A stretch of 64,000 nucleotides of DNA, taken from the NCBI RefSeq assembly GCF_008042035.1, contig NZ_RDBL01000006.1:1484807-1548806 (forward strand), in the 5' to 3' direction. Positions 1 through 64,000 of this stretch are shown here, one piece after another (within the stretch, counting starts at the first letter, position 1; every line of letters starts with the position of its first letter). Source of the stretch: Streptomyces sp. col6. Its GTDB lineage: Bacteria > Actinomycetota > Actinomycetes > Streptomycetales > Streptomycetaceae. The notes below the pieces were generated by a model. The model worked only from the letters and a program-made list of their open reading frames with translations, was not told the DNA's origin and ran no database searches. Both the position numbers and the translations under genes were made by a program.

Positions 1-2115
1 CCGCTGCTCGACCCGGGCACCCCCGCCGAACGGCTGGCCGCCGCCGAGCAGCCCGTGCGCATCGTGATGACCTGCTCCGCCAAGGCGTGCCGCACCGCGT
101 TCGTCCCGCCCCACACCGCCGCCCCGCCCCCCGACGAGGGGTACTGCCCGGTGTGCGGGGCGCCCTACTCCTACCGCCCCGAGCTGACCAAGGACGGGCC
201 GCCGCTCCAGGACCAGTACCGCATCCGCGGCCCCATCGCCCACGGCGGCCAGGGCTGGGTCTACCTGGCCGAGGACACCCATCTGGAGGACTTCGTCGCG
301 GTCAAGGGCCTCCTCAACCGCTACGCCGAACGCGGCGCCGCCCAGGCCGGTGAGGAACGCCGCAGCCTGGTCGCCATCCGGCACGAACGCATCGTCCAGA
401 TCCGGGACTTCGTCTCCACCACCAACGCCGACGGCACCGTCTCCGGCGGCTACATCGTGATGGAGGACGTCGGCGACCGGACCCTGTCCGCCCTCGTCGA
501 GTCGGTCCGGCGGGGCGCCTTCGTCCTCGACATCGAACACGTCGTCGCCTACGGCTGCCAGATCCTGGAGGCCCTGGCCCATCTGCACGGCATGGGCTTC
601 CTGTACGGGGACATGAAGCCGTCCAACGTCATCCACCACCTCGACGGCATCAAGGTCATCGACCTCGGCGGCGTCCGCAAGGCCGGCAGCACCGACCCGC
701 CGCCCGTGATCACCCCGTACTACGCCGCCCCCGAGACCGACGGCGACCGCCCCCTCACCGTCGCCCACGACGTGCACACGGTCGGCGTCACCCTCGGCGA
801 ACTGGCCCGCTGGGCGGTCGGCGACGACGTCCCGGGCCTCGGCATCAGCTCCTTCCGGCTCGTCGTGGCACGCGCCACCGCCGAGGACCCCGAAGAGCGG
901 TTCGGCACCGCCGAGGACATGGCCGGGCAGCTGCGCGGGGTGCTGCGCGAGATCCGGGCCCTGCGCGGCAAGCGCGACCAGCCCGAGCCCTCGGCCGCCT
1001 TCACGCCCTCCACCGAACTGCTCGGCGCCCGCCTGGGTTCGGTGCCGGACTACGCCCACTGGCTGGGCCGCCCGCTGCCCGGCCGCCGCGCGACACCGCC
1101 CGCGCCCGCCCTCGACCCGGGCACCCCGACGCCCACCGAGATCGCCCGCCGGCTGCCGGTCCCCAGGCCCTACCCGGGCGACCCGCAGGCAGCCCGCTTC
1201 GGGGTCAGCAGCTACGACCCCGGCCAGCCGCTCGCCCAGCCGGCCGAGGGGGAGCGGTCGGTCGAGATCTGCCTGCACAACGCCCGGCTGCTGCTCGGCC
1301 AGGAGGGCGACGAGGCCCAGGCGGCGGCCCGGGAACAGGTCGAGGCGGCGGCCGCCATCCCCGGTCCGGGACCGGTGCGGCAGTGGCGGCTCAGCTGGCA
1401 CCGGGGCCTGGTCGCGCTGCGCGCCGCGGATGTGCGCGAGGAGGAGCGGGTGGCGATGCTGGAGGCCGCCCACGGCCACTTCGCCGCCGTGCACCGGGCA
1501 CTGCCCGGCGAGTACGCGGCGAAGCTGGCGCTCGCGTACTGCGCGGAACAACTCGGCCCGCACCGGCGGCCGGTGGCCGGTCCCTCCGCGTACGAACTCT
1601 TCCGCGCGGTGCACGCCCGCAACCCCTCGCACGTCGGCGCCGCCCTGGGCCTGGCCAGGCTCGCCCTCGCCCGCGGCGACCGGGCCGCCGCGACCGGGGT
1701 CCTGGACCTGGTCCCCGACGAGTCCCGCGACCACACCGTCGCCCGCGTCGCCGCCCTGCGCATCCGGGCGGCCCGGCTGGCGGCGGGGGAGCACCCCCTC
1801 CCCGGCGAGGCGGAGATCGACGCCGCCCTGACCGCCCTGGGCCCGGTCGTCCCCGGCGACGAGGCGGCCTGGCTGCTGCGGACGGAGCTGTACGAGTGGA
1901 AGCTCGACGCCGTACGCGCACGGGCGGGCGCCCCGCCACCGCGCCGGGGCCGCCTGCGCATGGGCCTGCCGCCCCCGCCGGTCCCGGGCGAACGGGCGGT
2001 GCGCGCGGAACTGGAACAGTGCTACCGCCGGCTGGCCCGGCAGCGCCGGCACCCGGAGGAGTACGAACACCTCATCGACCTGTCCCACGCGGTACGGCCG
2101 CAGACGAGGTTCTGA
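1..2115 (+). CDS. PknG-like serine/threonine protein kinase (5' end outside window)
   Basis: The frame is already open at base 1, so the true start probably lies upstream; the first start inside is GTG at 55 and residues below are counted from it. A rubredoxin-like metal site (Cys7, Cys12, Cys31, Cys34) precedes a kinase domain at about 55-310 with a glycine loop (AHGGQG), Lys84, the catalytic loop YGDMKPSN (Asp186) and DLG at 203-205 in place of DFG. The remaining ~350 residues are alanine-rich helices resembling TPR repeats. Rubredoxin-kinase-TPR is the PknG architecture; mycobacterial PknG is a cytosolic kinase that controls glutamate metabolism. It heads a same-strand run with a vWA protein, a membrane protein and a solute-binding lipoprotein, 77 nt before the next gene. 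The kinase call is firm; what it senses is inferred from context. Confidence 0.88.
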   Translation, partial: PLLDPGTPAERLAAAEQPVRIVMTCSAKACRTAFVPPHTAAPPPDEGYCPVCGAPYSYRPELTKDGPPLQDQYRIRGPIAHGGQGWVYLAEDTHLEDFVAVKGLLNRYAERGAAQAGEERRSLVAIRHERIVQIRDFVSTTNADGTVSGGYIVMEDVGDRTLSALVESVRRGAFVLDIEHVVAYGCQILEALAHLHGMGFLYGDMKPSNVIHHLDGIKVIDLGGVRKAGSTDPPPVITPYYAAPETDGDRPLTVAHDVHTVGVTLGELARWAVGDDVPGLGISSFRLVVARATAEDPEERFGTAEDMAGQLRGVLREIRALRGKRDQPEPSAAFTPSTELLGARLGSVPDYAHWLGRPLPGRRATPPAPALDPGTPTPTEIARRLPVPRPYPGDPQAARFGVSSYDPGQPLAQPAEGERSVEICLHNARLLLGQEGDEAQAAAREQVEAAAAIPGPGPVRQWRLSWHRGLVALRAADVREEERVAMLEAAHGHFAAVHRALPGEYAAKLALAYCAEQLGPHRRPVAGPSAYELFRAVHARNPSHVGAALGLARLALARGDRAAATGVLDLVPDESRDHTVARVAALRIRAARLAAGEHPLPGEAEIDAALTALGPVVPGDEAAWLLRTELYEWKLDAVRARAGAPPPRRGRLRMGLPPPPVPGERAVRAELEQCYRRLARQRRHPEEYEHLIDLSHAVRPQTRF

Positions 2116-2192
2116 CCCGTCCCCAGCCCACCCGGCCCCGCTCGTCCCGCGTCGTCCGCAGCCACGCTGCCGTACCCCTGGAGACCCGACCC

Positions 2193-3620
2193 ATGGCCGC
2201 TTCCGCCCCGCCGCCGACCGGGCTCGCCTTCGCCGTGTCCGTCGACGTCCGGCGCGACCAGCAGCCGCACCACGACAGCCGGATCGACGCCCATGTCCGG
2301 GTCAGGGCCACCGGCACCGGGCCGCGCGACCTGCGTCCCGCCGACGAACTCGCCGTCGTCATCGCCCTGGACGTCGCCCCCGCACACCTCCGCGCCGCCG
2401 CCACCGCGCTCGCCGCCACCCTGCGCGCGCTGCCCGACGGGCTGTCCTTCGCCGTCCTCGGCGGCACGGACGGCACGGGCGACGGGAGCCCCGCCCGGTG
2501 CTACCCGCTGCGCGGGGACTGGGCGCTCGCCGGTACGGACGAGAAGCGCCGCGCCGCCTTCAGCGCGGGCCGCGTCGCGCCGACCCCCGACGACCGGCCG
2601 CGCCCCGGCTACGGGGCCTGGCTCGTCGCCGCCCGCGCGCTCTTCGCCCGACGCCCCCTGCCCGTACGCCACCTGATCCTCGTCACCGACGGCGGCGGCC
2701 ACGACCCGGCCGGCGAACCGGACCGGGAGGACACGGCGCTGACGGCCGCGATCGCCGCCTGCGAAGGGGCGTTCGGCGTGGACGTGCTGGCGCTCGGCCG
2801 GGACTGGGACCCGGCCCCGCTGCTCGCGCTCACCGAGGGCCTGCACGGCACGGCCGGCACCGCGCCCGACCGGTTCGCCCCGGCCGTCACCGGGGTGCTG
2901 CGGCGGCTGCGCCGGGTCCGCAGCCCCGAACTGCCCGTCACCGTCACCGCCCGCCCCACGGTGACCGGGGTCGCGCTCGGCGAGAGCCTGCCCCGGCAGC
3001 ACTCCCTCGTACCGGTGACCGCCCCGGATCATCCGCACCGCTACGACTTCGCCACCCACCAGTGGGAGCCGGGCGCCCGCGACTACCTGCTCAGCCTGCG
3101 GGCCGACGCGAGCACCGACCCGCTCGGGGTCCTGCTCCAGCTCGCCACGGTGTCCGTCGGCGGCGCCACCGCCCCGCTCGTGGTCCGCTGGCTGCCGCCC
3201 GGCGTCGCCGTCGGCGCGGGCGGCACCGGCGGCGGGGGCGGCACGCTCGACGCGATGAACGCCGCCACCCGGATGCGGACCGCCCTCGACCGGGGCTACG
3301 CCGCCCTGGACCCGATGAGCCGCGACGAGGCCGAGCGGCAGTTCGGCGTCGCGGTCCGCCTCGCCCACGAGATCGGCGCCGCCTGGGTCCTGGACGACGT
3401 GCGCAAGGTGGCCGACATCGTCGACGGGGCCAGGGGCCTGGTCCGGGTCGGCCCCACCGTCGACCGGGGGACCGTGCGCGAGGGCCGGCTGCACGTCGCG
3501 TCCGGCCACCTGCTCGACCTGCCCGCGCACACCGCGGGGCCGCCGGTGAAGTGCCCCGGCTGCCGCCACCTCGCCGGGCAGGGCGCCCGGTACTGCATCG
3601 CCTGCGGGAGGAGCCTGTGA
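2193..3620 (+). CDS. vWA-domain protein with C-terminal zinc ribbon
   Basis: A 475-residue cytosolic protein starting at ATG 2193; longer in-frame readings upstream lie in the shadow of the kinase gene. Residues about 50-250 look like a von Willebrand factor A fold: a hydrophobic strand ending in Asp60, then ILVTDGGGHD at 162-171. The first metal-site motif reads DVAPA rather than DxSxS, so the metal-coordinating serines are missing. A beta-rich middle is followed by helices containing a glycine-rich linker, and the last 25 residues carry Cys454, Cys457, Cys468 and Cys471, a zinc ribbon. The stop overlaps the next start by one base (TGATG), so translation is probably coupled to the membrane protein. 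A scaffold or adaptor between kinase and membrane sensor is a guess from context; no enzyme function is visible. Confidence 0.82.
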   Translation: MAASAPPPTGLAFAVSVDVRRDQQPHHDSRIDAHVRVRATGTGPRDLRPADELAVVIALDVAPAHLRAAATALAATLRALPDGLSFAVLGGTDGTGDGSPARCYPLRGDWALAGTDEKRRAAFSAGRVAPTPDDRPRPGYGAWLVAARALFARRPLPVRHLILVTDGGGHDPAGEPDREDTALTAAIAACEGAFGVDVLALGRDWDPAPLLALTEGLHGTAGTAPDRFAPAVTGVLRRLRRVRSPELPVTVTARPTVTGVALGESLPRQHSLVPVTAPDHPHRYDFATHQWEPGARDYLLSLRADASTDPLGVLLQLATVSVGGATAPLVVRWLPPGVAVGAGGTGGGGGTLDAMNAATRMRTALDRGYAALDPMSRDEAERQFGVAVRLAHEIGAAWVLDDVRKVADIVDGARGLVRVGPTVDRGTVREGRLHVASGHLLDLPAHTAGPPVKCPGCRHLAGQGARYCIACGRSL

Positions 3621-4642
3621 TGCCCCGGCCCACCCGGTGGCCGCGCGTCCCGCGGGCGCGGCGGCCGGCCGGCTCGCGCACCAGACGGCTGCTCGAACTG
3701 CACCTGGCCGTCATCGTGCTGGCCGCGCTCGTCTCGATGACCGCGCTGCTCGTCTCGTACCGCGAGGTGCAGAACGCGGCCGGCGAGATGCGCGCCCGCG
3801 CCGCCCCCGCCGTCCAGGGCGTCGCCGCCACCCAACTCGCCCTGCTGCGCGCCCACAAGGAGGCCGAGGCGTCGGTGAACAGCGGGATCGACGAGGTCGT
3901 GGGGGCCGGGGCGCGGTACGAAGCCCAGCTCTCCGCCGCCAACCAGGGCCTGTCCCGGCTCTCCGACGTCCAGATCGACGGCGAACGAGGCCGGGGCGTC
4001 CTGCAGACCGTCACCGGCGTGCTGACCTCGTACAGCGGCTCCATCACCCCCGGGACCGTCAAGTACGTCGACGACGAGCTGATGCAGCGTCAGAAGCTGA
4101 GCGAGGCCCGGCGCCAGCTCGTCCGGCCGGGCACCGGCGTCGTCCCGCGCCTGGACGTCCTCCAGGGCCACCAGATGCAGAGGATGAGCCGGATCAGCAC
4201 CCTGGGCCCCCTCCAGCTCACCGGCTGGGCCGTCGCCGAACTGGGCCTGGCCGTCGTCGCCGTGACCACGCTCAGCGCGCTGTGGCTGCTGCGCAGCCGC
4301 TGCGGCCGGAGCCTGGACCCGTGGCTGCTGGCGGCGTTCGTGGTGGCCGTCGCCCTGGCCGTCGTACCGCTCTGGGCGACCGCCGCCACCCAGGAACGGC
4401 TGGACACCGCACGCGAGCGGCTGGGGACGATCGAACAGACGGCCCGCGAGCACCATCACCTCGCCGACGACCAGCAGGAGGTCACCCGCACCTCCACCGC
4501 CCTGCACGGCCGGCTGGAGGCCGAACGCTGGCAGAGCTGGGCCTACTACGGCGCGCTCGGCGGCGGCACGCTCGTCCTCCTGCTGCCGGTCGCCGGCCTC
4601 GGCCGCAGGCTCAACGCCGACTACTACGGGAAGGCCGGATGA
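3620..4642 (+). CDS. Four-helix membrane protein, GlnX-like sensor
   Basis: 340 residues from ATG 3620, which overlaps the stop of the vWA gene. Hydrophobic segments at about 25-46, 200-224, 234-254 and 306-327 predict four transmembrane helices. Between helices 1 and 2 lies a ~150-residue helical extracytoplasmic loop, and between 3 and 4 a ~50-residue one, which is the layout of a ligand-sensing membrane protein and not of a transporter. In mycobacteria a membrane protein (GlnX) links the binding protein GlnH to PknG; this gene occupies the equivalent position between a PknG-like kinase and a binding lipoprotein. Homology to GlnX is inferred from context and topology, not from recognised sequence identity. 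Confidence 0.75.
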   Translation: MPRPTRWPRVPRARRPAGSRTRRLLELHLAVIVLAALVSMTALLVSYREVQNAAGEMRARAAPAVQGVAATQLALLRAHKEAEASVNSGIDEVVGAGARYEAQLSAANQGLSRLSDVQIDGERGRGVLQTVTGVLTSYSGSITPGTVKYVDDELMQRQKLSEARRQLVRPGTGVVPRLDVLQGHQMQRMSRISTLGPLQLTGWAVAELGLAVVAVTTLSALWLLRSRCGRSLDPWLLAAFVVAVALAVVPLWATAATQERLDTARERLGTIEQTAREHHHLADDQQEVTRTSTALHGRLEAERWQSWAYYGALGGGTLVLLLPVAGLGRRLNADYYGKAG

Positions 4643-5880
4643 GACCGCCGCCCCGGGCGCTCCTGCTCGCCCTCGTCCTGCTCCTGACCGCGTCGGGCTG
4701 CGGCCTCGCGGCGCCCGGAGGCAGTGGCACCGAACCGAAGGTGACGATTCTCGGCCCCTGGACCGACACGCAGGAACGCCGGTTCAAGGACGTCCTCGAC
4801 GGCTTCGGCATCCCGTACACCTACCAGGGCACCGCGGCCACCCGCGAGGTACTGCTCGCCGAGGTCCAGGCCGGCAACCCGCCGGACATCGCGATCCTGC
4901 CCGGCGTCGGCGAACTCGTCGAGTACGCCGCCGAGGGCCGGCTCAAGTCGCTGACCGGTCTCTACGATCCCGGCGAGTACGGCACCCCCTGGCTGCCGGA
5001 GGCGGAGGGCATGAAGAAGGACCTGTGGGTCCCGCTCAAGGTCGACCTCAAGTCCATCGTCTGGTACCGCCGGGGCGAGGCCCCGCGGCCCCGCCCGGCC
5101 CCGCTCGACGCCTGGTGCACCGCCATGGGCGACGACGGCTCGTCCGGCTGGCCCGGCAGCGACTGGATCGAGGACCTCATCCTCCAGCAGGCCGGCCCGG
5201 TGCAGTACGCGCGCTGGGCGACCGGCCACCTGGACTGGACGGCCGGCCACGTCGTCACCGCCTGGACCACCTGGGCGGGCCTGCTCGCCCAGGGCTCGCG
5301 CACCCGGCGCCAGACGATCCTGGAGGGCGACCACCGGGGCCGGCCCGGCGGCCACGGGCTGCTCTTCGGCGGCGGCTGCGCCCTGGAGCACCAGGGCTCC
5401 TTCGCCCGCTCCTTCTACGGGGACCACCGGGACCGGGCCGCCCTCACCGACTCGGCGCCGTTGCTGCCCGGGGGCCCGTACACCGTGAAGGCCCACGAGG
5501 TCTCGGCCGACTTCGCCGCGCTCTTCGGGGACGGCGACCGGGCGCGTACGCTGATCCGGCGGCTCACGTCCGAGAAGGCCCAGGAGGTGTGGGGCCGCAC
5601 GGGCGGGGTGTTCTCGGCCGACTCCGCGGTCCCGGCCCGGACGGGCGAGGCCGACCGGGCCATCGGCGGCCGCCTCACGGACCAGCGGGTGCCGCTCTGC
5701 CTGGACGCGTCGGACGTCATGCCGGCGGCGGTGCGGGACGCGTTCTACGAGGCGGTGCTGCTGACCGTGGCGCACCCGGACGAGCCGGTGCTCCCGCGCC
5801 TGGAGGACATCCAGAAGGTGCAGGACGCCCAGCCCGACACCGTCCGCCGGCTCAACGGCGTGTGCGGGAGGCCACAGTGA
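4639..5880 (+). CDS. Extracellular solute-binding lipoprotein
   Basis: 413 residues starting at ATG 4639 and overlapping the preceding stop by 4 nt (ATGA). A lipoprotein signal peptide with hydrophobic core 7-17 and lipobox TASGC places the lipidated cysteine at 21, so the protein is anchored outside the membrane. The mature part (ILGPWTDTQERRFKDVL near its start, later AGNPPDIAILPG) resembles family 1 (sugar-type) ABC solute-binding proteins. No permease or ATPase gene is adjacent, which argues that it feeds a ligand signal to the neighbouring membrane protein and kinase instead of serving import. The ligand cannot be told from the sequence. Unlike mycobacterial GlnH it does not look like an amino-acid (family 3) binding protein. 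Confidence 0.82.
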   Translation: MRPPPRALLLALVLLLTASGCGLAAPGGSGTEPKVTILGPWTDTQERRFKDVLDGFGIPYTYQGTAATREVLLAEVQAGNPPDIAILPGVGELVEYAAEGRLKSLTGLYDPGEYGTPWLPEAEGMKKDLWVPLKVDLKSIVWYRRGEAPRPRPAPLDAWCTAMGDDGSSGWPGSDWIEDLILQQAGPVQYARWATGHLDWTAGHVVTAWTTWAGLLAQGSRTRRQTILEGDHRGRPGGHGLLFGGGCALEHQGSFARSFYGDHRDRAALTDSAPLLPGGPYTVKAHEVSADFAALFGDGDRARTLIRRLTSEKAQEVWGRTGGVFSADSAVPARTGEADRAIGGRLTDQRVPLCLDASDVMPAAVRDAFYEAVLLTVAHPDEPVLPRLEDIQKVQDAQPDTVRRLNGVCGRPQ

Positions 5881-5881
5881 G

Positions 5882-5904
5882 CCTTTGTGGAGTCCTCACA
5901 AAGG
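5882..5904. promoter_or_regulatory. 8-bp perfect inverted repeat upstream of accB
   Basis: Arms CCTTTGTG and CACAAAGG are separated by 7 nt and start 2 nt after the solute-binding gene's stop codon. It could be an operator for the carboxylase genes about 130 nt downstream, or a weak terminator of the upstream operon; no T-run follows. A palindromic GCCGGTACCGGC follows at 5908-5919. Confidence 0.4.
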
Positions 5905-6021
5905 AAGGCCGGTACCGGCTGGTACTTCGCCTGCATGGAGCGGGGTTTCTGTCAGGCTCCACCAGTAATCCGGGCAGGAGACTGTACGGAGTCGACGGCA
6001 GGGTTTTCTTGGCGGGGTTCG

Positions 6022-6027
6022 TAGGGT
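6022..6027 (+). promoter_or_regulatory. Candidate -10 box (TAGGGT) of accB
   Basis: TAGGGT ends 6 nt before the ATG at 6034, and no Shine-Dalgarno sequence precedes that ATG. This is the layout of a leaderless transcript; no clear -35 element is seen. Confidence 0.4.
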
Positions 6028-6033
6028 CGATAC

Positions 6034-7617
6034 ATGACCGTTGTGGACGAAACCCAGGGCGAGCCGAGCGACACCCGCGGCCGTGTGGCCGAACTGCTGG
6101 CGCTGCGCGAGCAGGCCCGGCGCGGACCCAGTGACCGGGCGACCGAGGCGCAGCACGCCAAGGGCAAGCTGACCGCCCGCGAGCGCATCGAGCTGCTCCT
6201 GGACCCGGATTCGTTCCACGAGGTCGAACAGCTGCGCCGGCACCGGGCGACGGGTTTCGGTCTGGAGGCGAAGAAGCCGTACACGGACGGTGTGATCACC
6301 GGCTGGGGCACGGTCGAGGGCCGGACGGTCTTCGTGTACGCGCACGACTTCCGGATCTTCGGCGGGGCGCTGGGTGAGGCCCATGCGACGAAGATCCACA
6401 AGATCATGGACATGGCCATCTCGGCCGGTGCGCCGCTGGTGTCGCTAAACGACGGCGCGGGCGCCCGTATCCAGGAGGGTGTCTCGGCGCTCGCGGGTTA
6501 CGGCGGCATCTTCCAGCGCAACACCCGCGCCTCCGGTGTCATCCCGCAGATCAGCGTGATGCTCGGCCCGTGCGCGGGCGGCGCGGCCTACAGCCCCGCC
6601 CTCACCGACTTCGTGTTCATGGTCCGCGAGACCTCCCAGATGTTCATCACCGGTCCGGACGTCGTGAAGGCGGTCACAGGCGAGGAGATCACCCAGAACG
6701 GCCTGGGCGGCGCGGACGTCCACGCCGAGACCTCGGGCGTCGCGCACTTCGCGTACGACGACGAGGAGACCTGCATCGCCGAGGTCCGCTACCTCATCGG
6801 GATGCTGCCCTCCAACAACCGGGAGAACCCGCCCACCGCGGAGAGCGACGACCCGGCCGACCGGCGCGGCGAGGCCCTGCTGGACCTGGTGCCCGCCGAC
6901 GGCAACCGCCCATACGACATGCACAAGGTCATCGAGGAGCTCGTCGACGACGGCGACTACCTGGAAGTCCACGAACGCTGGGCCCGCAACATCATCTGCG
7001 CGCTGGCCCGCATGGACGGCCAGGTCGTCGGCATCGTGGCCAACCAGCCGCAGGCCCTGGCCGGGGTGCTGGACATCGAGGCCTCCGAGAAGGCCGCGCG
7101 ATTCGTCCAGATGTGTGACGCCTTCAACATTCCCATCATCACTCTTCTGGACGTACCCGGCTTCCTGCCCGGCGTGGATCAGGAGCACGGTGGGATCATC
7201 CGGCACGGCGCGAAGCTGCTCTACGCGTACTGCAACGCGACGGTGCCGAGGATCTCGCTGATCCTGCGCAAGGCCTACGGCGGCGCCTACATCGTCATGG
7301 ACAGCCAGTCCATCGGTGCGGACCTCACCTACGCCTGGCCCACCAACGAGATCGCGGTCATGGGCGCGGAAGGTGCCGCCAACGTCATCTTCCGCCGGCA
7401 GATCGCGGAGGCCGAGGACCCCGAGGCCATGCGGACCCGCATGGTCAAGGAGTACAAGACCGAGCTGATGCACCCCTACTACGCCGCCGAGCGCGGTCTG
7501 GTCGACGACGTCATCGACCCGGCCGAGACCCGCGAGGTCCTGATCGCCTCGCTCGCCATGCTCCGCTCCAAGCACGCCGACCTGCCGGCCCGCAAGCACG
7601 GCAACCCCCCGCAGTAG
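6034..7617 (+). CDS. accB: Acyl-CoA carboxylase beta subunit (carboxyltransferase)
   Basis: 527 residues, the normal length for actinobacterial acyl-CoA carboxylase beta subunits. It transfers carboxyl from biotin on the AccA alpha subunit to acetyl- or propionyl-CoA, giving malonyl- or methylmalonyl-CoA for fatty acids and polyketides. The oxyanion-hole motif GPCAGGAAYSPA lies near 178 and a second glycine-rich motif, GGAYIVMDS, near 416. The residue that decides acyl-CoA choice in S. coelicolor (Asp422 in PccB, Ile420 in AccB) is Ile420 here, so AccB is the better name than PccB. The epsilon subunit gene follows after 15 nt. The symbol should not be confused with the biotin carrier AccB of other bacteria. 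Confidence 0.93.
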   Translation: MTVVDETQGEPSDTRGRVAELLALREQARRGPSDRATEAQHAKGKLTARERIELLLDPDSFHEVEQLRRHRATGFGLEAKKPYTDGVITGWGTVEGRTVFVYAHDFRIFGGALGEAHATKIHKIMDMAISAGAPLVSLNDGAGARIQEGVSALAGYGGIFQRNTRASGVIPQISVMLGPCAGGAAYSPALTDFVFMVRETSQMFITGPDVVKAVTGEEITQNGLGGADVHAETSGVAHFAYDDEETCIAEVRYLIGMLPSNNRENPPTAESDDPADRRGEALLDLVPADGNRPYDMHKVIEELVDDGDYLEVHERWARNIICALARMDGQVVGIVANQPQALAGVLDIEASEKAARFVQMCDAFNIPIITLLDVPGFLPGVDQEHGGIIRHGAKLLYAYCNATVPRISLILRKAYGGAYIVMDSQSIGADLTYAWPTNEIAVMGAEGAANVIFRRQIAEAEDPEAMRTRMVKEYKTELMHPYYAAERGLVDDVIDPAETREVLIASLAMLRSKHADLPARKHGNPPQ

Positions 7618-7632
7618 AAGACGGAGACACTC

Positions 7633-7836
7633 ATGACCACCGCCACCGCCGAGTCCGTGCTGCGCGTCGAGAAGGGCCTCGCCGACCCCGAGGAGCTGGC
7701 CGCCATCACCGCGGTCCTCCTCGCCCGCGCCGCCGCCCAGCCGACCACCGCCCCCACCCGGGTCCGCGACACCGCCGCCTGGCGCCGCCTGGAGCGGACC
7801 CCGGGCTTCCGCGCCCCGCACAGCTGGCAGGGCTGA
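7633..7836 (+). CDS. accE: Acyl-CoA carboxylase epsilon subunit
   Basis: A 67-residue protein starting at ATG 7633, with an acidic N-terminal helix (EKGLADPEELAAITAVLLAR) and a basic, Trp-containing tail ending near residue 67. This is the pattern of the small epsilon subunits unique to actinomycete acyl-CoA carboxylases, which bind and stimulate the beta subunit. The gene lies 15 nt after accB with GGAGA upstream of the start and is surely co-transcribed. It is followed by a strong terminator shared with the converging conservon operon. Confidence 0.88.
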   Translation: MTTATAESVLRVEKGLADPEELAAITAVLLARAAAQPTTAPTRVRDTAAWRRLERTPGFRAPHSWQG

Positions 7837-7848
7837 GCACGGGCGGAA

Positions 7849-7874
7849 TCAAGCCCGTCCGGCGATTGAGGACA
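7849..7874. repeat. Copy of a dispersed Streptomyces intergenic motif
   Basis: The segment around AAGCCCGTCCGGCGATTGAG just downstream of accE resembles a short motif scattered many times through Streptomyces genomes, usually between genes. Recognition is from memory of similar sequences; no second copy was noticed in this window. Its role is unknown. Confidence 0.45.
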
Positions 7875-7901
7875 AGCAAGGCCGCCAGGCCGAGCGGCAG
7901 A

Positions 7902-7945
7902 ACGCCGAGGGCCCCGCACTCCCAGGAGTGCGGGGCCCTCGGCGT
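7902..7945. terminator. Bidirectional terminator, 21-bp perfect stem
   Basis: A perfect inverted repeat with 21-bp arms and a 2-nt loop lies between accE (+) and the last conservon gene (-). It has no T-run, as is usual for Streptomyces terminators, and would stop transcription from both sides. Confidence 0.85.
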
Positions 7946-7956
7946 ACCGGAAGCTC

Positions 7957-8538
7957 CTACCGCAGGCGGGCCATCAGCGCGTGCTCCACGAGCGTGATGA
8001 GCGCACTCTTCGCATCCGCGCGGTGCCGCGCGTCCGTCGTCAGAATCGGCGTGTCGGGGCCGATCTGCAGCGCCTCGCGCACCTCGTCCGGCGTGTACGG
8101 CTGGTGCCCGTCGAAGCCGTTGAGGGCGATGACGAAGGGGAGCCCGCTGTTCTCGAAGTAGTCGACCGCCGGGAAGCAGTCCGCGAGACGGCGGGTGTCG
8201 ACCAGTACGACAGCGCCGATCGCGCCGCGCACCAGGTCGTCCCACATGAACCAGAAGCGGTCCTGGCCCGGCGTACCGAAGAGGTACAGGATCAGGTCCT
8301 GGTCGAGCGTGATGCGGCCGAAGTCCATCGCCACCGTCGTGGTGGTCTTGTCCCCCGTGTGCGTCAGGTCGTCGATGCCCGCCGAAGCGGACGTCATCAC
8401 GGCTTCGGTGCGCAGCGGATTGATCTCCGAGACGGCACCGACAAACGTGGTCTTACCCACGCCGAAGCCCCCTGCCACCACGATCTTCGCCGAGGTAGTG
8501 GAGCGGGCCGCTCCGCCGCTAGAGCTTGCGAAGTCCAC
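7957..8538 (-). CDS. cvnD: Conservon GTPase CvnD (first operon)
   Basis: A 193-residue small GTP-binding protein and last gene of its conservon. The P-loop GGFGVGKTT is at 23-31, a GTPGQDRF switch II motif near residue 92, and NGFD replaces the usual NKxD near 140. CvnD proteins associate with the membrane complex formed by the sensor kinase-like CvnA and act as its nucleotide switch in Streptomyces development and secondary metabolism. Its start overlaps the end of cvnC by 20 nt, so the two are translationally coupled. The central 293 bp is almost identical in DNA to the second cvnD copy at 13312-13896. Confidence 0.92.
   Translation of the reverse strand: MDFASSSGGAARSTTSAKIVVAGGFGVGKTTFVGAVSEINPLRTEAVMTSASAGIDDLTHTGDKTTTTVAMDFGRITLDQDLILYLFGTPGQDRFWFMWDDLVRGAIGAVVLVDTRRLADCFPAVDYFENSGLPFVIALNGFDGHQPYTPDEVREALQIGPDTPILTTDARHRADAKSALITLVEHALMARLR
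8045..8337. repeat. Long near-identical tract shared by the two cvnD genes (copy 1)
   Basis: Bases 8045-8337 match 13400-13692 at a constant offset of 5355 with a single difference (A8212 against G13567), including synonymous positions. Differences begin immediately outside both ends. The pattern suggests gene conversion between the two conservons. Confidence 0.8.
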
Positions 8539-9169
8539 TGAGCACCCTTTCGAGCAGTGTCACATCTGGCTGGCCGCCGGCGGACTCGTCGCCGCCGGGC
8601 TGGTGGATAGCGACGAGTCCCGCCTCGGCCAGGTCGGCTACGAGGATCCGGGCCACGCCGAGGGGGATCGAGAGGAGGGCCGAGATCTCGGCCACCGACT
8701 TGATCTCGAAGCACAGCCGGCAGATCCGCTGGTGCTCGGGCAACTGCCCTTGCAGCCGGGACGGATCAGCCGTGGTACTGACCAACGCCTCAATGGCGAG
8801 TTGGTAGCGCGGTCGGGTCCGGCCACCTGTCATGGCGTACGGACGGACCAGCGGATTGTGCGCGGCAGGGGCCGCCGGCTCGGGAGCGCGCCGCGGCTGC
8901 ACCGGCTGGATGCGGGGCTGTTGCGGCCCGTCGAGGCGGTGGGGACGCCGGGGGTGGTGCGGCTGCTGAGCGGGCTGCTGGGGCTCCTGCTGCGGCCAGC
9001 CGGGCCCCGACTGGCCGTACTGGCCCTGCCCGTACGGCTGATAGGGCTGCTGAGGCTGCTGAGCGCCCTGTCTGCCGGGTGTGGAGGGGAAGTTGAAACG
9101 TTCGTCCCCGTGCTCACCCGATACGTGCCGGTCACCGTCGTAATGGTGACCGCCTGGGGGTGTACCCAC
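8519..9169 (-). CDS. cvnC: Conservon DUF742 protein CvnC (first operon)
   Basis: 216 residues from a GTG preceded by GGAGGAGGAA. The first ~110 residues are Gln/Pro/His-rich low complexity (repeated QQP and YGQ), and the C-terminal half is the DUF742 domain, a winged-helix-like fold with EHQRICRLCFEIKSVAEISA. CvnC proteins join CvnB and CvnD in the membrane-associated conservon complex. The N-terminal tail is much longer than in the second copy (135 residues in total), so the two operons differ mainly in disordered regions. It overlaps cvnD by 20 nt, and 99 nt separate it from cvnB. Confidence 0.9.
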   Translation of the reverse strand: MGTPPGGHHYDGDRHVSGEHGDERFNFPSTPGRQGAQQPQQPYQPYGQGQYGQSGPGWPQQEPQQPAQQPHHPRRPHRLDGPQQPRIQPVQPRRAPEPAAPAAHNPLVRPYAMTGGRTRPRYQLAIEALVSTTADPSRLQGQLPEHQRICRLCFEIKSVAEISALLSIPLGVARILVADLAEAGLVAIHQPGGDESAGGQPDVTLLERVLSGLRKL

Positions 9170-9268
9170 GATTCCTCCTCCGCCTGCCGGTCCCGATACC
9201 AGTGGGACCGCGCCACCGCACCCTATGGCGCGGTGACGCGAAACGCACTGTCTGGTTACTGGATAAGA

Positions 9269-9691
9269 CTAGTTAAGAAGACTTCCCTGGAGCTCGGCAC
9301 GGAGGTCCGGCGTCAGCACGCTGCCCGCACGGTCGACCAGAAGGGCCATTTCGTACCCGATCAGGCCGATGTCGGCGTCCGGGTGTGCGAGAACGGCCAA
9401 GGACGATCCATCGGAAACGGACATGATGAAGAGGAATCCACGCTCCATCTCCACAACCGTCTGATTCACCGCGCCGCCCTCGAAGATCCGCGAGGCACCG
9501 GCCGTCAGCGAGGTCAGCCCGGAGGCGACCGCCGCCAGCTGGTCGGCACGGTCACGCGGAAATCCCTCGGACATCGCCAGCAGGAGTCCGTCGGCGGAGA
9601 CCACCACCGTGTGCGACACCCCGGGGGTGTTGTCCACGAAGTTGGTGATCAACCAGTTCAGATTCTGCGCCGCCTGGCTCATCGGGCTCAC
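9269..9691 (-). CDS. cvnB: Conservon roadblock/LC7 protein CvnB (first operon)
   Basis: 140 residues starting at GTG 9691 with AGGAG upstream; the frame is open further upstream but that lies inside cvnA. The start is one base past the cvnA stop codon (9693-9695 on this strand). The protein is a single roadblock/LC7 domain, the MglB-like family that binds small GTPases, here CvnD. It is very similar to the second copy at 14418-14840, differing mainly by conservative changes, whereas the CvnA tails have diverged widely. Confidence 0.92.
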   Translation of the reverse strand: MSPMSQAAQNLNWLITNFVDNTPGVSHTVVVSADGLLLAMSEGFPRDRADQLAAVASGLTSLTAGASRIFEGGAVNQTVVEMERGFLFIMSVSDGSSLAVLAHPDADIGLIGYEMALLVDRAGSVLTPDLRAELQGSLLN

Positions 9692-9692
9692 A

Positions 9693-12600
9693 CTAACGCT
9701 CCTGGTTGTAGGTATTACTTGTGTCCGAACCCGCGTTGCGTCCCCTGAGGACACCGCGCCGCAGGTTGCTCAGCCTGCCACGCACGTCCTCCGGGGCGCG
9801 GGAGACCTGGGGGCCGCCCTGCTGGGTCTGTTCGGCGGTGCCCTCGACCAGGTTGGCCTTGGGCACGCGCCGGGGAAGACCGGAGGGGGTTATCCCGCCC
9901 GCCTTCGGCTCCCGGAGCTTCTCGGCCCGCTCCCAGCGCTCGTCGTTGGCCGAGCGCCAGTCGTCGGTGCCTTCGTCCCCGTTGTTTCCGGAGTCTTTGG
10001 CGTTCCCGTCGGGGGCCTGCTGCGCCGGGGTCGGCCGCTGCGGCAGTTCGTGCTGCTGCGGGCGCTCCTGCGCGGCGTCGGGCCGGCTGTTCCCGCGGCC
10101 CGTGGGCTGCCAGTGCTGCTGGCCGCCCCGGCGCGGGAGACCGGCTTCGGTCAGGTCGTGGCCGGCGTTCGGGACGGGGCCCGAACGGTCGAAGCCTACG
10201 CGCTCCTGCGGCTCGGCGGGAGCGCTCACGGCAGATTCCGGTTCCGGCTGCGCGACCGGCTCGAAGCCACCCTGGTACGCGCTCTGATCTGCCCACTCTC
10301 CCTGCTGGGGCGGGACGCCGTACTGCGCGTCGTAGCCCTGCTGCGGCGCCTCGGGGGCCGCGTACGCAGCCTCCGGATAGCCGCCCTGGGCGCCGTCGTA
10401 GCCGGGCTGCCCGTCGAAACCGGCGCCGGTGGCGTACGGGTCGTAGCCGCCCTCGTACCGGTTCGCGGCGTAGCCGTCCTGACCGTTTCCGGCGAACGCG
10501 TCCTGGCCGCTTCCGGCATAGGCGCCCTGGCCGTTCCCGGCGTACCCGTCCTGCCCGTACGCGCCCTCGGCGTAGGCCTGCTCAGGCTGTCCCTGCTCCG
10601 GCTGCTCCTGCTGCGGGAACTGCTGGCGCTCGCCGCCCGCCTGGGCCTCCAGCGCCGCGCGGCGCTCCTCGCGCATCAGCGAGCGGCCCACCGGGTCGAG
10701 CTGGGCGGAGTCCGCGGACGGCTCCTCGTAGCGCGAGTCGTCGAAGCCGAGTTCGGCCGCGGTACGCAGCTGCGGCTGGTGCGGCTGGGCGGCGAAGGCC
10801 TGCTGCTGCGGGATGATCGAGGAGACGGTGAAGTCGTCCTGCTCCGGGGCCTCGCCGCCGCCACCGTGGGTGATCGCGTCCGGGAGCATGACCAGCGAGG
10901 TTGTGCCGGCCTGCTCGCCCGAGGGGCGCAGCTGGACCCGGATGCCGTGCCGGTCGGAGAGCCGGCCGACCACGAACAGGCCCATGCGCTGCGAGACCGC
11001 GGCGTCCACCGTCGGCGGGTTGGCCAGCTTGTGGTTGATGTCGGCGAAGTCCTCGGCGGTGAGGCCGATGCCCTTGTCGTGGATCTCGATCATCACGCGG
11101 CCGTCGGGCAGCCGGGTCGCGGTGACGCGCACCTTGGTCTGCGGCGAGGAGAACGTCGTGGCGTTCTCCAGCAGCTCGGCCAGCAGGTGCACGAGGTCGG
11201 TGACGGACTGGCCGTGGATCTCGGTCTCCGGGACGCCGGAGAGCTCGATGCGCTCGTACGACTCCACCTCGGAGGAGGCGGCGCGCAACACGTCCACCAG
11301 CGGCACCGGCTGGTTCCAGCGGCGGCCGGGCTCCTCGCCGGCGAGGACGAGGAGGTTCTCGCCGTTGCGCCGCATACGGGTCGCCAGGTGGTCCAGCCGG
11401 AACAGGCTCTCCAGCTGGTCCGGGTCGGCCTCGTTGTTCTCCAGGTCGGTGATCAGGGTCAGCTGGCCCTCGATGAGCGACTGGTTGCGGCGCGAGAGGT
11501 TGGTGAAGATCGCGTTGACGTTGCCCCGGAGCATGGCCTGCTCGGCCGCGAGCCGCACCGCCTCCTGGTGGACCTGGTCGAAGGCGCGGGCGACCTCGCC
11601 GATCTCGTCCTGGGAGGTGATCGGGATGGGCTGGACGCGGGTGTCGACGCGGCCGGGGTCGGTGCGCGAGAGCTGGTCGACCAGCGAGGGCAGCCGCTGC
11701 TCGGCGATGGAGAAGGCGGCGGTGCGCAGCCGGCGCATCGAGCGGCTCATCTGGCGGGCCATGAGCCCGGCCAGGATGAACGCGGCCAGCAGAGCGACGA
11801 TCACGATCGTGGCGTTGACGATGGCGTCGGTGCGGGCGTCGGACGAGATCTCCGCTGCCTCGGTCACGGCCTTGTCGACGAGCTCGTCCTCGACCGTGGT
11901 GTAGCCGTCGAACTTGGCGGTCGCGGCGGCCATCCAGGTGTCGGGGGTGATCCCCTTCGCCTTCAGCTGGGCGGGGCTCCGGCCGAGGCCGATCTCCTGC
12001 GCCATGCCGTCGTAGACCGAGCCGTCGATGGTGGGCGGCGCCACGAACGGCACCCCGGCCGCGTCGGCCTTCTCCTTGGCCGCCTTCAGCTCGGCGGCGC
12101 CGGCGGTGGCCTTGGCGGTCATCACCTTCCGCAGCCGGGCCGCGTCGGCCTCCGTACCGCCGGAGGTGAACTCACCGAGGGCGATCTGCTCCAGGTAGTT
12201 GTACGAGCCGAAGGCCTTGACCTGGTCGTTGAACTTGCCGTCCTCCTTGCTGGGACGGACCAGGAGGTGCATGCCGATCGAGCGCTGAAGCGATTCTGCA
12301 GCCTTGGCCAGCTCGATCGCGTAGACGGTACGGCCGTAGCTGGTGATGTTGCCGGTGCCGAGGCCCAGTTCGTTGCAGAACTCCATCAGGGAGTGCTGGA
12401 CCTGGACGTAGCCCTCCTCGGTCTTCACCGGGTCCATGGCCGCGGTGTAGGCCGCCTTGCGCAGCTGCGGGAGCTTGGGCTCCTCCAGCTTGAACAGCTT
12501 GAGGCGGCGCTGGAGGCCCTGCTTGGCCGGCATGTCCTTGACGGCCTGGTCAAACTTCTCCGCGGCCGCGTCGGTGGTGGCCCGGGTCTGCGTGACGACC

Positions 12601-12965
12601 TCGTCGTCCCGCTTGTTCGACAGCAGCGGCTGCGCGGTGAGGTCGCGCTCGTTGAGCAGCGCCTGCCCGTACTCCGCGGCCGCGCGCACGATCAGCGCGG
12701 TCTTCTCCGCGTCCTGGGCTTCCTGCCAGGTGTCGATCGAGCCCTTCACCTGGAAGCCGCCCATGACCAGGCCGACCAGCACCGGGATCAGGAGGATCGC
12801 GTTCAGCCGGGTGGGCACCCGCCAGTTGCGCGGGGCCAGCCGGCTGGTGCTGCCACCGGCCTGTGTCCCTTCGGACACGTCGGCGGACGGCGCCGCGGCA
12901 CGCGACGGCGGGGTGAAGTTGCCCCGCTCCGCCTGCGCCGTGGAGCCCTCGTTGTTACGCCTCAC
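9693..12965 (-). CDS. cvnA: Conservon sensor histidine kinase-like CvnA (first operon)
   Basis: 1090 residues from GTG 12965. A cytosolic N-terminus is followed by a transmembrane helix at about 54-72, a long extracytoplasmic helical nitrate/nitrite-sensing (NIT) type domain, a second helix at about 380-402, a HAMP-like linker, then a region with LDHLATRMRR near 525 (candidate phosphoacceptor His) and a GHKL ATPase domain with LLAELLENATTFSSP and DKGIGL. The last ~350 residues are Gln/Gly/Tyr-rich with repeated YAGNGQ-type units, then a conserved basic end (GGITPSGLPRRVP). CvnA is the membrane sensor heading a conservon; no response regulator gene is nearby. The stimulus is unknown. Confidence 0.9.
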   Translation of the reverse strand: MRRNNEGSTAQAERGNFTPPSRAAAPSADVSEGTQAGGSTSRLAPRNWRVPTRLNAILLIPVLVGLVMGGFQVKGSIDTWQEAQDAEKTALIVRAAAEYGQALLNERDLTAQPLLSNKRDDEVVTQTRATTDAAAEKFDQAVKDMPAKQGLQRRLKLFKLEEPKLPQLRKAAYTAAMDPVKTEEGYVQVQHSLMEFCNELGLGTGNITSYGRTVYAIELAKAAESLQRSIGMHLLVRPSKEDGKFNDQVKAFGSYNYLEQIALGEFTSGGTEADAARLRKVMTAKATAGAAELKAAKEKADAAGVPFVAPPTIDGSVYDGMAQEIGLGRSPAQLKAKGITPDTWMAAATAKFDGYTTVEDELVDKAVTEAAEISSDARTDAIVNATIVIVALLAAFILAGLMARQMSRSMRRLRTAAFSIAEQRLPSLVDQLSRTDPGRVDTRVQPIPITSQDEIGEVARAFDQVHQEAVRLAAEQAMLRGNVNAIFTNLSRRNQSLIEGQLTLITDLENNEADPDQLESLFRLDHLATRMRRNGENLLVLAGEEPGRRWNQPVPLVDVLRAASSEVESYERIELSGVPETEIHGQSVTDLVHLLAELLENATTFSSPQTKVRVTATRLPDGRVMIEIHDKGIGLTAEDFADINHKLANPPTVDAAVSQRMGLFVVGRLSDRHGIRVQLRPSGEQAGTTSLVMLPDAITHGGGGEAPEQDDFTVSSIIPQQQAFAAQPHQPQLRTAAELGFDDSRYEEPSADSAQLDPVGRSLMREERRAALEAQAGGERQQFPQQEQPEQGQPEQAYAEGAYGQDGYAGNGQGAYAGSGQDAFAGNGQDGYAANRYEGGYDPYATGAGFDGQPGYDGAQGGYPEAAYAAPEAPQQGYDAQYGVPPQQGEWADQSAYQGGFEPVAQPEPESAVSAPAEPQERVGFDRSGPVPNAGHDLTEAGLPRRGGQQHWQPTGRGNSRPDAAQERPQQHELPQRPTPAQQAPDGNAKDSGNNGDEGTDDWRSANDERWERAEKLREPKAGGITPSGLPRRVPKANLVEGTAEQTQQGGPQVSRAPEDVRGRLSNLRRGVLRGRNAGSDTSNTYNQER

Positions 12966-13132
12966 TCGACCAACAACCTCTCGGCGTCGGCACCTACGCT
13001 GTGCCGTGTTTGTTCAGGGCCGTACTACTCGGGAGTTGGTCGAATTGCAGCACGGCTAGCGGTCGCGTTCCAAACAGTCGGAATGAGCGATTCCGAGTGG
13101 CTCACGCCTCAGATAAATCGGGCATAAAGAGC

Positions 13133-13156
13133 GAGCCCCGCCAAAAGGCGAGGCTC
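13133..13156. terminator. Hairpin between the conservons
   Basis: Arms GAGCCCCGCC and GGCGAGGCTC (one mismatch) surround an AAAA loop. It could be a second terminator for the upstream conservon or part of the leader of the downstream one. Confidence 0.4.
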
Positions 13157-13232
13157 ATGTGAGCGCAGCGACACCGCGCGTGCGCATCCGGTGTCGATGG
13201 CGGGGTAATTCTCTGTCGAAACGTTATGAATG

Positions 13233-13270
13233 CGGGGGCGGATCGTGTCAAAGGACACAGCCCGCCCCCG
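13233..13270 (-). terminator. Terminator of the second conservon
   Basis: Outer 9-bp arms (CGGGGGCGG / CCGCCCCCG) enclose a 3+3 nt internal loop and an inner GTGTC-AAAG-GACAC hairpin, about 40 nt after the stop of cvnD. The compound stem without T-run is typical for this genus. Confidence 0.75.
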
Positions 13271-13311
13271 TGTGACTACTGTAACTGCCGTACGCCACTT
13301 CCGACTTGCGG

Positions 13312-13896
13312 CTACTTGAGCCGGGCCATCAAAGCGTGCTCCACGAGCGTGATCAGACCGCTCTTCGCGTCCGCGCGGTGCCGCGCGTCCGTGGTGATGA
13401 TCGGCGTGTCGGGGCCGATCTGCAGCGCCTCGCGCACCTCGTCCGGCGTGTACGGCTGGTGCCCGTCGAAGCCGTTGAGGGCGATGACGAAGGGGAGCCC
13501 GCTGTTCTCGAAGTAGTCGACCGCCGGGAAGCAGTCCGCGAGACGGCGGGTGTCGACCAGTACGACGGCGCCGATCGCGCCGCGCACCAGGTCGTCCCAC
13601 ATGAACCAGAAGCGGTCCTGGCCCGGCGTACCGAAGAGGTACAGGATCAGGTCCTGGTCGAGCGTGATGCGGCCGAAGTCCATCGCCACCGTGGTGGTGG
13701 TCTTGCCACCAGTGTGGGTCAGGTCGTCGATGCCCGCCGATGCGGAGGTCATCACGGCTTCGGTGCGCAGCGGATTGATCTCCGAGACGGCACCGACGAA
13801 CGTGGTCTTGCCCACGCCGAACCCACCGGCCACGACGATCTTCGCCGAGGTGGTGGCCCGGGTCGCCGCACCGCCGTTAGAGCTTGCGAAGTCCAC
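13312..13896 (-). CDS. cvnD: Conservon GTPase CvnD (second operon)
   Basis: 194 residues, with P-loop GGFGVGKTT at 24-32, GTPGQDRF and NGFD as in the first copy. It ends the second conservon and overlaps cvnC by 20 nt. Protein identity to the first copy is near total except in the first ~16 residues and a few scattered positions. Only the terminal parts of the gene show normal divergence; the middle 293 bp differ at one base. As both operons are complete, the two GTPases may exchange partners between the two receptor complexes, but this is inference. Confidence 0.92.
   Translation of the reverse strand: MDFASSNGGAATRATTSAKIVVAGGFGVGKTTFVGAVSEINPLRTEAVMTSASAGIDDLTHTGGKTTTTVAMDFGRITLDQDLILYLFGTPGQDRFWFMWDDLVRGAIGAVVLVDTRRLADCFPAVDYFENSGLPFVIALNGFDGHQPYTPDEVREALQIGPDTPIITTDARHRADAKSGLITLVEHALMARLK
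13400..13692. repeat. Long near-identical tract shared by the two cvnD genes (copy 2)
   Basis: Partner of the tract at 8045-8337: 167 identical bases, one difference, then 125 identical bases. Confidence 0.8.
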
Positions 13897-14284
13897 TGAG
13901 CACCCTTTCGAGCAGTGTCACATCCGGCGCGCCGCCGGCCTCTCCATTGCCCGGCTGGTGGATGGCCACCATGCCGGCTTCCGCCAGGTCCGCGACGAGA
14001 ATCCGTGCCACACCGAGGGGCATCGACAGCAGGGCCGAGACCTCGGCCACGGACTTGACCTCGCGGCACAGATGGCAGATCCGCTGATGCTCGGGGAGCA
14101 GGGTCCCCAGATGCGCGGGATCGGCCGTGGTACTGACCAACGCCTCAATGGCGAGTTGGTAGCGCGGCCGGGTGCGTCCGCCTGTCATGGCGTACGGACG
14201 GACCAGCGGCTGGTCGCCCTCACCTTCGTACGACGCGTGACTGGACGCGCCGTACGGATCGGGTGAGGCGGGTGGCGGGGTCAT
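13877..14284 (-). CDS. cvnC: Conservon DUF742 protein CvnC (second operon)
   Basis: 135 residues starting at an ATG preceded by CGGAGGA. The protein has a short Pro/Ser-rich N-terminus and then the DUF742 domain (EHQRICHLCREVKSVAEVSA, then PLGVARILVADLAEAG), ending in GLRKL like the first copy. Its start is separated from cvnB by 133 nt, and its end overlaps cvnD by 20 nt. It lacks the long Gln-rich tail of the first CvnC and so shows the minimal form of the family. Confidence 0.92.
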   Translation of the reverse strand: MTPPPASPDPYGASSHASYEGEGDQPLVRPYAMTGGRTRPRYQLAIEALVSTTADPAHLGTLLPEHQRICHLCREVKSVAEVSALLSMPLGVARILVADLAEAGMVAIHQPGNGEAGGAPDVTLLERVLSGLRKL

Positions 14285-14417
14285 GAGTCCTCCGGGCGTG
14301 ACAGCAGGGTGTCGGCTTGCCGTCTGAAGGGGCCGGTGGGGGGCTGTAAGCGGCCGGACGGGCGAGGGTTGGGTGCGGTTCCTGGGTTGATCGTCTGTGT
14401 CACTGGTTCACGGCCGC

Positions 14418-14840
14418 CTAGTGGAGCAGGCTGCCCTGGAGCTCCGCACGGAGGTCCGGGGTCAGGACGGTGCCCGCCCGGTCCACCAGCAGGGCCATCT
14501 CGTAGCCGACCAGACCGATGTCGGCGTCCGGGTGGGCCAGTACGGCCAGCGAGGAGCCGTCGGAGATGGACATGAGGAACAGGAAACCCCGTTCCATCTC
14601 CACCACGGTCTGGCTGACGGCGCCGCCCTCGAAGATCCGGGAGGCACCTGCCGTCAGCGAGGTCAGTCCGGACGCGACGGCCGCCAGCTGGTCGGCGCGG
14701 TCGCGGGGGAAACCTTCGGACATCGCCAGCAGCAGGCCGTCCGCCGAGACCACCACCGTGTGCGACACCCCTGGGGTGTTGTCCACGAAGTTGGTGATCA
14801 GCCAGTTCAGATTCTGTGCGGCCTGACTCATCGGGCTCAA
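14418..14840 (-). CDS. cvnB: Conservon roadblock/LC7 protein CvnB (second operon)
   Basis: 140 residues if translation begins at TTG 14840, the codon aligned with the GTG start of the first copy; an ATG three codons later (14831) is the alternative. It begins directly after the cvnA stop codon (14841-14843) with AGGAG upstream. The single roadblock/LC7 domain is expected to bind CvnD and regulate its nucleotide cycle, as MglB does for MglA. It is closely similar to the first CvnB across its full length. Confidence 0.92.
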   Translation of the reverse strand: MSPMSQAAQNLNWLITNFVDNTPGVSHTVVVSADGLLLAMSEGFPRDRADQLAAVASGLTSLTAGASRIFEGGAVSQTVVEMERGFLFLMSISDGSSLAVLAHPDADIGLVGYEMALLVDRAGTVLTPDLRAELQGSLLH

Positions 14841-17800
14841 CTAACGCTCCTGCTGGTGAGTGGGGCCGAGGGGGAAACTGCCGGTCTGACCGTTGCCCGC
14901 CTGGCGTCCCTGCTGGATGCCGCGGCGGAGGTTGGTCAGACGCCCGCGGACATCATCGGGCGCTCGGGAGACCTGCGGACCGGACTGGTTGTTCTGCTGC
15001 TGGGCGGTACCCGGCACCAGGTTGGCGCGCGGGACCCGGCGAGGCAGACCGGACGTGGTGATTCCGCCCGCTGCGGGCTTCTTCACCCGCTCCGCCTGCC
15101 GGACGATCTCGTCGTTCGGCGAGGCGCGCCAGGCGCTCGACGCACCGGTGTCGCCGAGGCTCCGCTGCGGCGCGGGAGCCACGGGCTCCTGCGCGGGCTG
15201 CTGCTGCGGGAAGCCCTGCGGCTGCGCCGGCGCGGCGGGAGGCTGCTGCGGGCCGCCCTGCTGCGGACCGTGGAACCAGTTGGTCTCCAGCGTGTCGTAC
15301 AGCGGGGTACGGCCGTCGCCGGGCCCGGAGGCCGGCGGCAGCGCCTCGGGCTGCTGCGGACGGTACGGGGCCTCGGGGGCCGGGGCCGCCATGGGCGGAC
15401 GCGGCGCGCCGAAGTCCTGGTTGTCGCGCCGCGGCGCCGGCTGCTGCGGGGCACCGAAGTCCGGCCGGGCGAACTGCGAGGTGCTCGTCACGTCCGGGTT
15501 CTGCGGGCCGTTGCCGTACGGGCCGTTCTGCTGGGGCCCGTTGTGCTGCGGCCCGTTCTGCTGGGGGCCGTTGCCGTACGGGCCGGTGTGACGCGGTCCG
15601 TTCTGCGCGCCGGGCGCGGGCGCCGAGAAGTCCGGGCGGGCGAACTCCGCCGTGGAGCCCGGCCCCTGACGGTCGTCCGCCGGAAGCCGCGGGACCGGCG
15701 GCTGCTGGAAGCGGCCCGTGGTCTCGGACTCCTCGTGACCGCGCGGCGCGTCGAGCGGCGAGCGCCGGGGCGCGGACGGCTCGTCGGTGCCCCAGCTCGT
15801 CGTCTGCGGACGCTGCGGGGCGGGGAAGCCGCCGTTCGGCGCCGGCGAGGCGCCGGGCAGCTCGGCACGCGGACCGCCGACGGGCGGCAGCTGACGCTCG
15901 TTGCGGGCGGGACCGCGCGGCGGCTCGAAGGCGCTGCGGCCGTCCTGACCGCCCTGGCCCTGACCCTGGCCCTGGTCGAACCGGGCCTGCTGGGGCTGCG
16001 GGACCTGCCGGGCGGGGCCGTTCTGCTCGGGGCGCCGCTGGTCGAACAGGCTGGGCCGGTTCGCGTCCGCGCCGCCGTCCTGGTCACCGCGGGCGCCGAG
16101 CCGGGCACCGCCGAACGCACCGGCCAGGCCGCCGCCGCCCTGACGCGGGGGCTCCTGCCGGGCACCGTCCTGCGGGCGGCCCTGCGGGTTCTGGAACGCC
16201 GAGTCCTGCGCGCCGGGTCCGCCCTGCGGGTTCTGCGCCCGGTTGCCGTCGCGGGCGGGCAGCGCGGCCCGGGGAGTGGAGCCGGCACCGACCTGGCCGC
16301 GCTGGGCACCGGGTCCGCCCGGAAGCCGTCCGGGCTGGCCCTGAGCGCCGCTGTTGCCGGCGAGCAGACCGCCGGGGGACTGCTGACCGGGCGCCTGCTT
16401 GGGGGCCGGCTGCTTGCCGCCGTGGGCGACGTCGACCGGGAGCATGACCAGCGCGGTCGTGCCGCCCGAGTCGGAGGGGCGCAGCTGGATGCGGATGCCG
16501 TGACGCAGGGACAGCCGGCCGACCACGAACAGGCCCATGCGGCGGGAGACCGAGACGTCCACGGTGGGCGGCGAGGCCAGCCGCTCGTTGATCGCCGCCA
16601 GGTCCTCGGGGGAGAGCCCGATGCCGGTGTCGTGGATCTCGACGAGCACCCGGCCGTCGGGCAGCGCGTGACCGGTGACCCGGACCTTCGTCTGCGGCGA
16701 GGAGAACGACGTGGCGTTCTCCAGCAGCTCGGCGAGCAGGTGCACGAGGTCGTTGACGACCCGGCCGGCGACCTCGGTGGCGGGCACGGCGGCCAGTTCG
16801 ATGCGCTCGTACTGCTCCACCTCGGACGCGGCGGCGCGGAGCACGTCGACGAGCGGCACGGGGCGGGTCCACCGGCGGCCCGGCTCCTCGCCCGCGAGGA
16901 CGAGGAGGTTCTCGCCGTTCCGGCGCATTCGGGTCGCGAGGTGGTCGAGCTTGAAGAGCGAGGAGAGCTGGTCCGGGTCGGCCTCGCGCGACTCCAGTTC
17001 GGAGATGAGCGAGAGCTGACGCTGGATGAGGCCCTGCGAACGGCGCGAGAGGTTGGTGAACATCGCGTTGACGTTGCCCCGCAGAAGGGCCTGCTCGGCG
17101 GCGAGACGGACCGCCTCGCGGTGCACGTCGTCGAAGGCCGCGGCCACCTTGCCGATCTCGTCGCGGGAGTGCACACCGACGGACTCGACCGAGGTGTCGA
17201 CGTCCTGCGGGTCCGACTCGGAGAGCTGCTTGACCAGCTCGGGCAGACGGTCCTGCGCGACGCGCGTCGCGGTGTCCTGGAGCCGGCGCAGCGAGCGGAT
17301 CATGGACCGGGCGACGACGAACGCGCCGACCAGCGAGACGCCGAGCACGAGCAGGATCAGCGCACCGGAGATGATCGCCTCGCGCTGGGACTCGTCGCGC
17401 AGCTCGCGCGCCTTGCCCTCCATGTCGCTGAGCAGGGTCTCCTCGACCCGCTTCATGGCGTTGATCTTGATGGTGTCCTGGTCGTACCAGTTCATGTACG
17501 ACCGGCGGGAGGAGGAGCCGCTCATCGAGAGCGGGTTCTCCAGCATCTTCCTGGCGTACGTGTCCGCGGACTTGATGTCCGGGTGGCCCTCGTCGAGCGT
17601 CGAGGTCAGTTCCTCGGCGCTCTTGCCGGTGGTGGTGTAGATCGCCTCGAACGAGTTGCGGGCCGCGGCCTCCTTGCGCTGCGCGGCCAGACCGAACTGC
17701 TGGTCGTTACGGTTGAGGTCGGGCTTCTCGTCGTCGCTGTTGGGCAGCGCGGCGGCGATGATCGCGCGCTGGATCGACGCGTACTCCTTGGCGGAGGAGA

Positions 17801-18572
17801 ACGCCGCGAGCGCACGGGTCCGCTTGATCATCTCGGGGCTGCTGGTCGCCTGCGCCATGTCCTGGGAAAGGCTCAGCAGCGAGGTGATCAGCTGGCTGTA
17901 GGCGTCGACCGTCTGGAGACTCGGGCTGCCCTTGACGTACGCCTGCTTGCGGATGTCACGGATGGAGCCGAGCTGCGTGGCGATCTGCTGGACACTGGCG
18001 TGGATGCTCTCCAGCGTCTCGTCGCCGGTGGTGTCGCCGATGTCCGCCGTGCCGGTGAGGAACGCCTTCTTGGCCCGGTCGGTCTTGTCCCGAGGCGTGG
18101 TGACCTTGAAGTCGCTGGCGGGCACGCCGTTGGAGAGCGGTCCGGCCGACTGGTCGCGCTCCTCCTGGAGCGCCTGCGCCAGCGAGGTCGCCTGCTTCGT
18201 CATCTCCGTCAGCAGCTGCATGTGCTCCAGCTGTTGGATGTCGTTCATGGAGTCGTTGATGCGCAGACCGCCCAGGGTGGTCGCGGCGACCACGGGGAGG
18301 GCGAGCAGGGAGACCAGTCGCGTGCTGATGCGCCAGTTGCGGAGCGCTACGCGCGAGCCCGTGTTGACGGGGCCGCGCGGCCTCGGCGCGGAGGCCTGCT
18401 CGGAATCGCCACCGGCCGGTGCGGCACCGGGGCGCCGGTCGCGGTCGCCGTGGTCACCGGCAGCGGCCGGCCCGGGGTTCTGGGCGTGCTGGGGCGAGGA
18501 ACCGCGGTCGGTCCCGCCGCGCGGCTCCTGTTCCGCCGCAGCGCTGCCATCCCTCTTGAAACGTCCCTGCAC
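14841..18572 (-). CDS. cvnA: Conservon sensor histidine kinase-like CvnA (second operon)
   Basis: 1243 residues from GTG 18572; the frame stays open to 18863 but the extra N-terminus is compositionally poor and the GTG gives the familiar start QGRFKRDGSAAAEQEPRGG. Transmembrane helices lie at about 85-103 and 398-422, enclosing a long helical NIT-type sensor domain. Then come HAMP-like helices, LDHLATRMRR (candidate His) and a GHKL ATPase with LLAELLENATSFSSP and DTGIGL. The last ~500 residues are a Pro/Gln/Gly-rich disordered tail with NGPQQ-type repeats, ending in a conserved basic GLPRRVP motif. It is longer than the first CvnA mainly in this tail. It heads the operon and senses an unknown signal. 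Confidence 0.9.
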   Translation of the reverse strand: MQGRFKRDGSAAAEQEPRGGTDRGSSPQHAQNPGPAAAGDHGDRDRRPGAAPAGGDSEQASAPRPRGPVNTGSRVALRNWRISTRLVSLLALPVVAATTLGGLRINDSMNDIQQLEHMQLLTEMTKQATSLAQALQEERDQSAGPLSNGVPASDFKVTTPRDKTDRAKKAFLTGTADIGDTTGDETLESIHASVQQIATQLGSIRDIRKQAYVKGSPSLQTVDAYSQLITSLLSLSQDMAQATSSPEMIKRTRALAAFSSAKEYASIQRAIIAAALPNSDDEKPDLNRNDQQFGLAAQRKEAAARNSFEAIYTTTGKSAEELTSTLDEGHPDIKSADTYARKMLENPLSMSGSSSRRSYMNWYDQDTIKINAMKRVEETLLSDMEGKARELRDESQREAIISGALILLVLGVSLVGAFVVARSMIRSLRRLQDTATRVAQDRLPELVKQLSESDPQDVDTSVESVGVHSRDEIGKVAAAFDDVHREAVRLAAEQALLRGNVNAMFTNLSRRSQGLIQRQLSLISELESREADPDQLSSLFKLDHLATRMRRNGENLLVLAGEEPGRRWTRPVPLVDVLRAAASEVEQYERIELAAVPATEVAGRVVNDLVHLLAELLENATSFSSPQTKVRVTGHALPDGRVLVEIHDTGIGLSPEDLAAINERLASPPTVDVSVSRRMGLFVVGRLSLRHGIRIQLRPSDSGGTTALVMLPVDVAHGGKQPAPKQAPGQQSPGGLLAGNSGAQGQPGRLPGGPGAQRGQVGAGSTPRAALPARDGNRAQNPQGGPGAQDSAFQNPQGRPQDGARQEPPRQGGGGLAGAFGGARLGARGDQDGGADANRPSLFDQRRPEQNGPARQVPQPQQARFDQGQGQGQGGQDGRSAFEPPRGPARNERQLPPVGGPRAELPGASPAPNGGFPAPQRPQTTSWGTDEPSAPRRSPLDAPRGHEESETTGRFQQPPVPRLPADDRQGPGSTAEFARPDFSAPAPGAQNGPRHTGPYGNGPQQNGPQHNGPQQNGPYGNGPQNPDVTSTSQFARPDFGAPQQPAPRRDNQDFGAPRPPMAAPAPEAPYRPQQPEALPPASGPGDGRTPLYDTLETNWFHGPQQGGPQQPPAAPAQPQGFPQQQPAQEPVAPAPQRSLGDTGASSAWRASPNDEIVRQAERVKKPAAGGITTSGLPRRVPRANLVPGTAQQQNNQSGPQVSRAPDDVRGRLTNLRRGIQQGRQAGNGQTGSFPLGPTHQQER
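15503..15605. repeat. Tandem low-complexity repeat in cvnA tail
   Basis: Degenerate ~18-nt units encode repeated NGPQQ / NGPYG blocks in the disordered tail of the second CvnA. Such arrays can change copy number by slippage. Confidence 0.6.
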
Positions 18573-19154
18573 TAGCGTCGCAACCTCTGGACCAGGCGTT
18601 CCTCCGTCGTGAACGGAGAAAACGGTGTCGGCGTGGTGGGGCGTTGTCGCGCCCCATGGTGGTCGTGAGTGACCGGCGCTCTTCCCCTTCCCGCCGCCAC
18701 TCGGCGCTGCGTTGCGCCCCCTGCGCGCCGGCTTGAAACCCGCGGCGGTGCGTGGAATTTCAGCACAGTGCCGGATCTCCAACAAGGGCCAGGTACCGGG
18801 CTGTGACCTGCGTGACACCGTGTGATGACTGCGTAACAAGCGGTGCGGGGTGTTCAGTGACATAACGGACGATTGGGTGTGAGTCCGATCGGGATGGAGG
18901 GTGTCCCAGTCGCGATGATCAGGAGCGGAATGGCTGATTCAGGGATGACATGTCCGTTTCCGGGGTGCGGATCGCCCGCCCGGATTGGGGTGATTGTCCG
19001 GCTCTTCGTGAGCAAACTCACATGAAGATCGCCGTCTCTTCCGGGTCCCCGGGGGGAATCGCATGTTTAGCCTGACGCTTTACTGGGATGGCAGAACCGA
19101 CAGCCGGCGCCCCCTCGCACGGGCGGCGCCCCGACGACAGGGCCCGTACGGCAG
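18573..19154. other. Divergent intergenic region, cvnA to small ORF (about 580 bp)
   Basis: This must hold the promoter of the second conservon (leftward) and probably that of the rightward small gene. The long minus-strand reading up to 18863 is treated as non-coding extension. No tRNA, repeat or convincing hairpin was found, and no -35/-10 pair could be assigned with confidence. Confidence 0.5.
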
Positions 19155-19331
19155 ATGAACACCACGACGTCCCGCAACATCGCCAACCCCCGCCGCACCA
19201 CGCTGGCGCACCTCGAGGACGCCGCGGCGCTGGGGACCGCGGAACTCCCGGAGCACGCGCTCCAGCTGCCGACGCAGACCGCCAACCCGCGCCGCACGAT
19301 CCTCATGACGGTCCCCGCCGCCGCGGAGTGA
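19155..19331 (+). CDS. 58-residue protein with repeated ANPRRT motif
   Basis: ATG 19155 to TGA 19329-19331. Almost every codon ends in G or C, as in real genes here, while the overlapping alternative frame starting at 19088 gives a low-complexity Arg/Pro/His product. The peptide contains IANPRRTTL near residue 9 and TANPRRTIL near residue 43, a repeat of about 34 residues separated by an acidic, Ala/Leu-rich helix-like stretch. There is no signal peptide, membrane segment or cysteine. Only a weak GGG precedes the start. It lies 90 nt before the fumarylacetoacetate hydrolase/gltX pair on the same strand. The function is not recognised; a short regulator or peptide precursor are both possible. 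Confidence 0.6.
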   Translation: MNTTTSRNIANPRRTTLAHLEDAAALGTAELPEHALQLPTQTANPRRTILMTVPAAAE

Positions 19332-19360
19332 ACCCGCGCGAAGGCGCCCCTCACCCGCGC

Positions 19361-19366
19361 TAGCCT
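19361..19366 (+). promoter_or_regulatory. Candidate -10 box (TAGCCT) before the hydrolase/gltX pair
   Basis: TAGCCT lies 56 nt before the GTG start of the hydrolase; no good -35 is visible. This is a weak assignment. Confidence 0.3.
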
Positions 19367-19421
19367 GGAGTGTCAGTCTTCATCCAGGCACCCAGCAAGC
19401 AGTGAGGGGCGACAGCAACCC

Positions 19422-20198
19422 GTGCGCATCGCCAGGTTCTCCATCGACGGCAATGTCGCCTTCGGCGCGGTCGAGGGCGACGGGCCCGACGGTCTCGTCC
19501 TCGACATCATCAAGGGCATCCCGTACGCCGAGTTCGAGCTCTCCGGGACCAAGGTCCCGCTGAACAAGGTGCGGCTGCTGCCGCCCGTGCTCCCCAACAA
19601 GGTCGTGGCCATCGGCCGCAACTACGCGGAGCACGCCGCCGAACTCGGCAACGAGGTCCCCGACGTCCCCGTCGCCTTCTTCAAGCCCACCACCTCGGTG
19701 ATCGGCTCCGGCGACGCCATCGAGTACCCCTCCTTCTCCGACGAGGTCCACCACGAGGCCGAGCTGGCCGTAGTCATCGGCCGGATGTGCCGCGAAGTGC
19801 CGCGCGAGCGGGTCAAGGACGTCATCTTCGGCTACACCTGCGCCAACGACGTCACCGCACGCGACGCCCAGAAGCGGGAGAAGCAGTGGGCGCGGGCCAA
19901 GGGCTTCGACACCTCCTGCCCCCTCGGCCCCTGGGTGGAGACCGACCTGGACCCCAGTGACCTCGCCATCCAGGCCACGGTCAACGGCGAGCAACGCCAG
20001 CTCGGCCGGACGAGCGACATGATCCGGTCCATCGAGGACCTGGTCGTGCACATCACGGAAGCCATGACGCTGCTTCCGGGCGACGTGATCCTCACCGGCA
20101 CTCCCGCAGGGGTCGGACCCCTCCATGTCGGCGACGAGGTCGCCGTCACCATCGAAGGCATCGGCACTCTCACCAACAAGGTGATCAAGCGTGGCTAA
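19422..20198 (+). CDS. Fumarylacetoacetate hydrolase family protein
   Basis: 258 residues from GTG 19422, with GTGAGGGG upstream. It has the short-form FAH fold (FahD/YcgM-like): [16 protein letters not shown] near 66, [14 protein letters not shown] near 87, [12 protein letters not shown] with metal-binding Glu residues near 110, and [11 protein letters not shown] near 225. Members are Mg-dependent acylpyruvate hydrolases or oxaloacetate decarboxylases, or act in aromatic degradation; the substrate cannot be set from sequence. The gene overlaps gltX by 8 nt, so the two are translationally linked, an arrangement common in streptomycetes whose reason is unclear. Confidence 0.88.
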
Positions 20199-21663
20199 CG
20201 CACCAGTACGTGTACGTTTCTGTCCCTCCCCGACCGGCAACCCGCACGTCGGCCTGGTCCGGACGGCCCTCTTCAACTGGGCCTTCGCCCGGCACCACCA
20301 GGGCACCCTGGTCTTCCGCATCGAGGACACCGACGCGGCGCGCGACTCCGAGGAGTCCTACGAGCAGCTCCTCGACGCGATGCGCTGGCTCGGCCTGGAC
20401 TGGGACGAGGGCCCCGAGGTCGGCGGCCCGCACGCCCCGTACCGCCAGTCGCAGCGGATGGACATCTACAAGGACGTCGCCGAGAAGCTCCTCGCCGGCG
20501 GCTACGCGTACCCCTGCTACTGCACCACGGAGGAGCTGGACACCCGCCGCGACGCCGCCCGCGCCGCCGGCCGCCCGTCCGGCTACGACGGCCACTGCCG
20601 CGAGCTGACCGACGAGCAGAAGGCCGCGTACGAGGCCGAGGGGCGCGCGTCGATCGTCCGCTTCCGGATGCCCGACGAGGCGATCACCTTCACCGACCTG
20701 GTCCGCGGCGACATCACCGTCCAGCCGGAGAACGTCCCGGACTACGGCATCGTCCGCGCCAACGGCGCCCCGCTCTACACGCTGGTCAACCCGGTGGACG
20801 ACGCGCTGATGGAGATCACCCACGTCCTGCGCGGCGAGGACCTGCTCTCCTCCACCCCGCGCCAGATCGCCCTGTACCGGGCGCTCATCGAGCTGGGCAT
20901 CGCCAAGGACACCCCCGCCTTCGGGCACCTGCCATACGTGATGGGCGAGGGCAACAAGAAGCTCTCCAAGCGCGACCCGCAGTCCTCGCTCAACCTCTAC
21001 CGCGAGCGCGGCTTCCTCCGCGAGGGGCTGCTCAACTACCTCTCGCTGCTGGGCTGGTCGATCGCCGAGGACCGGGACATCTTCGACATCGACGAGATGG
21101 TCGCCGCGTTCGACATCAAGGATGTCAACGCCAACCCGGCCCGCTTCGACCTCAAGAAGTGCGAGCACGTCAACGCGGAGCACATCCGCCGCCTCGACGT
21201 GAAGACGTTCACCGAGGCGTGCGGCCCGTGGCTCCAGGCTCCGTTCGCCCCCTGGGCCCCGGAGTCCTTCGACGCGGAGGTCTTCGCCGAGATCGCCCCG
21301 CACGCCCAGACCCGGGTCACGGTGCTCTCCGAGATCACCGCCAACGTGGACTTCCTGTTCCTGGACGAGCCGGTGCACGACGAGGCGTCCTGGGCCAAGG
21401 CGATGAAGGAGGGCTCCGACGCCCTCCTCGTCACCGCCCGCGCCGAGCTGATCGCCGCCGATTGGAACGCCGAGGCTCTCAAGGCCGCCGTCCTCGCCGC
21501 CGGCGAGCAGCACGGCCTCAAGCTCGGCAAGGCCCAGGCGCCGGTCCGCGTGGCCGTCACCGGCCGCACGATCGGCCTTCCGCTCTTCGAGTCCCTGGAG
21601 ATCCTGGGCCGCGAGAAGACGATCGCCCGCATCGACGCGGCCCTGGCCAGGCTGACCGCGTAA
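20191..21663 (+). CDS. gltX: Glutamyl-tRNA synthetase
   Basis: 490 residues, the normal class I GluRS length. The HIGH-type motif reads [10 protein letters not shown] at about 11-20 and the KMSKS-type motif KLSKR at about 256-260. It charges tRNA-Glu and, in bacteria lacking GlnRS such as actinomycetes, also tRNA-Gln, whose Glu is then amidated by GatCAB. The GTG start at 20191 lies inside the end of the preceding gene (8-nt overlap). tRNA-Glu and tRNA-Gln genes, its substrates, lie about 900 nt downstream. A GC-rich hairpin follows the stop. Confidence 0.96.
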
Positions 21664-21677
21664 CGCGACGCACCACC

Positions 21678-21716
21678 ACGGGCCCGGCAGCCGCACCGCG
21701 CGGCCGCCGGGCCCGT
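21678..21716 (+). terminator. Terminator after gltX
   Basis: An 11-bp outer stem (ACGGGCCCGGC / GCCGGGCCCGT) encloses a further CCGC/GCGG stem with small bulges, 15 nt past the gltX stop codon. Confidence 0.65.
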
Positions 21717-21736
21717 CCGTCTGTGCGGTGGCGCAC

Positions 21737-21742
21737 TACAGT
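21737..21742 (+). promoter_or_regulatory. Candidate -10 box (TACAGT) of the HAD gene
   Basis: TACAGT ends 7 nt before the ATG at 21750, too close for a normal leader, so the mRNA may be leaderless. Confidence 0.4.
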
Positions 21743-21749
21743 CGGAGAC

Positions 21750-22469
21750 ATGCCCATCAGAGCCGTCCTCTGGGACATCGACGACACGCTCTTCGATCAC
21801 ACGGCGGCCGCCGCCACCGGTATGGCCCGGCACATCGCGGCGGAGGGGCTGCCCCCGGGGCACGCCACGGCCGAGGAGGCCGTCGGGACGTGGCAGCGGC
21901 TCACGCGGCGGCACTGGGCGCGCTTCTCCGCCGGGGAGACCGACTGGCAGGGGCAGCGGCGGGACCGGGCCAGGGAGTTCCTGGGCCAGGCGCTGGACGA
22001 CGCCGAGGCCGACGCCTGGTTCGAGCGCCACATCTCCCACTACGAGTCCGCCTGGGCGCTCTTCCCGGACGCCGTGCCCGTACTCGACGCGCTGGCGGGG
22101 ACGTACCGGCACGCCGTGCTGTCCAACTCGGCCCTCGAACAGCAGCACCGCAAGCTGACGGTGCTCGGCGTGCGCGACCGGTTCGAATCCCTGCTCTGCG
22201 CGGCCGAGCTGGGCGTCTCCAAGCCCGCCGCCGGCGCCTTCCTGGCCTCCTGCGAGGCGCTGGGGCTCGATACGCGTGAGGTGCTGTACGTCGGGGACGA
22301 ACCCGACATCGACGCCGCGGGTGCCACGGCCGCCGGTCTGGCCGGCGTCTGGCTGGACCGGCGCGACCGCGGCGGGCGGCCCGAGCTCGTCCGGATCACG
22401 GACCTCGGCCAGCTCCCCGGGCTGCTCGCGGGCGATACCCGTTTTGGAGCGTCGGACACCTTCGGGTAA
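21750..22469 (+). CDS. HAD-family phosphatase
   Basis: 239 residues from ATG 21750. Motif I DIDDTLFD places the catalytic aspartates at 9 and 11; motif II is the serine in LSNS near 118, motif III a lysine in SKPA near 158, and motif IV GDEPDID near 184. The helical cap inserted after motif I makes it a subfamily I haloacid dehalogenase-like phosphatase. Such proteins dephosphorylate small metabolites such as sugar phosphates, nucleotides or phosphoglycolate; no substrate can be assigned. It is probably transcribed alone from a promoter abutting the start codon. The tRNA promoter overlaps its end. Confidence 0.88.
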   Translation: MPIRAVLWDIDDTLFDHTAAAATGMARHIAAEGLPPGHATAEEAVGTWQRLTRRHWARFSAGETDWQGQRRDRAREFLGQALDDAEADAWFERHISHYESAWALFPDAVPVLDALAGTYRHAVLSNSALEQQHRKLTVLGVRDRFESLLCAAELGVSKPAAGAFLASCEALGLDTREVLYVGDEPDIDAAGATAAGLAGVWLDRRDRGGRPELVRITDLGQLPGLLAGDTRFGASDTFG

Positions 22470-22472
22470 TGT
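22444..22472 (+). promoter_or_regulatory. Promoter of the tRNA cluster
   Basis: TTGGAG (22444-22449), a 17-nt spacer, then TAATGT (22467-22472) form a good housekeeping-type promoter. It overlaps the stop codon of the HAD gene and would start transcription about 75 nt before the first tRNA. Confidence 0.6.
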
Positions 22473-22554
22473 TCTTCCTGCGCCGCCCGAGCGGGCCGAG
22501 AGATCCGGCCGGGAAGCGCAGACAGGAACAAGGCCCCCAGGGGTTGCGTTTCAG

Positions 22555-22626
22555 TGGGCTATGGTGTAATTGGCAACACTACGGTTTCTGGTACCGTCAT
22601 TCTAGGTTCGAGTCCTGGTAGCCCAG
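22555..22626 (+). tRNA. tRNA-Gln (CTG), copy 1
   Basis: 72 nt with a 7-bp acceptor stem (TGGGCTA/TAGCCCA), D arm, anticodon CTG in a TTCTGGT-like loop, and a T arm with GGTTCGAGTCC. CCA is not encoded. It is identical to the second copy. Confidence 0.95.
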
Positions 22627-22654
22627 CGCAGTACAGAGCACGTCGAAGTAACAA

Positions 22655-22727
22655 GCCCCCGTTGTGTAGCGGCCTAGCACGCTGCCCTCTCACGGCAGTA
22701 GCGCCGGTTCGAATCCGGTCGGGGGTA
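22655..22727 (+). tRNA. tRNA-Glu (CTC), copy 1
   Basis: 73 nt with acceptor stem GCCCCCG/CGGGGGT, anticodon CTC within CCCTCTCACGG, and a T arm with GGTTCGAATCC. Confidence 0.95.
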
Positions 22728-22787
22728 CAGATCCTTCCCGCGAGATCACCTGGGTCGCACCCACGGTCTCGATGCAGGATCGCTAGG

Positions 22788-22860
22788 GCCCCCGTTGTGT
22801 AGCGGCCTAGCACGCTGCCCTCTCACGGCAGTAGCGCCGGTTCGAATCCGGTCGGGGGTA
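22788..22860 (+). tRNA. tRNA-Glu (CTC), copy 2
   Basis: 73 nt, identical in sequence to the other two tRNA-Glu genes, but with unrelated flanks (60 nt after the first and 12 nt before the second tRNA-Gln), so it is not part of the 175-bp duplicated unit. Confidence 0.95.
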
Positions 22861-22872
22861 CTTGCAACACCA

Positions 22873-22944
22873 TGGGCTATGGTGTAATTGGCAACACTAC
22901 GGTTTCTGGTACCGTCATTCTAGGTTCGAGTCCTGGTAGCCCAG
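22873..22944 (+). tRNA. tRNA-Gln (CTG), copy 2
   Basis: Identical to the copy at 22555-22626, including its downstream spacer. Confidence 0.95.
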
Positions 22945-22972
22945 CGCAGTACAGAGCACGTCGAAGTAACAA

Positions 22973-23045
22973 GCCCCCGTTGTGTAGCGGCCTAGCACGC
23001 TGCCCTCTCACGGCAGTAGCGCCGGTTCGAATCCGGTCGGGGGTA
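22973..23045 (+). tRNA. tRNA-Glu (CTC), copy 3
   Basis: Third identical tRNA-Glu and last gene of the cluster, followed 17 nt later by a terminator. Confidence 0.95.
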
Positions 23046-23062
23046 CAACAGAGCGCGAAACG

Positions 23063-23090
23063 AAGGCCCTTCACTCCGGTGAGGGGCCTT
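23063..23090 (+). terminator. Terminator of the tRNA cluster
   Basis: A 12-bp stem (AAGGCCCTTCAC / GTGAGGGGCCTT, one G-U pair) with a TCCG loop is followed by TCGT. It also lies beyond the end of the converging MerR gene. Confidence 0.8.
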
Positions 23091-23124
23091 TCGTCCGTAC
23101 GCGGTGAGGTCGCCCGCTTCGCGC

Positions 23125-23766
23125 TCAGTACCCGTACCGCCGGGCCGACTCCTCCTCCTGGGCCAGTCTCCGCAGGGACGTCAGCAGCGGCTCGTACAGC
23201 ACCGCCGAGGCCACCGCCATCTCCACCTGCTGGGAGGGGGCCGGATAGGTCTCCATCTGGTCCAGGTCGCGGACGGCGACCTGGTGCATCAGCCGTGCAT
23301 GCTCCTCCAGATGGACACTCTCGTACGGGTAGCCGAGGCGGACGAGCGTGGCCAGGGCGGCGACGAGGGAGCGGTGCACCGGGGAGAGCGCGCCGATCTC
23401 CCGCGCGTGCGTCCAGCCCAACCGGTCGAGAAGGGCGTCGACTTCCGCCCGCGCCGTCACCGTCTCCGGGGCCTCCTCGTCCGGCTCCGGCCCGTGCGGA
23501 AGCGCCCAGAGCGCCGCGCCCAGCCGGATCGTACGGCCCAGTGAGTCGTCGTCGACATGGGCCAGCACCTCGCGGGCCGTGGCCACGGGCAGGCGGCCGA
23601 CCTGGAGCAGCGCCCGGACGAGGCGCAGCCGGCGCAGATGGCTCTCGTCGTACTCGGCCTGCGTCGCGCTCACCCGCTCGCCCGGCGGCAACAGCCCCTC
23701 GCGCAGGTAGTACTTGATCGTCGCGGTCGCGATGCCGCTGCGCTCGCTCAGTTCCGAGAGTCGCAT
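23125..23766 (-). CDS. MerR-family transcriptional regulator
   Basis: 213 residues from ATG 23766 (GGAAGGA upstream); the open frame extends beyond this but runs into the divergent gene. The N-terminal winged helix reads LSELSERSGIATATIKYYLREG, followed by a helical region and a ~100-residue C-terminal helical domain without the cysteine pattern of metal sensors. It is transcribed away from a DUF4188 gene, with an 8-bp palindrome between them, so it probably controls that gene and itself. The effector is unknown; members with this tail often bind organic ligands or respond to membrane-active compounds. Confidence 0.88.
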   Translation of the reverse strand: MRLSELSERSGIATATIKYYLREGLLPPGERVSATQAEYDESHLRRLRLVRALLQVGRLPVATAREVLAHVDDDSLGRTIRLGAALWALPHGPEPDEEAPETVTARAEVDALLDRLGWTHAREIGALSPVHRSLVAALATLVRLGYPYESVHLEEHARLMHQVAVRDLDQMETYPAPSQQVEMAVASAVLYEPLLTSLRRLAQEEESARRYGY

Positions 23767-23803
23767 GCCGTCCTTCCCTTGCGCCCACCCTTGGGCAGTG
23801 CCA

Positions 23804-23822
23804 CTATCCAACCATTGGATAG
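23804..23822. promoter_or_regulatory. Operator candidate for the MerR regulator
   Basis: A perfect inverted repeat, CTATCCAA-CCA-TTGGATAG, lies midway between the divergent MerR and DUF4188 genes. Its right half (GGATAG) could overlap the -10 region of the rightward gene. Confidence 0.6.
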
Positions 23823-23853
23823 CGACACTCTCCAACAACGCCAGGGGGCCCGT

Positions 23854-24351
23854 ATGTTCGCGAAAGTCACGCCGGGGCGGACGACCGCCGCAGCCGAGGG
23901 CGATGTCGTCGTCCTGCTGATCGGCATGCGCATCAACCACTTCAGGGGCGTGCACCACTGGCTCCCGGTCATGCTGGCGATGCTGCGCATGCTGCGGGAG
24001 TTGGGGGCGGACAGGTCCAGGGGGCTGCTCGGCCACACGCTGCTGTCCGGCTCACCGAGGACGTACTACGTCGTCCAGTACTGGGAGTCGAAGGAGAAGC
24101 TGTACGCGTACGCCTCGGCGCCCGACATGTTCCACCGCAAGGCGTGGGCGCTGCTCAACCGAAAGGAGAAGAAGTCCCGGCAGCACGTGGGGCTGTGGCA
24201 CGAGACCTACATCGTGCCCGAGGGCGGCTACGAGTCCATCTACGCCGACATGCCGGCGTACGGACTGGCCGCGGCGACGGGGTCGCTGCCGATCGAGGGG
24301 CGGGGCCGCCGGGCGGCGGACCGGCTCGCGCATCGTTCCGGCGCGAAGTGA
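23854..24351 (+). CDS. DUF4188 family protein, monooxygenase-like
   Basis: 165 residues from ATG 23854, with CAGGGGG upstream. It contains VVVLLIGMRINHFRGVHHW near 17-35 and YVVQYWESKEKLYAYASAPD near 72-91, the pattern of DUF4188, a dimeric alpha-beta barrel fold like small heme-degrading or antibiotic-biosynthesis monooxygenases. The enzyme activity of this family is not established. It is divergent from the MerR gene and its promoter region holds the palindrome, so it is the likely target of that regulator, perhaps as part of a small stress or detoxification response. Confidence 0.8.
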   Translation: MFAKVTPGRTTAAAEGDVVVLLIGMRINHFRGVHHWLPVMLAMLRMLRELGADRSRGLLGHTLLSGSPRTYYVVQYWESKEKLYAYASAPDMFHRKAWALLNRKEKKSRQHVGLWHETYIVPEGGYESIYADMPAYGLAAATGSLPIEGRGRRAADRLAHRSGAK

Positions 24352-24426
24352 AGCGGTGAGGGGCTGAGATGGGGGCCGCCACGACGCTGGGGCGGCCACG
24401 GGGGAGAGGAAGGCGCGTCCGGGGGC

Positions 24427-25143
24427 TCAGCCGGTGCGGCGCAGCGCCTCGCTCAGCCGTGCGGCCGAGTCGATGACGGCCTGGGCGTGCATCCGGCCCG
24501 GGTGGCGGGTCAGCCGCTCGATCGGTCCGGAGACCGAGACGGCGGCGACCACGCGGTTCGACGGGCCGCGCACCGGGGCGGAGACCGAGGCCACGCCCGG
24601 CTCGCGCTCGCCGATCGACTGGGCCCAGCCGCGCCGCCGTACGCCGGAGAGCGCCGTCGCCGTGAAGCGGGCGCCCTGGAGCCCCCGGTGCAGGCGCTCC
24701 GGCTCCTCCCAGGCCATCAGGATCTGTGCCGAGGAGCCCGCCTTCATGGTGAGCGTCGAGCCGACCGGCACGGTGTCCCGCAGACCGGACAGCCGCTCCG
24801 CCGCCGCCACGCAGATACGCATGTCGCCCTGGCGCCGGTAGAGCTGCGCGCTCTCCCCGGTGATGTCACGCAGATGCGTGAGCACCGGTCCGGCCGTGGC
24901 CAGCAGGCGGTCCTCGCCGGCCGCGGCGGCCAGCTCGGAGAGCCGGGGGCCGAGAATGAACCGGCCCTGCATGTCCCTCGCCACCATCCGGTGGTGTTCC
25001 AGTGCCACGGCCAGCCGGTGGGCCGTGGGTCGTGCGAGCCCGGTCGCCGCGACCAGCCCGGCGAGGGTGGCCGGCCCGGACTCCAGGGCGCTCAATACCA
25101 GAGCCGCCTTGTCGAGAACGCCGACGCCGCTAGAGTTGTCCAT
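24427..25143 (-). CDS. ndgR: IclR-family regulator NdgR
   Basis: 238 residues from ATG 25143, the length of S. coelicolor NdgR. An N-terminal winged helix (about 10-70, with [21 protein letters not shown]) is followed by the IclR effector-binding domain (about 85-238). It sits divergently upstream of leuC-leuD, the conserved position of NdgR/AreB/LtbR. These regulators control leucine and other amino-acid genes, and ndgR affects antibiotic production in Streptomyces. The upstream frame extends to 25239 but the ATG matches the family start. A GAGTAT box 6 nt before the ATG hints at a leaderless mRNA. The leuC leader holds two imperfect palindromes that could be its sites. Confidence 0.9.
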
Positions 25144-25160
25144 ACGACGATACTCGCGTC

Positions 25161-25202
25161 TCACTCTGTGAAACGCAAGTTCAATTTTCCCAGGAAGTTG
25201 CG
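25161..25202. promoter_or_regulatory. Candidate NdgR operator region
   Basis: Two inverted repeats lie in the ndgR-leuC gap: TCAC-TCT-GTGA (25161-25171) and CGCAAGTTC / GAAGTTGCG (25174-25182 and 25194-25202, 8 of 9 positions matching). Assignment to NdgR is from position only. Confidence 0.45.
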
Positions 25203-25317
25203 AACCTGTACCAGCGGCCCCACAACGGCCCGTAGCCACCGCCCCGCTCGGGGGTCCGGACGGGGGCGCACCGAATCTCTAGTTGGGCCGGCGATGACGC
25301 CGGCCGGAGGGAAAGCG

Positions 25318-26742
25318 ATGGGTAGGACACTCGCGGAGAAGGTTTGGGACGACCATGTCGTCCGGCGCGCCGAGGGCGAGCCCGACCTCCTCTTCATCGA
25401 TCTGCACCTGCTGCACGAGGTGACCAGCCCGCAGGCCTTCGACGGTCTGCGGCAGGCCGGACGCCCGGTGCGGCGCCTCGACCTCACCATCGCCACCGAG
25501 GACCACAACACCCCGACCCTCGACATCGACAAGCCGATCGCCGACCCCGTCTCGCGCGCCCAGCTGGAGACGCTGCGCAAGAACTGCGCGGAGTTCGGCG
25601 TCCGGCTGCACCCGCTGGGCGACGTCGAGCAGGGCGTCGTGCACGTGGTGGGCCCCCAGCTGGGCCTGACCCAGCCCGGCACCACCGTGGTCTGCGGCGA
25701 CTCCCACACCTCCACGCACGGTGCGTTCGGCGCCCTCGCGTTCGGCATCGGCACCAGCCAGGTCGAGCACGTGCTGGCCACCCAGACGCTGCCGATGGCC
25801 CGCCCGAAGACGATGGCGATCACCGTCGACGGCGAACTGCCCGACGGCGTCACCGCCAAGGACCTGATCCTGGCGATCATCGCCCGGATCGGCACCGGCG
25901 GCGGCCAGGGCTACATCCTCGAATACCGCGGTTCCGCCATCGAGAAGCTCTCGATGGAGGCCCGGATGACCATCTGCAACATGTCGATCGAGGCCGGCGC
26001 GCGGGCGGGCATGATCGCCCCCGACGAGACCACCTTCGACTACCTCAAGGGCCGCGACCACGCCCCGCAGGGCGAGGACTGGGACGCCGCCGTCGCGTAC
26101 TGGAAGACGCTGCGCACCGACGACGACGCGGTCTTCGACGCCGAGGTGGTCATCGAAGCCGCCGAGCTGGCGCCGTTCGTCACCTGGGGCACCAACCCCG
26201 GCCAAGGCGCGCCCCTGTCGGCCAACGTCCCCGATCCCGCTTCGTACGAGGACGCCTCGGAGCGCAACGCCGCCGAAAAGGCCCTGGAGTACATGGGGTT
26301 GACCGCCGGGCAGCCGCTGCGCGAGATCAGCGTGGACACCGTCTTCGTAGGCTCCTGCACCAACGGCCGCATCGAGGACCTGCGCAACGCCGCCGCGATC
26401 CTGGACGGCCGCAAAGTCGCCGACGGCGTACGGATGCTGGTCGTCCCGGGCTCCGTCCGGGTCGCCCTCCAGGCCGTCGACGAGGGCCTGGACAAGGTCT
26501 TCACCGCCGCCGGCGCCGAATGGCGGCACGCGGGCTGCTCGATGTGCCTCGGTATGAACCCCGACCAGCTGGCCCCCGGCGAGCGCTCCGCCTCCACCTC
26601 GAACCGCAACTTCGAGGGTCGGCAGGGCAAGGGCGGCCGTACGCACCTGGTCTCCCCGCAGGTCGCCGCCGCCACCGCCGTGCTGGGCCATCTGGCCTCG
26701 CCCGCCGACCTGTCCGACGACCGCACGCCCGCCGGAGTCTGA
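25318..26742 (+). CDS. leuC: 3-isopropylmalate dehydratase large subunit
   Basis: 474 residues from ATG 25318, preceded by GGAGGG; much longer open reading upstream lies antisense to ndgR and is rejected. With LeuD it isomerises 2- to 3-isopropylmalate, the second step of leucine synthesis. The three [4Fe-4S] ligands are visible: Cys347 in VGSCTNGR, and Cys407 and Cys410 in CSMC. Substrate motifs ([12 protein letters not shown] near 139; [10 protein letters not shown] near 425) are intact. leuD follows after 5 nt. Regulation by the divergent NdgR is expected. Confidence 0.97.
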
Positions 26743-26747
26743 GAATC

Positions 26748-27341
26748 ATGGAAGCTTTCACCACGCACACCGGCCGGGCCGTCCCGCTGCGCCGCAGCAA
26801 CGTCGACACCGACCAGATCATCCCCGCCCACTGGCTGAAGAAGGTCACCCGGGACGGCTTCGAGGACGGGCTCTTCGAGGCCTGGCGCAAGGACGAGACC
26901 TTCGTCCTCAACCGCCCCGAGCGCGAGGGCGCCTCGGTCCTGGTGGCCGGCCCCGACTTCGGCACCGGCTCCTCCCGCGAGCACGCCGTCTGGGCGCTGC
27001 AGAACTACGGGTTCAAGGCCGTCGTCTCCTCCCGGTTCGCCGACATCTTCCGCGGCAACTCGCTGAAGAACGGTCTGCTGACCGTGGTCCTGGACCAGAA
27101 GACCGTCGACGCCCTCTGGGAGCTGACGGAGGCCGACCCGACGGCCGAGGTGACCGTCGACCTGGAGGCCCGGCAGGTCCGCGCCGAGGGCATCACGGCC
27201 GACTTCGAGCTCGACGAGAACGCCCGCTGGCGGCTGCTGAACGGCCTGGACGACATCAGCCTCACCCTTCAGAACGAAGCCGACATCGCGGCTTACGAGG
27301 CGGCCCGGCCGGCCTACAAGCCACGCACAATTCACGCCTGA
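26748..27341 (+). CDS. leuD: 3-isopropylmalate dehydratase small subunit
   Basis: 197 residues from ATG 26748, 5 nt after leuC. It forms the swivel domain of the heterodimer, with [15 protein letters not shown] near 19-33 and [11 protein letters not shown] near 70-80, the loop that orients substrate over the LeuC cluster. The length is normal. A 16-bp terminator 15 nt downstream ends the leuCD operon. Confidence 0.97.
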
Positions 27342-27356
27342 TCAGCGCGTTTTCAG

Positions 27357-27392
27357 GACTGCGCCCCCTGCCTTCTGGTAGGGGGCGCAGTC
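27357..27392 (+). terminator. Terminator of leuCD
   Basis: 16-bp arms with a single G-U pair and a TTCT loop, followed by a T-rich stretch (GTTTGTTG). Confidence 0.85.
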
Positions 27393-27445
27393 GTTTGTTG
27401 GGACCCCGTCGGGCGACAACTCGCCCCAGATGGCACAATCGGTGC

Positions 27446-27673
27446 ATGGAACGCGACAGCCAACTCAAGCTTTACGGCCAAGTCGCCGACCAATTGAAGG
27501 AAGCGCACTCCCGGGTGCGCGCACTGCAAGTCCCGGACGGCGTAAGGATGGCGTTGAACCGGAAGCTGATGGTCGTGACGGCCACGGCGAAGCACGATCT
27601 CCCGGGCGCGGCAAGGCGTCTGGACCGGTTGATGAAGGACCTCGACGAGGGCCGATTCCCCGAAGGTGACTGA
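27446..27673 (+). CDS. Conserved 75-residue hypothetical protein
   Basis: Starts at ATG 27446 (MERDSQLKLYGQ); the open frame runs further upstream through the leuCD terminator and is rejected there. The product is basic and helical, with LKEAHSRVRALQVPDGVRMA then LNRKLMVVTATAKHDL and a final KDLDEGRFP. There is no signal peptide or membrane segment. No ribosome-binding site is obvious and a CACAAT box ends 6 nt before the ATG, so a leaderless mRNA is possible. It sits between leuD and hupS, a position where streptomycetes keep a small conserved gene. The function is not recognised. Confidence 0.72.
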   Translation: MERDSQLKLYGQVADQLKEAHSRVRALQVPDGVRMALNRKLMVVTATAKHDLPGAARRLDRLMKDLDEGRFPEGD

Positions 27674-27816
27674 CTCCGCAGAACTGCGCAGCGGTCGACT
27701 TCGTTGCGGCACTAGGGTGATTAGCCCGTTTCGTGTTTGATTTGCGGTATATATCTGCCTAACGTGCGAAAAAGCCTGAACAGATTCGTTCCGGCAATGT
27801 CTCCGAAGGGGAAGAC

Positions 27817-28482
27817 GTGAACAAGGCGCAGCTCGTAGAAGCGATTGCCGACAAGGTCGGCGGCCGGCAGCAGGCCGCGGACGCCGTCGACGCGGTGCTC
27901 GACGCGATCGTCCGTGCGGTTGTCGCGGGGGACCGGGTCTCGGTCACCGGCTTCGGCTCGTTCGAGAAGGTCGACCGCCCCGCCCGCTACGCCCGCAACC
28001 CGCAGACGGGTGAGCGCGTGCGGGTCAAGAAGACCTCGGTGCCCCGTTTCCGCGCGGGCCAGGGCTTCAAGGACCTGGTCAGCGGCTCCAAGAAGCTCCC
28101 CAAGAACGACGTGGCCGTGAAGAAGGCCCCCAAGGGCAGCCTCTCGGGCGGTTCTTCCACCCGTACGACGGCCAAGGCCGCCGCCAAGAAGGCCACCGCG
28201 AAGAAGGCCGTGGCGAAGAAGGCCACCGCCAAGAAGGCGACCCCGGCGAAGAAGACCACCGCCGCCGCCAAGAAGACCACCGCGAAGAAGACGTCGCCGG
28301 CGAAGAAGACGACGACGGCCGCCGCGAAGAAGGCCACCCCGGCGGCGTCGAAGTCGGCGGCGAAGAAGACCACCGCCGCCAAGACCGCGCCCGCCAAGAA
28401 GACCACGGCGAAGAAGGCGCCCGCGAAGAAGACCACCGCGCGCAAGACCACGGCCAAGAAGGCCACCGCGCGCAAGAAGTGA
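27817..28482 (+). CDS. hupS: HU-family nucleoid protein with histone-like tail
   Basis: 221 residues from GTG 27817, with GAAGGGGAAG upstream. Residues 1-93 are a standard HU domain (VTGFGSFEKVDRPAR and RNPQTGERVRVKK carry the DNA-binding arm). Residues ~100-221 are an almost pure Lys/Ala/Thr tail with repeated AKKTT, AKKAT and AKKAP units, resembling histone H1. This HU-tail fusion is HupS of Streptomyces, which compacts the spore nucleoid. A bare HU would be ~93 residues. The gene stands alone and is followed by a strong terminator. The repetitive tail could vary in length between strains. Confidence 0.95.
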   Translation: MNKAQLVEAIADKVGGRQQAADAVDAVLDAIVRAVVAGDRVSVTGFGSFEKVDRPARYARNPQTGERVRVKKTSVPRFRAGQGFKDLVSGSKKLPKNDVAVKKAPKGSLSGGSSTRTTAKAAAKKATAKKAVAKKATAKKATPAKKTTAAAKKTTAKKTSPAKKTTTAAAKKATPAASKSAAKKTTAAKTAPAKKTTAKKAPAKKTTARKTTAKKATARKK

Positions 28483-28510
28483 GACCGGGCCACAGGGCCC
28501 CCACACGCGC

Positions 28511-28542
28511 CGGGCCGGGCTCCCCTCGGGGAGCCCGGCCCG
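28511..28542 (+). terminator. Terminator of hupS
   Basis: Perfect 15-bp arms (CGGGCCGGGCTCCCC and its complement) lie 28 nt after the stop codon with almost no loop. It also faces the end of the converging 67-residue ORF. Confidence 0.85.
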
Positions 28543-28575
28543 CGGGCTGTCCGGGGGCATCCCCCTCGGACGGGC

Positions 28576-28779
28576 TCAGAACGTCTGCAGCGTCACCAGG
28601 GTGATCCGCAGCGCGGCCCCCTCGCCCTCGCCCTCGATCCGCACCCGTTGACCCGGACGCAGCAGCCGCAGGCCGCCGGCGTCGAAGGCCGCCGCGCCGA
28701 AGTCCACCGGGGTGCCGTCGTCGAGCAGCACACTGCCGCTGCGGGTCACGGGGTCGTACGTGTACGAGGTCGCCTGCAT
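28576..28779 (-). CDS. Conserved 67-residue hypothetical protein
   Basis: ATG 28779 begins MQATSYTYDPVTRSGSVLLD. The sequence alternates short beta strands (GSVLLDDGTPVDFG, RVRIEGEGEGAALRITLVTL), as in a small five-stranded barrel resembling cold-shock/OB folds, but without RNP motifs. There are no cysteines and no signal. It lies 9 nt after cofC on the same strand and is probably co-transcribed with it. The function is not recognised; a nucleic-acid-binding role is only a guess from the fold. Confidence 0.7.
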   Translation of the reverse strand: MQATSYTYDPVTRSGSVLLDDGTPVDFGAAAFDAGGLRLLRPGQRVRIEGEGEGAALRITLVTLQTF

Positions 28780-28788
28780 GGAGGCAGA

Positions 28789-29472
28789 CTATCGGTCCCG
28801 GGAGGAGGCCCCGGCGGCCCAGCGGCCCGCCGTGAACGGGCCGACGCCCAGCACCAGCGCCGCCCGCAGATCCTCGCCGGTGTCCACGTCCCGGCGCACC
28901 GAATCGATCCCCGGCAGCGTGATTTCCACCGCCCCCGACGCCAGGTGCCGCGCCCGCGACGGGCCACCGAAAGCGGGCCGCAATTCCACCCCCGGACCGG
29001 CCGACAGAAATGTCGTCCCGATTCCCGCCGCATCGGGAACAAATGCGCGGGGAAAAGCGGCAGAGAATTCGAGGACCCGGGACAATTCCGCCGGGCGCAG
29101 TGCGGGCAGATCCGCGTTGAGCGCGGCGACCGGCGCCCCCGGCCGGGCCGTCCGGGCCACGCGCTCACCGTGCGCGAGGGCCGCGTTGAGCCCCGCCGCC
29201 GGCGAGTCGGGCACGACCAGGGCGCCGAGCGCGGCCAGCGCCGCCCCCGCCGCCGTGTCGTCCGTGACGACCACCACATCCGCCACGTCCGGGCAGGACA
29301 GCGCGGCGGCCACCGTGTCACGGGCGAAGGCGAGGGCCAGCCGGGGCCGCAACAGGGCGCCGGAGGCGGGCGCCAGCCTGCTCTTGGCCCGCGCCAGGGG
29401 CTTCAACGGGACGACCAGCGACCAGCGGCCGGCCGGTCCGGTGTTCGTGGCGGTCCCTGACTCGATACGCAT
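28789..29472 (-). CDS. cofC: 2-phospho-L-lactate guanylyltransferase
   Basis: 227 residues from ATG 29472. The nucleotidyltransferase signature VVPLKPLARAKSRLAP appears near 20-35, then ADVVVVTDD near 65 and ALNADLPALRP near 118, where Asp residues would bind Mg-GTP. The enzyme makes the activated lactate (or phosphoenolpyruvate) precursor of coenzyme F420, a deazaflavin used by many actinomycete oxidoreductases. The other F420 genes are not in this window. Length and motifs are normal for CofC. Confidence 0.88.
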   Translation of the reverse strand: MRIESGTATNTGPAGRWSLVVPLKPLARAKSRLAPASGALLRPRLALAFARDTVAAALSCPDVADVVVVTDDTAAGAALAALGALVVPDSPAAGLNAALAHGERVARTARPGAPVAALNADLPALRPAELSRVLEFSAAFPRAFVPDAAGIGTTFLSAGPGVELRPAFGGPSRARHLASGAVEITLPGIDSVRRDVDTGEDLRAALVLGVGPFTAGRWAAGASSRDR

Positions 29473-29635
29473 CGCCGCCTATTCTCGCCTGCCGGTGCGC
29501 CGACCCGGAGGGGCGCTCCCGGGGGCGAGGCGTACGGTGTTCTCGACAGAGCAGGGGCCTGGGGCGAGACTTGACCCTCGGTAGTCAGGCAGCACAACAG
29601 CTCCATAGTCCCGTTCACAGAGGAAAGGTGTCCGA

Positions 29636-30388
29636 GTGTCCCGCCGCAGAATCGGCTTCTGGTACCGCCTGGCGGCGGTCATCGCGAAACCGCCGCTGGT
29701 GGTTCTGTTCAAGCGCGACTGGCGGGGAATGGACCACATTCCGGCCGAGGGCGGATTCATCACCGCGGTCAACCACAACTCGTACCTGGACCCGCTCTCG
29801 TACGGGCACTTCCAGTACAACACCGGCCGCGTGCCGCGGTTCCTGGCCAAGGCGGGGCTCTTCAAGGCCCCCTTCGTCGGCATGATGCTGCGCGGCACCG
29901 GCCAGATCCCCGTCTACCGCGAGACCACCAACGCGCTGGACGCCTTCCGGGCCGCCGTGAACGCCATCGAGAGCGGCGAGTGCGTCTGCTTCTACCCCGA
30001 GGGCACCCTCACCCGGGACCCCGGCATGTGGCCGATGGCAGGCAAGACCGGCGCCGCCCGCGTCGCGTTGATGACCAGGGCCCCCGTCATCCCGGTCGCG
30101 CAGTGGGGCGCCAACGAGGCGATGCCCCCCTACGCCACGGAGAAGAAGGTGCGCCTCCTGCCCCGCAAGACCCTCCGGGTCCAGGCGGGGCCGGCCGTCG
30201 ACCTCTCCCGGTTCTACGACAAGGAACCGACGCCCGAGCTGCTGCGCGAGGCCACCGAGGTGATCATGCGGGCGGTCACCGCGCAACTGGAGGAGATCCG
30301 GGGGCAGCAGGCACCCGCCGAGCCCTACGATCACCGCAAGGCCCGCGCCGAACAGCGGCGCAGGGCCCAAGGAGAGGGACTCACGTGA
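29636..30388 (+). CDS. plsC: 1-acylglycerol-3-phosphate acyltransferase
   Basis: 250 residues from GTG 29636, with AGAGGAAAGG upstream. The HX4D motif is His47-Asp52 in NHNSYLDP, and FYPEGTLTRD near 119-128 is the second acyltransferase motif. It acylates lysophosphatidate to phosphatidate on the cytosolic membrane face. The C-terminus is basic (YDHRKARAEQRRRAQ). The stop overlaps the gpsA start by 4 nt (GTGA), which links two steps of phospholipid synthesis in one operon. Exact acyl acceptor preference cannot be read from sequence. Confidence 0.9.
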   Translation: MSRRRIGFWYRLAAVIAKPPLVVLFKRDWRGMDHIPAEGGFITAVNHNSYLDPLSYGHFQYNTGRVPRFLAKAGLFKAPFVGMMLRGTGQIPVYRETTNALDAFRAAVNAIESGECVCFYPEGTLTRDPGMWPMAGKTGAARVALMTRAPVIPVAQWGANEAMPPYATEKKVRLLPRKTLRVQAGPAVDLSRFYDKEPTPELLREATEVIMRAVTAQLEEIRGQQAPAEPYDHRKARAEQRRRAQGEGLT

Positions 30389-31395
30389 CGCACCCCGCGA
30401 AGGCCGCCGTCTTCGGAACCGGCTCATGGGGTACGGCCTTCGCCATCGTCCTCGCGGACGCCGGCTGCGAGGTGACGCTCTGGGGCCGCCGGGCCGAGGT
30501 CGCCGAGGCCGTCAACACCACCCGCACCAACCCCGACTACCTGCCGGGCATCGAGCTGCCCGCCTCGGTCCGGGCCACCACGGACGCCGCCGAGGCGCTG
30601 CGCGGCGCCGACTTCGCGGTCCTCGTGGTGCCCTCCCAGACCCTGCGCGCCAACCTCGCCGACTGGGCCCCGCACCTGGAGCCGCAGACGGTGCTGGTCT
30701 CCCTGATGAAGGGCGTCGAACTCGGCACCGCCAAGCGGATGAGCGAGGTCATCGAGGACGTCACCGGGGTGTCCCCGGACCGCGTCGCCGTCGTCACCGG
30801 CCCCAACCTCGCCAAGGAGATCGCCGAACGCCGCCCCGCCGCGGCCGTCGTCGCCTGCCGGGACGAGTCCGTCGCCCAGCGCCTCCAGGCCGCCTGCCAC
30901 ACCCCGTACTTCCGCCCGTACACCAGCACCGACGTGGTCGGCTGCGAGCTCGGCGGGGCCGTCAAGAACGTCATCGGTCTCGCCGTCGGCATCGCGGACG
31001 GCATGGGGCTCGGCGACAACGCCAAGGGCTCGCTCATCACCCGGGGCCTCGCCGAGACGATCCGGCTGGGCGCGGCCATGGGCGCCGACCCGCTGACCTT
31101 CTCCGGACTCGCCGGTCTCGGCGACCTGGTGGCCACCTGCTCCTCGCCGCTCTCGCGCAACCACACCTTCGGCACCAACCTCGGCCGGGGCATGACGCTC
31201 CAGGAGACCATCGCGGTCACCAAGCAGACCGCCGAGGGCGTCAAGTCCTGCGAGTCGGTGCTCGACCTGGCCCGCAGGCACGGCGTCGAGATGCCGCTGA
31301 CCGAGACGGTCGTCGGCATCGTCCACGAGGGCAAGCCGCCGATGGTCGCCCTCAAGGAGCTGATGTCGCGCAGCGCCAAGGCCGAACGGCACTGA
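30385..31395 (+). CDS. gpsA: Glycerol-3-phosphate dehydrogenase [NAD(P)+]
   Basis: 336 residues from GTG 30385, overlapping plsC by 4 nt. The dinucleotide-binding motif is GTGSWGTA near 10-17, TGPNLAKE lies near 137, and the catalytic lysine in GGAVKNVIGLAVGIADG near 193. It reduces dihydroxyacetone phosphate to sn-glycerol 3-phosphate, the backbone that plsC-type enzymes acylate. The length and all motifs are normal. ddlA follows after 69 nt from its own probable promoter. Confidence 0.97.
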   Translation: MTHPAKAAVFGTGSWGTAFAIVLADAGCEVTLWGRRAEVAEAVNTTRTNPDYLPGIELPASVRATTDAAEALRGADFAVLVVPSQTLRANLADWAPHLEPQTVLVSLMKGVELGTAKRMSEVIEDVTGVSPDRVAVVTGPNLAKEIAERRPAAAVVACRDESVAQRLQAACHTPYFRPYTSTDVVGCELGGAVKNVIGLAVGIADGMGLGDNAKGSLITRGLAETIRLGAAMGADPLTFSGLAGLGDLVATCSSPLSRNHTFGTNLGRGMTLQETIAVTKQTAEGVKSCESVLDLARRHGVEMPLTETVVGIVHEGKPPMVALKELMSRSAKAERH

Positions 31396-31449
31396 CCCCG
31401 TTCGGCCCCGGGCGGCCCGTGCCACGCTGACGCGACCGGTACCAGCAGG

Positions 31450-31455
31450 TACGCT
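31450..31455 (+). promoter_or_regulatory. Candidate -10 box (TACGCT) of ddlA
   Basis: TACGCT ends 9 nt before the ATG at 31465, which has no ribosome-binding site, consistent with a leaderless or nearly leaderless mRNA. Confidence 0.35.
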
Positions 31456-31464
31456 CATCGCGAT

Positions 31465-32622
31465 ATGAGCAGCGAGAACCTCCCCCAGAGCACGGAGCAG
31501 CAGCTCCGCAAGCCGCGCGTGGCCGTCGTGTTCGGCGGCCGCAGCTCCGAACACGGCATTTCGGTGGTCACGGCCGGTGCCGTCCTGAACGCCATCGACC
31601 GGACCACGTACGACGTCCTGCCGATCGGCATCACGACGGACGGCCGCTGGGCGCTCACCGCCGACGAACCGGACCGCATGGCCATCGCGGACCGGCGGAT
31701 GCCGGACGTGGACCAGCTGGCCGAGTCCGACGAGGGCGGCGTCGTACTCTCCGTCGACCCCGGCAGCCGCGAAGTGGTCTATACCGAGCCCGGGGCGGTA
31801 CCCAAGGCGCTCGGCGAGGTCGACGTCGTCTTCCCCGTCCTGCACGGCCCGTACGGCGAGGACGGCACCCTCCAGGGCCTCCTGGAGCTGTCCGGCGTGC
31901 CCTACGTGGGCGCCGGCGTCCTCGCCTCGGCGGTCGGCCAGGACAAGGAGTACATGAAGCGGGTCTTCACCTCCTTCGGCCTCCCCGTCGGCCCGTACGT
32001 GGTGGTGCGCCCCCGCGAGTGGGACAACGACCCCGCCGGCGCCCGCGAGCGCATCACCGGCTTCGCCGCCGAGCACGGCTGGCCGCTCTTCATCAAGCCC
32101 GCACGGGCCGGCTCGTCCATCGGCATCACCAAGGTCGACGACGTCTCCGGCCTGGACGCGGCCATCGAGGAGGCCCGCCGCCACGACCCCAAGTTCCTCG
32201 TCGAGTCGCTGCTGCGGGGCCGCGAGATCGAGTGCGGCGTCCTGGAGTTCGAGGACGGGCCGCGCGCCAGCGTGCCCGCCGAGATCCCGCCCGTCACCGC
32301 GCACGACTTCTACGACTTCGAGGCCAAGTACATCGACGCGGCCTCCGGGATCGTGCCGGCGCCTCTCACCGAGGAGCAGACCGCGGAGGTCCAGCGGCTC
32401 GCCGTCGAGGCCTTCGAGGCGTGCTCGTGCGAGGGCCTGGTGCGCGCCGACTTCTTCCTCACCGAGGACGGCACCTTCGTCATCAACGAGATCAACACCC
32501 TGCCGGGCTTCACCCCGATCTCCATGTACCCGCGCATGTGGCAGGAGAGCGGCGTCAGCTACCCGCAGCTGGTGGACCGCCTCCTGCAGGCGGCGCTGAC
32601 CCGGCCGACCGGGCTGCGCTGA
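31465..32622 (+). CDS. ddlA: D-alanine--D-alanine ligase
   Basis: 385 residues. The N-terminal VVFGGRSSEHGIS near 21-33 is the Ddl signature. An ATP-grasp domain follows with LFIKPARAGSSIGITKV near 210-226, and metal/adenine motifs including INEINTLPGFTPISMYP near 341-357. It joins two D-Ala residues for peptidoglycan precursors. The residue following the GF pair in the active loop looks like the D-Ala-specific type rather than VanA-like, but this was judged by eye. Downstream lies a bidirectional terminator. Confidence 0.96.
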   Translation: MSSENLPQSTEQQLRKPRVAVVFGGRSSEHGISVVTAGAVLNAIDRTTYDVLPIGITTDGRWALTADEPDRMAIADRRMPDVDQLAESDEGGVVLSVDPGSREVVYTEPGAVPKALGEVDVVFPVLHGPYGEDGTLQGLLELSGVPYVGAGVLASAVGQDKEYMKRVFTSFGLPVGPYVVVRPREWDNDPAGARERITGFAAEHGWPLFIKPARAGSSIGITKVDDVSGLDAAIEEARRHDPKFLVESLLRGREIECGVLEFEDGPRASVPAEIPPVTAHDFYDFEAKYIDAASGIVPAPLTEEQTAEVQRLAVEAFEACSCEGLVRADFFLTEDGTFVINEINTLPGFTPISMYPRMWQESGVSYPQLVDRLLQAALTRPTGLR

Positions 32623-32637
32623 CCCACCGCACACGGC

Positions 32638-32672
32638 GTAGGGCGTGCGCTCGCAGCGAGCGCACGCCCTAC
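32638..32672. terminator. Bidirectional terminator, 16-bp perfect stem
   Basis: Arms GTAGGGCGTGCGCTCG and its complement with a 3-nt loop lie between converging ddlA and the DUF3515 gene and include the latter's stop codon. Confidence 0.85.
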
Positions 32673-33157
32673 AGCCGGTTCGGCACCGTCTTCTTCACCG
32701 CCGGGGCGAAAGCCGCGAGCGGGGTCGTGTCGTGTGCGTACGCCTCCGAGAGCGAGACCTCGACGTACGCCTTGCGCGAGGTGGTCGTCAGCCGGGGGCC
32801 GTCGTCCTCCCGCTGCTCCAGCATCCAGTTCACACCGTCCGCGGTGATCCCCTTCGACTGGTCGTCGTCCATCTCGGCGGGGCGCTCCACACCGCAGCGC
32901 AGTACGATCGCCCCGTCCCCCCACCCGGCGGTCAGCTCCGAACCGGGTTCCGGATCACCGCGCTCCAGACCGGCGACGGTATCCGGCAGTTCCCTGTCCA
33001 GCGCGCGGCAGTAGGCTGCGGCTTCCGGGGGCGGGGAGGGCACCGCGACCGACGCCGTCGCGTCGCCCGCGGAACAGCCCGCCGCGGCCAGCAACAGCAG
33101 GGCGGCGGACGGACCGAGGAGCACGGGGTGGGGGAGCCGGCGGCTGGAGGACGTCAC
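32669..33157 (-). CDS. DUF3515 lipoprotein
   Basis: 162 residues. A signal peptide with hydrophobic core ALLLLAAAG ends at a lipobox cysteine at 28 (AAAGC), so the protein is membrane-anchored outside the cell. The rest matches the actinobacterial DUF3515 family: CRALDRELPDTV near 50-61, VLRCGVERP near 85, and a Trp-containing GVNWMLEQREDDGPRLTTTS near 109-128. The family has no known biochemical role. It precedes no obvious partner and converges on ddlA; the conserved link to the ddl/thiL neighbourhood is seen across actinomycetes. Confidence 0.85.
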   Translation of the reverse strand: MTSSSRRLPHPVLLGPSAALLLLAAAGCSAGDATASVAVPSPPPEAAAYCRALDRELPDTVAGLERGDPEPGSELTAGWGDGAIVLRCGVERPAEMDDDQSKGITADGVNWMLEQREDDGPRLTTTSRKAYVEVSLSEAYAHDTTPLAAFAPAVKKTVPNRL

Positions 33158-33177
33158 CGGCCCAGCGTAGACGGGGG

Positions 33178-33411
33178 CTACAGGTGAACGACCGGGCAGG
33201 TCAGGGTTCGGGTGATGCCGTCCACTTGCTGGACCCGTGCCACCACCATGCGTCCGAGTTCGTCGACCGTGTCGGCCTGGGCGCGCACGATCACGTCGTA
33301 GGGGCCGGTGACGTCTTCTGCCTGGATCACTCCCGGGATCTTGGAGATGGTCTCGGCGACGATCGACGCCTTGCCCACCTCGGTCTGAATGAGGATGTAC
33401 GCCTGTACCAC
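33178..33411 (-). CDS. Lrp/AsnC-type ligand-binding domain protein
   Basis: 77 residues from GTG 33411, preceded by GGAGG. It is a stand-alone RAM domain (VQAYILIQTEVGKASIVAETI, then IPGVIQAEDVTGPYDVIVRAQ) without the DNA-binding half of Lrp. Such small proteins form rings, bind amino acids and may modulate full-length Lrp/AsnC regulators. The much longer open frame upstream is antisense to thiL and is rejected. It is divergent from thiL across a 240-bp gap. Confidence 0.88.
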   Translation of the reverse strand: MVQAYILIQTEVGKASIVAETISKIPGVIQAEDVTGPYDVIVRAQADTVDELGRMVVARVQQVDGITRTLTCPVVHL

Positions 33412-33651
33412 GGAACCTCCAGGGCGGCCACGAGGATCATGTGGGGGAAAGGGACGCCACGTTATCGCGTCGCCACGCGCAGCGGGGAGACCCACGGGCC
33501 GGATGACGTCCTCAGCGTGGCGTACAGAACGCACAAGTTGACGTATCTCTTGACAGTACCGACAGCAGTGACGGCACGCGACCGCGAGTGGGGCGGCGCG
33601 GACGGGGGACAGGCCGGAGCGTCCGGCCCGACAGATGAGAGGTGACACTCG

Positions 33652-34623
33652 GTGAAGGCAACCGTGGGCGAGTTGGGGGAGTTCGGGCTCATCAGAGAGC
33701 TCACGTCCCGGCTCACCACCACTCCGGCGGTCCGGCTCGGACCGGGCGACGACGCCGCGGTCGTGACCGCCCCCGACCGCAGGGTCGTGGCCAGCACGGA
33801 CATCCTGCTGGAGGGACGGCACTTCCGGCGCGACTGGTCGACGGCGTACGACGTGGGCCGCAAGGCCGCCGCGCAGAACCTCGCCGACATCGCCGCCATG
33901 GGCGCCGTGCCCACCGCGCTGCTCCTCGGGCTCGTCGTCCCCGCCGAACTCCCGGTCACCTGGGCCGCGGAGCTGATGGACGGCCTGCGCGACGAGTGCC
34001 AGGTCGCGGGGGCGGCCGTGGTCGGCGGCGACGTGGTGCGCGGTGACATCATCACCGTCTCGATCACCGCGCTCGGCGACCTGCGCAACCACGAACCCGT
34101 CACCCGGGCCGGCGCCCAGCCCGGGGACGTCGTCGCGGTCACCGGCTGGCTCGGCTGGTCCGCCGCCGGGTACGCCGTGCTCTCCCGGGGCTTCCGCTCG
34201 CCGCGCGCCTTCGTGGAGGCGCACCGCCGCCCCGAACCGCCGTACCACGCGGGCCCCGCGGCCGCCGGGCTCGGCGCCACCGCCATGACCGACGTCAGCG
34301 ACGGGCTCGTCGCCGACCTCGGGCACATCGCCGAGGCCAGCAAGGTCCGCATCGACCTGCGCTCCGGGCTCATCGACGTACCGTCCCAGATGTCGGACAT
34401 CGGGCAGGCCGTCGGCGTCGACCCGCTCCAGTGGGTCCTCACCGGGGGCGAGGACCACGCGATCGTCGCCACCTTCCCGGCCGATGTGAAGCTGCCGGCC
34501 CGCTGGAAGGTGATCGGCGAGGTCCTCAACCCCTCGGCGCTGCCCCAGGTGACGGTCGACGGGGCGCCCTGGACCAGCAAGAACGGCTGGGACCACTTCG
34601 GCGACATCGAGGACGCCCAGTAG
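33652..34623 (+). CDS. thiL: Thiamine-monophosphate kinase
   Basis: 323 residues from GTG 33652, with GAGAGGTGA upstream. It phosphorylates thiamine monophosphate to the active cofactor thiamine pyrophosphate. The N-terminal [10 protein letters not shown] near 31-40 and [10 protein letters not shown] near 56-65 carry Mg-ATP ligands, and [17 protein letters not shown] near 213-229 is the second conserved motif of the AIR-synthase-like fold. thiD starts 10 nt after the stop, so the two thiamine genes are adjacent though thiD may have its own start site. Confidence 0.95.
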
Positions 34624-34626
34624 ATT
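34621..34626 (+). promoter_or_regulatory. Candidate -10 box (TAGATT) of thiD
   Basis: The thiL stop codon TAG forms part of TAGATT, which ends 7 nt before the thiD ATG at 34634. No ribosome-binding site precedes that ATG. Confidence 0.35.
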
Positions 34627-34633
34627 GCGGCGT

Positions 34634-35443
34634 ATGCCGACAACCGACTCCGTACCTCCCCGTGTGCTCACCGTCGCCGGATCCGACTCCGGCGGCGGTG
34701 CGGGCATCCAGGCCGACCTCAAGACGATGCTGGCGCTCGGCACGCACGGAATGAGCGTGCTGACCGCCGTCACCGCGCAGAACTCCCTCGGCGTCCAGGG
34801 ATCCTGGGAACTGCCCGCCGAAGCGGTCCGCGCCCAGTACCGCAGCGTCGTCGACGACATAGGCGTCGACGCGGTCAAGACCGGGATGCTCGCGTCCGCG
34901 CCCCTCGTGGAGACCGTCGCGGAACTCCTGGCGGGGACCGGGGCGCCCGTCGTCGTCGACCCGGTCGGCGTCTCCAAGCACGGCGACCCGCTCCTGGCCG
35001 CCGACGCCCTGGAATCGGTCCGCACGAAGCTGCTGCCCGTGGCGACCGTGGCGACCCCGAACCTCGACGAGGTGGCACAGCTCACGGGGATCACCGTCAC
35101 CGACGAGGCCGGGATGCTCCGGGCCGCCGCCGCACTGCTCGGATTCGGGCCCCGCTGGGTCGTGGTCAAGGGCGGCCACCTGCCCGGCGAGCCCGTCGAC
35201 CTGCTCACCGACGGCAGCGAGGAGCACTGGCTGCGCGCCCCCCGTCACGACAACCGCCACACCCACGGCACCGGCTGCACCCTCGCCTCGGCCATCGCGA
35301 GCCACCTGGCGCTCGGCGCCGAGGTGCCGGCGGCGGTCCGGGCCGCGAAGGCGTACGTCACCGGGGCGATCGAGGCGGGCTTCGCGCTGGGCACGGGCAT
35401 CGGCCCGGTCCGCCACGGCTGGCGGCTGCGCGACGCGGGCTGA
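34634..35443 (+). CDS. thiD: Hydroxymethylpyrimidine/phosphomethylpyrimidine kinase
   Basis: 269 residues from ATG 34634; a TTG three codons earlier is possible but lies inside the TAGATT box. It phosphorylates HMP and HMP-P for thiamine synthesis. Ribokinase-like motifs are present: [18 protein letters not shown] near 16-33, [10 protein letters not shown] near 143, and [17 protein letters not shown] near 207-223 with the catalytic Cys/Asp region. The length is normal. It converges on rpmB with a shared terminator. Confidence 0.94.
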
Positions 35444-35507
35444 CCGCACGGCCCGGCCGGGGAGCGGGCGACCGCCCCCGGCGTCCGGGCCCCCGTCCGG
35501 GCACAGC

Positions 35508-35541
35508 AAAAAGCCGGTCCACCGAGATGGACCGGCTTTTT
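35508..35541. terminator. Bidirectional terminator between thiD and rpmB
   Basis: Perfect 14-bp arms (AAAAAGCCGGTCCA and complement) with a 6-nt loop; A-run on one side and T-run on the other, so it is a classical intrinsic terminator in both directions. Confidence 0.95.
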
Positions 35542-35575
35542 GGGCAACCGGTAGGGCTGCGCTACGACGGGAACG

Positions 35576-35761
35576 TCAGCGCGCGACCTTGCCGGCCTTG
35601 ATGCACGAGGTGCAGACGTTGAGCCGCTTCGGCGTCCGACCGACCACGGCACGCACGCGCTGGATGTTGGGGTTCCAGCGTCGGGACGTACGGCGGTGCG
35701 AGTGCGAAATGCTGTTGCCGAAGCTCGGCCCCTTGCCGCAAACGTCGCAGTTGGCAGCCAC
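35576..35761 (-). CDS. rpmB: 50S ribosomal protein L28
   Basis: 61 residues from ATG 35761, with GGAGTGA upstream. The sequence is a canonical L28 with [21 protein letters not shown] and [17 protein letters not shown]. Four cysteines in two CxxC pairs (5, 8 and near 50, 53) mark the zinc-binding C+ form; streptomycetes often hold a second, cysteine-free paralogue induced by zinc starvation, not seen here. It is transcribed alone and followed by the bidirectional terminator. Confidence 0.96.
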
Positions 35762-35972
35762 GGGTCACTCCAAAGACTTCAGGTGCACTTACAGTGAATT
35801 CCGGTACGCCGGATTCAAGGACTGAAGTGGCGGTACCGGGGGAATGTCCCGACTCTCGTCGGGCAACCGAAGCAGCATACAACGCCTGCTCCGGAGATAC
35901 GAAACTACCATGGCTTCCACCCCCGCCCGCCCCGCCCCCGGACGTATGTGACCGGCCCGCCGCCCGCCAGGG

Positions 35973-38882
35973 CTACGCCGCGCCGGTCACATACGCCCGC
36001 ACCGACTCCGCCTCCGCCCGCCGCGCGTCCGCCGTCTCGTCCGTCCCCTCCGGCACCCCCTCGTACGCGTCGAGCACCGAACGCGCCCGCGACAACGCCC
36101 CCGGCCCCCGCCCGAGGTCCGCCTCCAGCCACGCGCCCATCAGCATCGCGGCCGTGCCGAGGGCGAGATGGCCGGCCTCGCGGAACGTCTCCGCCGCCCG
36201 GTCCGCGTACCCGAGCGCCTCCTCGTACGCCACCCGCACCGGCTCGTCCGCCGCCTCGCCCGGCTCGCCCTCGCAGGCCTGGACGATCAGGTCGGCCGTC
36301 TGCCGGTACGTGCTCGCCAGCTCCGCGCCCAGCTCCGGACGCGCCGCGCACTCCCGCTCCGCCTCGGCCATGAACGTCCGGGCCTCGGGCAGCCGTTCCT
36401 CCCGCAGCGCGATCCAGGCCCGTACGCGCAGCGTCCGTACCAGACCCGACGTCTCGTCCAGCGAGCGCCACAGCTCCCCGGCCCGTGCGTAGGCCCGCTC
36501 GGCCTCCGCGTTCAGTTCGGCCCGGTACAGGGCCTCACCGGCGAGCTGGGCGAGCATCGCGTGATCGTGCTGCTCCGGCCACTCGCGCGCGAGGTCCGCC
36601 GCCCGCAGCCGGTGCTCCGCCGCGGCCCTCGGCTCGTCGAGCGCCATCAGCCCGTCGCCGAGCCACCACAGCGTCTGGACGAGCATGCCGTCGCCGTGGT
36701 GCTCGGCCGAGATGTCGGGCAGGACGGCCTCCAGCACGGCCGCCGCCTCCGCCGCCCGGCCCAGCCGCAGCAGCCAGCCGCCGAGCTGGTGCCGGGCGTA
36801 GACGCCCAGCGTGTCGCCCTCGCCGGACTCGTCCGCCCAGTGCGAGGCGTCCAGGCCCCGGTCCGCCGCCTCGGCCAGCTGCCCGGTCGCCGCCAGCACC
36901 TCGGCCAGCCGCAGATGCAGCCGGGCCAGCCCCGACGGGCCGACGAACGACTCCCCGTGCTCCAGCGCCGCCCGCGCGGCCCGCTCCGCCGTCGCGAAAT
37001 CCTCCAGACCGGCCGCGATCCGCGCCGTCCCGGACTCGTACTCCACCGCCGCCCAGGGCAGCCCGGCCTCGTACACCTCGGCACAGGCCCGCTCGTACAG
37101 CCCGAGGGCGGCCGGGCCGTCGCCCCGGTGCGCGGCGACGTCCCCGAGGAAGGCCAGCGCCTCGGCGGTCCGGGTGGCGATCCGGTCCTCGCCGCACCGG
37201 GGCTCGGTGAACGCCAGCACCTCGCGGGCCGCCTCTTCGAGGTCCGCGAGGGCGGCCTCATGACCCTTCTCGTCCTGGGCCCGCAGCATCCGCTGTTCGG
37301 TGATCCGGGCCCGGCAGACCAGGACCCCGGACGCCTGCCGGGCGGTGGCCCCGCCGTCGGCGTGCAGCGCGAGGCCCTGCTCCACGAGCGGCGCGATCAG
37401 GGCCGCGGCCTCATCGGTCTCCCCGTCCAGCGACCGTGCGAACGCGCTCCTGGCCCGCGCCGCGACGGCCTCGCCCGCGTCGCCCCCGGCCTCGTACAGC
37501 CCGGCCGCCCTCGCGAACGCCTCCGCGGCCTCGGCGGGCGGCAGACTGCCGTCCATCGCGAGGTGGTCCTCCAGGTTCGCCCGGTCCAGCGGCGCGAGCT
37601 CCGTCCCCTCGTCCGCCGCCCGCTCGGCCACCGCCCGCCAGGCGTCGCGGGCCCCGGGCCGCTGGGCCTCGGACAGCCGGTACGCCTCCGCGAGCAGCGC
37701 GGCCAGGTCCGGCGCCTCCGCCTCGGGGGCCACGGCCGCCGGACGTACGGGGGCGGGCGCCGCGCTCACCGGCCGCACCGCCCGTACACCCAGCGGCAGC
37801 CGGTCGAGCAGCGGAACCCGGGCCAGGCGTTCGCGCACCTCCTGGCTCACGTACGCGTTGCCGTTGCGCTCGTCGAAGCGGGCGGCCAGGGCGAAGGCCT
37901 GGGTCCGGGCCTCGGCGGCCAGCGCCGCGGCCGTCCACTCCGTGCCGGCCGGGCCGGGCACGGACTGCCCGCCGTGGCCGAGCGCGACGAGCCGGTCCAT
38001 CAGCAGAGCGGTCACGGTCAGGAAGCTCATCAGGCTGCCCGGGTTCCCGCTGTCGGTGAAGTACGCCGGCCGCTCCGCCAGGATCTCCAGACCCCGGGCC
38101 TCGTTACCGGTCAGCGCGCAGAACTCGATGTGCAGGGCGGCCGAGTAGCGCATGCTCTCCATCGGCCGGACCATCCGGTACCCGCGCAGATGATGCGCCC
38201 GCGCCTGCTCCGCGCGGCCCGTCCGCAGCAGCGGCAGCAGGGAGCCCGCCAGCACGGCGTGCGGCTCGTGCGCACAGACGTGCTCGCCCTCCAGCACCGG
38301 CGCCCAGGTCTTCAGCGCCTCCTCGTCCCGGCCGTTCCATACGTGCCAGGAACCCTGCCCGTGCAGCTCGCAGGCGTGGCAGTTGGCCATCCGGTCCCGG
38401 TCGGCGGCCAGCCAGGCGGTGAACGCCCGCTCGCCCCGCTCCCGGTCGCCCAGGTGCCGGGCGATCTCCAGCTCGCCCTGGCGCACGGCCCGCTCCGAGT
38501 GGCCGGCGAGCCGGTAGCGGTGCGCCATCTCCGCCTGCCACTTCTCGATCGAGGCGAGCGGGATGTGCGGCTGGTCGGTCATCGAGCTGGAGACCCACTT
38601 GAACATCCAGAACAGATGGTGGGTCATGAAGTCGCTGAACTCGCCCGGCTGTTCCTCCCACATGCGCAGCAGCCGCGCGAAGGGGACGAACATCTTGTCC
38701 TTCTCGGAGCTGTAGTTGTAGACCTGCAGCTGATGGACGAGGGCCTCGATCAGCAGCCCGGTGTCCCCGGTCTGCTCCGCCTCGGTCAGCAGCCGCTCCG
38801 AGCGGGCGTTGCGCGCGGGCCCCTCCGGCTCGTCCTGGTTCTCCCGCAGGGCCTGGCGGATCGTCGCGGCGTCGGCGCTCAT
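35973..38882 (-). CDS. Large TPR-repeat protein paired with HSP90-family gene
   Basis: 969 residues from ATG 38882, which overlaps the HSP90 stop by 4 nt (ATGA). The long frame upstream of this ATG is antisense-type shadow. The protein is entirely helical and built of tetratricopeptide-like repeats from about residue 20 to the end (for example NLEDHLAMDGSLPPAEAAEAF, ADRGLDASHWADESGEGD). A cluster of His/Cys (NCHACELHGQGSWHVW near 162) stands out in the N-terminal third. No enzyme domain, signal or membrane helix is visible. Strict coupling to an HSP90-family chaperone suggests that it is a cochaperone or client-recruiting scaffold, as TPR proteins are for eukaryotic Hsp90; this is inference. 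Confidence 0.85.
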   Translation of the reverse strand: MSADAATIRQALRENQDEPEGPARNARSERLLTEAEQTGDTGLLIEALVHQLQVYNYSSEKDKMFVPFARLLRMWEEQPGEFSDFMTHHLFWMFKWVSSSMTDQPHIPLASIEKWQAEMAHRYRLAGHSERAVRQGELEIARHLGDRERGERAFTAWLAADRDRMANCHACELHGQGSWHVWNGRDEEALKTWAPVLEGEHVCAHEPHAVLAGSLLPLLRTGRAEQARAHHLRGYRMVRPMESMRYSAALHIEFCALTGNEARGLEILAERPAYFTDSGNPGSLMSFLTVTALLMDRLVALGHGGQSVPGPAGTEWTAAALAAEARTQAFALAARFDERNGNAYVSQEVRERLARVPLLDRLPLGVRAVRPVSAAPAPVRPAAVAPEAEAPDLAALLAEAYRLSEAQRPGARDAWRAVAERAADEGTELAPLDRANLEDHLAMDGSLPPAEAAEAFARAAGLYEAGGDAGEAVAARARSAFARSLDGETDEAAALIAPLVEQGLALHADGGATARQASGVLVCRARITEQRMLRAQDEKGHEAALADLEEAAREVLAFTEPRCGEDRIATRTAEALAFLGDVAAHRGDGPAALGLYERACAEVYEAGLPWAAVEYESGTARIAAGLEDFATAERAARAALEHGESFVGPSGLARLHLRLAEVLAATGQLAEAADRGLDASHWADESGEGDTLGVYARHQLGGWLLRLGRAAEAAAVLEAVLPDISAEHHGDGMLVQTLWWLGDGLMALDEPRAAAEHRLRAADLAREWPEQHDHAMLAQLAGEALYRAELNAEAERAYARAGELWRSLDETSGLVRTLRVRAWIALREERLPEARTFMAEAERECAARPELGAELASTYRQTADLIVQACEGEPGEAADEPVRVAYEEALGYADRAAETFREAGHLALGTAAMLMGAWLEADLGRGPGALSRARSVLDAYEGVPEGTDETADARRAEAESVRAYVTGAA

Positions 38883-40780
38883 CGGCCGTCCTCCTCGGGG
38901 TTCACGGGCGGGGTACGGTCGGTGCCGGGCGGTGCGGACGGCGGTGCGGACGGCGGTGCGGCCGGGGGCGCGGCCCACTCCAGGAGCCCCAGGAACGCGC
39001 GGTTCAGCAGCGCCGAGTCGGCGGGCCGCAGTGGCCGCTGGGCCATCAGCAGCGCCTGCCCGTACAGCGCCTCCGTCGCGGTGGCGGCCAGCTCGGGGGT
39101 GTCCAGCGCACCGATGCGGCGGATCAGCGGGTTGAGCTGGTTCAGGACCAGCCGGGCGCGCGGCGCGCTGCCGCGCAACGAGCCCAGGATGCCCGCCCAC
39201 AGGTCGTCCGCCTGCTCCTCGGCCTCCGCCCTGGCCTGCTCGTGGCGGACCGACCGGTCGTCCAGGTGCAGCGCGGGCGTGGTCACCGGGTGGTAGGCGC
39301 GCAGCACCACGTCGCAGCCCAGCGCGTCGAGCCGGGCGCGCGCCGCCGCGAGGAACGGGCCGAGCGCCAGCTCCTCGCGCGGGTCCGCGGCGTCCAGATG
39401 CGCGGTCACCGTGTCCGCGTCCAGCTCCGCGACCACCGTCCCCGGCCGGGCCGCGGGCAGCCGCTCGACCAGCTCGGTGTCGTACGTGTAGCCGCCGTTG
39501 ACCACCCCGATGCCCTGCGCGGACGCGATCGGCGCGACCTGCCGGAACTCCTCCACGGACCGGGTGAAGTGCACGACGGGGTGACGCCGGGCGAACTCCT
39601 CCAGCGACAGCCGCCCGTCCGTCGTCTCGAACGGCAGCCACGGCAGCATCGTGCGCCACATCGCGTCGTCGTGCCGGGCCAGCGACTTCACGCCCAGGTG
39701 GTGCACCGCCAGGAACTGCGCCAGCCGCTCCGGATCGCCCGCCGCGAGCCCTGTCAGCCACTCCCTGATCCGGTCGCCGAGCGCGTCGCGTACGGCGGCC
39801 AGCGTCTCGTCCGCGTACAGCGCCTCCCGCGAGGCCGTGGGCCGCAGGCTGTCCGTGTCGATCACGCACCGCACGAAGAACGCCCACTCGGGCAGCAGTT
39901 CCTCCGCCCGGTCCGTCAGCAGCATGCCCTTGAGATGGACCCGGTGGCCCGCCCGCTGCGCCGGGCTGACCGCAGACGGCAGGACGTGCGCCACCCCGCG
40001 TATCCCGGCGAGCGGCAGCGCGAGGTCGATCGTGTCGAGCGGGGTGAAGCCGAACTGCTCGTGGCAGTGGCGCGCCAGCGCCACCCGCCGCGCGGCCGGG
40101 CTCGGATACGCCCGGTCCCACGGGGCCGGCAGCGAGGTGACGGCCGCCTCGCCGACCCGGACGTCGTACGGCAGCAACGAACCGAAGTCACGGGCCAGCG
40201 ACAGCACCCGCTCCTCCTCCAGCCACTCGGCGCTCCCCGGCCGGGCCGTCAGATGCACGGTGGTCCCGGGCTCCGGGCGCGCGCTGTCGGGCAGCGTACG
40301 GACGGTGTACGAACCGTCGTCCCGCGCGCACCACTCCACGGGCGGCTGTCCGGGCGTCCGGGCGGACCGGCTCACCACCCGGATCTCGGCCGCCACCACG
40401 AAGCACGCCAGCAGCCCGATCCCGAACTGGCCGAGGAACCCGGCGCGTGCCGATGCGAGGCCGTCGGCTCCGTCCCGCTTGGAGCTGCGGCCGATCGTGG
40501 CGAGGAGGTTGTGCACATCGGCCTCGGTCAGACCGATGCCGCTGTCCTCCACTCGCAGCCGGCCGTCCTCCACGGACAGCCGCACCAGCGCGGGCGCGTC
40601 CGGCTGTTCGGCCCGGCGGGCGGTGATGGCGTCGACGGCGTTCTGCAGCAGCTCGCGCAGATAGACGCGCGGCGAGGAGTAGAGGTGGTGGGAGAGGAGG
40701 TCGACCAGTCCGCGCAGATCCACCTGGAAGGTGTGCGGTTCCCTGGCGGCGGGGTCGGGTGCTGAAGTCTCAGATGTCAT
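38879..40780 (-). CDS. HSP90-family (HtpG-like) ATPase
   Basis: 633 residues, close to HtpG (~624). The N-terminal GHKL ATP site is intact: YLRELLQNAVDAI near 40-52, VEDSGIGLTEADVH near 76-89 and GQFGIGLLACFVVAAE near 112-127. The middle domain keeps an arginine-containing RPTASREALYADETL near 318. The C-terminal third diverges from HtpG and ends in a Pro/Ala-rich tail. It is closer to a distinct actinobacterial HSP90-like group than to housekeeping HtpG. It forms a two-gene operon with the TPR protein, between rpmB and recG, where other streptomycetes usually have a DAK2-domain gene. Its clients are unknown. Confidence 0.88.
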   Translation of the reverse strand: MTSETSAPDPAAREPHTFQVDLRGLVDLLSHHLYSSPRVYLRELLQNAVDAITARRAEQPDAPALVRLSVEDGRLRVEDSGIGLTEADVHNLLATIGRSSKRDGADGLASARAGFLGQFGIGLLACFVVAAEIRVVSRSARTPGQPPVEWCARDDGSYTVRTLPDSARPEPGTTVHLTARPGSAEWLEEERVLSLARDFGSLLPYDVRVGEAAVTSLPAPWDRAYPSPAARRVALARHCHEQFGFTPLDTIDLALPLAGIRGVAHVLPSAVSPAQRAGHRVHLKGMLLTDRAEELLPEWAFFVRCVIDTDSLRPTASREALYADETLAAVRDALGDRIREWLTGLAAGDPERLAQFLAVHHLGVKSLARHDDAMWRTMLPWLPFETTDGRLSLEEFARRHPVVHFTRSVEEFRQVAPIASAQGIGVVNGGYTYDTELVERLPAARPGTVVAELDADTVTAHLDAADPREELALGPFLAAARARLDALGCDVVLRAYHPVTTPALHLDDRSVRHEQARAEAEEQADDLWAGILGSLRGSAPRARLVLNQLNPLIRRIGALDTPELAATATEALYGQALLMAQRPLRPADSALLNRAFLGLLEWAAPPAAPPSAPPSAPPGTDRTPPVNPEEDGR

Positions 40781-40950
40781 CGTCGCAGCGCCGGTGGGGG
40801 GTCTTGCGACAGCGCGGGTCGGGCGATCCCGGGAGGTGATCGCGGAGGGGAGGCGTGGGGAGCCGATCCTAGGGTCGCATCACGATTCCCACCAGGAGTT
40901 TCCGGGGTCCGGCGGCGCCCGGCGGACAACTGTCACTGCCGTGGTGTGCA

Positions 40951-43179
40951 ATGGATCGCGTGTCTGCGTTCGACGAACCCCTGAAGAAGCTGCTCGGCGG
41001 TCCCACCGCGAAGGTGATGGCCGAGCACCTCGACCTGCACACGGTCGGTGATCTCCTGCATCACTACCCGCGCCGGTACGAGGAGCGCGGCCGGCTCACG
41101 GCGCTGACCGACCTCCCGCTCGACGAGCACGTCACCGTCGTCGCCCAGGTCGCCGACGCCCGCGTGCTCACGTTCAACGGCGGACGCGGCAAGCGCCTCG
41201 AAGTGACCCTCACCGACGGCCACGGCAGGCTCCAGCTCGTCTTCTTCGGCCACGGCGTCCACAAACCGCACAAGGACCTGCTGCCCGGCCGGCGCGCCAT
41301 GTTCGCCGGCAAGGTCTCCGTCTTCAACCGGAAGATGCAGCTCGCCCACCCGACCTACCAGCTGCTCGACGCCGCGGACACCGACGAGGCGAGCGAGGCC
41401 GTCGACGCCTTCGCGGGCAAGCTGCTGCCGATCTACCCCGCCTGCAAGCAGCTCGACTCCTGGCGGATCGCCAAGGCGGTCGACGCGGTGCTGCCCAGCG
41501 CCCAGGAGGCCGTCGATCCCCTGCCCGAGGCCCTGCGCGAGGGCCGCGGTTTCACCTCGCTGCCCGAGGCCCTGCTGAAGATCCACCGCCCGGCCACCAA
41601 GGCCGACGTGGCGGCGGCCCGCGACCGGCTCAAGTGGGACGAGGCCTTCGTCCTCCAGGTCGCCCTGGCCCGCCGCAGGTACGCCGACACCCAGCTCCCG
41701 GCCGTCGCCCGCAGGCCCGCCCCGGGCGGTCTCCTCGACGCGTTCGACGCGAAGCTGCCGTTCACGCTCACCGACGGCCAGCAGAAGGTCTCCAAGGAGA
41801 TCTTCGACGACCTCGCCACCGAGCACCCGATGCACCGCCTCCTCCAGGGCGAAGTCGGTTCCGGGAAGACCATGGTGGCCCTGCGCGCCATGCTCGCCGT
41901 GGTCGACGCGGGCGGCCAGGCCGCCATGCTCGCGCCCACCGAGGTCCTCGCCCAGCAGCACCACCGCTCCATCACCGAGATGATGGGGGAGCTGGCCGAG
42001 GGCGGCATGCTCGGTGGGTCCGACCAGGGCACCAAGGTCGTCCTGCTCACCGGGTCCATGGGCACCGCCGCCCGCCGGCAGGCCCTGCTCGACCTGGTCA
42101 CCGGTGAGGCCGGCGTCGTCATCGGGACGCACGCCCTGATCGAGGACAAGGTCAAGTTCCACGACCTGGGCCTGGTCGTCGTGGACGAGCAGCACCGCTT
42201 CGGGGTCGAGCAGCGCGACGCCCTCAGGTCGAAGGCGAACTCCCAGGGGGAAAAGAGGTCGCCGCACCTGCTCGTCATGACCGCCACCCCCATCCCGCGC
42301 ACGGTCGCCATGACCGTCTTCGGCGACCTGGAGACCTCCGTCCTCGACCAGCTCCCGGCCGGCCGCTCGCCCATCGCCAGCCACGTCGTCCCCGCCAAGG
42401 ACAAGCCGCACTTCCTCAGCCGCGCCTGGGAACGGGTCCGCGAGGAGGTGGAGAACGGCCACCAGGCGTACGTCGTCTGCCCCCGCATCGGGGACGACGA
42501 GGACGACCCCGGCAAGAAGAAGGGGAAGAAGAAGACCGCCGAGGAGGAGGCGACGGCCGACAAGCGCCCGCCTCTCGCCGTCCTGGAGATCGCCGAACAG
42601 CTCGCCAAGGGCCCCCTGAACGGTCTGCGTGTCGAGGTGCTGCACGGCAGGATGCAGCCCGACGACAAGGACGACGTGATGCGCCGCTTCGCCGCCGGCG
42701 ACGTGGACGTCCTGGTCGCCACCACCGTCATCGAGGTCGGCGTCAACGTCCCCAACGCCACCGCCATGGTCATCATGGACGCCGACCGCTTCGGCGTCTC
42801 CCAGCTGCACCAGCTGCGCGGCCGGGTCGGCCGTGGTTCCGCCCCCGGCCTCTGCCTGCTCGTCACCGAGGCCCACGAGGCGAGCCCCGCCCGCGCCCGC
42901 CTCGGCGCCGTCGCCGCCACGCTGGACGGCTTCGAGCTCTCCCGTATCGACCTCGAACAGCGCCGCGAGGGCGATGTGCTCGGCCAGGCCCAGTCCGGGG
43001 TCCGCTCCTCGCTGCGGGTCCTGAACGTCATCGACGACGAGGAGGTCATCGCCGCCGCCCGCCAGGAGGCCGTCGCCGTCGTCGCCGCCGACCCCGAGCT
43101 GGAACACCTGCCCGAGCTGCGCACCGCCCTGGACGCCCTGCTCGACAAGGAGCGCGAGGAGTACCTGGACAAGGGATGA
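40951..43179 (+). CDS. recG: ATP-dependent DNA helicase RecG
   Basis: 742 residues from ATG 40951. RecG reverses stalled forks and processes Holliday junctions. A wedge/OB domain fills the first ~250 residues ([21 protein letters not shown]). The helicase motor has Walker [11 protein letters not shown] near 300, [10 protein letters not shown] near 411 (DEQH box), TATPIPRT near 447 and QLRGRVGRG near 625. A Lys/Asp/Glu-rich insert occupies about 515-540 ([20 protein letters not shown]), which the E. coli protein lacks. rsmD lies 117 nt downstream. Confidence 0.95.
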
Positions 43180-43296
43180 GCCGGCCGGGCCGCCCGCGCC
43201 CGCCCCGGGGAGCCCGGCCCTCCCCGACGCCATATCGTGGGAGGTACGGCGCTTACGGCACCCCGCGCGCCGCCCCGACCCGAGGACCAGTCACCC

Positions 43297-43881
43297 ATGA
43301 CCCGCGTGATCGCAGGCGTGGCCGGCGGACGCCGCCTGGCCGTCCCGCCCGGCACCGGCACCCGGCCCACATCCGACCGCGCGCGCGAGGGCCTGTTCTC
43401 CACCTGGCAGGCGCTCCTCGGCACCCTGGACGGCATCCGCGTCGCCGACCTCTACGCCGGATCCGGCGCCGTCGGCCTCGAAGCGCTGTCCCGGGGCGCG
43501 GCCCACGCCCTGCTCGTGGAGGCCGAGGCCAAGGCCCTGCGCACCGTCAAGGACAACGCCCGCACCCTCGGCCTGCCCGGCGCCGAGGTCCGTGGCGGCA
43601 AAGCCGAACAGATCGTGACAGGTCCGGCGCCGGCCGAGCCGTACGACGTGGTCTTCCTGGACCCGCCGTACGCCGTCACCGACGACGATCTTGCCGAGAT
43701 ACTGCTCACACTCCGTGCCCAGGGGTGGCTCACGGACGAAGCACTCGTCACCGTGGAACGCAGCACCAGAGGCGGAGAATTCAGCTGGCCCAAGGGTTTC
43801 GAGCCATTGCGGGCCCGTCGCTACGGCGAGGGAACGCTTTGGTACGGTCGCGCCGCCGCTACGTGCGAAGACGCACGATGA
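43297..43881 (+). CDS. rsmD: 16S rRNA (guanine966-N2)-methyltransferase
   Basis: 194 residues from ATG 43297, with GAGGACC upstream. Motif I of the SAM fold is [18 protein letters not shown] near 50-67, and the catalytic VFLDPPYA near 120-127 has DPPY in place of NPPY, as usual for RsmD. The N-terminal [12 protein letters not shown] is the RNA-recognition start. It methylates G966 of 16S rRNA. It precedes coaD, an arrangement conserved across most bacteria. Confidence 0.93.
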
Positions 43882-43907
43882 CCGGACCGGAGAGCGAGGG
43901 AATCAAG

Positions 43908-44387
43908 TTGCGCCGCGCCGTATGCCCGGGGTCGTTCGACCCCATCACCAACGGACATCTCGACATCATCGGCCGAGCCTCGAAGCTGTACGACGTCGTG
44001 CACGTCGCGGTGATGATCAACCAGTCCAAGAAGGGCCTGTTCACGGTCGACGAGCGGATCGACCTCATCCGCCAGGTCACCGCCGAGTTCGGCAACGTCG
44101 AGGTCGAGGCCTTCCACGGCCTCCTCGTCGACTTCTGCAAGCAGCGCGACATCCCGGCGATCGTGAAGGGCCTGCGGGCCGTCAGCGACTTCGACTACGA
44201 ACTCCAGATGGCCCAGATGAACAACGGGCTCTCCGGCGTCGAAACGCTCTTCGTGCCGACCAACCCCACCTACAGCTTCCTGTCGTCCTCCCTGGTCAAG
44301 GAGGTCGCGACCTGGGGCGGCGACGTCTCCCACCTGCTGCCGCCGGTGGTCCAGGAGGCCCTGGCCGAACGCCTCGCGCAGTCCTGA
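43908..44387 (+). CDS. coaD: Phosphopantetheine adenylyltransferase
   Basis: 159 residues if started at TTG 43908, which is preceded by GAGGGAA at good spacing and gives the standard [12 protein letters not shown] start. An in-frame ATG at 43878, overlapping the rsmD stop, would add ten residues. The enzyme makes dephospho-CoA, the fourth step of CoA synthesis. [14 protein letters not shown] carries the TxGH nucleotidyltransferase motif, [15 protein letters not shown] lies near 85-99 and [13 protein letters not shown] near 120-132. All family motifs are intact. Confidence 0.95.
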
Positions 44388-44446
44388 GCCACTGACTGCA
44401 CGTCAGCCCTGCGCACCGCAGGTGTCGGACGGGAGCCGACTGGCCG

Positions 44447-44452
44447 TACAGT
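44447..44452 (+). promoter_or_regulatory. Candidate -10 box (TACAGT) of the DivIVA-like gene
   Basis: TACAGT lies 45 nt before the GTG start at 44498, with GAGAGTGG as ribosome-binding site between them. The -35 is weak. Confidence 0.35.
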
Positions 44453-44497
44453 CGTCCCGTCCGTCTCCAACCGGCAGTAGAGAGTGGCGAGCACACG

Positions 44498-45646
44498 GTG
44501 GACGTGCAGAAGAAGCTCGACGAGATCGTCGAGACGGTCGGGAACGCCCGGTCCATGCCCATGTCGGCGTCCTGCGTGGTCAACCGCGCCGAACTGCTCG
44601 CCATGCTCGAAGAGGTGCGCGAGGCCCTGCCCGGCTCGCTCGCCCAGGCCGCGGAGGTCATCGGCGGCCACGAGCAGCTCGTCGAACAGGCCCGCCAGGA
44701 GGCCGGCCGCATCATCGAGAGCGCCCACGCCGAGCGCACCGCCCTGGTCTCCGGCACCGAGATCGCCCAGCGCTCCCAGGCCGAGGCCGACCGGATCCTC
44801 ACCGAGGCCCGCAAGGAGGCCGACGAGGTCCGCGCCGAGGCCGACGAGTACGTCGACAGCAAGCTCGCCAACTTCGAGGTCGTCCTCACCAAGACCATCG
44901 GCTCCGTCGACCGGGGCCGCGAGAAGCTCCTCGGGCGCGGCCAGGGCTTCGACGAGCAGGGCTACGAGGACCCGGACTTCGCCGAGGCCCCCGAGCGCAG
45001 CACCGACCCGGCCACGCTCCAGCGCCGGGCCGACGAGTACGTGGACACCAAGCTCGGCGCCTTCGAGGCGGTGCTCGCCAAGACCCTGGAGGCGGTCGGC
45101 CGGGGCCGGCAGAAGCTGCACGGCCGGGTCGCCACGGACGAGCTGGGCGCGCACATCGCCGCCCAGGACGCGGCCGGCGACCAGGGCCACACCAGCGACG
45201 AGGACCACTGGGCCGGACTGGCCGAGGTCGCCACCCCGCAGCCGCTCCGGATCCCGCACCAGGCCGAGCCGCAGTACGGCCAGCCGGAACCGCAGTACGC
45301 CCAGGGCTACGGCTACCAGGACCAGCAGGTCCAGCAGCAGGACGGCTACCAGGACCAGCCGCAGCAGGACGCGTACCAGGACCAGCACGCCCAGCACCCC
45401 CAGCAGGACGTCTACGGCTACCAGCAGCAGCCCGACCCGTACGCCGCCTACCAACAGCAGGGCTACGACCAGGGCCAGGCGCAGAACGGGATGCAGGCGC
45501 AGGGCGGCTACGACGCCTGGCAGCAGCCGGTCCAGCCCCCGCAGCCCCACCAGCAGCACGGCGAGGGCGCCCTGGACGAGACCAGCCTGTTCGACACCAG
45601 CATGATCGACCTGGAGCAGCTGCGCCGCTACGAACAGGAACGCTGA
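44498..45646 (+). CDS. DivIVA-like coiled-coil protein
   Basis: 382 residues from GTG 44498. Residues ~60-125 form a strong coiled coil of the ATP synthase b/DivIVA type (EQARQEAGRIIESAHAERTA, ADRILTEARKEADEVRAEAD). The segment ADEYVDSKLANFEVVLTKT, about 114-150, is repeated as ADEYVDTKLGAFEAVLAKT at about 177-212, an internal duplication. The last ~140 residues are Gln/Tyr/Asp-rich low complexity. Streptomyces annotate this locus as a cell-division initiation protein, and the polar-growth regulator DivIVA is a different gene. It is cytosolic and possibly membrane- or cytoskeleton-associated. Its molecular role is not established. Confidence 0.82.
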   Translation: MDVQKKLDEIVETVGNARSMPMSASCVVNRAELLAMLEEVREALPGSLAQAAEVIGGHEQLVEQARQEAGRIIESAHAERTALVSGTEIAQRSQAEADRILTEARKEADEVRAEADEYVDSKLANFEVVLTKTIGSVDRGREKLLGRGQGFDEQGYEDPDFAEAPERSTDPATLQRRADEYVDTKLGAFEAVLAKTLEAVGRGRQKLHGRVATDELGAHIAAQDAAGDQGHTSDEDHWAGLAEVATPQPLRIPHQAEPQYGQPEPQYAQGYGYQDQQVQQQDGYQDQPQQDAYQDQHAQHPQQDVYGYQQQPDPYAAYQQQGYDQGQAQNGMQAQGGYDAWQQPVQPPQPHQQHGEGALDETSLFDTSMIDLEQLRRYEQER

Positions 45647-45678
45647 CCGGCCGGCCGGGGGTCCGCCCGGGGCCGGAT

Positions 45679-45707
45679 TGGGAGCTGGGCGGTGTGTCCA
45701 GTATCCT
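45679..45707 (+). promoter_or_regulatory. Promoter of the DUF177-rpmF-rnc operon
   Basis: TTGGGA (45679-45684), a 17-nt spacer, then TATCCT (45702-45707). Transcription would start near 45714, which rules out start codons farther upstream for the first gene. Confidence 0.6.
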
Positions 45708-45817
45708 GGCTCTTCGGTCGCGCGTATGTCCGCGATCCCGGCTGCCCGCTTCGACTCCGGACCGGTCGGCCCTTCCCCACCACGCGTGACGCGTTCGATC
45801 CGAAAGCAGGAAAAGCC

Positions 45818-46459
45818 CTGAACGGCCACCTCGACCACCGAAACCCCCTCGTGTTCGACACGCACGAGCTGGGCCGGCGTCCGGGTGCCATGAAGCGGCT
45901 GACCCGCACGGCGGACGCTCCCGCCGACCTCGGTATCGGCGACGTCATCGGAGTGCCGCAGGGCGCGCCGGTGAAGCTGGACCTCCGTCTCGAATCCGTC
46001 ATGGAGGGCGTGCTCGTGACCGGGACCGCCCGTGCGACGGTCGAGGGGGAGTGCGTAAGGTGTCTGGAGCCGCTGAGCCGCGAGGTCGAGGCGGACTTCC
46101 AGGAGATGTTCTCGTACCCTGACGCCGATGACCGGAACCACGGCAAGCCCGCGGACCCGGTCGACGACGCCGAGGACGACGAGGACAGGCTTTTTCTCGA
46201 GGACGGCCTGTTCGACCTCGAGCCGGTGCTGCGTGATGCGGTGGTGCTCGCACTGCCGATGCAGCCGGTGTGCAAGGAATCCTGTGCCGGTCTGTGCTCC
46301 GAGTGCGGAGTCAGGCTGGACGAGAATCCCGGCCACCACCACGATGCCGTCGACGCTCGTTGGGCGGCACTGCAAGGACTCGCCGAGACCATTCAGGACG
46401 GCGAGAAGGACAACATGGGCGGCGCCGCACCCGGCGTCGACAAGAAGCAGGAGAAGTAG
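45818..46459 (+). CDS. DUF177 (YceD-type) rRNA accumulation protein
   Basis: 213 residues if translation starts at CTG 45818 ([19 protein letters not shown], preceded by GCAGGAAAA); GTG 45851 is the best alternative. Upstream ATG codons lie before the predicted promoter. Members of this family act with rpmF in 23S rRNA and large-subunit assembly. Four cysteines (CVRCLEP and, near the end, [13 protein letters not shown]) suggest a metal site found in many members. It lies 2 nt ahead of rpmF. A CTG start would be unusual; homologous streptomycetes appear to use a weak start at the same codon. Confidence 0.82.
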
Positions 46460-46461
46460 CC

Positions 46462-46635
46462 GTGGCTGTTCCGAAGCGGAAGATGTCGCGCAGCAACACG
46501 CGCCACCGCCGGTCGCAGTGGAAGGCTGCGGTCCCCACCCTGGTTTCGTGCGAGCGCTGCCAGGAGCCGAAGCTGCAGCACATCGCGTGCCCCAGCTGCG
46601 GCACGTACAACAAGCGCCAGGTCCTCGAGGTCTGA
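46462..46635 (+). CDS. rpmF: 50S ribosomal protein L32
   Basis: 57 residues from GTG 46462. [20 protein letters not shown] is the usual L32 start, and the zinc site CERCQE / [11 protein letters not shown] has four cysteines. It lies in the conserved operon order DUF177-rpmF-rnc, with GGAGAA ahead of its start inside the end of the previous gene. Confidence 0.97.
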
Positions 46636-46654
46636 GCGGCTGGTGAGAGGCCCG

Positions 46655-47479
46655 ATGTCTGAGTTGTCCCACGCCAAGAAGCAGGCAGACAACGTCAACA
46701 CAGCCTCGTCCCACACGCTTCTGGAAGGGCGGCTCGGGTACCAACTCGAGTCCGCCCTTCTGGTGCGTGCGCTGACCCACCGTTCGTACGCGTACGAGAA
46801 CGGCGGTCTGCCCACCAACGAGCGGCTGGAGTTCCTCGGGGACTCCGTGCTCGGCCTGGTGGTCACGGACACGCTGTACCGCACCCACCCCGACCTGCCC
46901 GAAGGCCAGCTGGCCAAGCTGCGGGCCGCGGTGGTCAACTCGCGTGCGCTTGCGGAAGTGGGCCGCGGCCTCGAACTCGGCTCCTTCATCCGGCTCGGCC
47001 GCGGTGAAGAGGGCACGGGTGGCCGGGACAAGGCCTCCATCCTCGCCGACACCCTGGAAGCGGTGATCGGCGCGGTCTATCTCGATCAGGGCCTCGACGC
47101 GGCGTCCGAGCTGGTCCACCGGCTCTTCGACCCGCTGATCGACAGGTCCTCGAACCTCGGCGCCGGCCTGGACTGGAAGACCAGCCTCCAGGAGCTCACC
47201 GCGAGCGAGAGCCTCGGAGTCCCCGAGTATCTCGTCACGGAGACCGGCCCGGACCACGAGAAGACCTTCACTGCTGCCGCCCGCGTCGGTGGTGTCTCGT
47301 ACGGCACCGGCACCGGCCGTAGCAAGAAGGAAGCGGAGCAACAGGCGGCCGAGTCCGCCTGGCGCGAGATCAGCGCCGCCGCGGAGGCGCGGGAGGCAGC
47401 GGCGAAGGCCGGTGCCGACGGAGGGGCCGCCGACACCCCTGCCGACCCGTCGCCGTCCACGGACGTCGCTCCGGCCTGA
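46655..47479 (+). CDS. rnc: Ribonuclease III
   Basis: 274 residues from ATG 46655, with GAGAGG upstream; GTG 46643 is an alternative. The catalytic signature [18 protein letters not shown] lies near 56-73 and the second acidic cluster in [15 protein letters not shown] near 132-146. The C-terminal dsRNA-binding domain covers about 165-235, ending in [14 protein letters not shown], followed by an Ala/Asp tail. It processes rRNA and structured mRNAs as a dimer. In S. coelicolor the same gene is absB, a global activator of antibiotic synthesis. It ends the operon, with a strong terminator beyond. Confidence 0.96.
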
Positions 47480-47484
47480 CCTGC

Positions 47485-47522
47485 GAGAACCCCTCGGTGC
47501 CGCCGTGCACCGGGGGGTTCTC
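47485..47522 (+). terminator. Terminator after rnc
   Basis: 16-bp arms with one G-U pair and a 6-nt loop start 6 nt after the rnc stop codon and stand 41 nt ahead of mutM. Confidence 0.85.
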
Positions 47523-47562
47523 CGTGTCCGTGTACCCCGTCGCGTCCCCCCAGGAGCCGTCC

Positions 47563-48423
47563 ATGCCCGAACTGCCCGAGGTCGAAGTCGTCCGCCGCGG
47601 ACTGGAGCGCTGGGTCGCCGGGCGGACCGCCGGTGAGGTCGAGGTCCTGCACCCGCGCGCGGTCCGCCGCCATCTCGCGGGCGGCGTGGACTTCGCGGCC
47701 CGGCTCACGGGGACGCGGTTCGGGACCGCGATGCGCCGGGGCAAGTACCTGTGGGTGCCGCTCGACGACGCGGCCGGCTCGCTCCTCGGCCACCTCGGCA
47801 TGAGCGGCCAGCTGCTCGTCCAGCCCGAGGGGGCGCCCGACGAGAAGCATCTGCGGATCAGGGTCAGGTTCGCCGACGCGGTGGGCACCGAACTCCGCTT
47901 CGTGGACCAGCGCACCTTCGGCGGGCTCTCGCTCCACGAGAACACCCTCGACGGGCTGCCCGACGTCATCGCGCACATCGCCCGCGACCCCCTGGACCCG
48001 GCCTTCGACGACGCCGCCTTCCACACGGCGCTGCGGCTGCGCCGCACCACGGTCAAGCGCGCCCTGCTCGACCAGTCGCTGATCAGCGGGGTCGGCAACA
48101 TCTACGCGGACGAGGCGCTCTGGCGTGCCCGGCTGCACTACGACCGCCCGACCGCGACCCTGACCCGCCCCAAGTCGGCCGAGCTGCTCGGCCACATCCG
48201 CGACGTGATGAACGCGGCGCTGGCCCAGGGCGGCACGAGCTTCGACAGCCTGTATGTGAACGTGAACGGCGAGTCGGGCTACTTCGACCGGTCACTGGAC
48301 GCCTACGGCCGCGAGGGCGAGCCCTGCCACCGCTGCGGTACGGCGATGGCGCGGCGCCCCTGGATGAACCGGTCCAGCTACTACTGCCCCCGCTGCCAGC
48401 GTCCGCCGCGCGTCAGACCTTAG
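47563..48423 (+). CDS. mutM: Formamidopyrimidine-DNA glycosylase
   Basis: 286 residues from ATG 47563, with CAGGAG upstream. Pro2-Glu3 in MPELPEVE are the catalytic residues after Met removal, and [10 protein letters not shown] near 54-63 holds the conserved Lys. The helix-two-turn-helix [12 protein letters not shown] is near 178, and the C-terminal zinc finger (CHRCGT then YCPRCQ) is complete. It excises 8-oxoguanine and ring-opened purines. Its stop overlaps the end of the converging HxlR gene by 4 nt. Confidence 0.96.
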
Positions 48424-48830
48424 GGCCTGTCCGCGCGCGCCTCGTCGTAACGGGCCCTGGCCTCCAGGACGTCGGGCATCCGGCCCTCGACGAAGTGGAT
48501 CAGGGAGAGCAGCCGCTCCGCGACCTCGCGGCCGAGCGGGGTCAGCTCGTAGTCGACGCGCGGCGGATTGACGAGCTGGGCCTCGCGGTGCACCAGTCCG
48601 TCCCGCTCCAGGGCGTGCAGGGTCTGGGACAGCATCTTCTCGCTCACCCCGTCGACCCGGCGGCGCAGCGCGTTGAAGCGCAGGCTCTCCTCGTACAGCG
48701 CGCCGAGCGTGAGGGCACCCCAGCGGCCGGTGGCGTGTTCCAGCAGGCCGCGCGAGGGGCACTGCTTGGAGAACACGTCGAAGGGCAGGTCGTCCGTCGC
48801 CGACGTCTCCGGTGCGGTGCTCTGGTCCAT
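48420..48830 (-). CDS. HxlR-family transcriptional regulator
   Basis: 136 residues from ATG 48830. It is a winged helix of the HxlR type, with a Cys near residue 28 ([17 protein letters not shown]), then [23 protein letters not shown] and [13 protein letters not shown]. Such proteins sense electrophiles or redox stress through the N-terminal cysteine and act as dimeric repressors or activators. The usual divergent oxidoreductase target is absent: the upstream neighbour is transcribed in the same direction. The targets are therefore unknown. Confidence 0.88.
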
Positions 48831-48928
48831 GAAACCAGCGTACGCCCGCACAGCGCTTTCCCTGAGTCAGTGCGATCCGGGGGAGAGCGAGTGGGGCGTA
48901 CGAGGGGTGTGTGCCGCGGTGAGACGGG

Positions 48929-49954
48929 TCAGAAACCGAAGTCCTGGGTCCACCAGGGGCCGCCGGCCCCGAAGTGGACGCCCACGCCGAGCGTCTTGTA
49001 ATCGCAATTGAGAATGTTTGCCCGGTGGCCGTCGCTGTTCATCCAGGCGTCCATCACGGCCTCCGCGTCGGCCTGGCCGCGGGCGATGTTCTCGCCGCCG
49101 AGCCCGGAGACACCGGCCGCGTCCGCCCGGTCCCAGGGGCTCTTGCCATCGGGGTCCGTGTGGTCGAAGAAGCCGCGCGCCGCCATGTCGTCGCTGAAGT
49201 TCTGGGCGAGCGAGGTCAGCGACGAGCTCGCCGTGACCGGGCTGCAGCCGACCTTGCCGCGCTCCTCGTTGACGAGGGCCAGGATCGCGGCCTGGGCCGA
49301 GGCGGCGGTGGCGCTCGGGGTGCTGCTCTTCGACGGGGCCGGCGCGGAGGACGAGGACTTCGGGGCGGCGGGCGCCGAGCTCCTGGCGGCCTGGCTGGCC
49401 GGGGCCTTCGAGGAGGAGGAGGGCTTGGCCTTCTCCTTCTTCTTGGGCGGCGTCGTCTTCGCGGCGGTGGACTTCTTGCCGGCCGGGGACTTGGACGGCG
49501 TGGCGGTCTTCGAGGGCGAGGCGGAAGCGGAAGCCGACGGGGACGCCGAGTCCGAGGCGCTGGGGGAGGCCGACTTCGACCGGTCCGGCGTGGCGGAATG
49601 CGACTTCTTCGGAGCCGCCGGGCGGTCGGTGCCACGGCTGGCGGTGGCCGAAGCGGAGGAGCGGTCGGCGGACGGGGTGGTGGCGCCGCCCTGGGTGAGC
49701 AGGTCCGGCGCCGCGTGCGAGCGCACCTGGTCGGCGACCGGACCGCCGCCGACGGTGTAGCTGTCGCCGCCGGGCAACAGCCCCGAGGCCACGGCGACGG
49801 CTCCGACGGCCAGGGCCGCCGAGACGCCTATCAGTCCGGTGCGCACAGGGATCGCGGACCGCTTTCTGCGGCCCGCCTCCCGGTGCCGGCCCGCGGCCCC
49901 GTCCACCTGTTCCTCAGCGGCGGGAGCTGCGGCGCTGCGTCGATGGCGTCCCAT
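48929..49954 (-). CDS. Secreted/anchored CAP (SCP-like) domain protein
   Basis: 341 residues from ATG 49954; longer upstream reading is rejected as it crosses acylphosphatase. A basic N-terminus (MGRHRRSAAAP) precedes a single hydrophobic segment at about 41-61 (GLIGVSAALAVGAVAVASGLL), a signal anchor. A ~130-residue Ser/Lys/Pro/Ala-rich linker with SPSASASASPS-type repeats follows, then a C-terminal CAP domain (~120 residues) with NFSDDMAARGFFDHTDPDG, GENIARGQADAEAVMDAWMNSDGHRANIL and a final WWTQDFGF. The family is extracellular; bacterial roles are mostly unknown. Confidence 0.88.
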   Translation of the reverse strand: MGRHRRSAAAPAAEEQVDGAAGRHREAGRRKRSAIPVRTGLIGVSAALAVGAVAVASGLLPGGDSYTVGGGPVADQVRSHAAPDLLTQGGATTPSADRSSASATASRGTDRPAAPKKSHSATPDRSKSASPSASDSASPSASASASPSKTATPSKSPAGKKSTAAKTTPPKKKEKAKPSSSSKAPASQAARSSAPAAPKSSSSAPAPSKSSTPSATAASAQAAILALVNEERGKVGCSPVTASSSLTSLAQNFSDDMAARGFFDHTDPDGKSPWDRADAAGVSGLGGENIARGQADAEAVMDAWMNSDGHRANILNCDYKTLGVGVHFGAGGPWWTQDFGF

Positions 49955-50086
49955 CTGCTGTGCCCTTCTGACGACCAGGACGTCGTTTTCGACGCCACCA
50001 TGCTCACCCGAACGGGTGAAGCTTTTGCGAGGGGACTGTACGCCATGGTGTTTCGCCGACAAGTACGACGAATGCAATTGGCCGGT

Positions 50087-50092
50087 TAGCGT
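50087..50092 (+). promoter_or_regulatory. Candidate -10 box (TAGCGT) of acyP
   Basis: TAGCGT ends 6 nt before the ATG at 50099 with no ribosome-binding site between, suggesting a leaderless mRNA. Confidence 0.4.
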
Positions 50093-50098
50093 TCGGGC

Positions 50099-50380
50099 AT
50101 GAACGAAGATGTACGACTCACCGCTTGGGTACGCGGCCGAGTACAGCAAGTAGGGTTCCGCTGGTTCACCAGGGCAAACGCTTTGGAGATCGGGGGCCTC
50201 ACCGGTTTCGCCCTCAATCTCGACGACGGCAGGGTGCAGGTCGTGGCCGAGGGCCGGCGTGAGAATTGCCACCGTCTTCTGGACTGGCTGCGGTCCGACG
50301 ACACTCCCGGCCGCGTCGACGGTGTCACTGAGATCTGGGACACGCCGCGCGGGGGATACGAGGGATTCGCGATCCGCTGA
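50099..50380 (+). CDS. acyP: Acylphosphatase
   Basis: 93 residues, normal for the family. The anion loop [16 protein letters not shown] near 13-28 holds the conserved Arg and the catalytic Asn lies in [18 protein letters not shown] near 34-51. It hydrolyses carboxyl-phosphate bonds of acyl phosphates. It lies between the CAP-domain gene (divergent) and the smc region and is likely transcribed alone. Confidence 0.93.
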
Positions 50381-50816
50381 GACCGCCCGTGAAGGGGCTC
50401 TCGAAAAGGTTCGTGTTCGGGCCGTGTTCGATGTGCGGCGGGGGGTGACGGTCCGCGCTCCCGTCGCACGTACACATGAAATGACCTGCGGAATGTTCTG
50501 ATGGTTGCCAAGATTCGGCCGGCATGCGAGGCTTCGGCCCTGAGGATGATCTCGGTACCCCGAGGGGCCCGTTGGAGAGTCGCGCCGCATGATCGTTCTG
50601 CCGCGCGCCCCCGGGACGCCCGCGACTGCGGGGTGTGATCGTGTTGACCGTCAAACTTTTTGGTGAGACTCTGAAATCCCCGCGCACCTTAGCTGTTCGG
50701 CAGAGCTGGTAGGCAGCAGGACGCAGTGACACAGAGGCACTGCCGAGCACCGCGGGTGCGATCCCTCACGACCCACACCGCATCGGTCGGTCACTCATTG
50801 TGGAGGACCATCCATC
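50381..50816. other. Intergenic region before the coiled-coil gene (436 bp)
   Basis: Relatively A+T rich for this genome near 50640-50700 (TCAAACTTTTTGGTGAG). At 50723-50745 a GCAGTG/CACTGC hairpin with a 9-nt loop lies in a stretch that also contains D-arm-like (AGCTGGTAGGCAGC) and T-arm-like (GGGTGCGATCCC) words, but no acceptor stem forms. No ORF is convincing. A structured leader or small RNA is possible. Confidence 0.4.
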
Positions 50817-51029
50817 ATGGCAAAGGCGCTTCTCGGTTACGTCGGCGGTTCCGACCCGCGACTCCTCGCCGAGATGCGACGGCTCCAGCAGCGCGTCCAG
50901 GACCTGGAATCCGAGCTCGTACGGATCCAGGACGAGAACGACGCGCTCAACGCCGCCGCCCAGCACCAAGAGTCGCTGCTCGACAGCATCGACATCGACG
51001 TACCCCAGGCGGAGCCGGCGCTCACCTGA
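50817..51029 (+). CDS. 70-residue coiled-coil protein
   Basis: ATG 50817 is preceded by GTGGAGGA. The sequence is MAKALLGYVGGSDPRLLAE then a heptad-patterned helix RRLQQRVQDLESELVRIQDE at about 21-40, followed by SLLDSIDIDVPQAEPALT. A single short coiled coil with a conserved N-terminal GYVGG patch suggests a dimeric adaptor. It is widely kept in streptomycetes just upstream of smc, but a terminator separates it from smc here. The function is not recognised. Confidence 0.78.
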   Translation: MAKALLGYVGGSDPRLLAEMRRLQQRVQDLESELVRIQDENDALNAAAQHQESLLDSIDIDVPQAEPALT

Positions 51030-51240
51030 CCCGGCCTGAAGGCCCTCAGGGGCCGGTCGGGCCCACGCGCCAACCGCACGGGCACATCGACGGATCATCA
51101 CCGGATCATTGAGGATCAGGACCGCAGGCCGGGTCATTGCCGGATTGCGTCGATCCGCTTCTCCTCGGCCTCGTCATTGATCCGGTCACGCATGTCCGCA
51201 CGAGCACCTGTGCGCGACATCCGATGATCCGCAGAATTAC

Positions 51241-51275
51241 AGGGGACGCTTCGGCGTCCCTTCTTTCTTTTCCCC
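51241..51275 (+). terminator. Classical intrinsic terminator with UUCG loop
   Basis: The GGGACGC-TTCG-GCGTCCC hairpin (51243-51260), extendable by two pairs, is followed directly by TTCTTTCTTTTC. The T-rich tail is unusual for this genus, where most terminators lack it. Confidence 0.9.
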
Positions 51276-51366
51276 CGCCTCGCGCAGGTCCCGCCCCCGG
51301 CGTACACCTCTTCCCTTACCGTCTGATGTGCCCTGCACCTTCATCAGCGAAACCGAGAGCGAAAGG

Positions 51367-51372
51367 TAGAGT
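51367..51372 (+). promoter_or_regulatory. Candidate -10 box (TAGAGT) of smc
   Basis: TAGAGT ends 8 nt before the GTG start at 51381 and no ribosome-binding site intervenes, consistent with leaderless transcription. Confidence 0.4.
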
Positions 51373-51380
51373 CCGGCGGC

Positions 51381-54300
51381 GTGCACCTCAAGGCCCTGAC
51401 CCTGCGCGGTTTCAAATCGTTCGCCTCCGCCACGACGCTGCGGTTCGAACCCGGTATCACCTGTGTCGTCGGCCCCAACGGGTCAGGCAAGTCCAATGTG
51501 GTGGACGCGCTTTCCTGGGTCATGGGCGAACAGGGCGCGAAATCCCTGCGCGGCGGCAAGATGGAGGACGTGATCTTCGCCGGGACCACCGGCCGGCCGC
51601 CGCTGGGCCGGGCCGAGGTCTCGCTGACCATCGACAATTCCGACGGCGCCCTGCCCATCGAGTACGCCGAAGTCACGATCACGCGGATCATGTTCCGCAA
51701 CGGCGGCAGCGAATACCAGATCAACGGCGACACCTGCCGGCTGCTCGACATCCAGGAACTCCTCTCCGACTCCGGCATCGGCCGCGAGATGCACGTCATC
51801 GTCGGCCAGGGCCAGCTGGACTCCGTGCTCCACGCCGATCCGATGGGGCGCCGCGCCTTCATCGAGGAGGCGGCGGGGGTCCTCAAGCACCGCAAGCGCA
51901 AGGAGAAGGCGCTGCGGAAGCTGGACGCGATGGGGACGAACCTGGCCAGGGTCCAGGACCTCACCGACGAGCTGCGGCGGCAGCTGAAACCGCTCGGCCG
52001 GCAGGCGGCAGTGGCCCGCCGTGCCGCCGTCATCCAGGCCGACCTGCGCGACGCCCGGCTGCGGCTCCTCGCCGACGACCTGGTGACGCTGCGCACCGCC
52101 CTGCGCAGCGAGATCGCCGACGAGGCCGCGCTCCGGCAGCGCCGGGAGGCGGCCGAGGCCGAACTCAAGGCAGCCCTCGCCCGCGAGGCCGAACTGGAGG
52201 ACGAGGTACGCCGGCTGACCCCCCGGCTCCAGCGCGCCCAGCAGACCTGGCACGAGCTGTCGCAGCTGGCCGAACGGGTACGCGGCACGATCTCGCTGGC
52301 CGACGCCCGGGTGAAGAGCGCCACCGCGCCGCCCGAGGAGGAGCGCCGGGGCCGAGACCCCGAGGACATGGAGCGCGAGGCCGCCCGCATCCGCGAGCAG
52401 GAGGCCGAGCTGACCGCCGCCCTGGAGGCGGCCGAGCACGCGCTCGACGACACCGCCTCCCACCGCCACGAGCTGGAGCGCGAGTTGGCCGCCGAGGAGC
52501 GCCGGCTCAAGGACGCCGCCCGCGCCCTGGCCGACCGCCGCGAAGGGCTCGCCCGGCTGCACGGCCAGGTCAACGCCGCCCGCAGCCGCGCGGGTTCGGC
52601 CCAGGCGGAGATCGACCGGCTGTCCGCCTCGCGCGACGAGGCGCGGGAGCGGGCCGTCGCGGCCCAGGAGGAGTACGAGGAGCTGAAGGCCGAGGTCGAC
52701 GGTCTGGACGCCGGCGACACGGAACTCGGTGAGCGGCACGACACCGCCCGGCGCGAGCTGAGGGAGGCCGAGGCCGCGCTCTCCCGGGCCCGCGAGGAGG
52801 CCACCGCCGCCGAGCGGCAGCGCGCCGCCGTCGCGGCCCGGCACGACGCGCTGGCCCTCGGGCTGCGGCGCAAGGACGGTACGGGAGCACTGCTCGGGGC
52901 CCGCGACCGGCTCACCGGCCTCCTCGGCCCCGCCGCCGAACTGTTGACGGTGGCCCCGGGCCACGAGATCGCGGTGGCGGCGGCACTGGGCGCGGCGGCG
53001 GACGCGGTCGCGGTCACGGACCCGGCCACGGCGGCGGAGGCGATCCGGCTGCTGCGCAAACAGGACGCGGGGCGTGCGGCCCTGCTGCTGGGGGCCGCCG
53101 GGCACGTACCGGGACAGGGCGGTCCGGCGCACCCGCCGCACCCCGAAGGCGCCGCCCATGTGGCGCTTCCCGGCCAGAGCACGGAGCCCGTACACGGGGC
53201 GGTGGCACCCGAGCCCGCCGCACAGGTGCTGGCCCCGGCCACCGGCCGGCAGACCCCCGTCGCCGATCTCGTCAGCGGACCCGTCGAACTGGTGGCCGCC
53301 GTCCGCAGGCTGGTGCGGGACATGGTCGTCGTCGCCACCCTGGAGGACGCCGAGGACCTGGTCGCCGCGCATCCCGTGCTGACGGCGGTGACCGGCGAGG
53401 GCGATCTGCTCTCCGCCCACTTCGCGCACGGCGGTTCCGCCGGCGCGCCCAGCCTGCTCGAAGTGCAGGCGTCCGTGGACGAGGCCGCCGCCGAGCTCGC
53501 CGGACTCGCAGTGCGGTGTGCCGAACTGGCCGAGGCGCAGCGGGTGGCGGCCGAGCGGCGGACCGCTTCGGCGGCGCTCGTCGAGGAGCTGGGGGAGCGG
53601 CGGCGGGCCGTCGAGCGGGAGCGGTCCGGGGTCGCCCAGCAGCTCGGCCGGCTGGCCGGCCAGGCGCGGGGCGCCGCAGGGGAGGCCGAGCGCATGGACG
53701 CCTCCGCCGCGCGGGCCCAGGAGGCGCTGGAACGGGCCACCGAGGAGGCCGAGGAGCTGGCCGAGCGGCTGCTCGTCGCCGAGGAGGCGGCCGGTGACGG
53801 AGCCGACGACGAGCCGGACACCGGGGTGCGCGACCGGCTCGCGGCCGACGGCGCCAACGCCCGGCAGACCGAGATGGAGGCCCGCCTCCAGGTCCGTACG
53901 CACGAGGAGCGCGTCAAGGCGCTCGCCGGGCGCGCCGACTCGCTGGACCGGGCAGCCCGGACCGAGCGCGAGGCGCGGGACCGGGCCGAGCGGCGTCGCG
54001 CCCGGCTGCGCCACGAGGCGGAGGTGGCCGCGGCCGTGGCCTCGGGCGCCCGGCAGCTGCTGGCCCACGTCGAGGTGTCCGTCGTACGGGCGGAGCAGGA
54101 GCGGGTGGCGGCCGAGGCGTCGAAGGGTGAGCGGGAGCGGGAGCTCGGGGCCGAGCGGCTGCGGGGCCGCGACCTCAAGGGGGAGCTCGACAAGCTGACG
54201 GACTCGGTTCACCGGGGCGAGGTCCTGGGTGCCGAGAAGCGCCTGCGGATGGAGCAGCTGGAGACGAAGGCGCTGGAGGAGCTGGGCGTCGAGCCGGCCG

Positions 54301-55058
54301 GTCTGACGGCGGAGTACGGCCCCGACCAGCCGGTGCCGCCGTCCCCGCCCGCCGAGGGCGAGGAGCTTCCGGAGGACCCGGAGCATCCGCGTAACCAGCC
54401 CCGGCCGTTCGTCAGGGCCGAGCAGGAGAAGCGGCTCAGGTCGGCCGAACGGGCGTACCAGCAACTCGGGAAGGTGAATCCGCTCGCCCTTGAGGAGTTC
54501 TCCGCGCTGGAGGAGCGGCACAAGTTCCTCTCCGAGCAGCTGGAGGACCTGAAGAAGACCCGGGCCGATCTGCTCCAGGTCGTCAAGGAGGTCGACGAGC
54601 GGGTGGAGCAGGTGTTCACGGAGGCGTACCGGGACACCGCGCGCGAGTTCGAGGGCGTCTTCTCGCGGCTCTTCCCGGGCGGCGAGGGGCGGCTGATCCT
54701 GACCGATCCGGACAACATGCTGGCCACCGGCGTGGACGTCGAGGCCCGGCCGCCGGGCAAGAAGGTGAAGCGGCTCTCCCTGCTCTCCGGCGGGGAAAGG
54801 TCCCTGACGGCAGTGGCGTTGCTGGTCTCGATCTTCAAGGCCCGGCCGAGCCCGTTCTATGTGATGGACGAGGTCGAGGCGGCCCTGGACGACACCAATC
54901 TCCAGCGGCTGATCCGGATCATGGAGGAGCTCCAGGAGAGTTCTCAGCTCATCGTGATCACGCATCAGAAGCGGACGATGGAGGTCGCCGACGCGCTGTA
55001 CGGCGTCTCGATGCAGGGCGACGGCGTCTCCAAGGTGATCAGTCAGCGTCTTCGCTGA
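51381..55058 (+). CDS. smc: Chromosome segregation protein SMC
   Basis: 1225 residues from GTG 51381. Walker A GPNGSGKS is at 31-38. A long coiled coil (~170-500) leads to the hinge (~510-680), with glycine-rich turns and a Pro/His/Ala-rich insert (AHPPHPEGAAHVALPGQ) not seen in B. subtilis SMC. The returning coiled coil (~690-1050) ends in the C-terminal head with LSLLSGGERSL near 1132 and FYVMDEVEAALDD near 1160. With ScpA/ScpB it forms condensin, needed for nucleoid compaction during sporulation. ScpA/B genes are not in this window. Confidence 0.96.
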   Translation: MHLKALTLRGFKSFASATTLRFEPGITCVVGPNGSGKSNVVDALSWVMGEQGAKSLRGGKMEDVIFAGTTGRPPLGRAEVSLTIDNSDGALPIEYAEVTITRIMFRNGGSEYQINGDTCRLLDIQELLSDSGIGREMHVIVGQGQLDSVLHADPMGRRAFIEEAAGVLKHRKRKEKALRKLDAMGTNLARVQDLTDELRRQLKPLGRQAAVARRAAVIQADLRDARLRLLADDLVTLRTALRSEIADEAALRQRREAAEAELKAALAREAELEDEVRRLTPRLQRAQQTWHELSQLAERVRGTISLADARVKSATAPPEEERRGRDPEDMEREAARIREQEAELTAALEAAEHALDDTASHRHELERELAAEERRLKDAARALADRREGLARLHGQVNAARSRAGSAQAEIDRLSASRDEARERAVAAQEEYEELKAEVDGLDAGDTELGERHDTARRELREAEAALSRAREEATAAERQRAAVAARHDALALGLRRKDGTGALLGARDRLTGLLGPAAELLTVAPGHEIAVAAALGAAADAVAVTDPATAAEAIRLLRKQDAGRAALLLGAAGHVPGQGGPAHPPHPEGAAHVALPGQSTEPVHGAVAPEPAAQVLAPATGRQTPVADLVSGPVELVAAVRRLVRDMVVVATLEDAEDLVAAHPVLTAVTGEGDLLSAHFAHGGSAGAPSLLEVQASVDEAAAELAGLAVRCAELAEAQRVAAERRTASAALVEELGERRRAVERERSGVAQQLGRLAGQARGAAGEAERMDASAARAQEALERATEEAEELAERLLVAEEAAGDGADDEPDTGVRDRLAADGANARQTEMEARLQVRTHEERVKALAGRADSLDRAARTEREARDRAERRRARLRHEAEVAAAVASGARQLLAHVEVSVVRAEQERVAAEASKGERERELGAERLRGRDLKGELDKLTDSVHRGEVLGAEKRLRMEQLETKALEELGVEPAGLTAEYGPDQPVPPSPPAEGEELPEDPEHPRNQPRPFVRAEQEKRLRSAERAYQQLGKVNPLALEEFSALEERHKFLSEQLEDLKKTRADLLQVVKEVDERVEQVFTEAYRDTAREFEGVFSRLFPGGEGRLILTDPDNMLATGVDVEARPPGKKVKRLSLLSGGERSLTAVALLVSIFKARPSPFYVMDEVEAALDDTNLQRLIRIMEELQESSQLIVITHQKRTMEVADALYGVSMQGDGVSKVISQRLR

Positions 55059-55158
55059 ACGCGGGGGTACCCGAGTGGTGGCGGGGCCGAAGATGTGCGC
55101 CACTTGAGACCAGCTCACCCATGTCCGATGCCGCGGCCCCGCCCCAGGGAGGCCTTAC

Positions 55159-56583
55159 GTGACCAGTCCATCGCCAGGATCCGGACCGGAGTCCGGGGCC
55201 CGTTCGGCCCACCCGGACCACCTCGGCCATGTCATCTTCATCACCGCCGCGGCCGCGATGGGCGGCTTCCTGTTCGGCTACGACAGCTCCGTGATCAACG
55301 GGGCCGTCGAGGCGATCCGCCACCGCTACGACATCGGCTCCGGCACGCTCGCCCAGGTGATCGCCATCGCGCTGATCGGCTGCGCGATCGGCGCCGCCAC
55401 GGCCGGCCGCATCGCCGACCGCATCGGGCGCATCCGCTGCATGCAGATCGCCGCCGTCCTGTTCACCGTCAGCGCCGTGGGCTCCGCGCTCCCGTTCGCG
55501 CTCTGGGACCTGGCGATGTGGCGCATCATCGGCGGTTTCGCGATCGGCATGGCCTCGGTGATCGGCCCCGCCTACATCGCCGAGGTCTCGCCGCCCGCCT
55601 ACCGCGGCCGGCTCGGCTCGTTCCAGCAGGCCGCGATCGTCATCGGCATCGCCATCTCCCAGCTCGTCAACTACGGCATCCTGCAGATCGCCGACGGCGA
55701 CCAGCGCGGCAAGATCGGCGGGCTGGAGGCCTGGCAGTGGATGCTCGGCGTGATGGTCGTGCCCGCGGTGCTCTACGGGCTGCTCTCGTTCGCGATCCCG
55801 GAGTCGCCGCGCTTCCTGCTCTCCATCGGCAAGCGGGAGCGGGCCCGGAAGATCCTCGAAGAGGTCGAGGGCAAGAACGTCGACCTCGACGCGCGCGTCG
55901 ACGAGATCGAGACAGCGATGCGCCGCGAGCACAAGTCGTCCTTCAGGGATCTGCTCGGCAGCCGCTTCGGCTTCCTGCCGATCGTCTGGGTCGGCATCGG
56001 CCTCTCGGTGTTCCAGCAGCTCGTCGGTATCAACGTGGCGTTCTACTACTCCGCGACGCTGTGGCAGTCCGTCGGCATCGACCCGACCGACTCCTTCTTC
56101 TGGTCGTTCACCACATCGATCGTCAACATCATCGGTACCGTCATCGCGATGATCCTGGTGGACCGGGTCGGCCGCCGTCCGCTCGCCCTCGTCGGCTCCT
56201 GCGGTATGGCCGTCGCCCTGGCCTTCGAGGCGTGGGCCTTCTCCGCCGACCTGGTCAACGGCAAGCTGCCGACCGCCCAGGGCGCGGTCGCGCTCGCCGC
56301 CGCCCACATCTTCGTGCTCTTCTTCGCCCTGTCGTGGGGTGTCGTGGTCTGGGTCTTCCTCGGCGAGATGTTCCCGAACCGCATCCGTGCCGCCGCGCTC
56401 GGTGTCGCCGCCTCGGCGCAGTGGATCGCCAACTGGGCGATCACCGCGAGCTTCCCGAGCCTCGCCGACTGGAACCTCTCGGGCACGTACATCATCTACG
56501 CCTGCTTCGCCACGCTCTCGATCCCCTTCGTCATCAAGTTCGTGAAGGAGACCAAGGGCAAGGCGCTGGAGGAGATGGGCTGA
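55159..56583 (+). CDS. glcP: MFS sugar porter, glucose permease type
   Basis: 474 residues from GTG 55159, with CAGGGAGG upstream. Twelve transmembrane helices are predictable. Sugar-porter signatures are present: GGFLFGYDSSVINGA near 35-49, GRIADRIGRIR near 89, PESPRFLL near 213, QQLVGINVAFYYS near 287-299 and DRVGRRPL near 334. It matches the proton-coupled glucose permease GlcP, the main glucose uptake route in S. coelicolor, located at the same place after smc. Distinction from other hexose porters is by position and similarity of motifs, not by proven specificity. Confidence 0.88.
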   Translation: MTSPSPGSGPESGARSAHPDHLGHVIFITAAAAMGGFLFGYDSSVINGAVEAIRHRYDIGSGTLAQVIAIALIGCAIGAATAGRIADRIGRIRCMQIAAVLFTVSAVGSALPFALWDLAMWRIIGGFAIGMASVIGPAYIAEVSPPAYRGRLGSFQQAAIVIGIAISQLVNYGILQIADGDQRGKIGGLEAWQWMLGVMVVPAVLYGLLSFAIPESPRFLLSIGKRERARKILEEVEGKNVDLDARVDEIETAMRREHKSSFRDLLGSRFGFLPIVWVGIGLSVFQQLVGINVAFYYSATLWQSVGIDPTDSFFWSFTTSIVNIIGTVIAMILVDRVGRRPLALVGSCGMAVALAFEAWAFSADLVNGKLPTAQGAVALAAAHIFVLFFALSWGVVVWVFLGEMFPNRIRAAALGVAASAQWIANWAITASFPSLADWNLSGTYIIYACFATLSIPFVIKFVKETKGKALEEMG

Positions 56584-56606
56584 CTCCCGCCGGCCCTTCT
56601 CGAAAC

Positions 56607-56644
56607 CGTACGGCCCCGTTCGCGCCCGCGAGCGGGGCCGTACG
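56607..56644. terminator. Bidirectional terminator after glcP
   Basis: 18-bp arms with one G-U pair and a 3-nt loop lie between converging glcP and the NCS1 permease gene. Confidence 0.85.
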
Positions 56645-56663
56645 CGGTTCGGCCCGCGGATCG

Positions 56664-58049
56664 TCAGAAGTGGGCGGCCGGGTCCCGGCGTCCCGGGCGC
56701 GGCAGCACCGCGTACAGACCGCCCGAGACGAGCACCGTGGCCGCCCAGCCCAGACCGCTGCGGCCCGGCCAGGTGCCGGCGAGCGGGCCGGTGAACCACT
56801 CGACTCCGGTGAACAGGAGTCCGACGGCGAGGCCCGCGGCCCAGGCGACGACGGCGGAGCACGCGACGCCTCCCGTGTACCAGTAGGCGCCGGACGGGGT
56901 GGGGTCCATGAGCGCCACCGGGTCGTAGCGGCGGCCGCGCAGCATGTCCGTGGCGAACACCCCGATCCAGGCGGAGAACGCCACCGCGAGCAGACGCAGG
57001 AAGGAGACGAACGCGTCGACGAAACTGCTCGCCACCATCATCAGGAGCGAGCCCAGGAACAGGCTGATCGCCGCGTTCACCCCGACGGCCCAGGCGCGCG
57101 GGAGCGTGATGCCGAGGGTCTGCGCGGTGAACCCGGCCGAGTACATCGACAGCGCGTTGATCAGCACCATGCCGGTGAGGGCGACGACCAGGTACGGGAC
57201 GGAGAGCCAGGTCGGCAGCAGGGCGCCGATGAACGAGACGGGGTCACCGGTGACGGCGAGTTCCGGCGTCCGCACCGCCATCACCGCCCCCATCACCACC
57301 AGCGGCAGCAGCACCACGAGCGCCCCGCCCACCGCGGCCGCGACCATGGACCGGCCCGACGAGGCGCGCGGCAGATAGCGGGTGAAGTCCGGCCCGGACG
57401 GGGCCCAGCTGATCCCGCCGGCGGCCAGCGTGCCGATGCCCGCGATCACCATCGCCGCCGGGCCGGGCGGCCGGTCCAGCACCACGCGCCACGGCACCGA
57501 AACGGCGAGATGCGCCAGCACGAGCACGCTGAAGGCGCCGAACACACACGCCGACCAGGTACAGCCCACCCGCAGCGCCCGCAGCCCGAGGCCCGACAGG
57601 AGAAAGCTCGCCGCGACGAAGGCCAGCAGCGTCGCCATGATCAGCGCGGTCGTGCTCCGGACGCCGAACAGCACACGGCCCACGGTCAGCAGGGCGTACG
57701 CGCCGGTGACCGCGTTCATGGCCTCCCAGCCCCAGCGCGCCACCCAGATCAGTGCCCCGGGTGCCAGATTGCCCCGATGGCCGAATGCCGCCCGCGACAG
57801 CGCCATACCGGGGGCGCCGCCGCTCTTCCCGGCCACCGAGATGAAACCAACCAGGCCGAACGACACCAGGGGCGCCACCACCGCCACCGCCAGCACCTGC
57901 CAGAAGTTCAGCCCGTTCAGCACGACGAGCCCCGCGCCGACGGTGAGAAGCAGCACGGTCATGTTCGCCGTGGCCCAGGTGGGGAAGAGCGAGCGGACCC
58001 GGCCGGTCCGCGCCTCGTCGGGCACGGGTTCCAGGCCACGGGTCTCCAC
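56664..58049 (-). CDS. NCS1-family purine/cytosine permease
   Basis: 461 residues from GTG 58049; a CTG two codons upstream has better spacing to GGAAAGG and may be the true start. Ten to twelve hydrophobic helices fill the chain. Family signatures are SLFPTWATANMTVLLLTVGA near 19-38 and ISWAPSGPDFTRYLP near 210-224, typical of cytosine/purine and related permeases (CodB-like). It imports a nucleobase or similar ring compound by proton or sodium symport. No deaminase or hydantoinase gene lies nearby, so the substrate is open. A large antisense ORF over it is a GC-skew shadow. Confidence 0.85.
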   Translation of the reverse strand: METRGLEPVPDEARTGRVRSLFPTWATANMTVLLLTVGAGLVVLNGLNFWQVLAVAVVAPLVSFGLVGFISVAGKSGGAPGMALSRAAFGHRGNLAPGALIWVARWGWEAMNAVTGAYALLTVGRVLFGVRSTTALIMATLLAFVAASFLLSGLGLRALRVGCTWSACVFGAFSVLVLAHLAVSVPWRVVLDRPPGPAAMVIAGIGTLAAGGISWAPSGPDFTRYLPRASSGRSMVAAAVGGALVVLLPLVVMGAVMAVRTPELAVTGDPVSFIGALLPTWLSVPYLVVALTGMVLINALSMYSAGFTAQTLGITLPRAWAVGVNAAISLFLGSLLMMVASSFVDAFVSFLRLLAVAFSAWIGVFATDMLRGRRYDPVALMDPTPSGAYWYTGGVACSAVVAWAAGLAVGLLFTGVEWFTGPLAGTWPGRSGLGWAATVLVSGGLYAVLPRPGRRDPAAHF

Positions 58050-58173
58050 GGCCAGGATCGTACCTTTCCGGCATATCGGGCATGGTGAACGGGCTGCCAC
58101 CCGCGCTTCGGGCCCGGTGCCGGACGGTTCCCTTCCCCGATTGCCGGCCCGGGTGACTGATACTGGGTGGGTT

Positions 58174-59373
58174 ATGGAATTCGTCATCCTTGCTGTAGTC
58201 ATCGCCCTGGTCGCGGTCGGCGTGATCAGCGGGCTCGTGGTCAGCAGCCGCAAGAAGAAGCAGCTGCCCCCGGCGCCGTCGAGCACGCCGCCCCTCACAC
58301 CTCCCGCCGAGCCCCATGTCGGCGAGGAGGCCGAAGAGCCGCGCGAGGAATCGCGCCGCACCATCGAGGACGTCGCGGCCCCGCCCGCCGAGGCCGCCCC
58401 GGAGACCGTCGCACCGGAGGCGCCCGCCGCCCCCGCGCTCGACGTCCCCGAGCCCACCGCCGGCCGGCTCGTCCGGCTGCGGGCCCGCCTCGCCCGCTCG
58501 CAGAACACCCTCGGCAAGGGGCTCCTCGCGCTCCTGTCCCGGGACAACCTCGACGAGGACACCTGGGAGGAGATCGAGGACACCCTCCTCACCGCCGACG
58601 TCGGCGTCGCCCCCACCCAGGAACTGGTCGAGCGCCTGCGCGAGCGCGTCCGGGTGCTCGGCACCCGCACCCCCGAGGAGCTGCGCACCCTGCTGCGCGA
58701 GGAGCTGCTCACGCTGCTCGGCACCGACTTCGACCGCGCGGTGAAGACGGAGAGCGGCCTCGAAACCCCCGGCGTCGTGATGGTCGTCGGCGTCAACGGC
58801 ACCGGCAAGACCACCACCACCGGCAAGCTGGCCCGGGTGCTCGTCGCCGACGGCCGCAGCGTGGTGCTCGGCGCGGCCGACACCTTCCGCGCCGCCGCCG
58901 CCGACCAGCTCCAGACCTGGGGCGAGCGCGTCGGTGCCCGTACCGTGCGCGGCCCCGAGGGCGGTGACCCGGCGTCCATCGCCTACGACGCCGTCAAGGA
59001 GGGCATCGCCGAGGGTGCCGACGTCGTACTCATCGACACCGCCGGCCGGCTGCACACCAAGACCGGCCTGATGGACGAGCTGGGCAAGGTCAAGCGGGTC
59101 GTCGAGAAGCACGGTCCGCTCGACGAGGTGCTGCTCGTCCTCGACGCCACCACCGGGCAGAACGGCCTGGTGCAGGCGCGGGTCTTCGCGGAGGTCGTCG
59201 ACATCACCGGCATCGTCCTCACCAAGCTCGACGGCACCGCCAAGGGCGGCATCGTCATCGCCGTCCAGCGCGAGCTGGGCGTGCCGGTCAAGCTCGTCGG
59301 CCTCGGCGAGGGACCGGACGACCTGGCCCCGTTCGAGCCGGAAGCCTTCGTGGACGCCCTGATCGGGGACTGA
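58174..59373 (+). CDS. ftsY: Signal recognition particle receptor FtsY
   Basis: 399 residues from ATG 58174. An N-terminal transmembrane helix ([20 protein letters not shown], 2-21) and a ~70-residue Pro/Glu-rich acidic linker precede the NG domain. GTPase motifs are [10 protein letters not shown] near 207-216, DTAGR near 288 and [10 protein letters not shown] near 350. It receives SRP-ribosome complexes at the membrane for insertion of membrane proteins. The real membrane helix distinguishes actinobacterial FtsY from the E. coli peripheral form. A GATACT box 9 nt before the ATG hints at a leaderless mRNA. Confidence 0.96.
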
Positions 59374-59410
59374 CACGACGGTCCGGCGAACAGAACGGAC
59401 GGAACAGCCG

Positions 59411-59446
59411 GAAGCCCGGCCGCGGAGATTCACGCGGCCGGGCTTC
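59411..59446. terminator. Bidirectional terminator after ftsY
   Basis: Perfect 14-bp arms (GAAGCCCGGCCGCG and complement) with an 8-nt loop lie between converging ftsY and the prim-pol-like gene. Confidence 0.85.
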
Positions 59447-59469
59447 TCGCTGTGCGGACGGTACGCGGC

Positions 59470-60129
59470 TCAGCCGCAGGACCCCGCCCAGCGGTGGCAG
59501 AGGTACGCCAGCGTGCCGAGCAGGAGCCGGGCCTCCGGGGGCGTCGCGCTGTCCAGGCCGGGCGGACGCAGCCAGCGCACCGGGCCGAGCCCGCCCCGGT
59601 CGGAGGGCGGCGCCGTGATGTGGCTGCCGGGGCCGAGCGCCCGCAGATCGAGCCCCGTGTCGTCCCAGCCCATCCGGTACAACAGCCCCGGGAGCGCGTC
59701 CGCGGCGCCCGGCGCGACGAAGAACTGCGTCCGTCCCTGCGGGGTCACCGCGACCGGCCCCAGCGGCAGGCCCATCCGCTCCATCCGGACCAGGGCCCGG
59801 CGCCCGGCCCCCTCCGCCACGTCGAGCACGTCGAAGCCGCGGCCCACCGGAAGCATCATCGAGGCGCCCGGCACCTCCGCCCAGGCGCGCGCCGCCGCGT
59901 CGAGCGTCGCCCCGGCGGGCACCTCGCGCGCGAAGTCCAGCGGATGCGCGCCCGGGTCGGCGCAGCCGGTGTCCCCGCAGGAGCAGACGCCGTCAGCGGC
60001 GCGGGCCCCCGGTACGACGGCCCAGCCCCACAGCCCCGTGTACTCCGCCACCGCGGTGCCGCCGGAGGCGGAACGCGCGCGACGCCGTGCACCGGTGCGC
60101 ATCTCGCGGATGCCGATCGTGAAGCCCAT
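59470..60129 (-). CDS. Prim-pol-like (bifunctional primase/polymerase) domain protein
   Basis: 219 residues from ATG 60129, with GGAGGGGG upstream. It shows an N-terminal TGLWGWAVVPGAR near 30, then CSCGDTGCADPGAHP (a possible metal site), and a middle FDVLDVAEGAGRRAL with two Asp residues, typical of the N-terminal part of bifunctional primase/polymerase proteins. It lacks a helicase and most of a full prim-pol, so it is a short orphan member, kept at this place in streptomycetes beside ftsY. Catalytic activity is doubtful. It is divergent from nsdA. Confidence 0.78.
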   Translation of the reverse strand: MGFTIGIREMRTGARRRARSASGGTAVAEYTGLWGWAVVPGARAADGVCSCGDTGCADPGAHPLDFAREVPAGATLDAAARAWAEVPGASMMLPVGRGFDVLDVAEGAGRRALVRMERMGLPLGPVAVTPQGRTQFFVAPGAADALPGLLYRMGWDDTGLDLRALGPGSHITAPPSDRGGLGPVRWLRPPGLDSATPPEARLLLGTLAYLCHRWAGSCG

Positions 60130-60489
60130 GCCCCCTCCAACGGGTCCGGCTCGCCGGTGGTTACGAAAGAGAGCGTGCAACCGTCCGCGCGCCCCCGGGC
60201 GCTTCTCTGCGCCTGTCCTGATCGCCCTGTCAAGTGAATCGCGGCCCGTGCGGGTGGCGTTCAATCGAAGGGGTGGCGAATGGTGGCGATTGCGCAAAGA
60301 CCCTCGCCGAGCCCGTGATCGTAGGATTACCGTCGGTACACGAACCATGGAAGTATGTGCGCCCATGGGTATGCCGGAGGCAACCCGATTTTATGTTCGA
60401 TCGAGCACAACGCCCGTACGGGCGACATGAGTTCGGAGCATTCTGATAGTGCTTCGCGCGACAGTATTCGGCGGGATGGGGGCGTTCCA
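60130..60489. other. Divergent intergenic region before nsdA (360 bp)
   Basis: It holds promoters for the prim-pol-like gene and nsdA. A perfect 14-nt palindrome CGCCCGTACGGGCG lies at 60411-60424, just before an ATG (60427) in the nsdA frame. The stretch 60270-60400 is A+T richer than its flanks. Ownership of the region is uncertain because nsdA may start at 60427. Confidence 0.45.
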
Positions 60490-61965
60490 GTGAGTGGCAG
60501 CGGCGCAGGCGAGACGAATGCCGGTAAGCGCCCCAACGGGCAATTGGGATCGTGGTTCGTGCGCAGCGGCTGGTCCAAGGGCGAGCTGGCACGGCAGGTG
60601 AACCGCCGGGCGCGCCAGATGGGCGCCCACCACATCAGCACCGACACCTCCCGGGTGCGGCGCTGGCTCGACGGCGAGCAGCCCCGCGAACCGATCCCGC
60701 GCATCCTGTCCGAGCTGTTCTCCGAGCGCTTCGGCAGCGTCGTCGCCGTCGAGGACCTGGGGCTGCGCACCCCGCACCAGGCGCCCTCGGTGGCTGGCGT
60801 GGACCTGCCGTGGGCGGGGCCGCAGACCGTCGCCCTGCTCAGCGAGTTCTCCCGCAGCGACCTGATGCTCGCCCGCCGGGGCTTCCTCGGCAGCTCCCTC
60901 GCCCTCGCCGCGGGCCCTGCGCTCATCGAGCCCATGCAGCGCTGGCTGGTACCGGTCGCGGCCGCCCCCGCCGCCGAACCGGAACCCGCCGCGGCGTCCC
61001 GCCGCCCCTCCCGGCTCTCCGGCCCCGAGCTGGACCTGCTGGAGTCGACCACCGCGATGTTCCGCCAGTGGGACGCGCAGTGCGGCGGCGGACTGCGCCG
61101 CAAGGCCGTCGTCGGCCAGCTCCACGAGGTCACCGACCTGCTCCAGGAGCCGCAGCCCGCCGCCACCGCCAAGCGCCTGTTCCGCTGCGCCGCCGAACTG
61201 GCCGAGCTGGCCGGCTGGATGAGCTACGACGTCGGCCTCCAGCCCACCGCCCAGAAGTACTTCGTGCTCGCCCTGCACGCCTCCAAGGAGGCCGGCGACA
61301 AGCCGCTGGGCTCGTACGTCCTGTCCAGCATGAGCCGTCAGATGATCCACCTCGGCCGCCCGGACGACGCCCTGGAGCTGATCCACCTCGCCCAGTACGG
61401 CAGCCGCGACTGCGCAACCCCGCGCACCCAGGCCATGCTGTACGCGATGGAGGCCCGCGCCTACGCCAACATGGGCCAGCCCAGCAAGTGCAAGCGGGCG
61501 GTCCGGATGGCGGAGGACACCTTCCTCGACGCCGGCGTCGACGGCGAGCCCGAGCCCGACTGGATCCGCTTCTTCTCCGAGGCCGAGCTCAACGGCGAGA
61601 ACTCGCACTCCTTCCGCGACCTGGCCTACGTGGCCGGCCGCAGCCCCACCTACGCCTCGCTCGCCGAGCCCGTCATGCAGCGGGCGGTCCAGCTCTTCGG
61701 CGAGGACGACGAGCACCAGCGCTCCTACGCGCTCAACCTGATCGGCCTCGCCACCGTGCACCTGCTCAAGGGCGAGCCCGAGGCGTCCACCGGGCCGGCC
61801 GAGCAGGCGCTGCGCGTCGCCAAGAAGGTCCGCTCCGAGCGCGTCAACACACGGCTGCGCAAAACCGTCGACACCGCCGCCAGGGACTACGGGGACGTAC
61901 CCGAGATCGCCCGGCTCACCGAACTCCTCGTCGAACAGCTCCCCGAGACCGTGGAAGCCGTCTAG
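60490..61965 (+). CDS. nsdA: Regulatory TPR-like protein NsdA
   Basis: 491 residues from GTG 60490 (GGGGGCG upstream); ATG 60427 would add 21 residues. The start SGSGAGETNAGKRPNGQLG and the helix SWFVRSGWSKGELARQVNRR (a possible DNA-binding helix-turn-helix), then VRRWLDGEQPREPIP, match NsdA of S. coelicolor. A hydrophobic stretch LARRGFLGSSLALAAGPAL near 125-143 resembles a Tat signal but is internal. The last ~280 residues are TPR-like helices. NsdA is a negative regulator of sporulation and antibiotic production; disruption raises actinorhodin in S. coelicolor. It lies directly upstream of amtB. Confidence 0.92.
   Translation: MSGSGAGETNAGKRPNGQLGSWFVRSGWSKGELARQVNRRARQMGAHHISTDTSRVRRWLDGEQPREPIPRILSELFSERFGSVVAVEDLGLRTPHQAPSVAGVDLPWAGPQTVALLSEFSRSDLMLARRGFLGSSLALAAGPALIEPMQRWLVPVAAAPAAEPEPAAASRRPSRLSGPELDLLESTTAMFRQWDAQCGGGLRRKAVVGQLHEVTDLLQEPQPAATAKRLFRCAAELAELAGWMSYDVGLQPTAQKYFVLALHASKEAGDKPLGSYVLSSMSRQMIHLGRPDDALELIHLAQYGSRDCATPRTQAMLYAMEARAYANMGQPSKCKRAVRMAEDTFLDAGVDGEPEPDWIRFFSEAELNGENSHSFRDLAYVAGRSPTYASLAEPVMQRAVQLFGEDDEHQRSYALNLIGLATVHLLKGEPEASTGPAEQALRVAKKVRSERVNTRLRKTVDTAARDYGDVPEIARLTELLVEQLPETVEAV

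Positions 61966-64000
<2,035 letters not shown>

Follow-up and report, generated by a model that had tools for sequence, protein, structure and literature searches.

In mycobacteria and corynebacteria, PknG, GlnX and GlnH form a pathway that senses amino acids and has GarA or OdhI as its output. GlnX has four membrane segments and two large outer four-helix domains. According to the parts of the published accounts that deal with its output, the PknG pathway controls 2-oxoglutarate dehydrogenase in both groups (PMC8546545, PMC9769921, PMC6069109), and in the portions of the literature considered here, communication of GlnH with PknG via GlnX is still a model, in which docking has been proposed, not demonstrated. 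Other Ser/Thr kinases linked or fused to solute-binding proteins (SBPs) are mentioned in passages of two further sources, namely SGR_4432, SCO1468 and MSMEG_1200 (PMC6069109) and a S. coelicolor kinase with a Glu/Gln SBP domain (PMC1262709).

We analysed a window of 64,000 nucleotides, i.e., the whole stretch of Streptomyces sp. col6 DNA considered here, which by comparison with related loci appears to hold four of the five genes of a conserved cassette. These are plus-strand open frames for a PknG-type Ser/Thr kinase (positions 1..2115), a vWA protein (2193..3620), a GlnX-like membrane protein (3620..4642) and a lipoprotein of the sugar-type SBP family 1 (4639..5880), in that order; the fifth gene, found ahead of the kinase gene in relatives, encodes a protease. 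The initial annotation had reported the four genes, their order, their TGATG and ATGA overlaps and the lack of a permease, and all of these were confirmed. Base 1 of the window lies inside the kinase gene and directly follows a stretch of N in the scaffold, and the 5' end of the gene is missing in this assembly gap. The protease gene of the genome is on contig C79, which aligns into the gap, and its joining to the window kinase is made by comparison with relatives, across a gap that is unclosed. On the 3' side of the SBP gene, a weak terminator-like stem (5930..5944, plus strand) was no better than chance (one found, against a mean of 0.4 in shuffled sequences).

The kinase gene encodes a rubredoxin-like four-Cys segment (about nt 73-156), a kinase domain (about 229-960; Pkinase, 1.9e-24) and a C-terminal PknG TPR domain (about 1237-2106; PknG_TPR, 4.7e-34; PF16918, 118 bits against a cut-off of 27), all on the plus strand. 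Comparison with M. tuberculosis PknG (2pzi) gave an E value of 1.2e-63, with the best non-PknG kinase at 6.2e-17, which bears out the previous designation as PknG-like. In an alignment, the catalytic Lys, Glu, Asp, Asn and Asp are kept in 119 of 123 cassette kinases, with a gap at this place in the other four; judged from these sequences, the cassette kinase has a PknG-type Hanks kinase domain with intact catalytic residues. The window kinase has all four rubredoxin-like Cys, each of which occurs in 85-91 of the 123 loci; the PknG_rubred match (0.0032, 17.8 bits) is below the cut-off of 28.5, but the sequence shows the CxxC pairs. PknG of corynebacteria is described, in the relevant part of the source, as being without this domain (PMC8546545). 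The genome encodes two PknG-TPR kinases, that of the window and that of a canonical cluster. In a kinase tree of 56 rows, most cassette kinases form one group (30 rows), a second, separate and long-branched group holds six rows, and the kinase of locus L296 falls inside the canonical kinases; at least two label changes are needed, the deep forks are weak, and a single origin of all cassettes is not supported by this tree.

The canonical cluster of the same genome (contig C5, L006) has the order GlnX-GlnH-A-PknG-PP2C-vWA-FHA, as have all 20 clusters inspected, i.e., L006 plus 19 that were picked, not randomly drawn, among the GlnX matches listed. Cassette and canonical cluster are homologous in the kinase, in the vWA protein and over part of GlnX; in addition, the C-terminal 91 residues of A have a homologous stretch in the protease protein. 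The cassette would thus be a rebuilt paralogue of the genome's canonical cluster, with the sensor swapped and a protease module replacing most of A. The window vWA protein (VWA_3, 9.4e-11) has a zinc-ribbon-like C-terminal end (CxxC...CxxC), where the Zn_Ribbon_1 match (0.037) is below the curated cut-off and the CxxC pairs are visible, and its MIDAS motif is degenerate, reading LDVAPAHL where the canonical paralogue has VDCSGSM. Over its full length, the cassette vWA family is homologous to the canonical vWA (hhalign 100%, E 3.3e-92). The vWA protein had been taken as an addition to the mycobacterial scheme; since the canonical Streptomyces cluster already carries it (20/20 inspected), it is no addition, and its being peculiar to the window locus is ruled out by the vWA gene in the canonical cluster of the same genome.

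Conservation of the cassette was surveyed in two sets of loci that overlap in species and are thus not independent, set A being the best 80 of at least 531 loci and set B being 56 of the 82 SBP places outside the window's own genome; loci with less than 9 kb upstream (16/80 and 6/56, respectively) were left out of the architecture counts. The trio of kinase, membrane protein and SBP is complete in 63/64 loci of set A (from the best 80 of at least 531) and 49/50 loci of set B, so that the proposed joint conservation, which a scattered distribution would have contradicted, is upheld. All five genes are present in 51/64 loci of set A (again from the best 80 of at least 531) and 37/50 of set B, while 10/64 and 7/50, respectively, have these three genes without protease and vWA genes. 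Within the genus, 67 of 199 genomes yielded 68 membrane-protein matches, every one with an SBP homologue within 2 kb on the 3' side and on the same strand; presence is patchy (SBP marker in 82/199 genomes at a threshold of our own choice, E up to 3e-34; membrane protein in 67/199), compared to GlnX in 195/199. The SBP profile matched 66/296 genomes over the phylum and was not used as a marker at this level because ordinary transport SBPs were mixed in. The membrane-protein profile matched 33/296 genomes over the class, and among 17 regions fetched from 16 of these, six have a cassette-type SBP: L293 and L309 have all five genes, L296 has kinase, vWA protein, membrane protein and SBP with just a 36-bit profile scrap of the protease, L299 and L300, from another actinobacterial family, have the membrane-protein/SBP pair without an adjoining kinase, and L294 is cut by a contig end. 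The remaining 11 regions carry GlnX/GlnH loci, in two cases with a different order.

The cassette genes are translationally coupled or closely spaced, as most junctions overlap or span at most 100 nt. The window vWA and membrane-protein genes share a TGATG stop/start overlap (3618..3622, plus strand; with a further in-frame GTG three bases upstream), and the membrane-protein and SBP genes an ATGA overlap (4639..4642, plus strand). With the start taken as the first start codon met when reading on from 30 nt ahead of the stop, a rule biased towards overlaps, a 4-nt overlap was found at the former junction in 45/61 loci of set A (best 80 of at least 531) and 34/44 of set B, and at the latter in 69/78 and 47/55, respectively. 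The latter junction is fused in six loci of set A (same best 80) and two of set B (L085, L086, L188, L220, L224, L225, L226 and L239). Protease and kinase are fused in five loci (L106, L118, L119, L120 and L229), and vWA and membrane protein in L223; Pfam was run on some of the fusion proteins.

The membrane protein was called with three clear membrane segments in a hydropathy scan, which missed a weaker fourth; therefore, of the four segments previously assigned, three are supported by hydropathy and the fourth rests on homologues. About 150 residues, taken as outside the cell, lie between segments 1 and 2, and the second outer segment has about 50 residues in the protein P0003. The NCBIfam GlnX model (NF058618) matched at E 1.1e-6 and 28.1 bits, against a curated cut-off of 250. 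Profile-profile comparison with GlnX gave 96.8% (E 3e-10; 15 controls below 1%), which agrees with the proposed GlnX parallel, although the profile of the window's clade alone gave 6.4% (E 0.0057; controls up to 0.96%). The protein thus reads as a relative of GlnX and, by the NF058618 cut-off, not as a member of the family. Its profile found nothing useful in the PDB (best 0.026, a designed protein). In a predicted structure of a membrane protein/SBP fusion (pLDDT 87, pTM 0.85), the first domain is helical and the first helix has 68 residues, much like the 67 given for GlnX in the pertinent part of the source (PMC9769921).

The lipoprotein, with a lipobox (TASGC) recognized by eye, probably binds a sugar. 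The SBP_bac_1 match of the window protein (0.0017, 18.9 bits) is below the curated cut-off and that of the SBP part of a fusion homologue is 5.2e-9 (Pfam); the family profile matched sugar SBPs in the PDB (1.7e-6), as did the SBP part of the fusion model, where fold matches are confined to residues 370-756 (best AcbH, Z 31.5, rmsd 2.8, 344 aligned). SBP_bac_3 did not match the window SBP in Pfam, and profile comparison with GlnH gave 0.4%, i.e., no homology. The initial annotation was hence right in calling the protein sugar-type and not amino-acid-type. It was also right that no ABC permease is linked: a home-made profile, which recovers the permeases of four control loci (L122-L125), found no importer permease running in the direction of the SBP within 8 kb of it in any of 137 loci, so that an importer lipoprotein with a linked permease is ruled out over this distance. 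The nearest permeases within 8 kb (L118 and L223) are on the opposite strand, co-directional matches occur only beyond 8 kb (L104, L107 and L108), and three EAA-motif matches (L079, L184 and L187), antisense to the SBP within 1 kb and in long overlapping frames, look like chance.

The protease protein is predicted to be a trypsin-like (S1) peptidase by fold and triad. The protein encoded on contig C79 matches Trypsin_2 (1.3e-12, Pfam), a predicted structure (pLDDT 84) has an S1 fold (best match Z 20.8, with fold matches covering residues 3-205 only), and the His-Asp-Ser triad is complete in 94/97 aligned cassette proteases; in L179, Gly replaces the catalytic Ser. A degenerate P-loop NTPase was suspected by eye in the C-terminal part, an alpha/beta region in which one protease protein gave a sub-threshold P-loop match (NPHP3_N, 0.15).

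Beyond the observed gene content, order, coupling, conservation, fusions, homologies and catalytic residues, we infer a direction of signalling, control of the protease by the kinase, and a substrate. We think it fairly probable that a sugar-like extracellular ligand acts through the GlnX-like protein on a PknG-type kinase that controls intracellular proteolysis. The lipid-anchored SBP would catch the ligand and dock on the GlnX-like protein at its outer helical bundle; the long continuous helices of that protein would carry the signal across the membrane, where the cytoplasmic kinase would receive it through its TPR domain. With the vWA protein as a putative scaffold, the kinase would then switch on or target the trypsin-like protease encoded ahead of it, and an outside signal would thus lead to intracellular proteolysis. 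A bolder version, in which a GlnX-like receptor that includes a sugar-type SBP drives a PknG-type kinase gating a cytoplasmic trypsin-like protease, is put forward tentatively, as a somewhat doubtful one; if true, such a receptor-kinase-protease relay, new to bacteria, would act as an outside-in proteolytic switch that serves controlled lysis, development or defence, and would derive from the amino-acid PknG pathway through exchange of its sensor and output modules. The initial annotation's idea of a distinct ligand-to-kinase pathway is supported in part, as regards a second PknG-type paralogue with its own sensor, and is not supported as regards the added vWA protein; it had also overlooked the protease, the Trypco partners and the gene fusions, all of which alter what the pathway probably puts out.

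As some loci lack both protease and vWA genes, proteolysis cannot be the only output. It is conceivable, if unlikely, that the cassette is a sugar-responsive counterpart of the PknG pathway and adjusts central metabolism. The kinase would then act on an FHA protein of the GarA/OdhI type or on further metabolic targets, and the protease would be accessory or a shut-off factor. The near-invariant core of kinase, membrane protein and SBP (63/64 and 49/50 loci), the FHA gene that ends the canonical paralogue cluster, and the dehydrogenase control cited above all fit this reading, but FHA and PP2C genes are no part of the cassette order, and the intact triad in 94/97 proteases and the kinase fusions in five loci argue that the protease is central where present. 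The cassette could also be a conflict device (defence or self/non-self), in which the SBP senses a foreign glycan or wall fragment and unleashes the cytoplasmic protease, along the lines proposed for trypsin-Trypco conflict systems, a reading we regard as rather unlikely. In 29/64 loci of set A (best 80 of at least 531) and 27/50 of set B, the protease or SBP has Trypco2 or Trypco1 in its vicinity, Kaur et al. 2020 named the Trypco domains from trypsin-bearing conflict systems, as the relevant part of that source states (PMC7159879), and presence in the genus is patchy. However, MoxR and VMAP have no Pfam match among the five genes, the sub-threshold NPHP3_N match is the sole STAND-like hint, and a look next to the cassette in the closest relatives of the window revealed no Trypco (an unlinked Trypco2 lies elsewhere in the window's genome); Trypco2 commonly accompanies proteases of this kind. 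With PADLOC at E 0.01, the kinase had matches of a generic kinase-domain sort and one of two proteases a weak RT-protease match; nothing was obtained for the second protease, the vWA protein, the membrane protein, the SBP and the Trypco proteins.

Chance proximity of kinase genes to an orphan sugar-importer lipoprotein, with its permease elsewhere, is very improbable; the SBP has the fold of ABC sugar receptors, and relatives of about 31-32% identity adjoin importer permeases in all four regions fetched (L122-L125), yet the 137 loci with no co-directional permease match within 8 kb, the opposite strand of the nearest permeases, the fusion of SBP and membrane protein in eight loci and the 4-nt overlap in most others speak against it. 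Control of intracellular proteolysis by the kinase remains our preferred reading. The natural membrane protein/SBP and protease/kinase fusions offer single-chain handles for probing the wiring. The cassette further indicates that PknG signalling is modular, with sensor and helper exchanged and kinase, receptor and vWA protein kept, and if the protease is the output, the PknG nutrient-sensing and trypsin/Trypco conflict literatures would be joined; no earlier joining was found in the literature searched.

Compared to mycobacterial and corynebacterial PknG-GlnX-GlnH, the cassette shares a PknG-type kinase with a TPR domain (in most loci also with a rubredoxin-like cluster of Cys), a GlnX-like helical membrane protein and a binding lipoprotein, in a single operon without permease; it differs in that the SBP is sugar-type rather than SBP_bac_3, the second outer domain of the membrane protein is much shorter, the operon includes vWA and trypsin-like protease genes, and the FHA target is unlinked. 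Kinase, vWA protein, part of GlnX and the last 91 residues of A are likewise common to the canonical Streptomyces cluster; by contrast, the cassette has the order protease-kinase-vWA-membrane protein-SBP, lacks PP2C and FHA genes, has an SBP unrelated to GlnH, and carries the protease in the stead of A's N-terminal part. SGR_4432, SCO1468, MSMEG_1200 and the S. coelicolor kinase also pair a kinase with a binding protein, whereas vWA, GlnX-like and protease partners are not named for them in the relevant passages of the sources. With the trypsin/Trypco conflict systems of multicellular bacteria, as portrayed in the corresponding part of the source (PMC7159879), the cassette has in common a trypsin-like peptidase without an obvious signal peptide, a vWA component and, in part of the loci, a Trypco1 or Trypco2 neighbour; unlike these systems, it comprises five genes without a MoxR/VMAP core, its kinase is PknG-type with intact catalytic residues, and its input would be an extracellular SBP with a GlnX-like protein.

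Within its first 5880 bases the window carries four co-directional open frames: a PknG-type kinase gene, truncated at the 5' side, is followed by those for a vWA protein, a membrane protein, and finally a lipoprotein. The initial annotation had read these genes, with overlaps among the last three, as one ligand-to-kinase signalling cassette, and the order as well as the overlaps (TGATG at 3618-3622 and ATGA at 4639-4642) were confirmed. A Pfam scan of these genes gave kinase, PknG TPR, and vWA matches above threshold, and rubredoxin, zinc-ribbon, and solute-binding protein (SBP) matches below it. By sequence the kinase does group with PknG, as had been proposed, matching 2pzi at E 1.2e-63 as compared to 6.2e-17 for the best other kinase; a second full-length PknG-type entry, 7mxb (presumably the corynebacterial PknG), matches at 5.8e-42. 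Catalytic residues are present in 119 of 123 cassette kinases, the remaining four being gapped at that place, and two PknG-TPR kinases were detected in the genome, one in the cassette and one in the canonical GlnX-GlnH cluster.

In close relatives, a trypsin-like protease gene occupies the position before the kinase gene. In the scaffold, window base 1 is preceded by a run of N (a 100-N gap at 10708-10807 of L005, a locus of the same genome), and the genome's own copy of the protease gene forms the end of a 5.6-kb contig, C79. Alignment of C79 to the comparison locus L067 reaches position 7213, 22 bases before the end of C79, and window base 1 corresponds to L067 position 7389; because the two align near each other, C79 fits the gap, and the 100-N run appears to hide it, with approximately 150 bp missing between C79 and the window judging by L067, 170 by L068, and 240 by L069. 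Distances across the scaffold gap are unreliable, since the scaffold sequence upstream of it differs from the relatives' order. This upstream sequence includes a short ORF (L005 9904-10014) for a 36-residue acidic peptide (VAAKSQQTQITETEP...), a possible small-peptide product, and a carboxyltransferase gene (L005 1303-2898; acyl-CoA carboxylase beta-like, by eye) that falls in one cluster with another at window 6034-7617; the latter, downstream of the cassette, recurs as a neighbour in the window's relatives.

The own-genome protease matches Trypsin_2 at 1.3e-12, and its model (pLDDT 84) has a predicted S1 protease fold closest to DegS/HtrA-type proteases (Z 20.8, rmsd 2.6, 169 aligned). No signal peptide was obvious by eye in the cassette protease, the N-terminus of which continues into the trypsin domain. 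The full catalytic triad is found in 94 of 97 protease loci; L088 and L173 are incomplete at that place, and L179 has Gly in place of Ser. A further trypsin-like fusion gene in the same genome (L130, contig C5, 8043-12494) encodes 1483 aa that are 35% identical to a cassette protease across query residues 5-211 of 440.

To assess conservation, we read 56 of 82 SBP places in genomes other than the window's, together with 80 collection-scan loci (the best 80 of at least 531); these samples overlap in species and are not independent. The genes are conserved together, with the SBP adjoining the membrane protein in 68/68 membrane-protein matches. Where 9 kb or more of upstream sequence was available (64 collection-scan loci, from the best 80 of at least 531, and 50 SBP-place loci), all five genes, including the protease, are found in 51/64 and 37/50, respectively; the kinase, membrane protein, and SBP, with protease and vWA both missing, in 10/64 and 7/50; and a protease-kinase fusion without vWA in 1/64 and 4/50. 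Single odd loci are L186 (SBP alone), L242 (without vWA), L097 (kinase and protease not seen), and L087 (a degenerate copy). Judging from the loci with only kinase, receptor, and SBP, protease and vWA may not be needed for the input half to function. Among the best 80 of at least 531 loci, genera other than Streptomyces are represented by Actinacidiphila (3 loci) and by Streptosporangium saharense. L299 and L300, from another actinobacterial family, show a membrane-protein/SBP pair without kinase, protease, or vWA alongside, and L086 (181-3306) carries vWA-like, phosphatase-like, and kinase-like genes in series a few kb from a cassette, which look by eye like an independent vWA-PP2C-kinase triad.

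With regard to the sensor, assignment of the lipoprotein to the sugar type held, as its family profile matches sugar receptors in PDB (best 1.7e-6). The SBP part of a modelled membrane-protein/SBP fusion (L085) aligns with AcbH (Z 31.5), with glucose/galactose and xylobiose receptors following within about 2 Z units. SBP relatives of approximately 31-32% identity adjoin importer permeases in all four cases fetched; absence of a permease from the cassette was borne out, with same-strand importer permeases closer than 8 kb to the SBP in 0/137 cassette loci. A GH101 endo-alpha-N-acetylgalactosaminidase gene (match 1.5e-121) lies on C79 (L129 1443-5192, minus strand), 75 bp upstream of the protease gene. 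Among the window's closest relatives in the overlapping samples, 13 more loci have such a gene upstream of the protease gene in the same orientation, with spacing of 1.7-2.5 kb in four (L069, L072, L170, and L171); this position at most hints at a galactosyl ligand.

Single open frames join membrane protein and SBP in 8 loci, protease and kinase in 5 (L106, L118, L119, L120, and L229), and vWA and membrane protein in 1. Of the four protease-kinase fusions scanned with Pfam, L106, L118, and L119 show trypsin, kinase, and PknG TPR on one chain, and in L229 the trypsin match is slightly below cut-off. Hydropathy of five membrane-protein/SBP fusions indicates five membrane segments in all, one preceding the SBP, which would thus be placed outside the cell, as expected for the unfused lipoprotein. 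The L085 model (pLDDT 87, pTM 0.85) has a predicted first helix of 68 residues; for C. glutamicum GlnX, a section of PMC9769921 describes a 67-residue helix from the membrane to the outer bundle.

The route probably runs from SBP through receptor and kinase (with vWA) to protease. The ligand-carrying SBP would dock onto the outer helical bundle of the membrane protein, the receptor helices would relay the resulting change to the TPR domain of the kinase, and the kinase may gate the protease, with the vWA serving as scaffold; we infer the gating step from the operon, the fusions, and the preserved triads. The same docking and helix relay to the kinase is proposed for GlnH-GlnX-PknG in excerpts of PMC6069109 and PMC8546545. 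The vWA MIDAS motif (window 2352-2855) has disappeared from the window's wider clade (18/46 rows of the family alignment), which makes a metal-dependent grip unlikely there; it is kept in 27 rows (four of them canonical copies), with one row other. Most other cassettes retain it, as do 20/20 canonical vWAs read.

Both halves are known separately: PknG signalling that involves a binding protein, and conflict systems in which trypsin is paired with Trypco. Passages of Kaur et al. (PMC7159879) describe the latter and also name a theme combining kinase and PP2C with a stand-alone vWA, and kinases linked or fused to SBPs are noted in parts of PMC6069109 and PMC1262709. Among the titles and abstract openings matched in open-licence PMC papers, none treats PknG in connection with a protease of trypsin type or an SBP of sugar type; the words PknG, trypsin-like, and solute-binding occur in a secretome paper (PMC10896948).

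The system to which the cassette belongs is already known, and its canonical form, of which the cassette is a further copy, lies on contig C5 of the same genome. This canonical cluster comprises GlnX, GlnH, helical protein A, PknG, PP2C, vWA, and FHA; its order is kept in 20/20 clusters inspected, three with one opposite-strand gene called inside. GlnX is above family cut-off in 193/199 genomes of the genus, and the cassette membrane protein and SBP were detected in 67/199 and 82/199 (E up to 3e-34), respectively. The two systems adjoin each other in L082, L084, and L087, the last with a degenerate cassette. Profile comparison gave 100% for kinase (E 5e-127) and vWA (E 3e-92), 96.8% for the cassette membrane protein against GlnX (E 3e-10, 190 columns; 15 control profiles all under 1%), and 96.4% for the C-termini of cassette protease and protein A (E 1e-9, 91 columns), whereas cassette SBP and GlnH reached 0.4%. 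As a profile of 16 membrane proteins from the window's wider clade alone gives 6.4% (E 0.0057), the GlnX link depends on the broader family and an NCBIfam GlnX match (1.1e-6).
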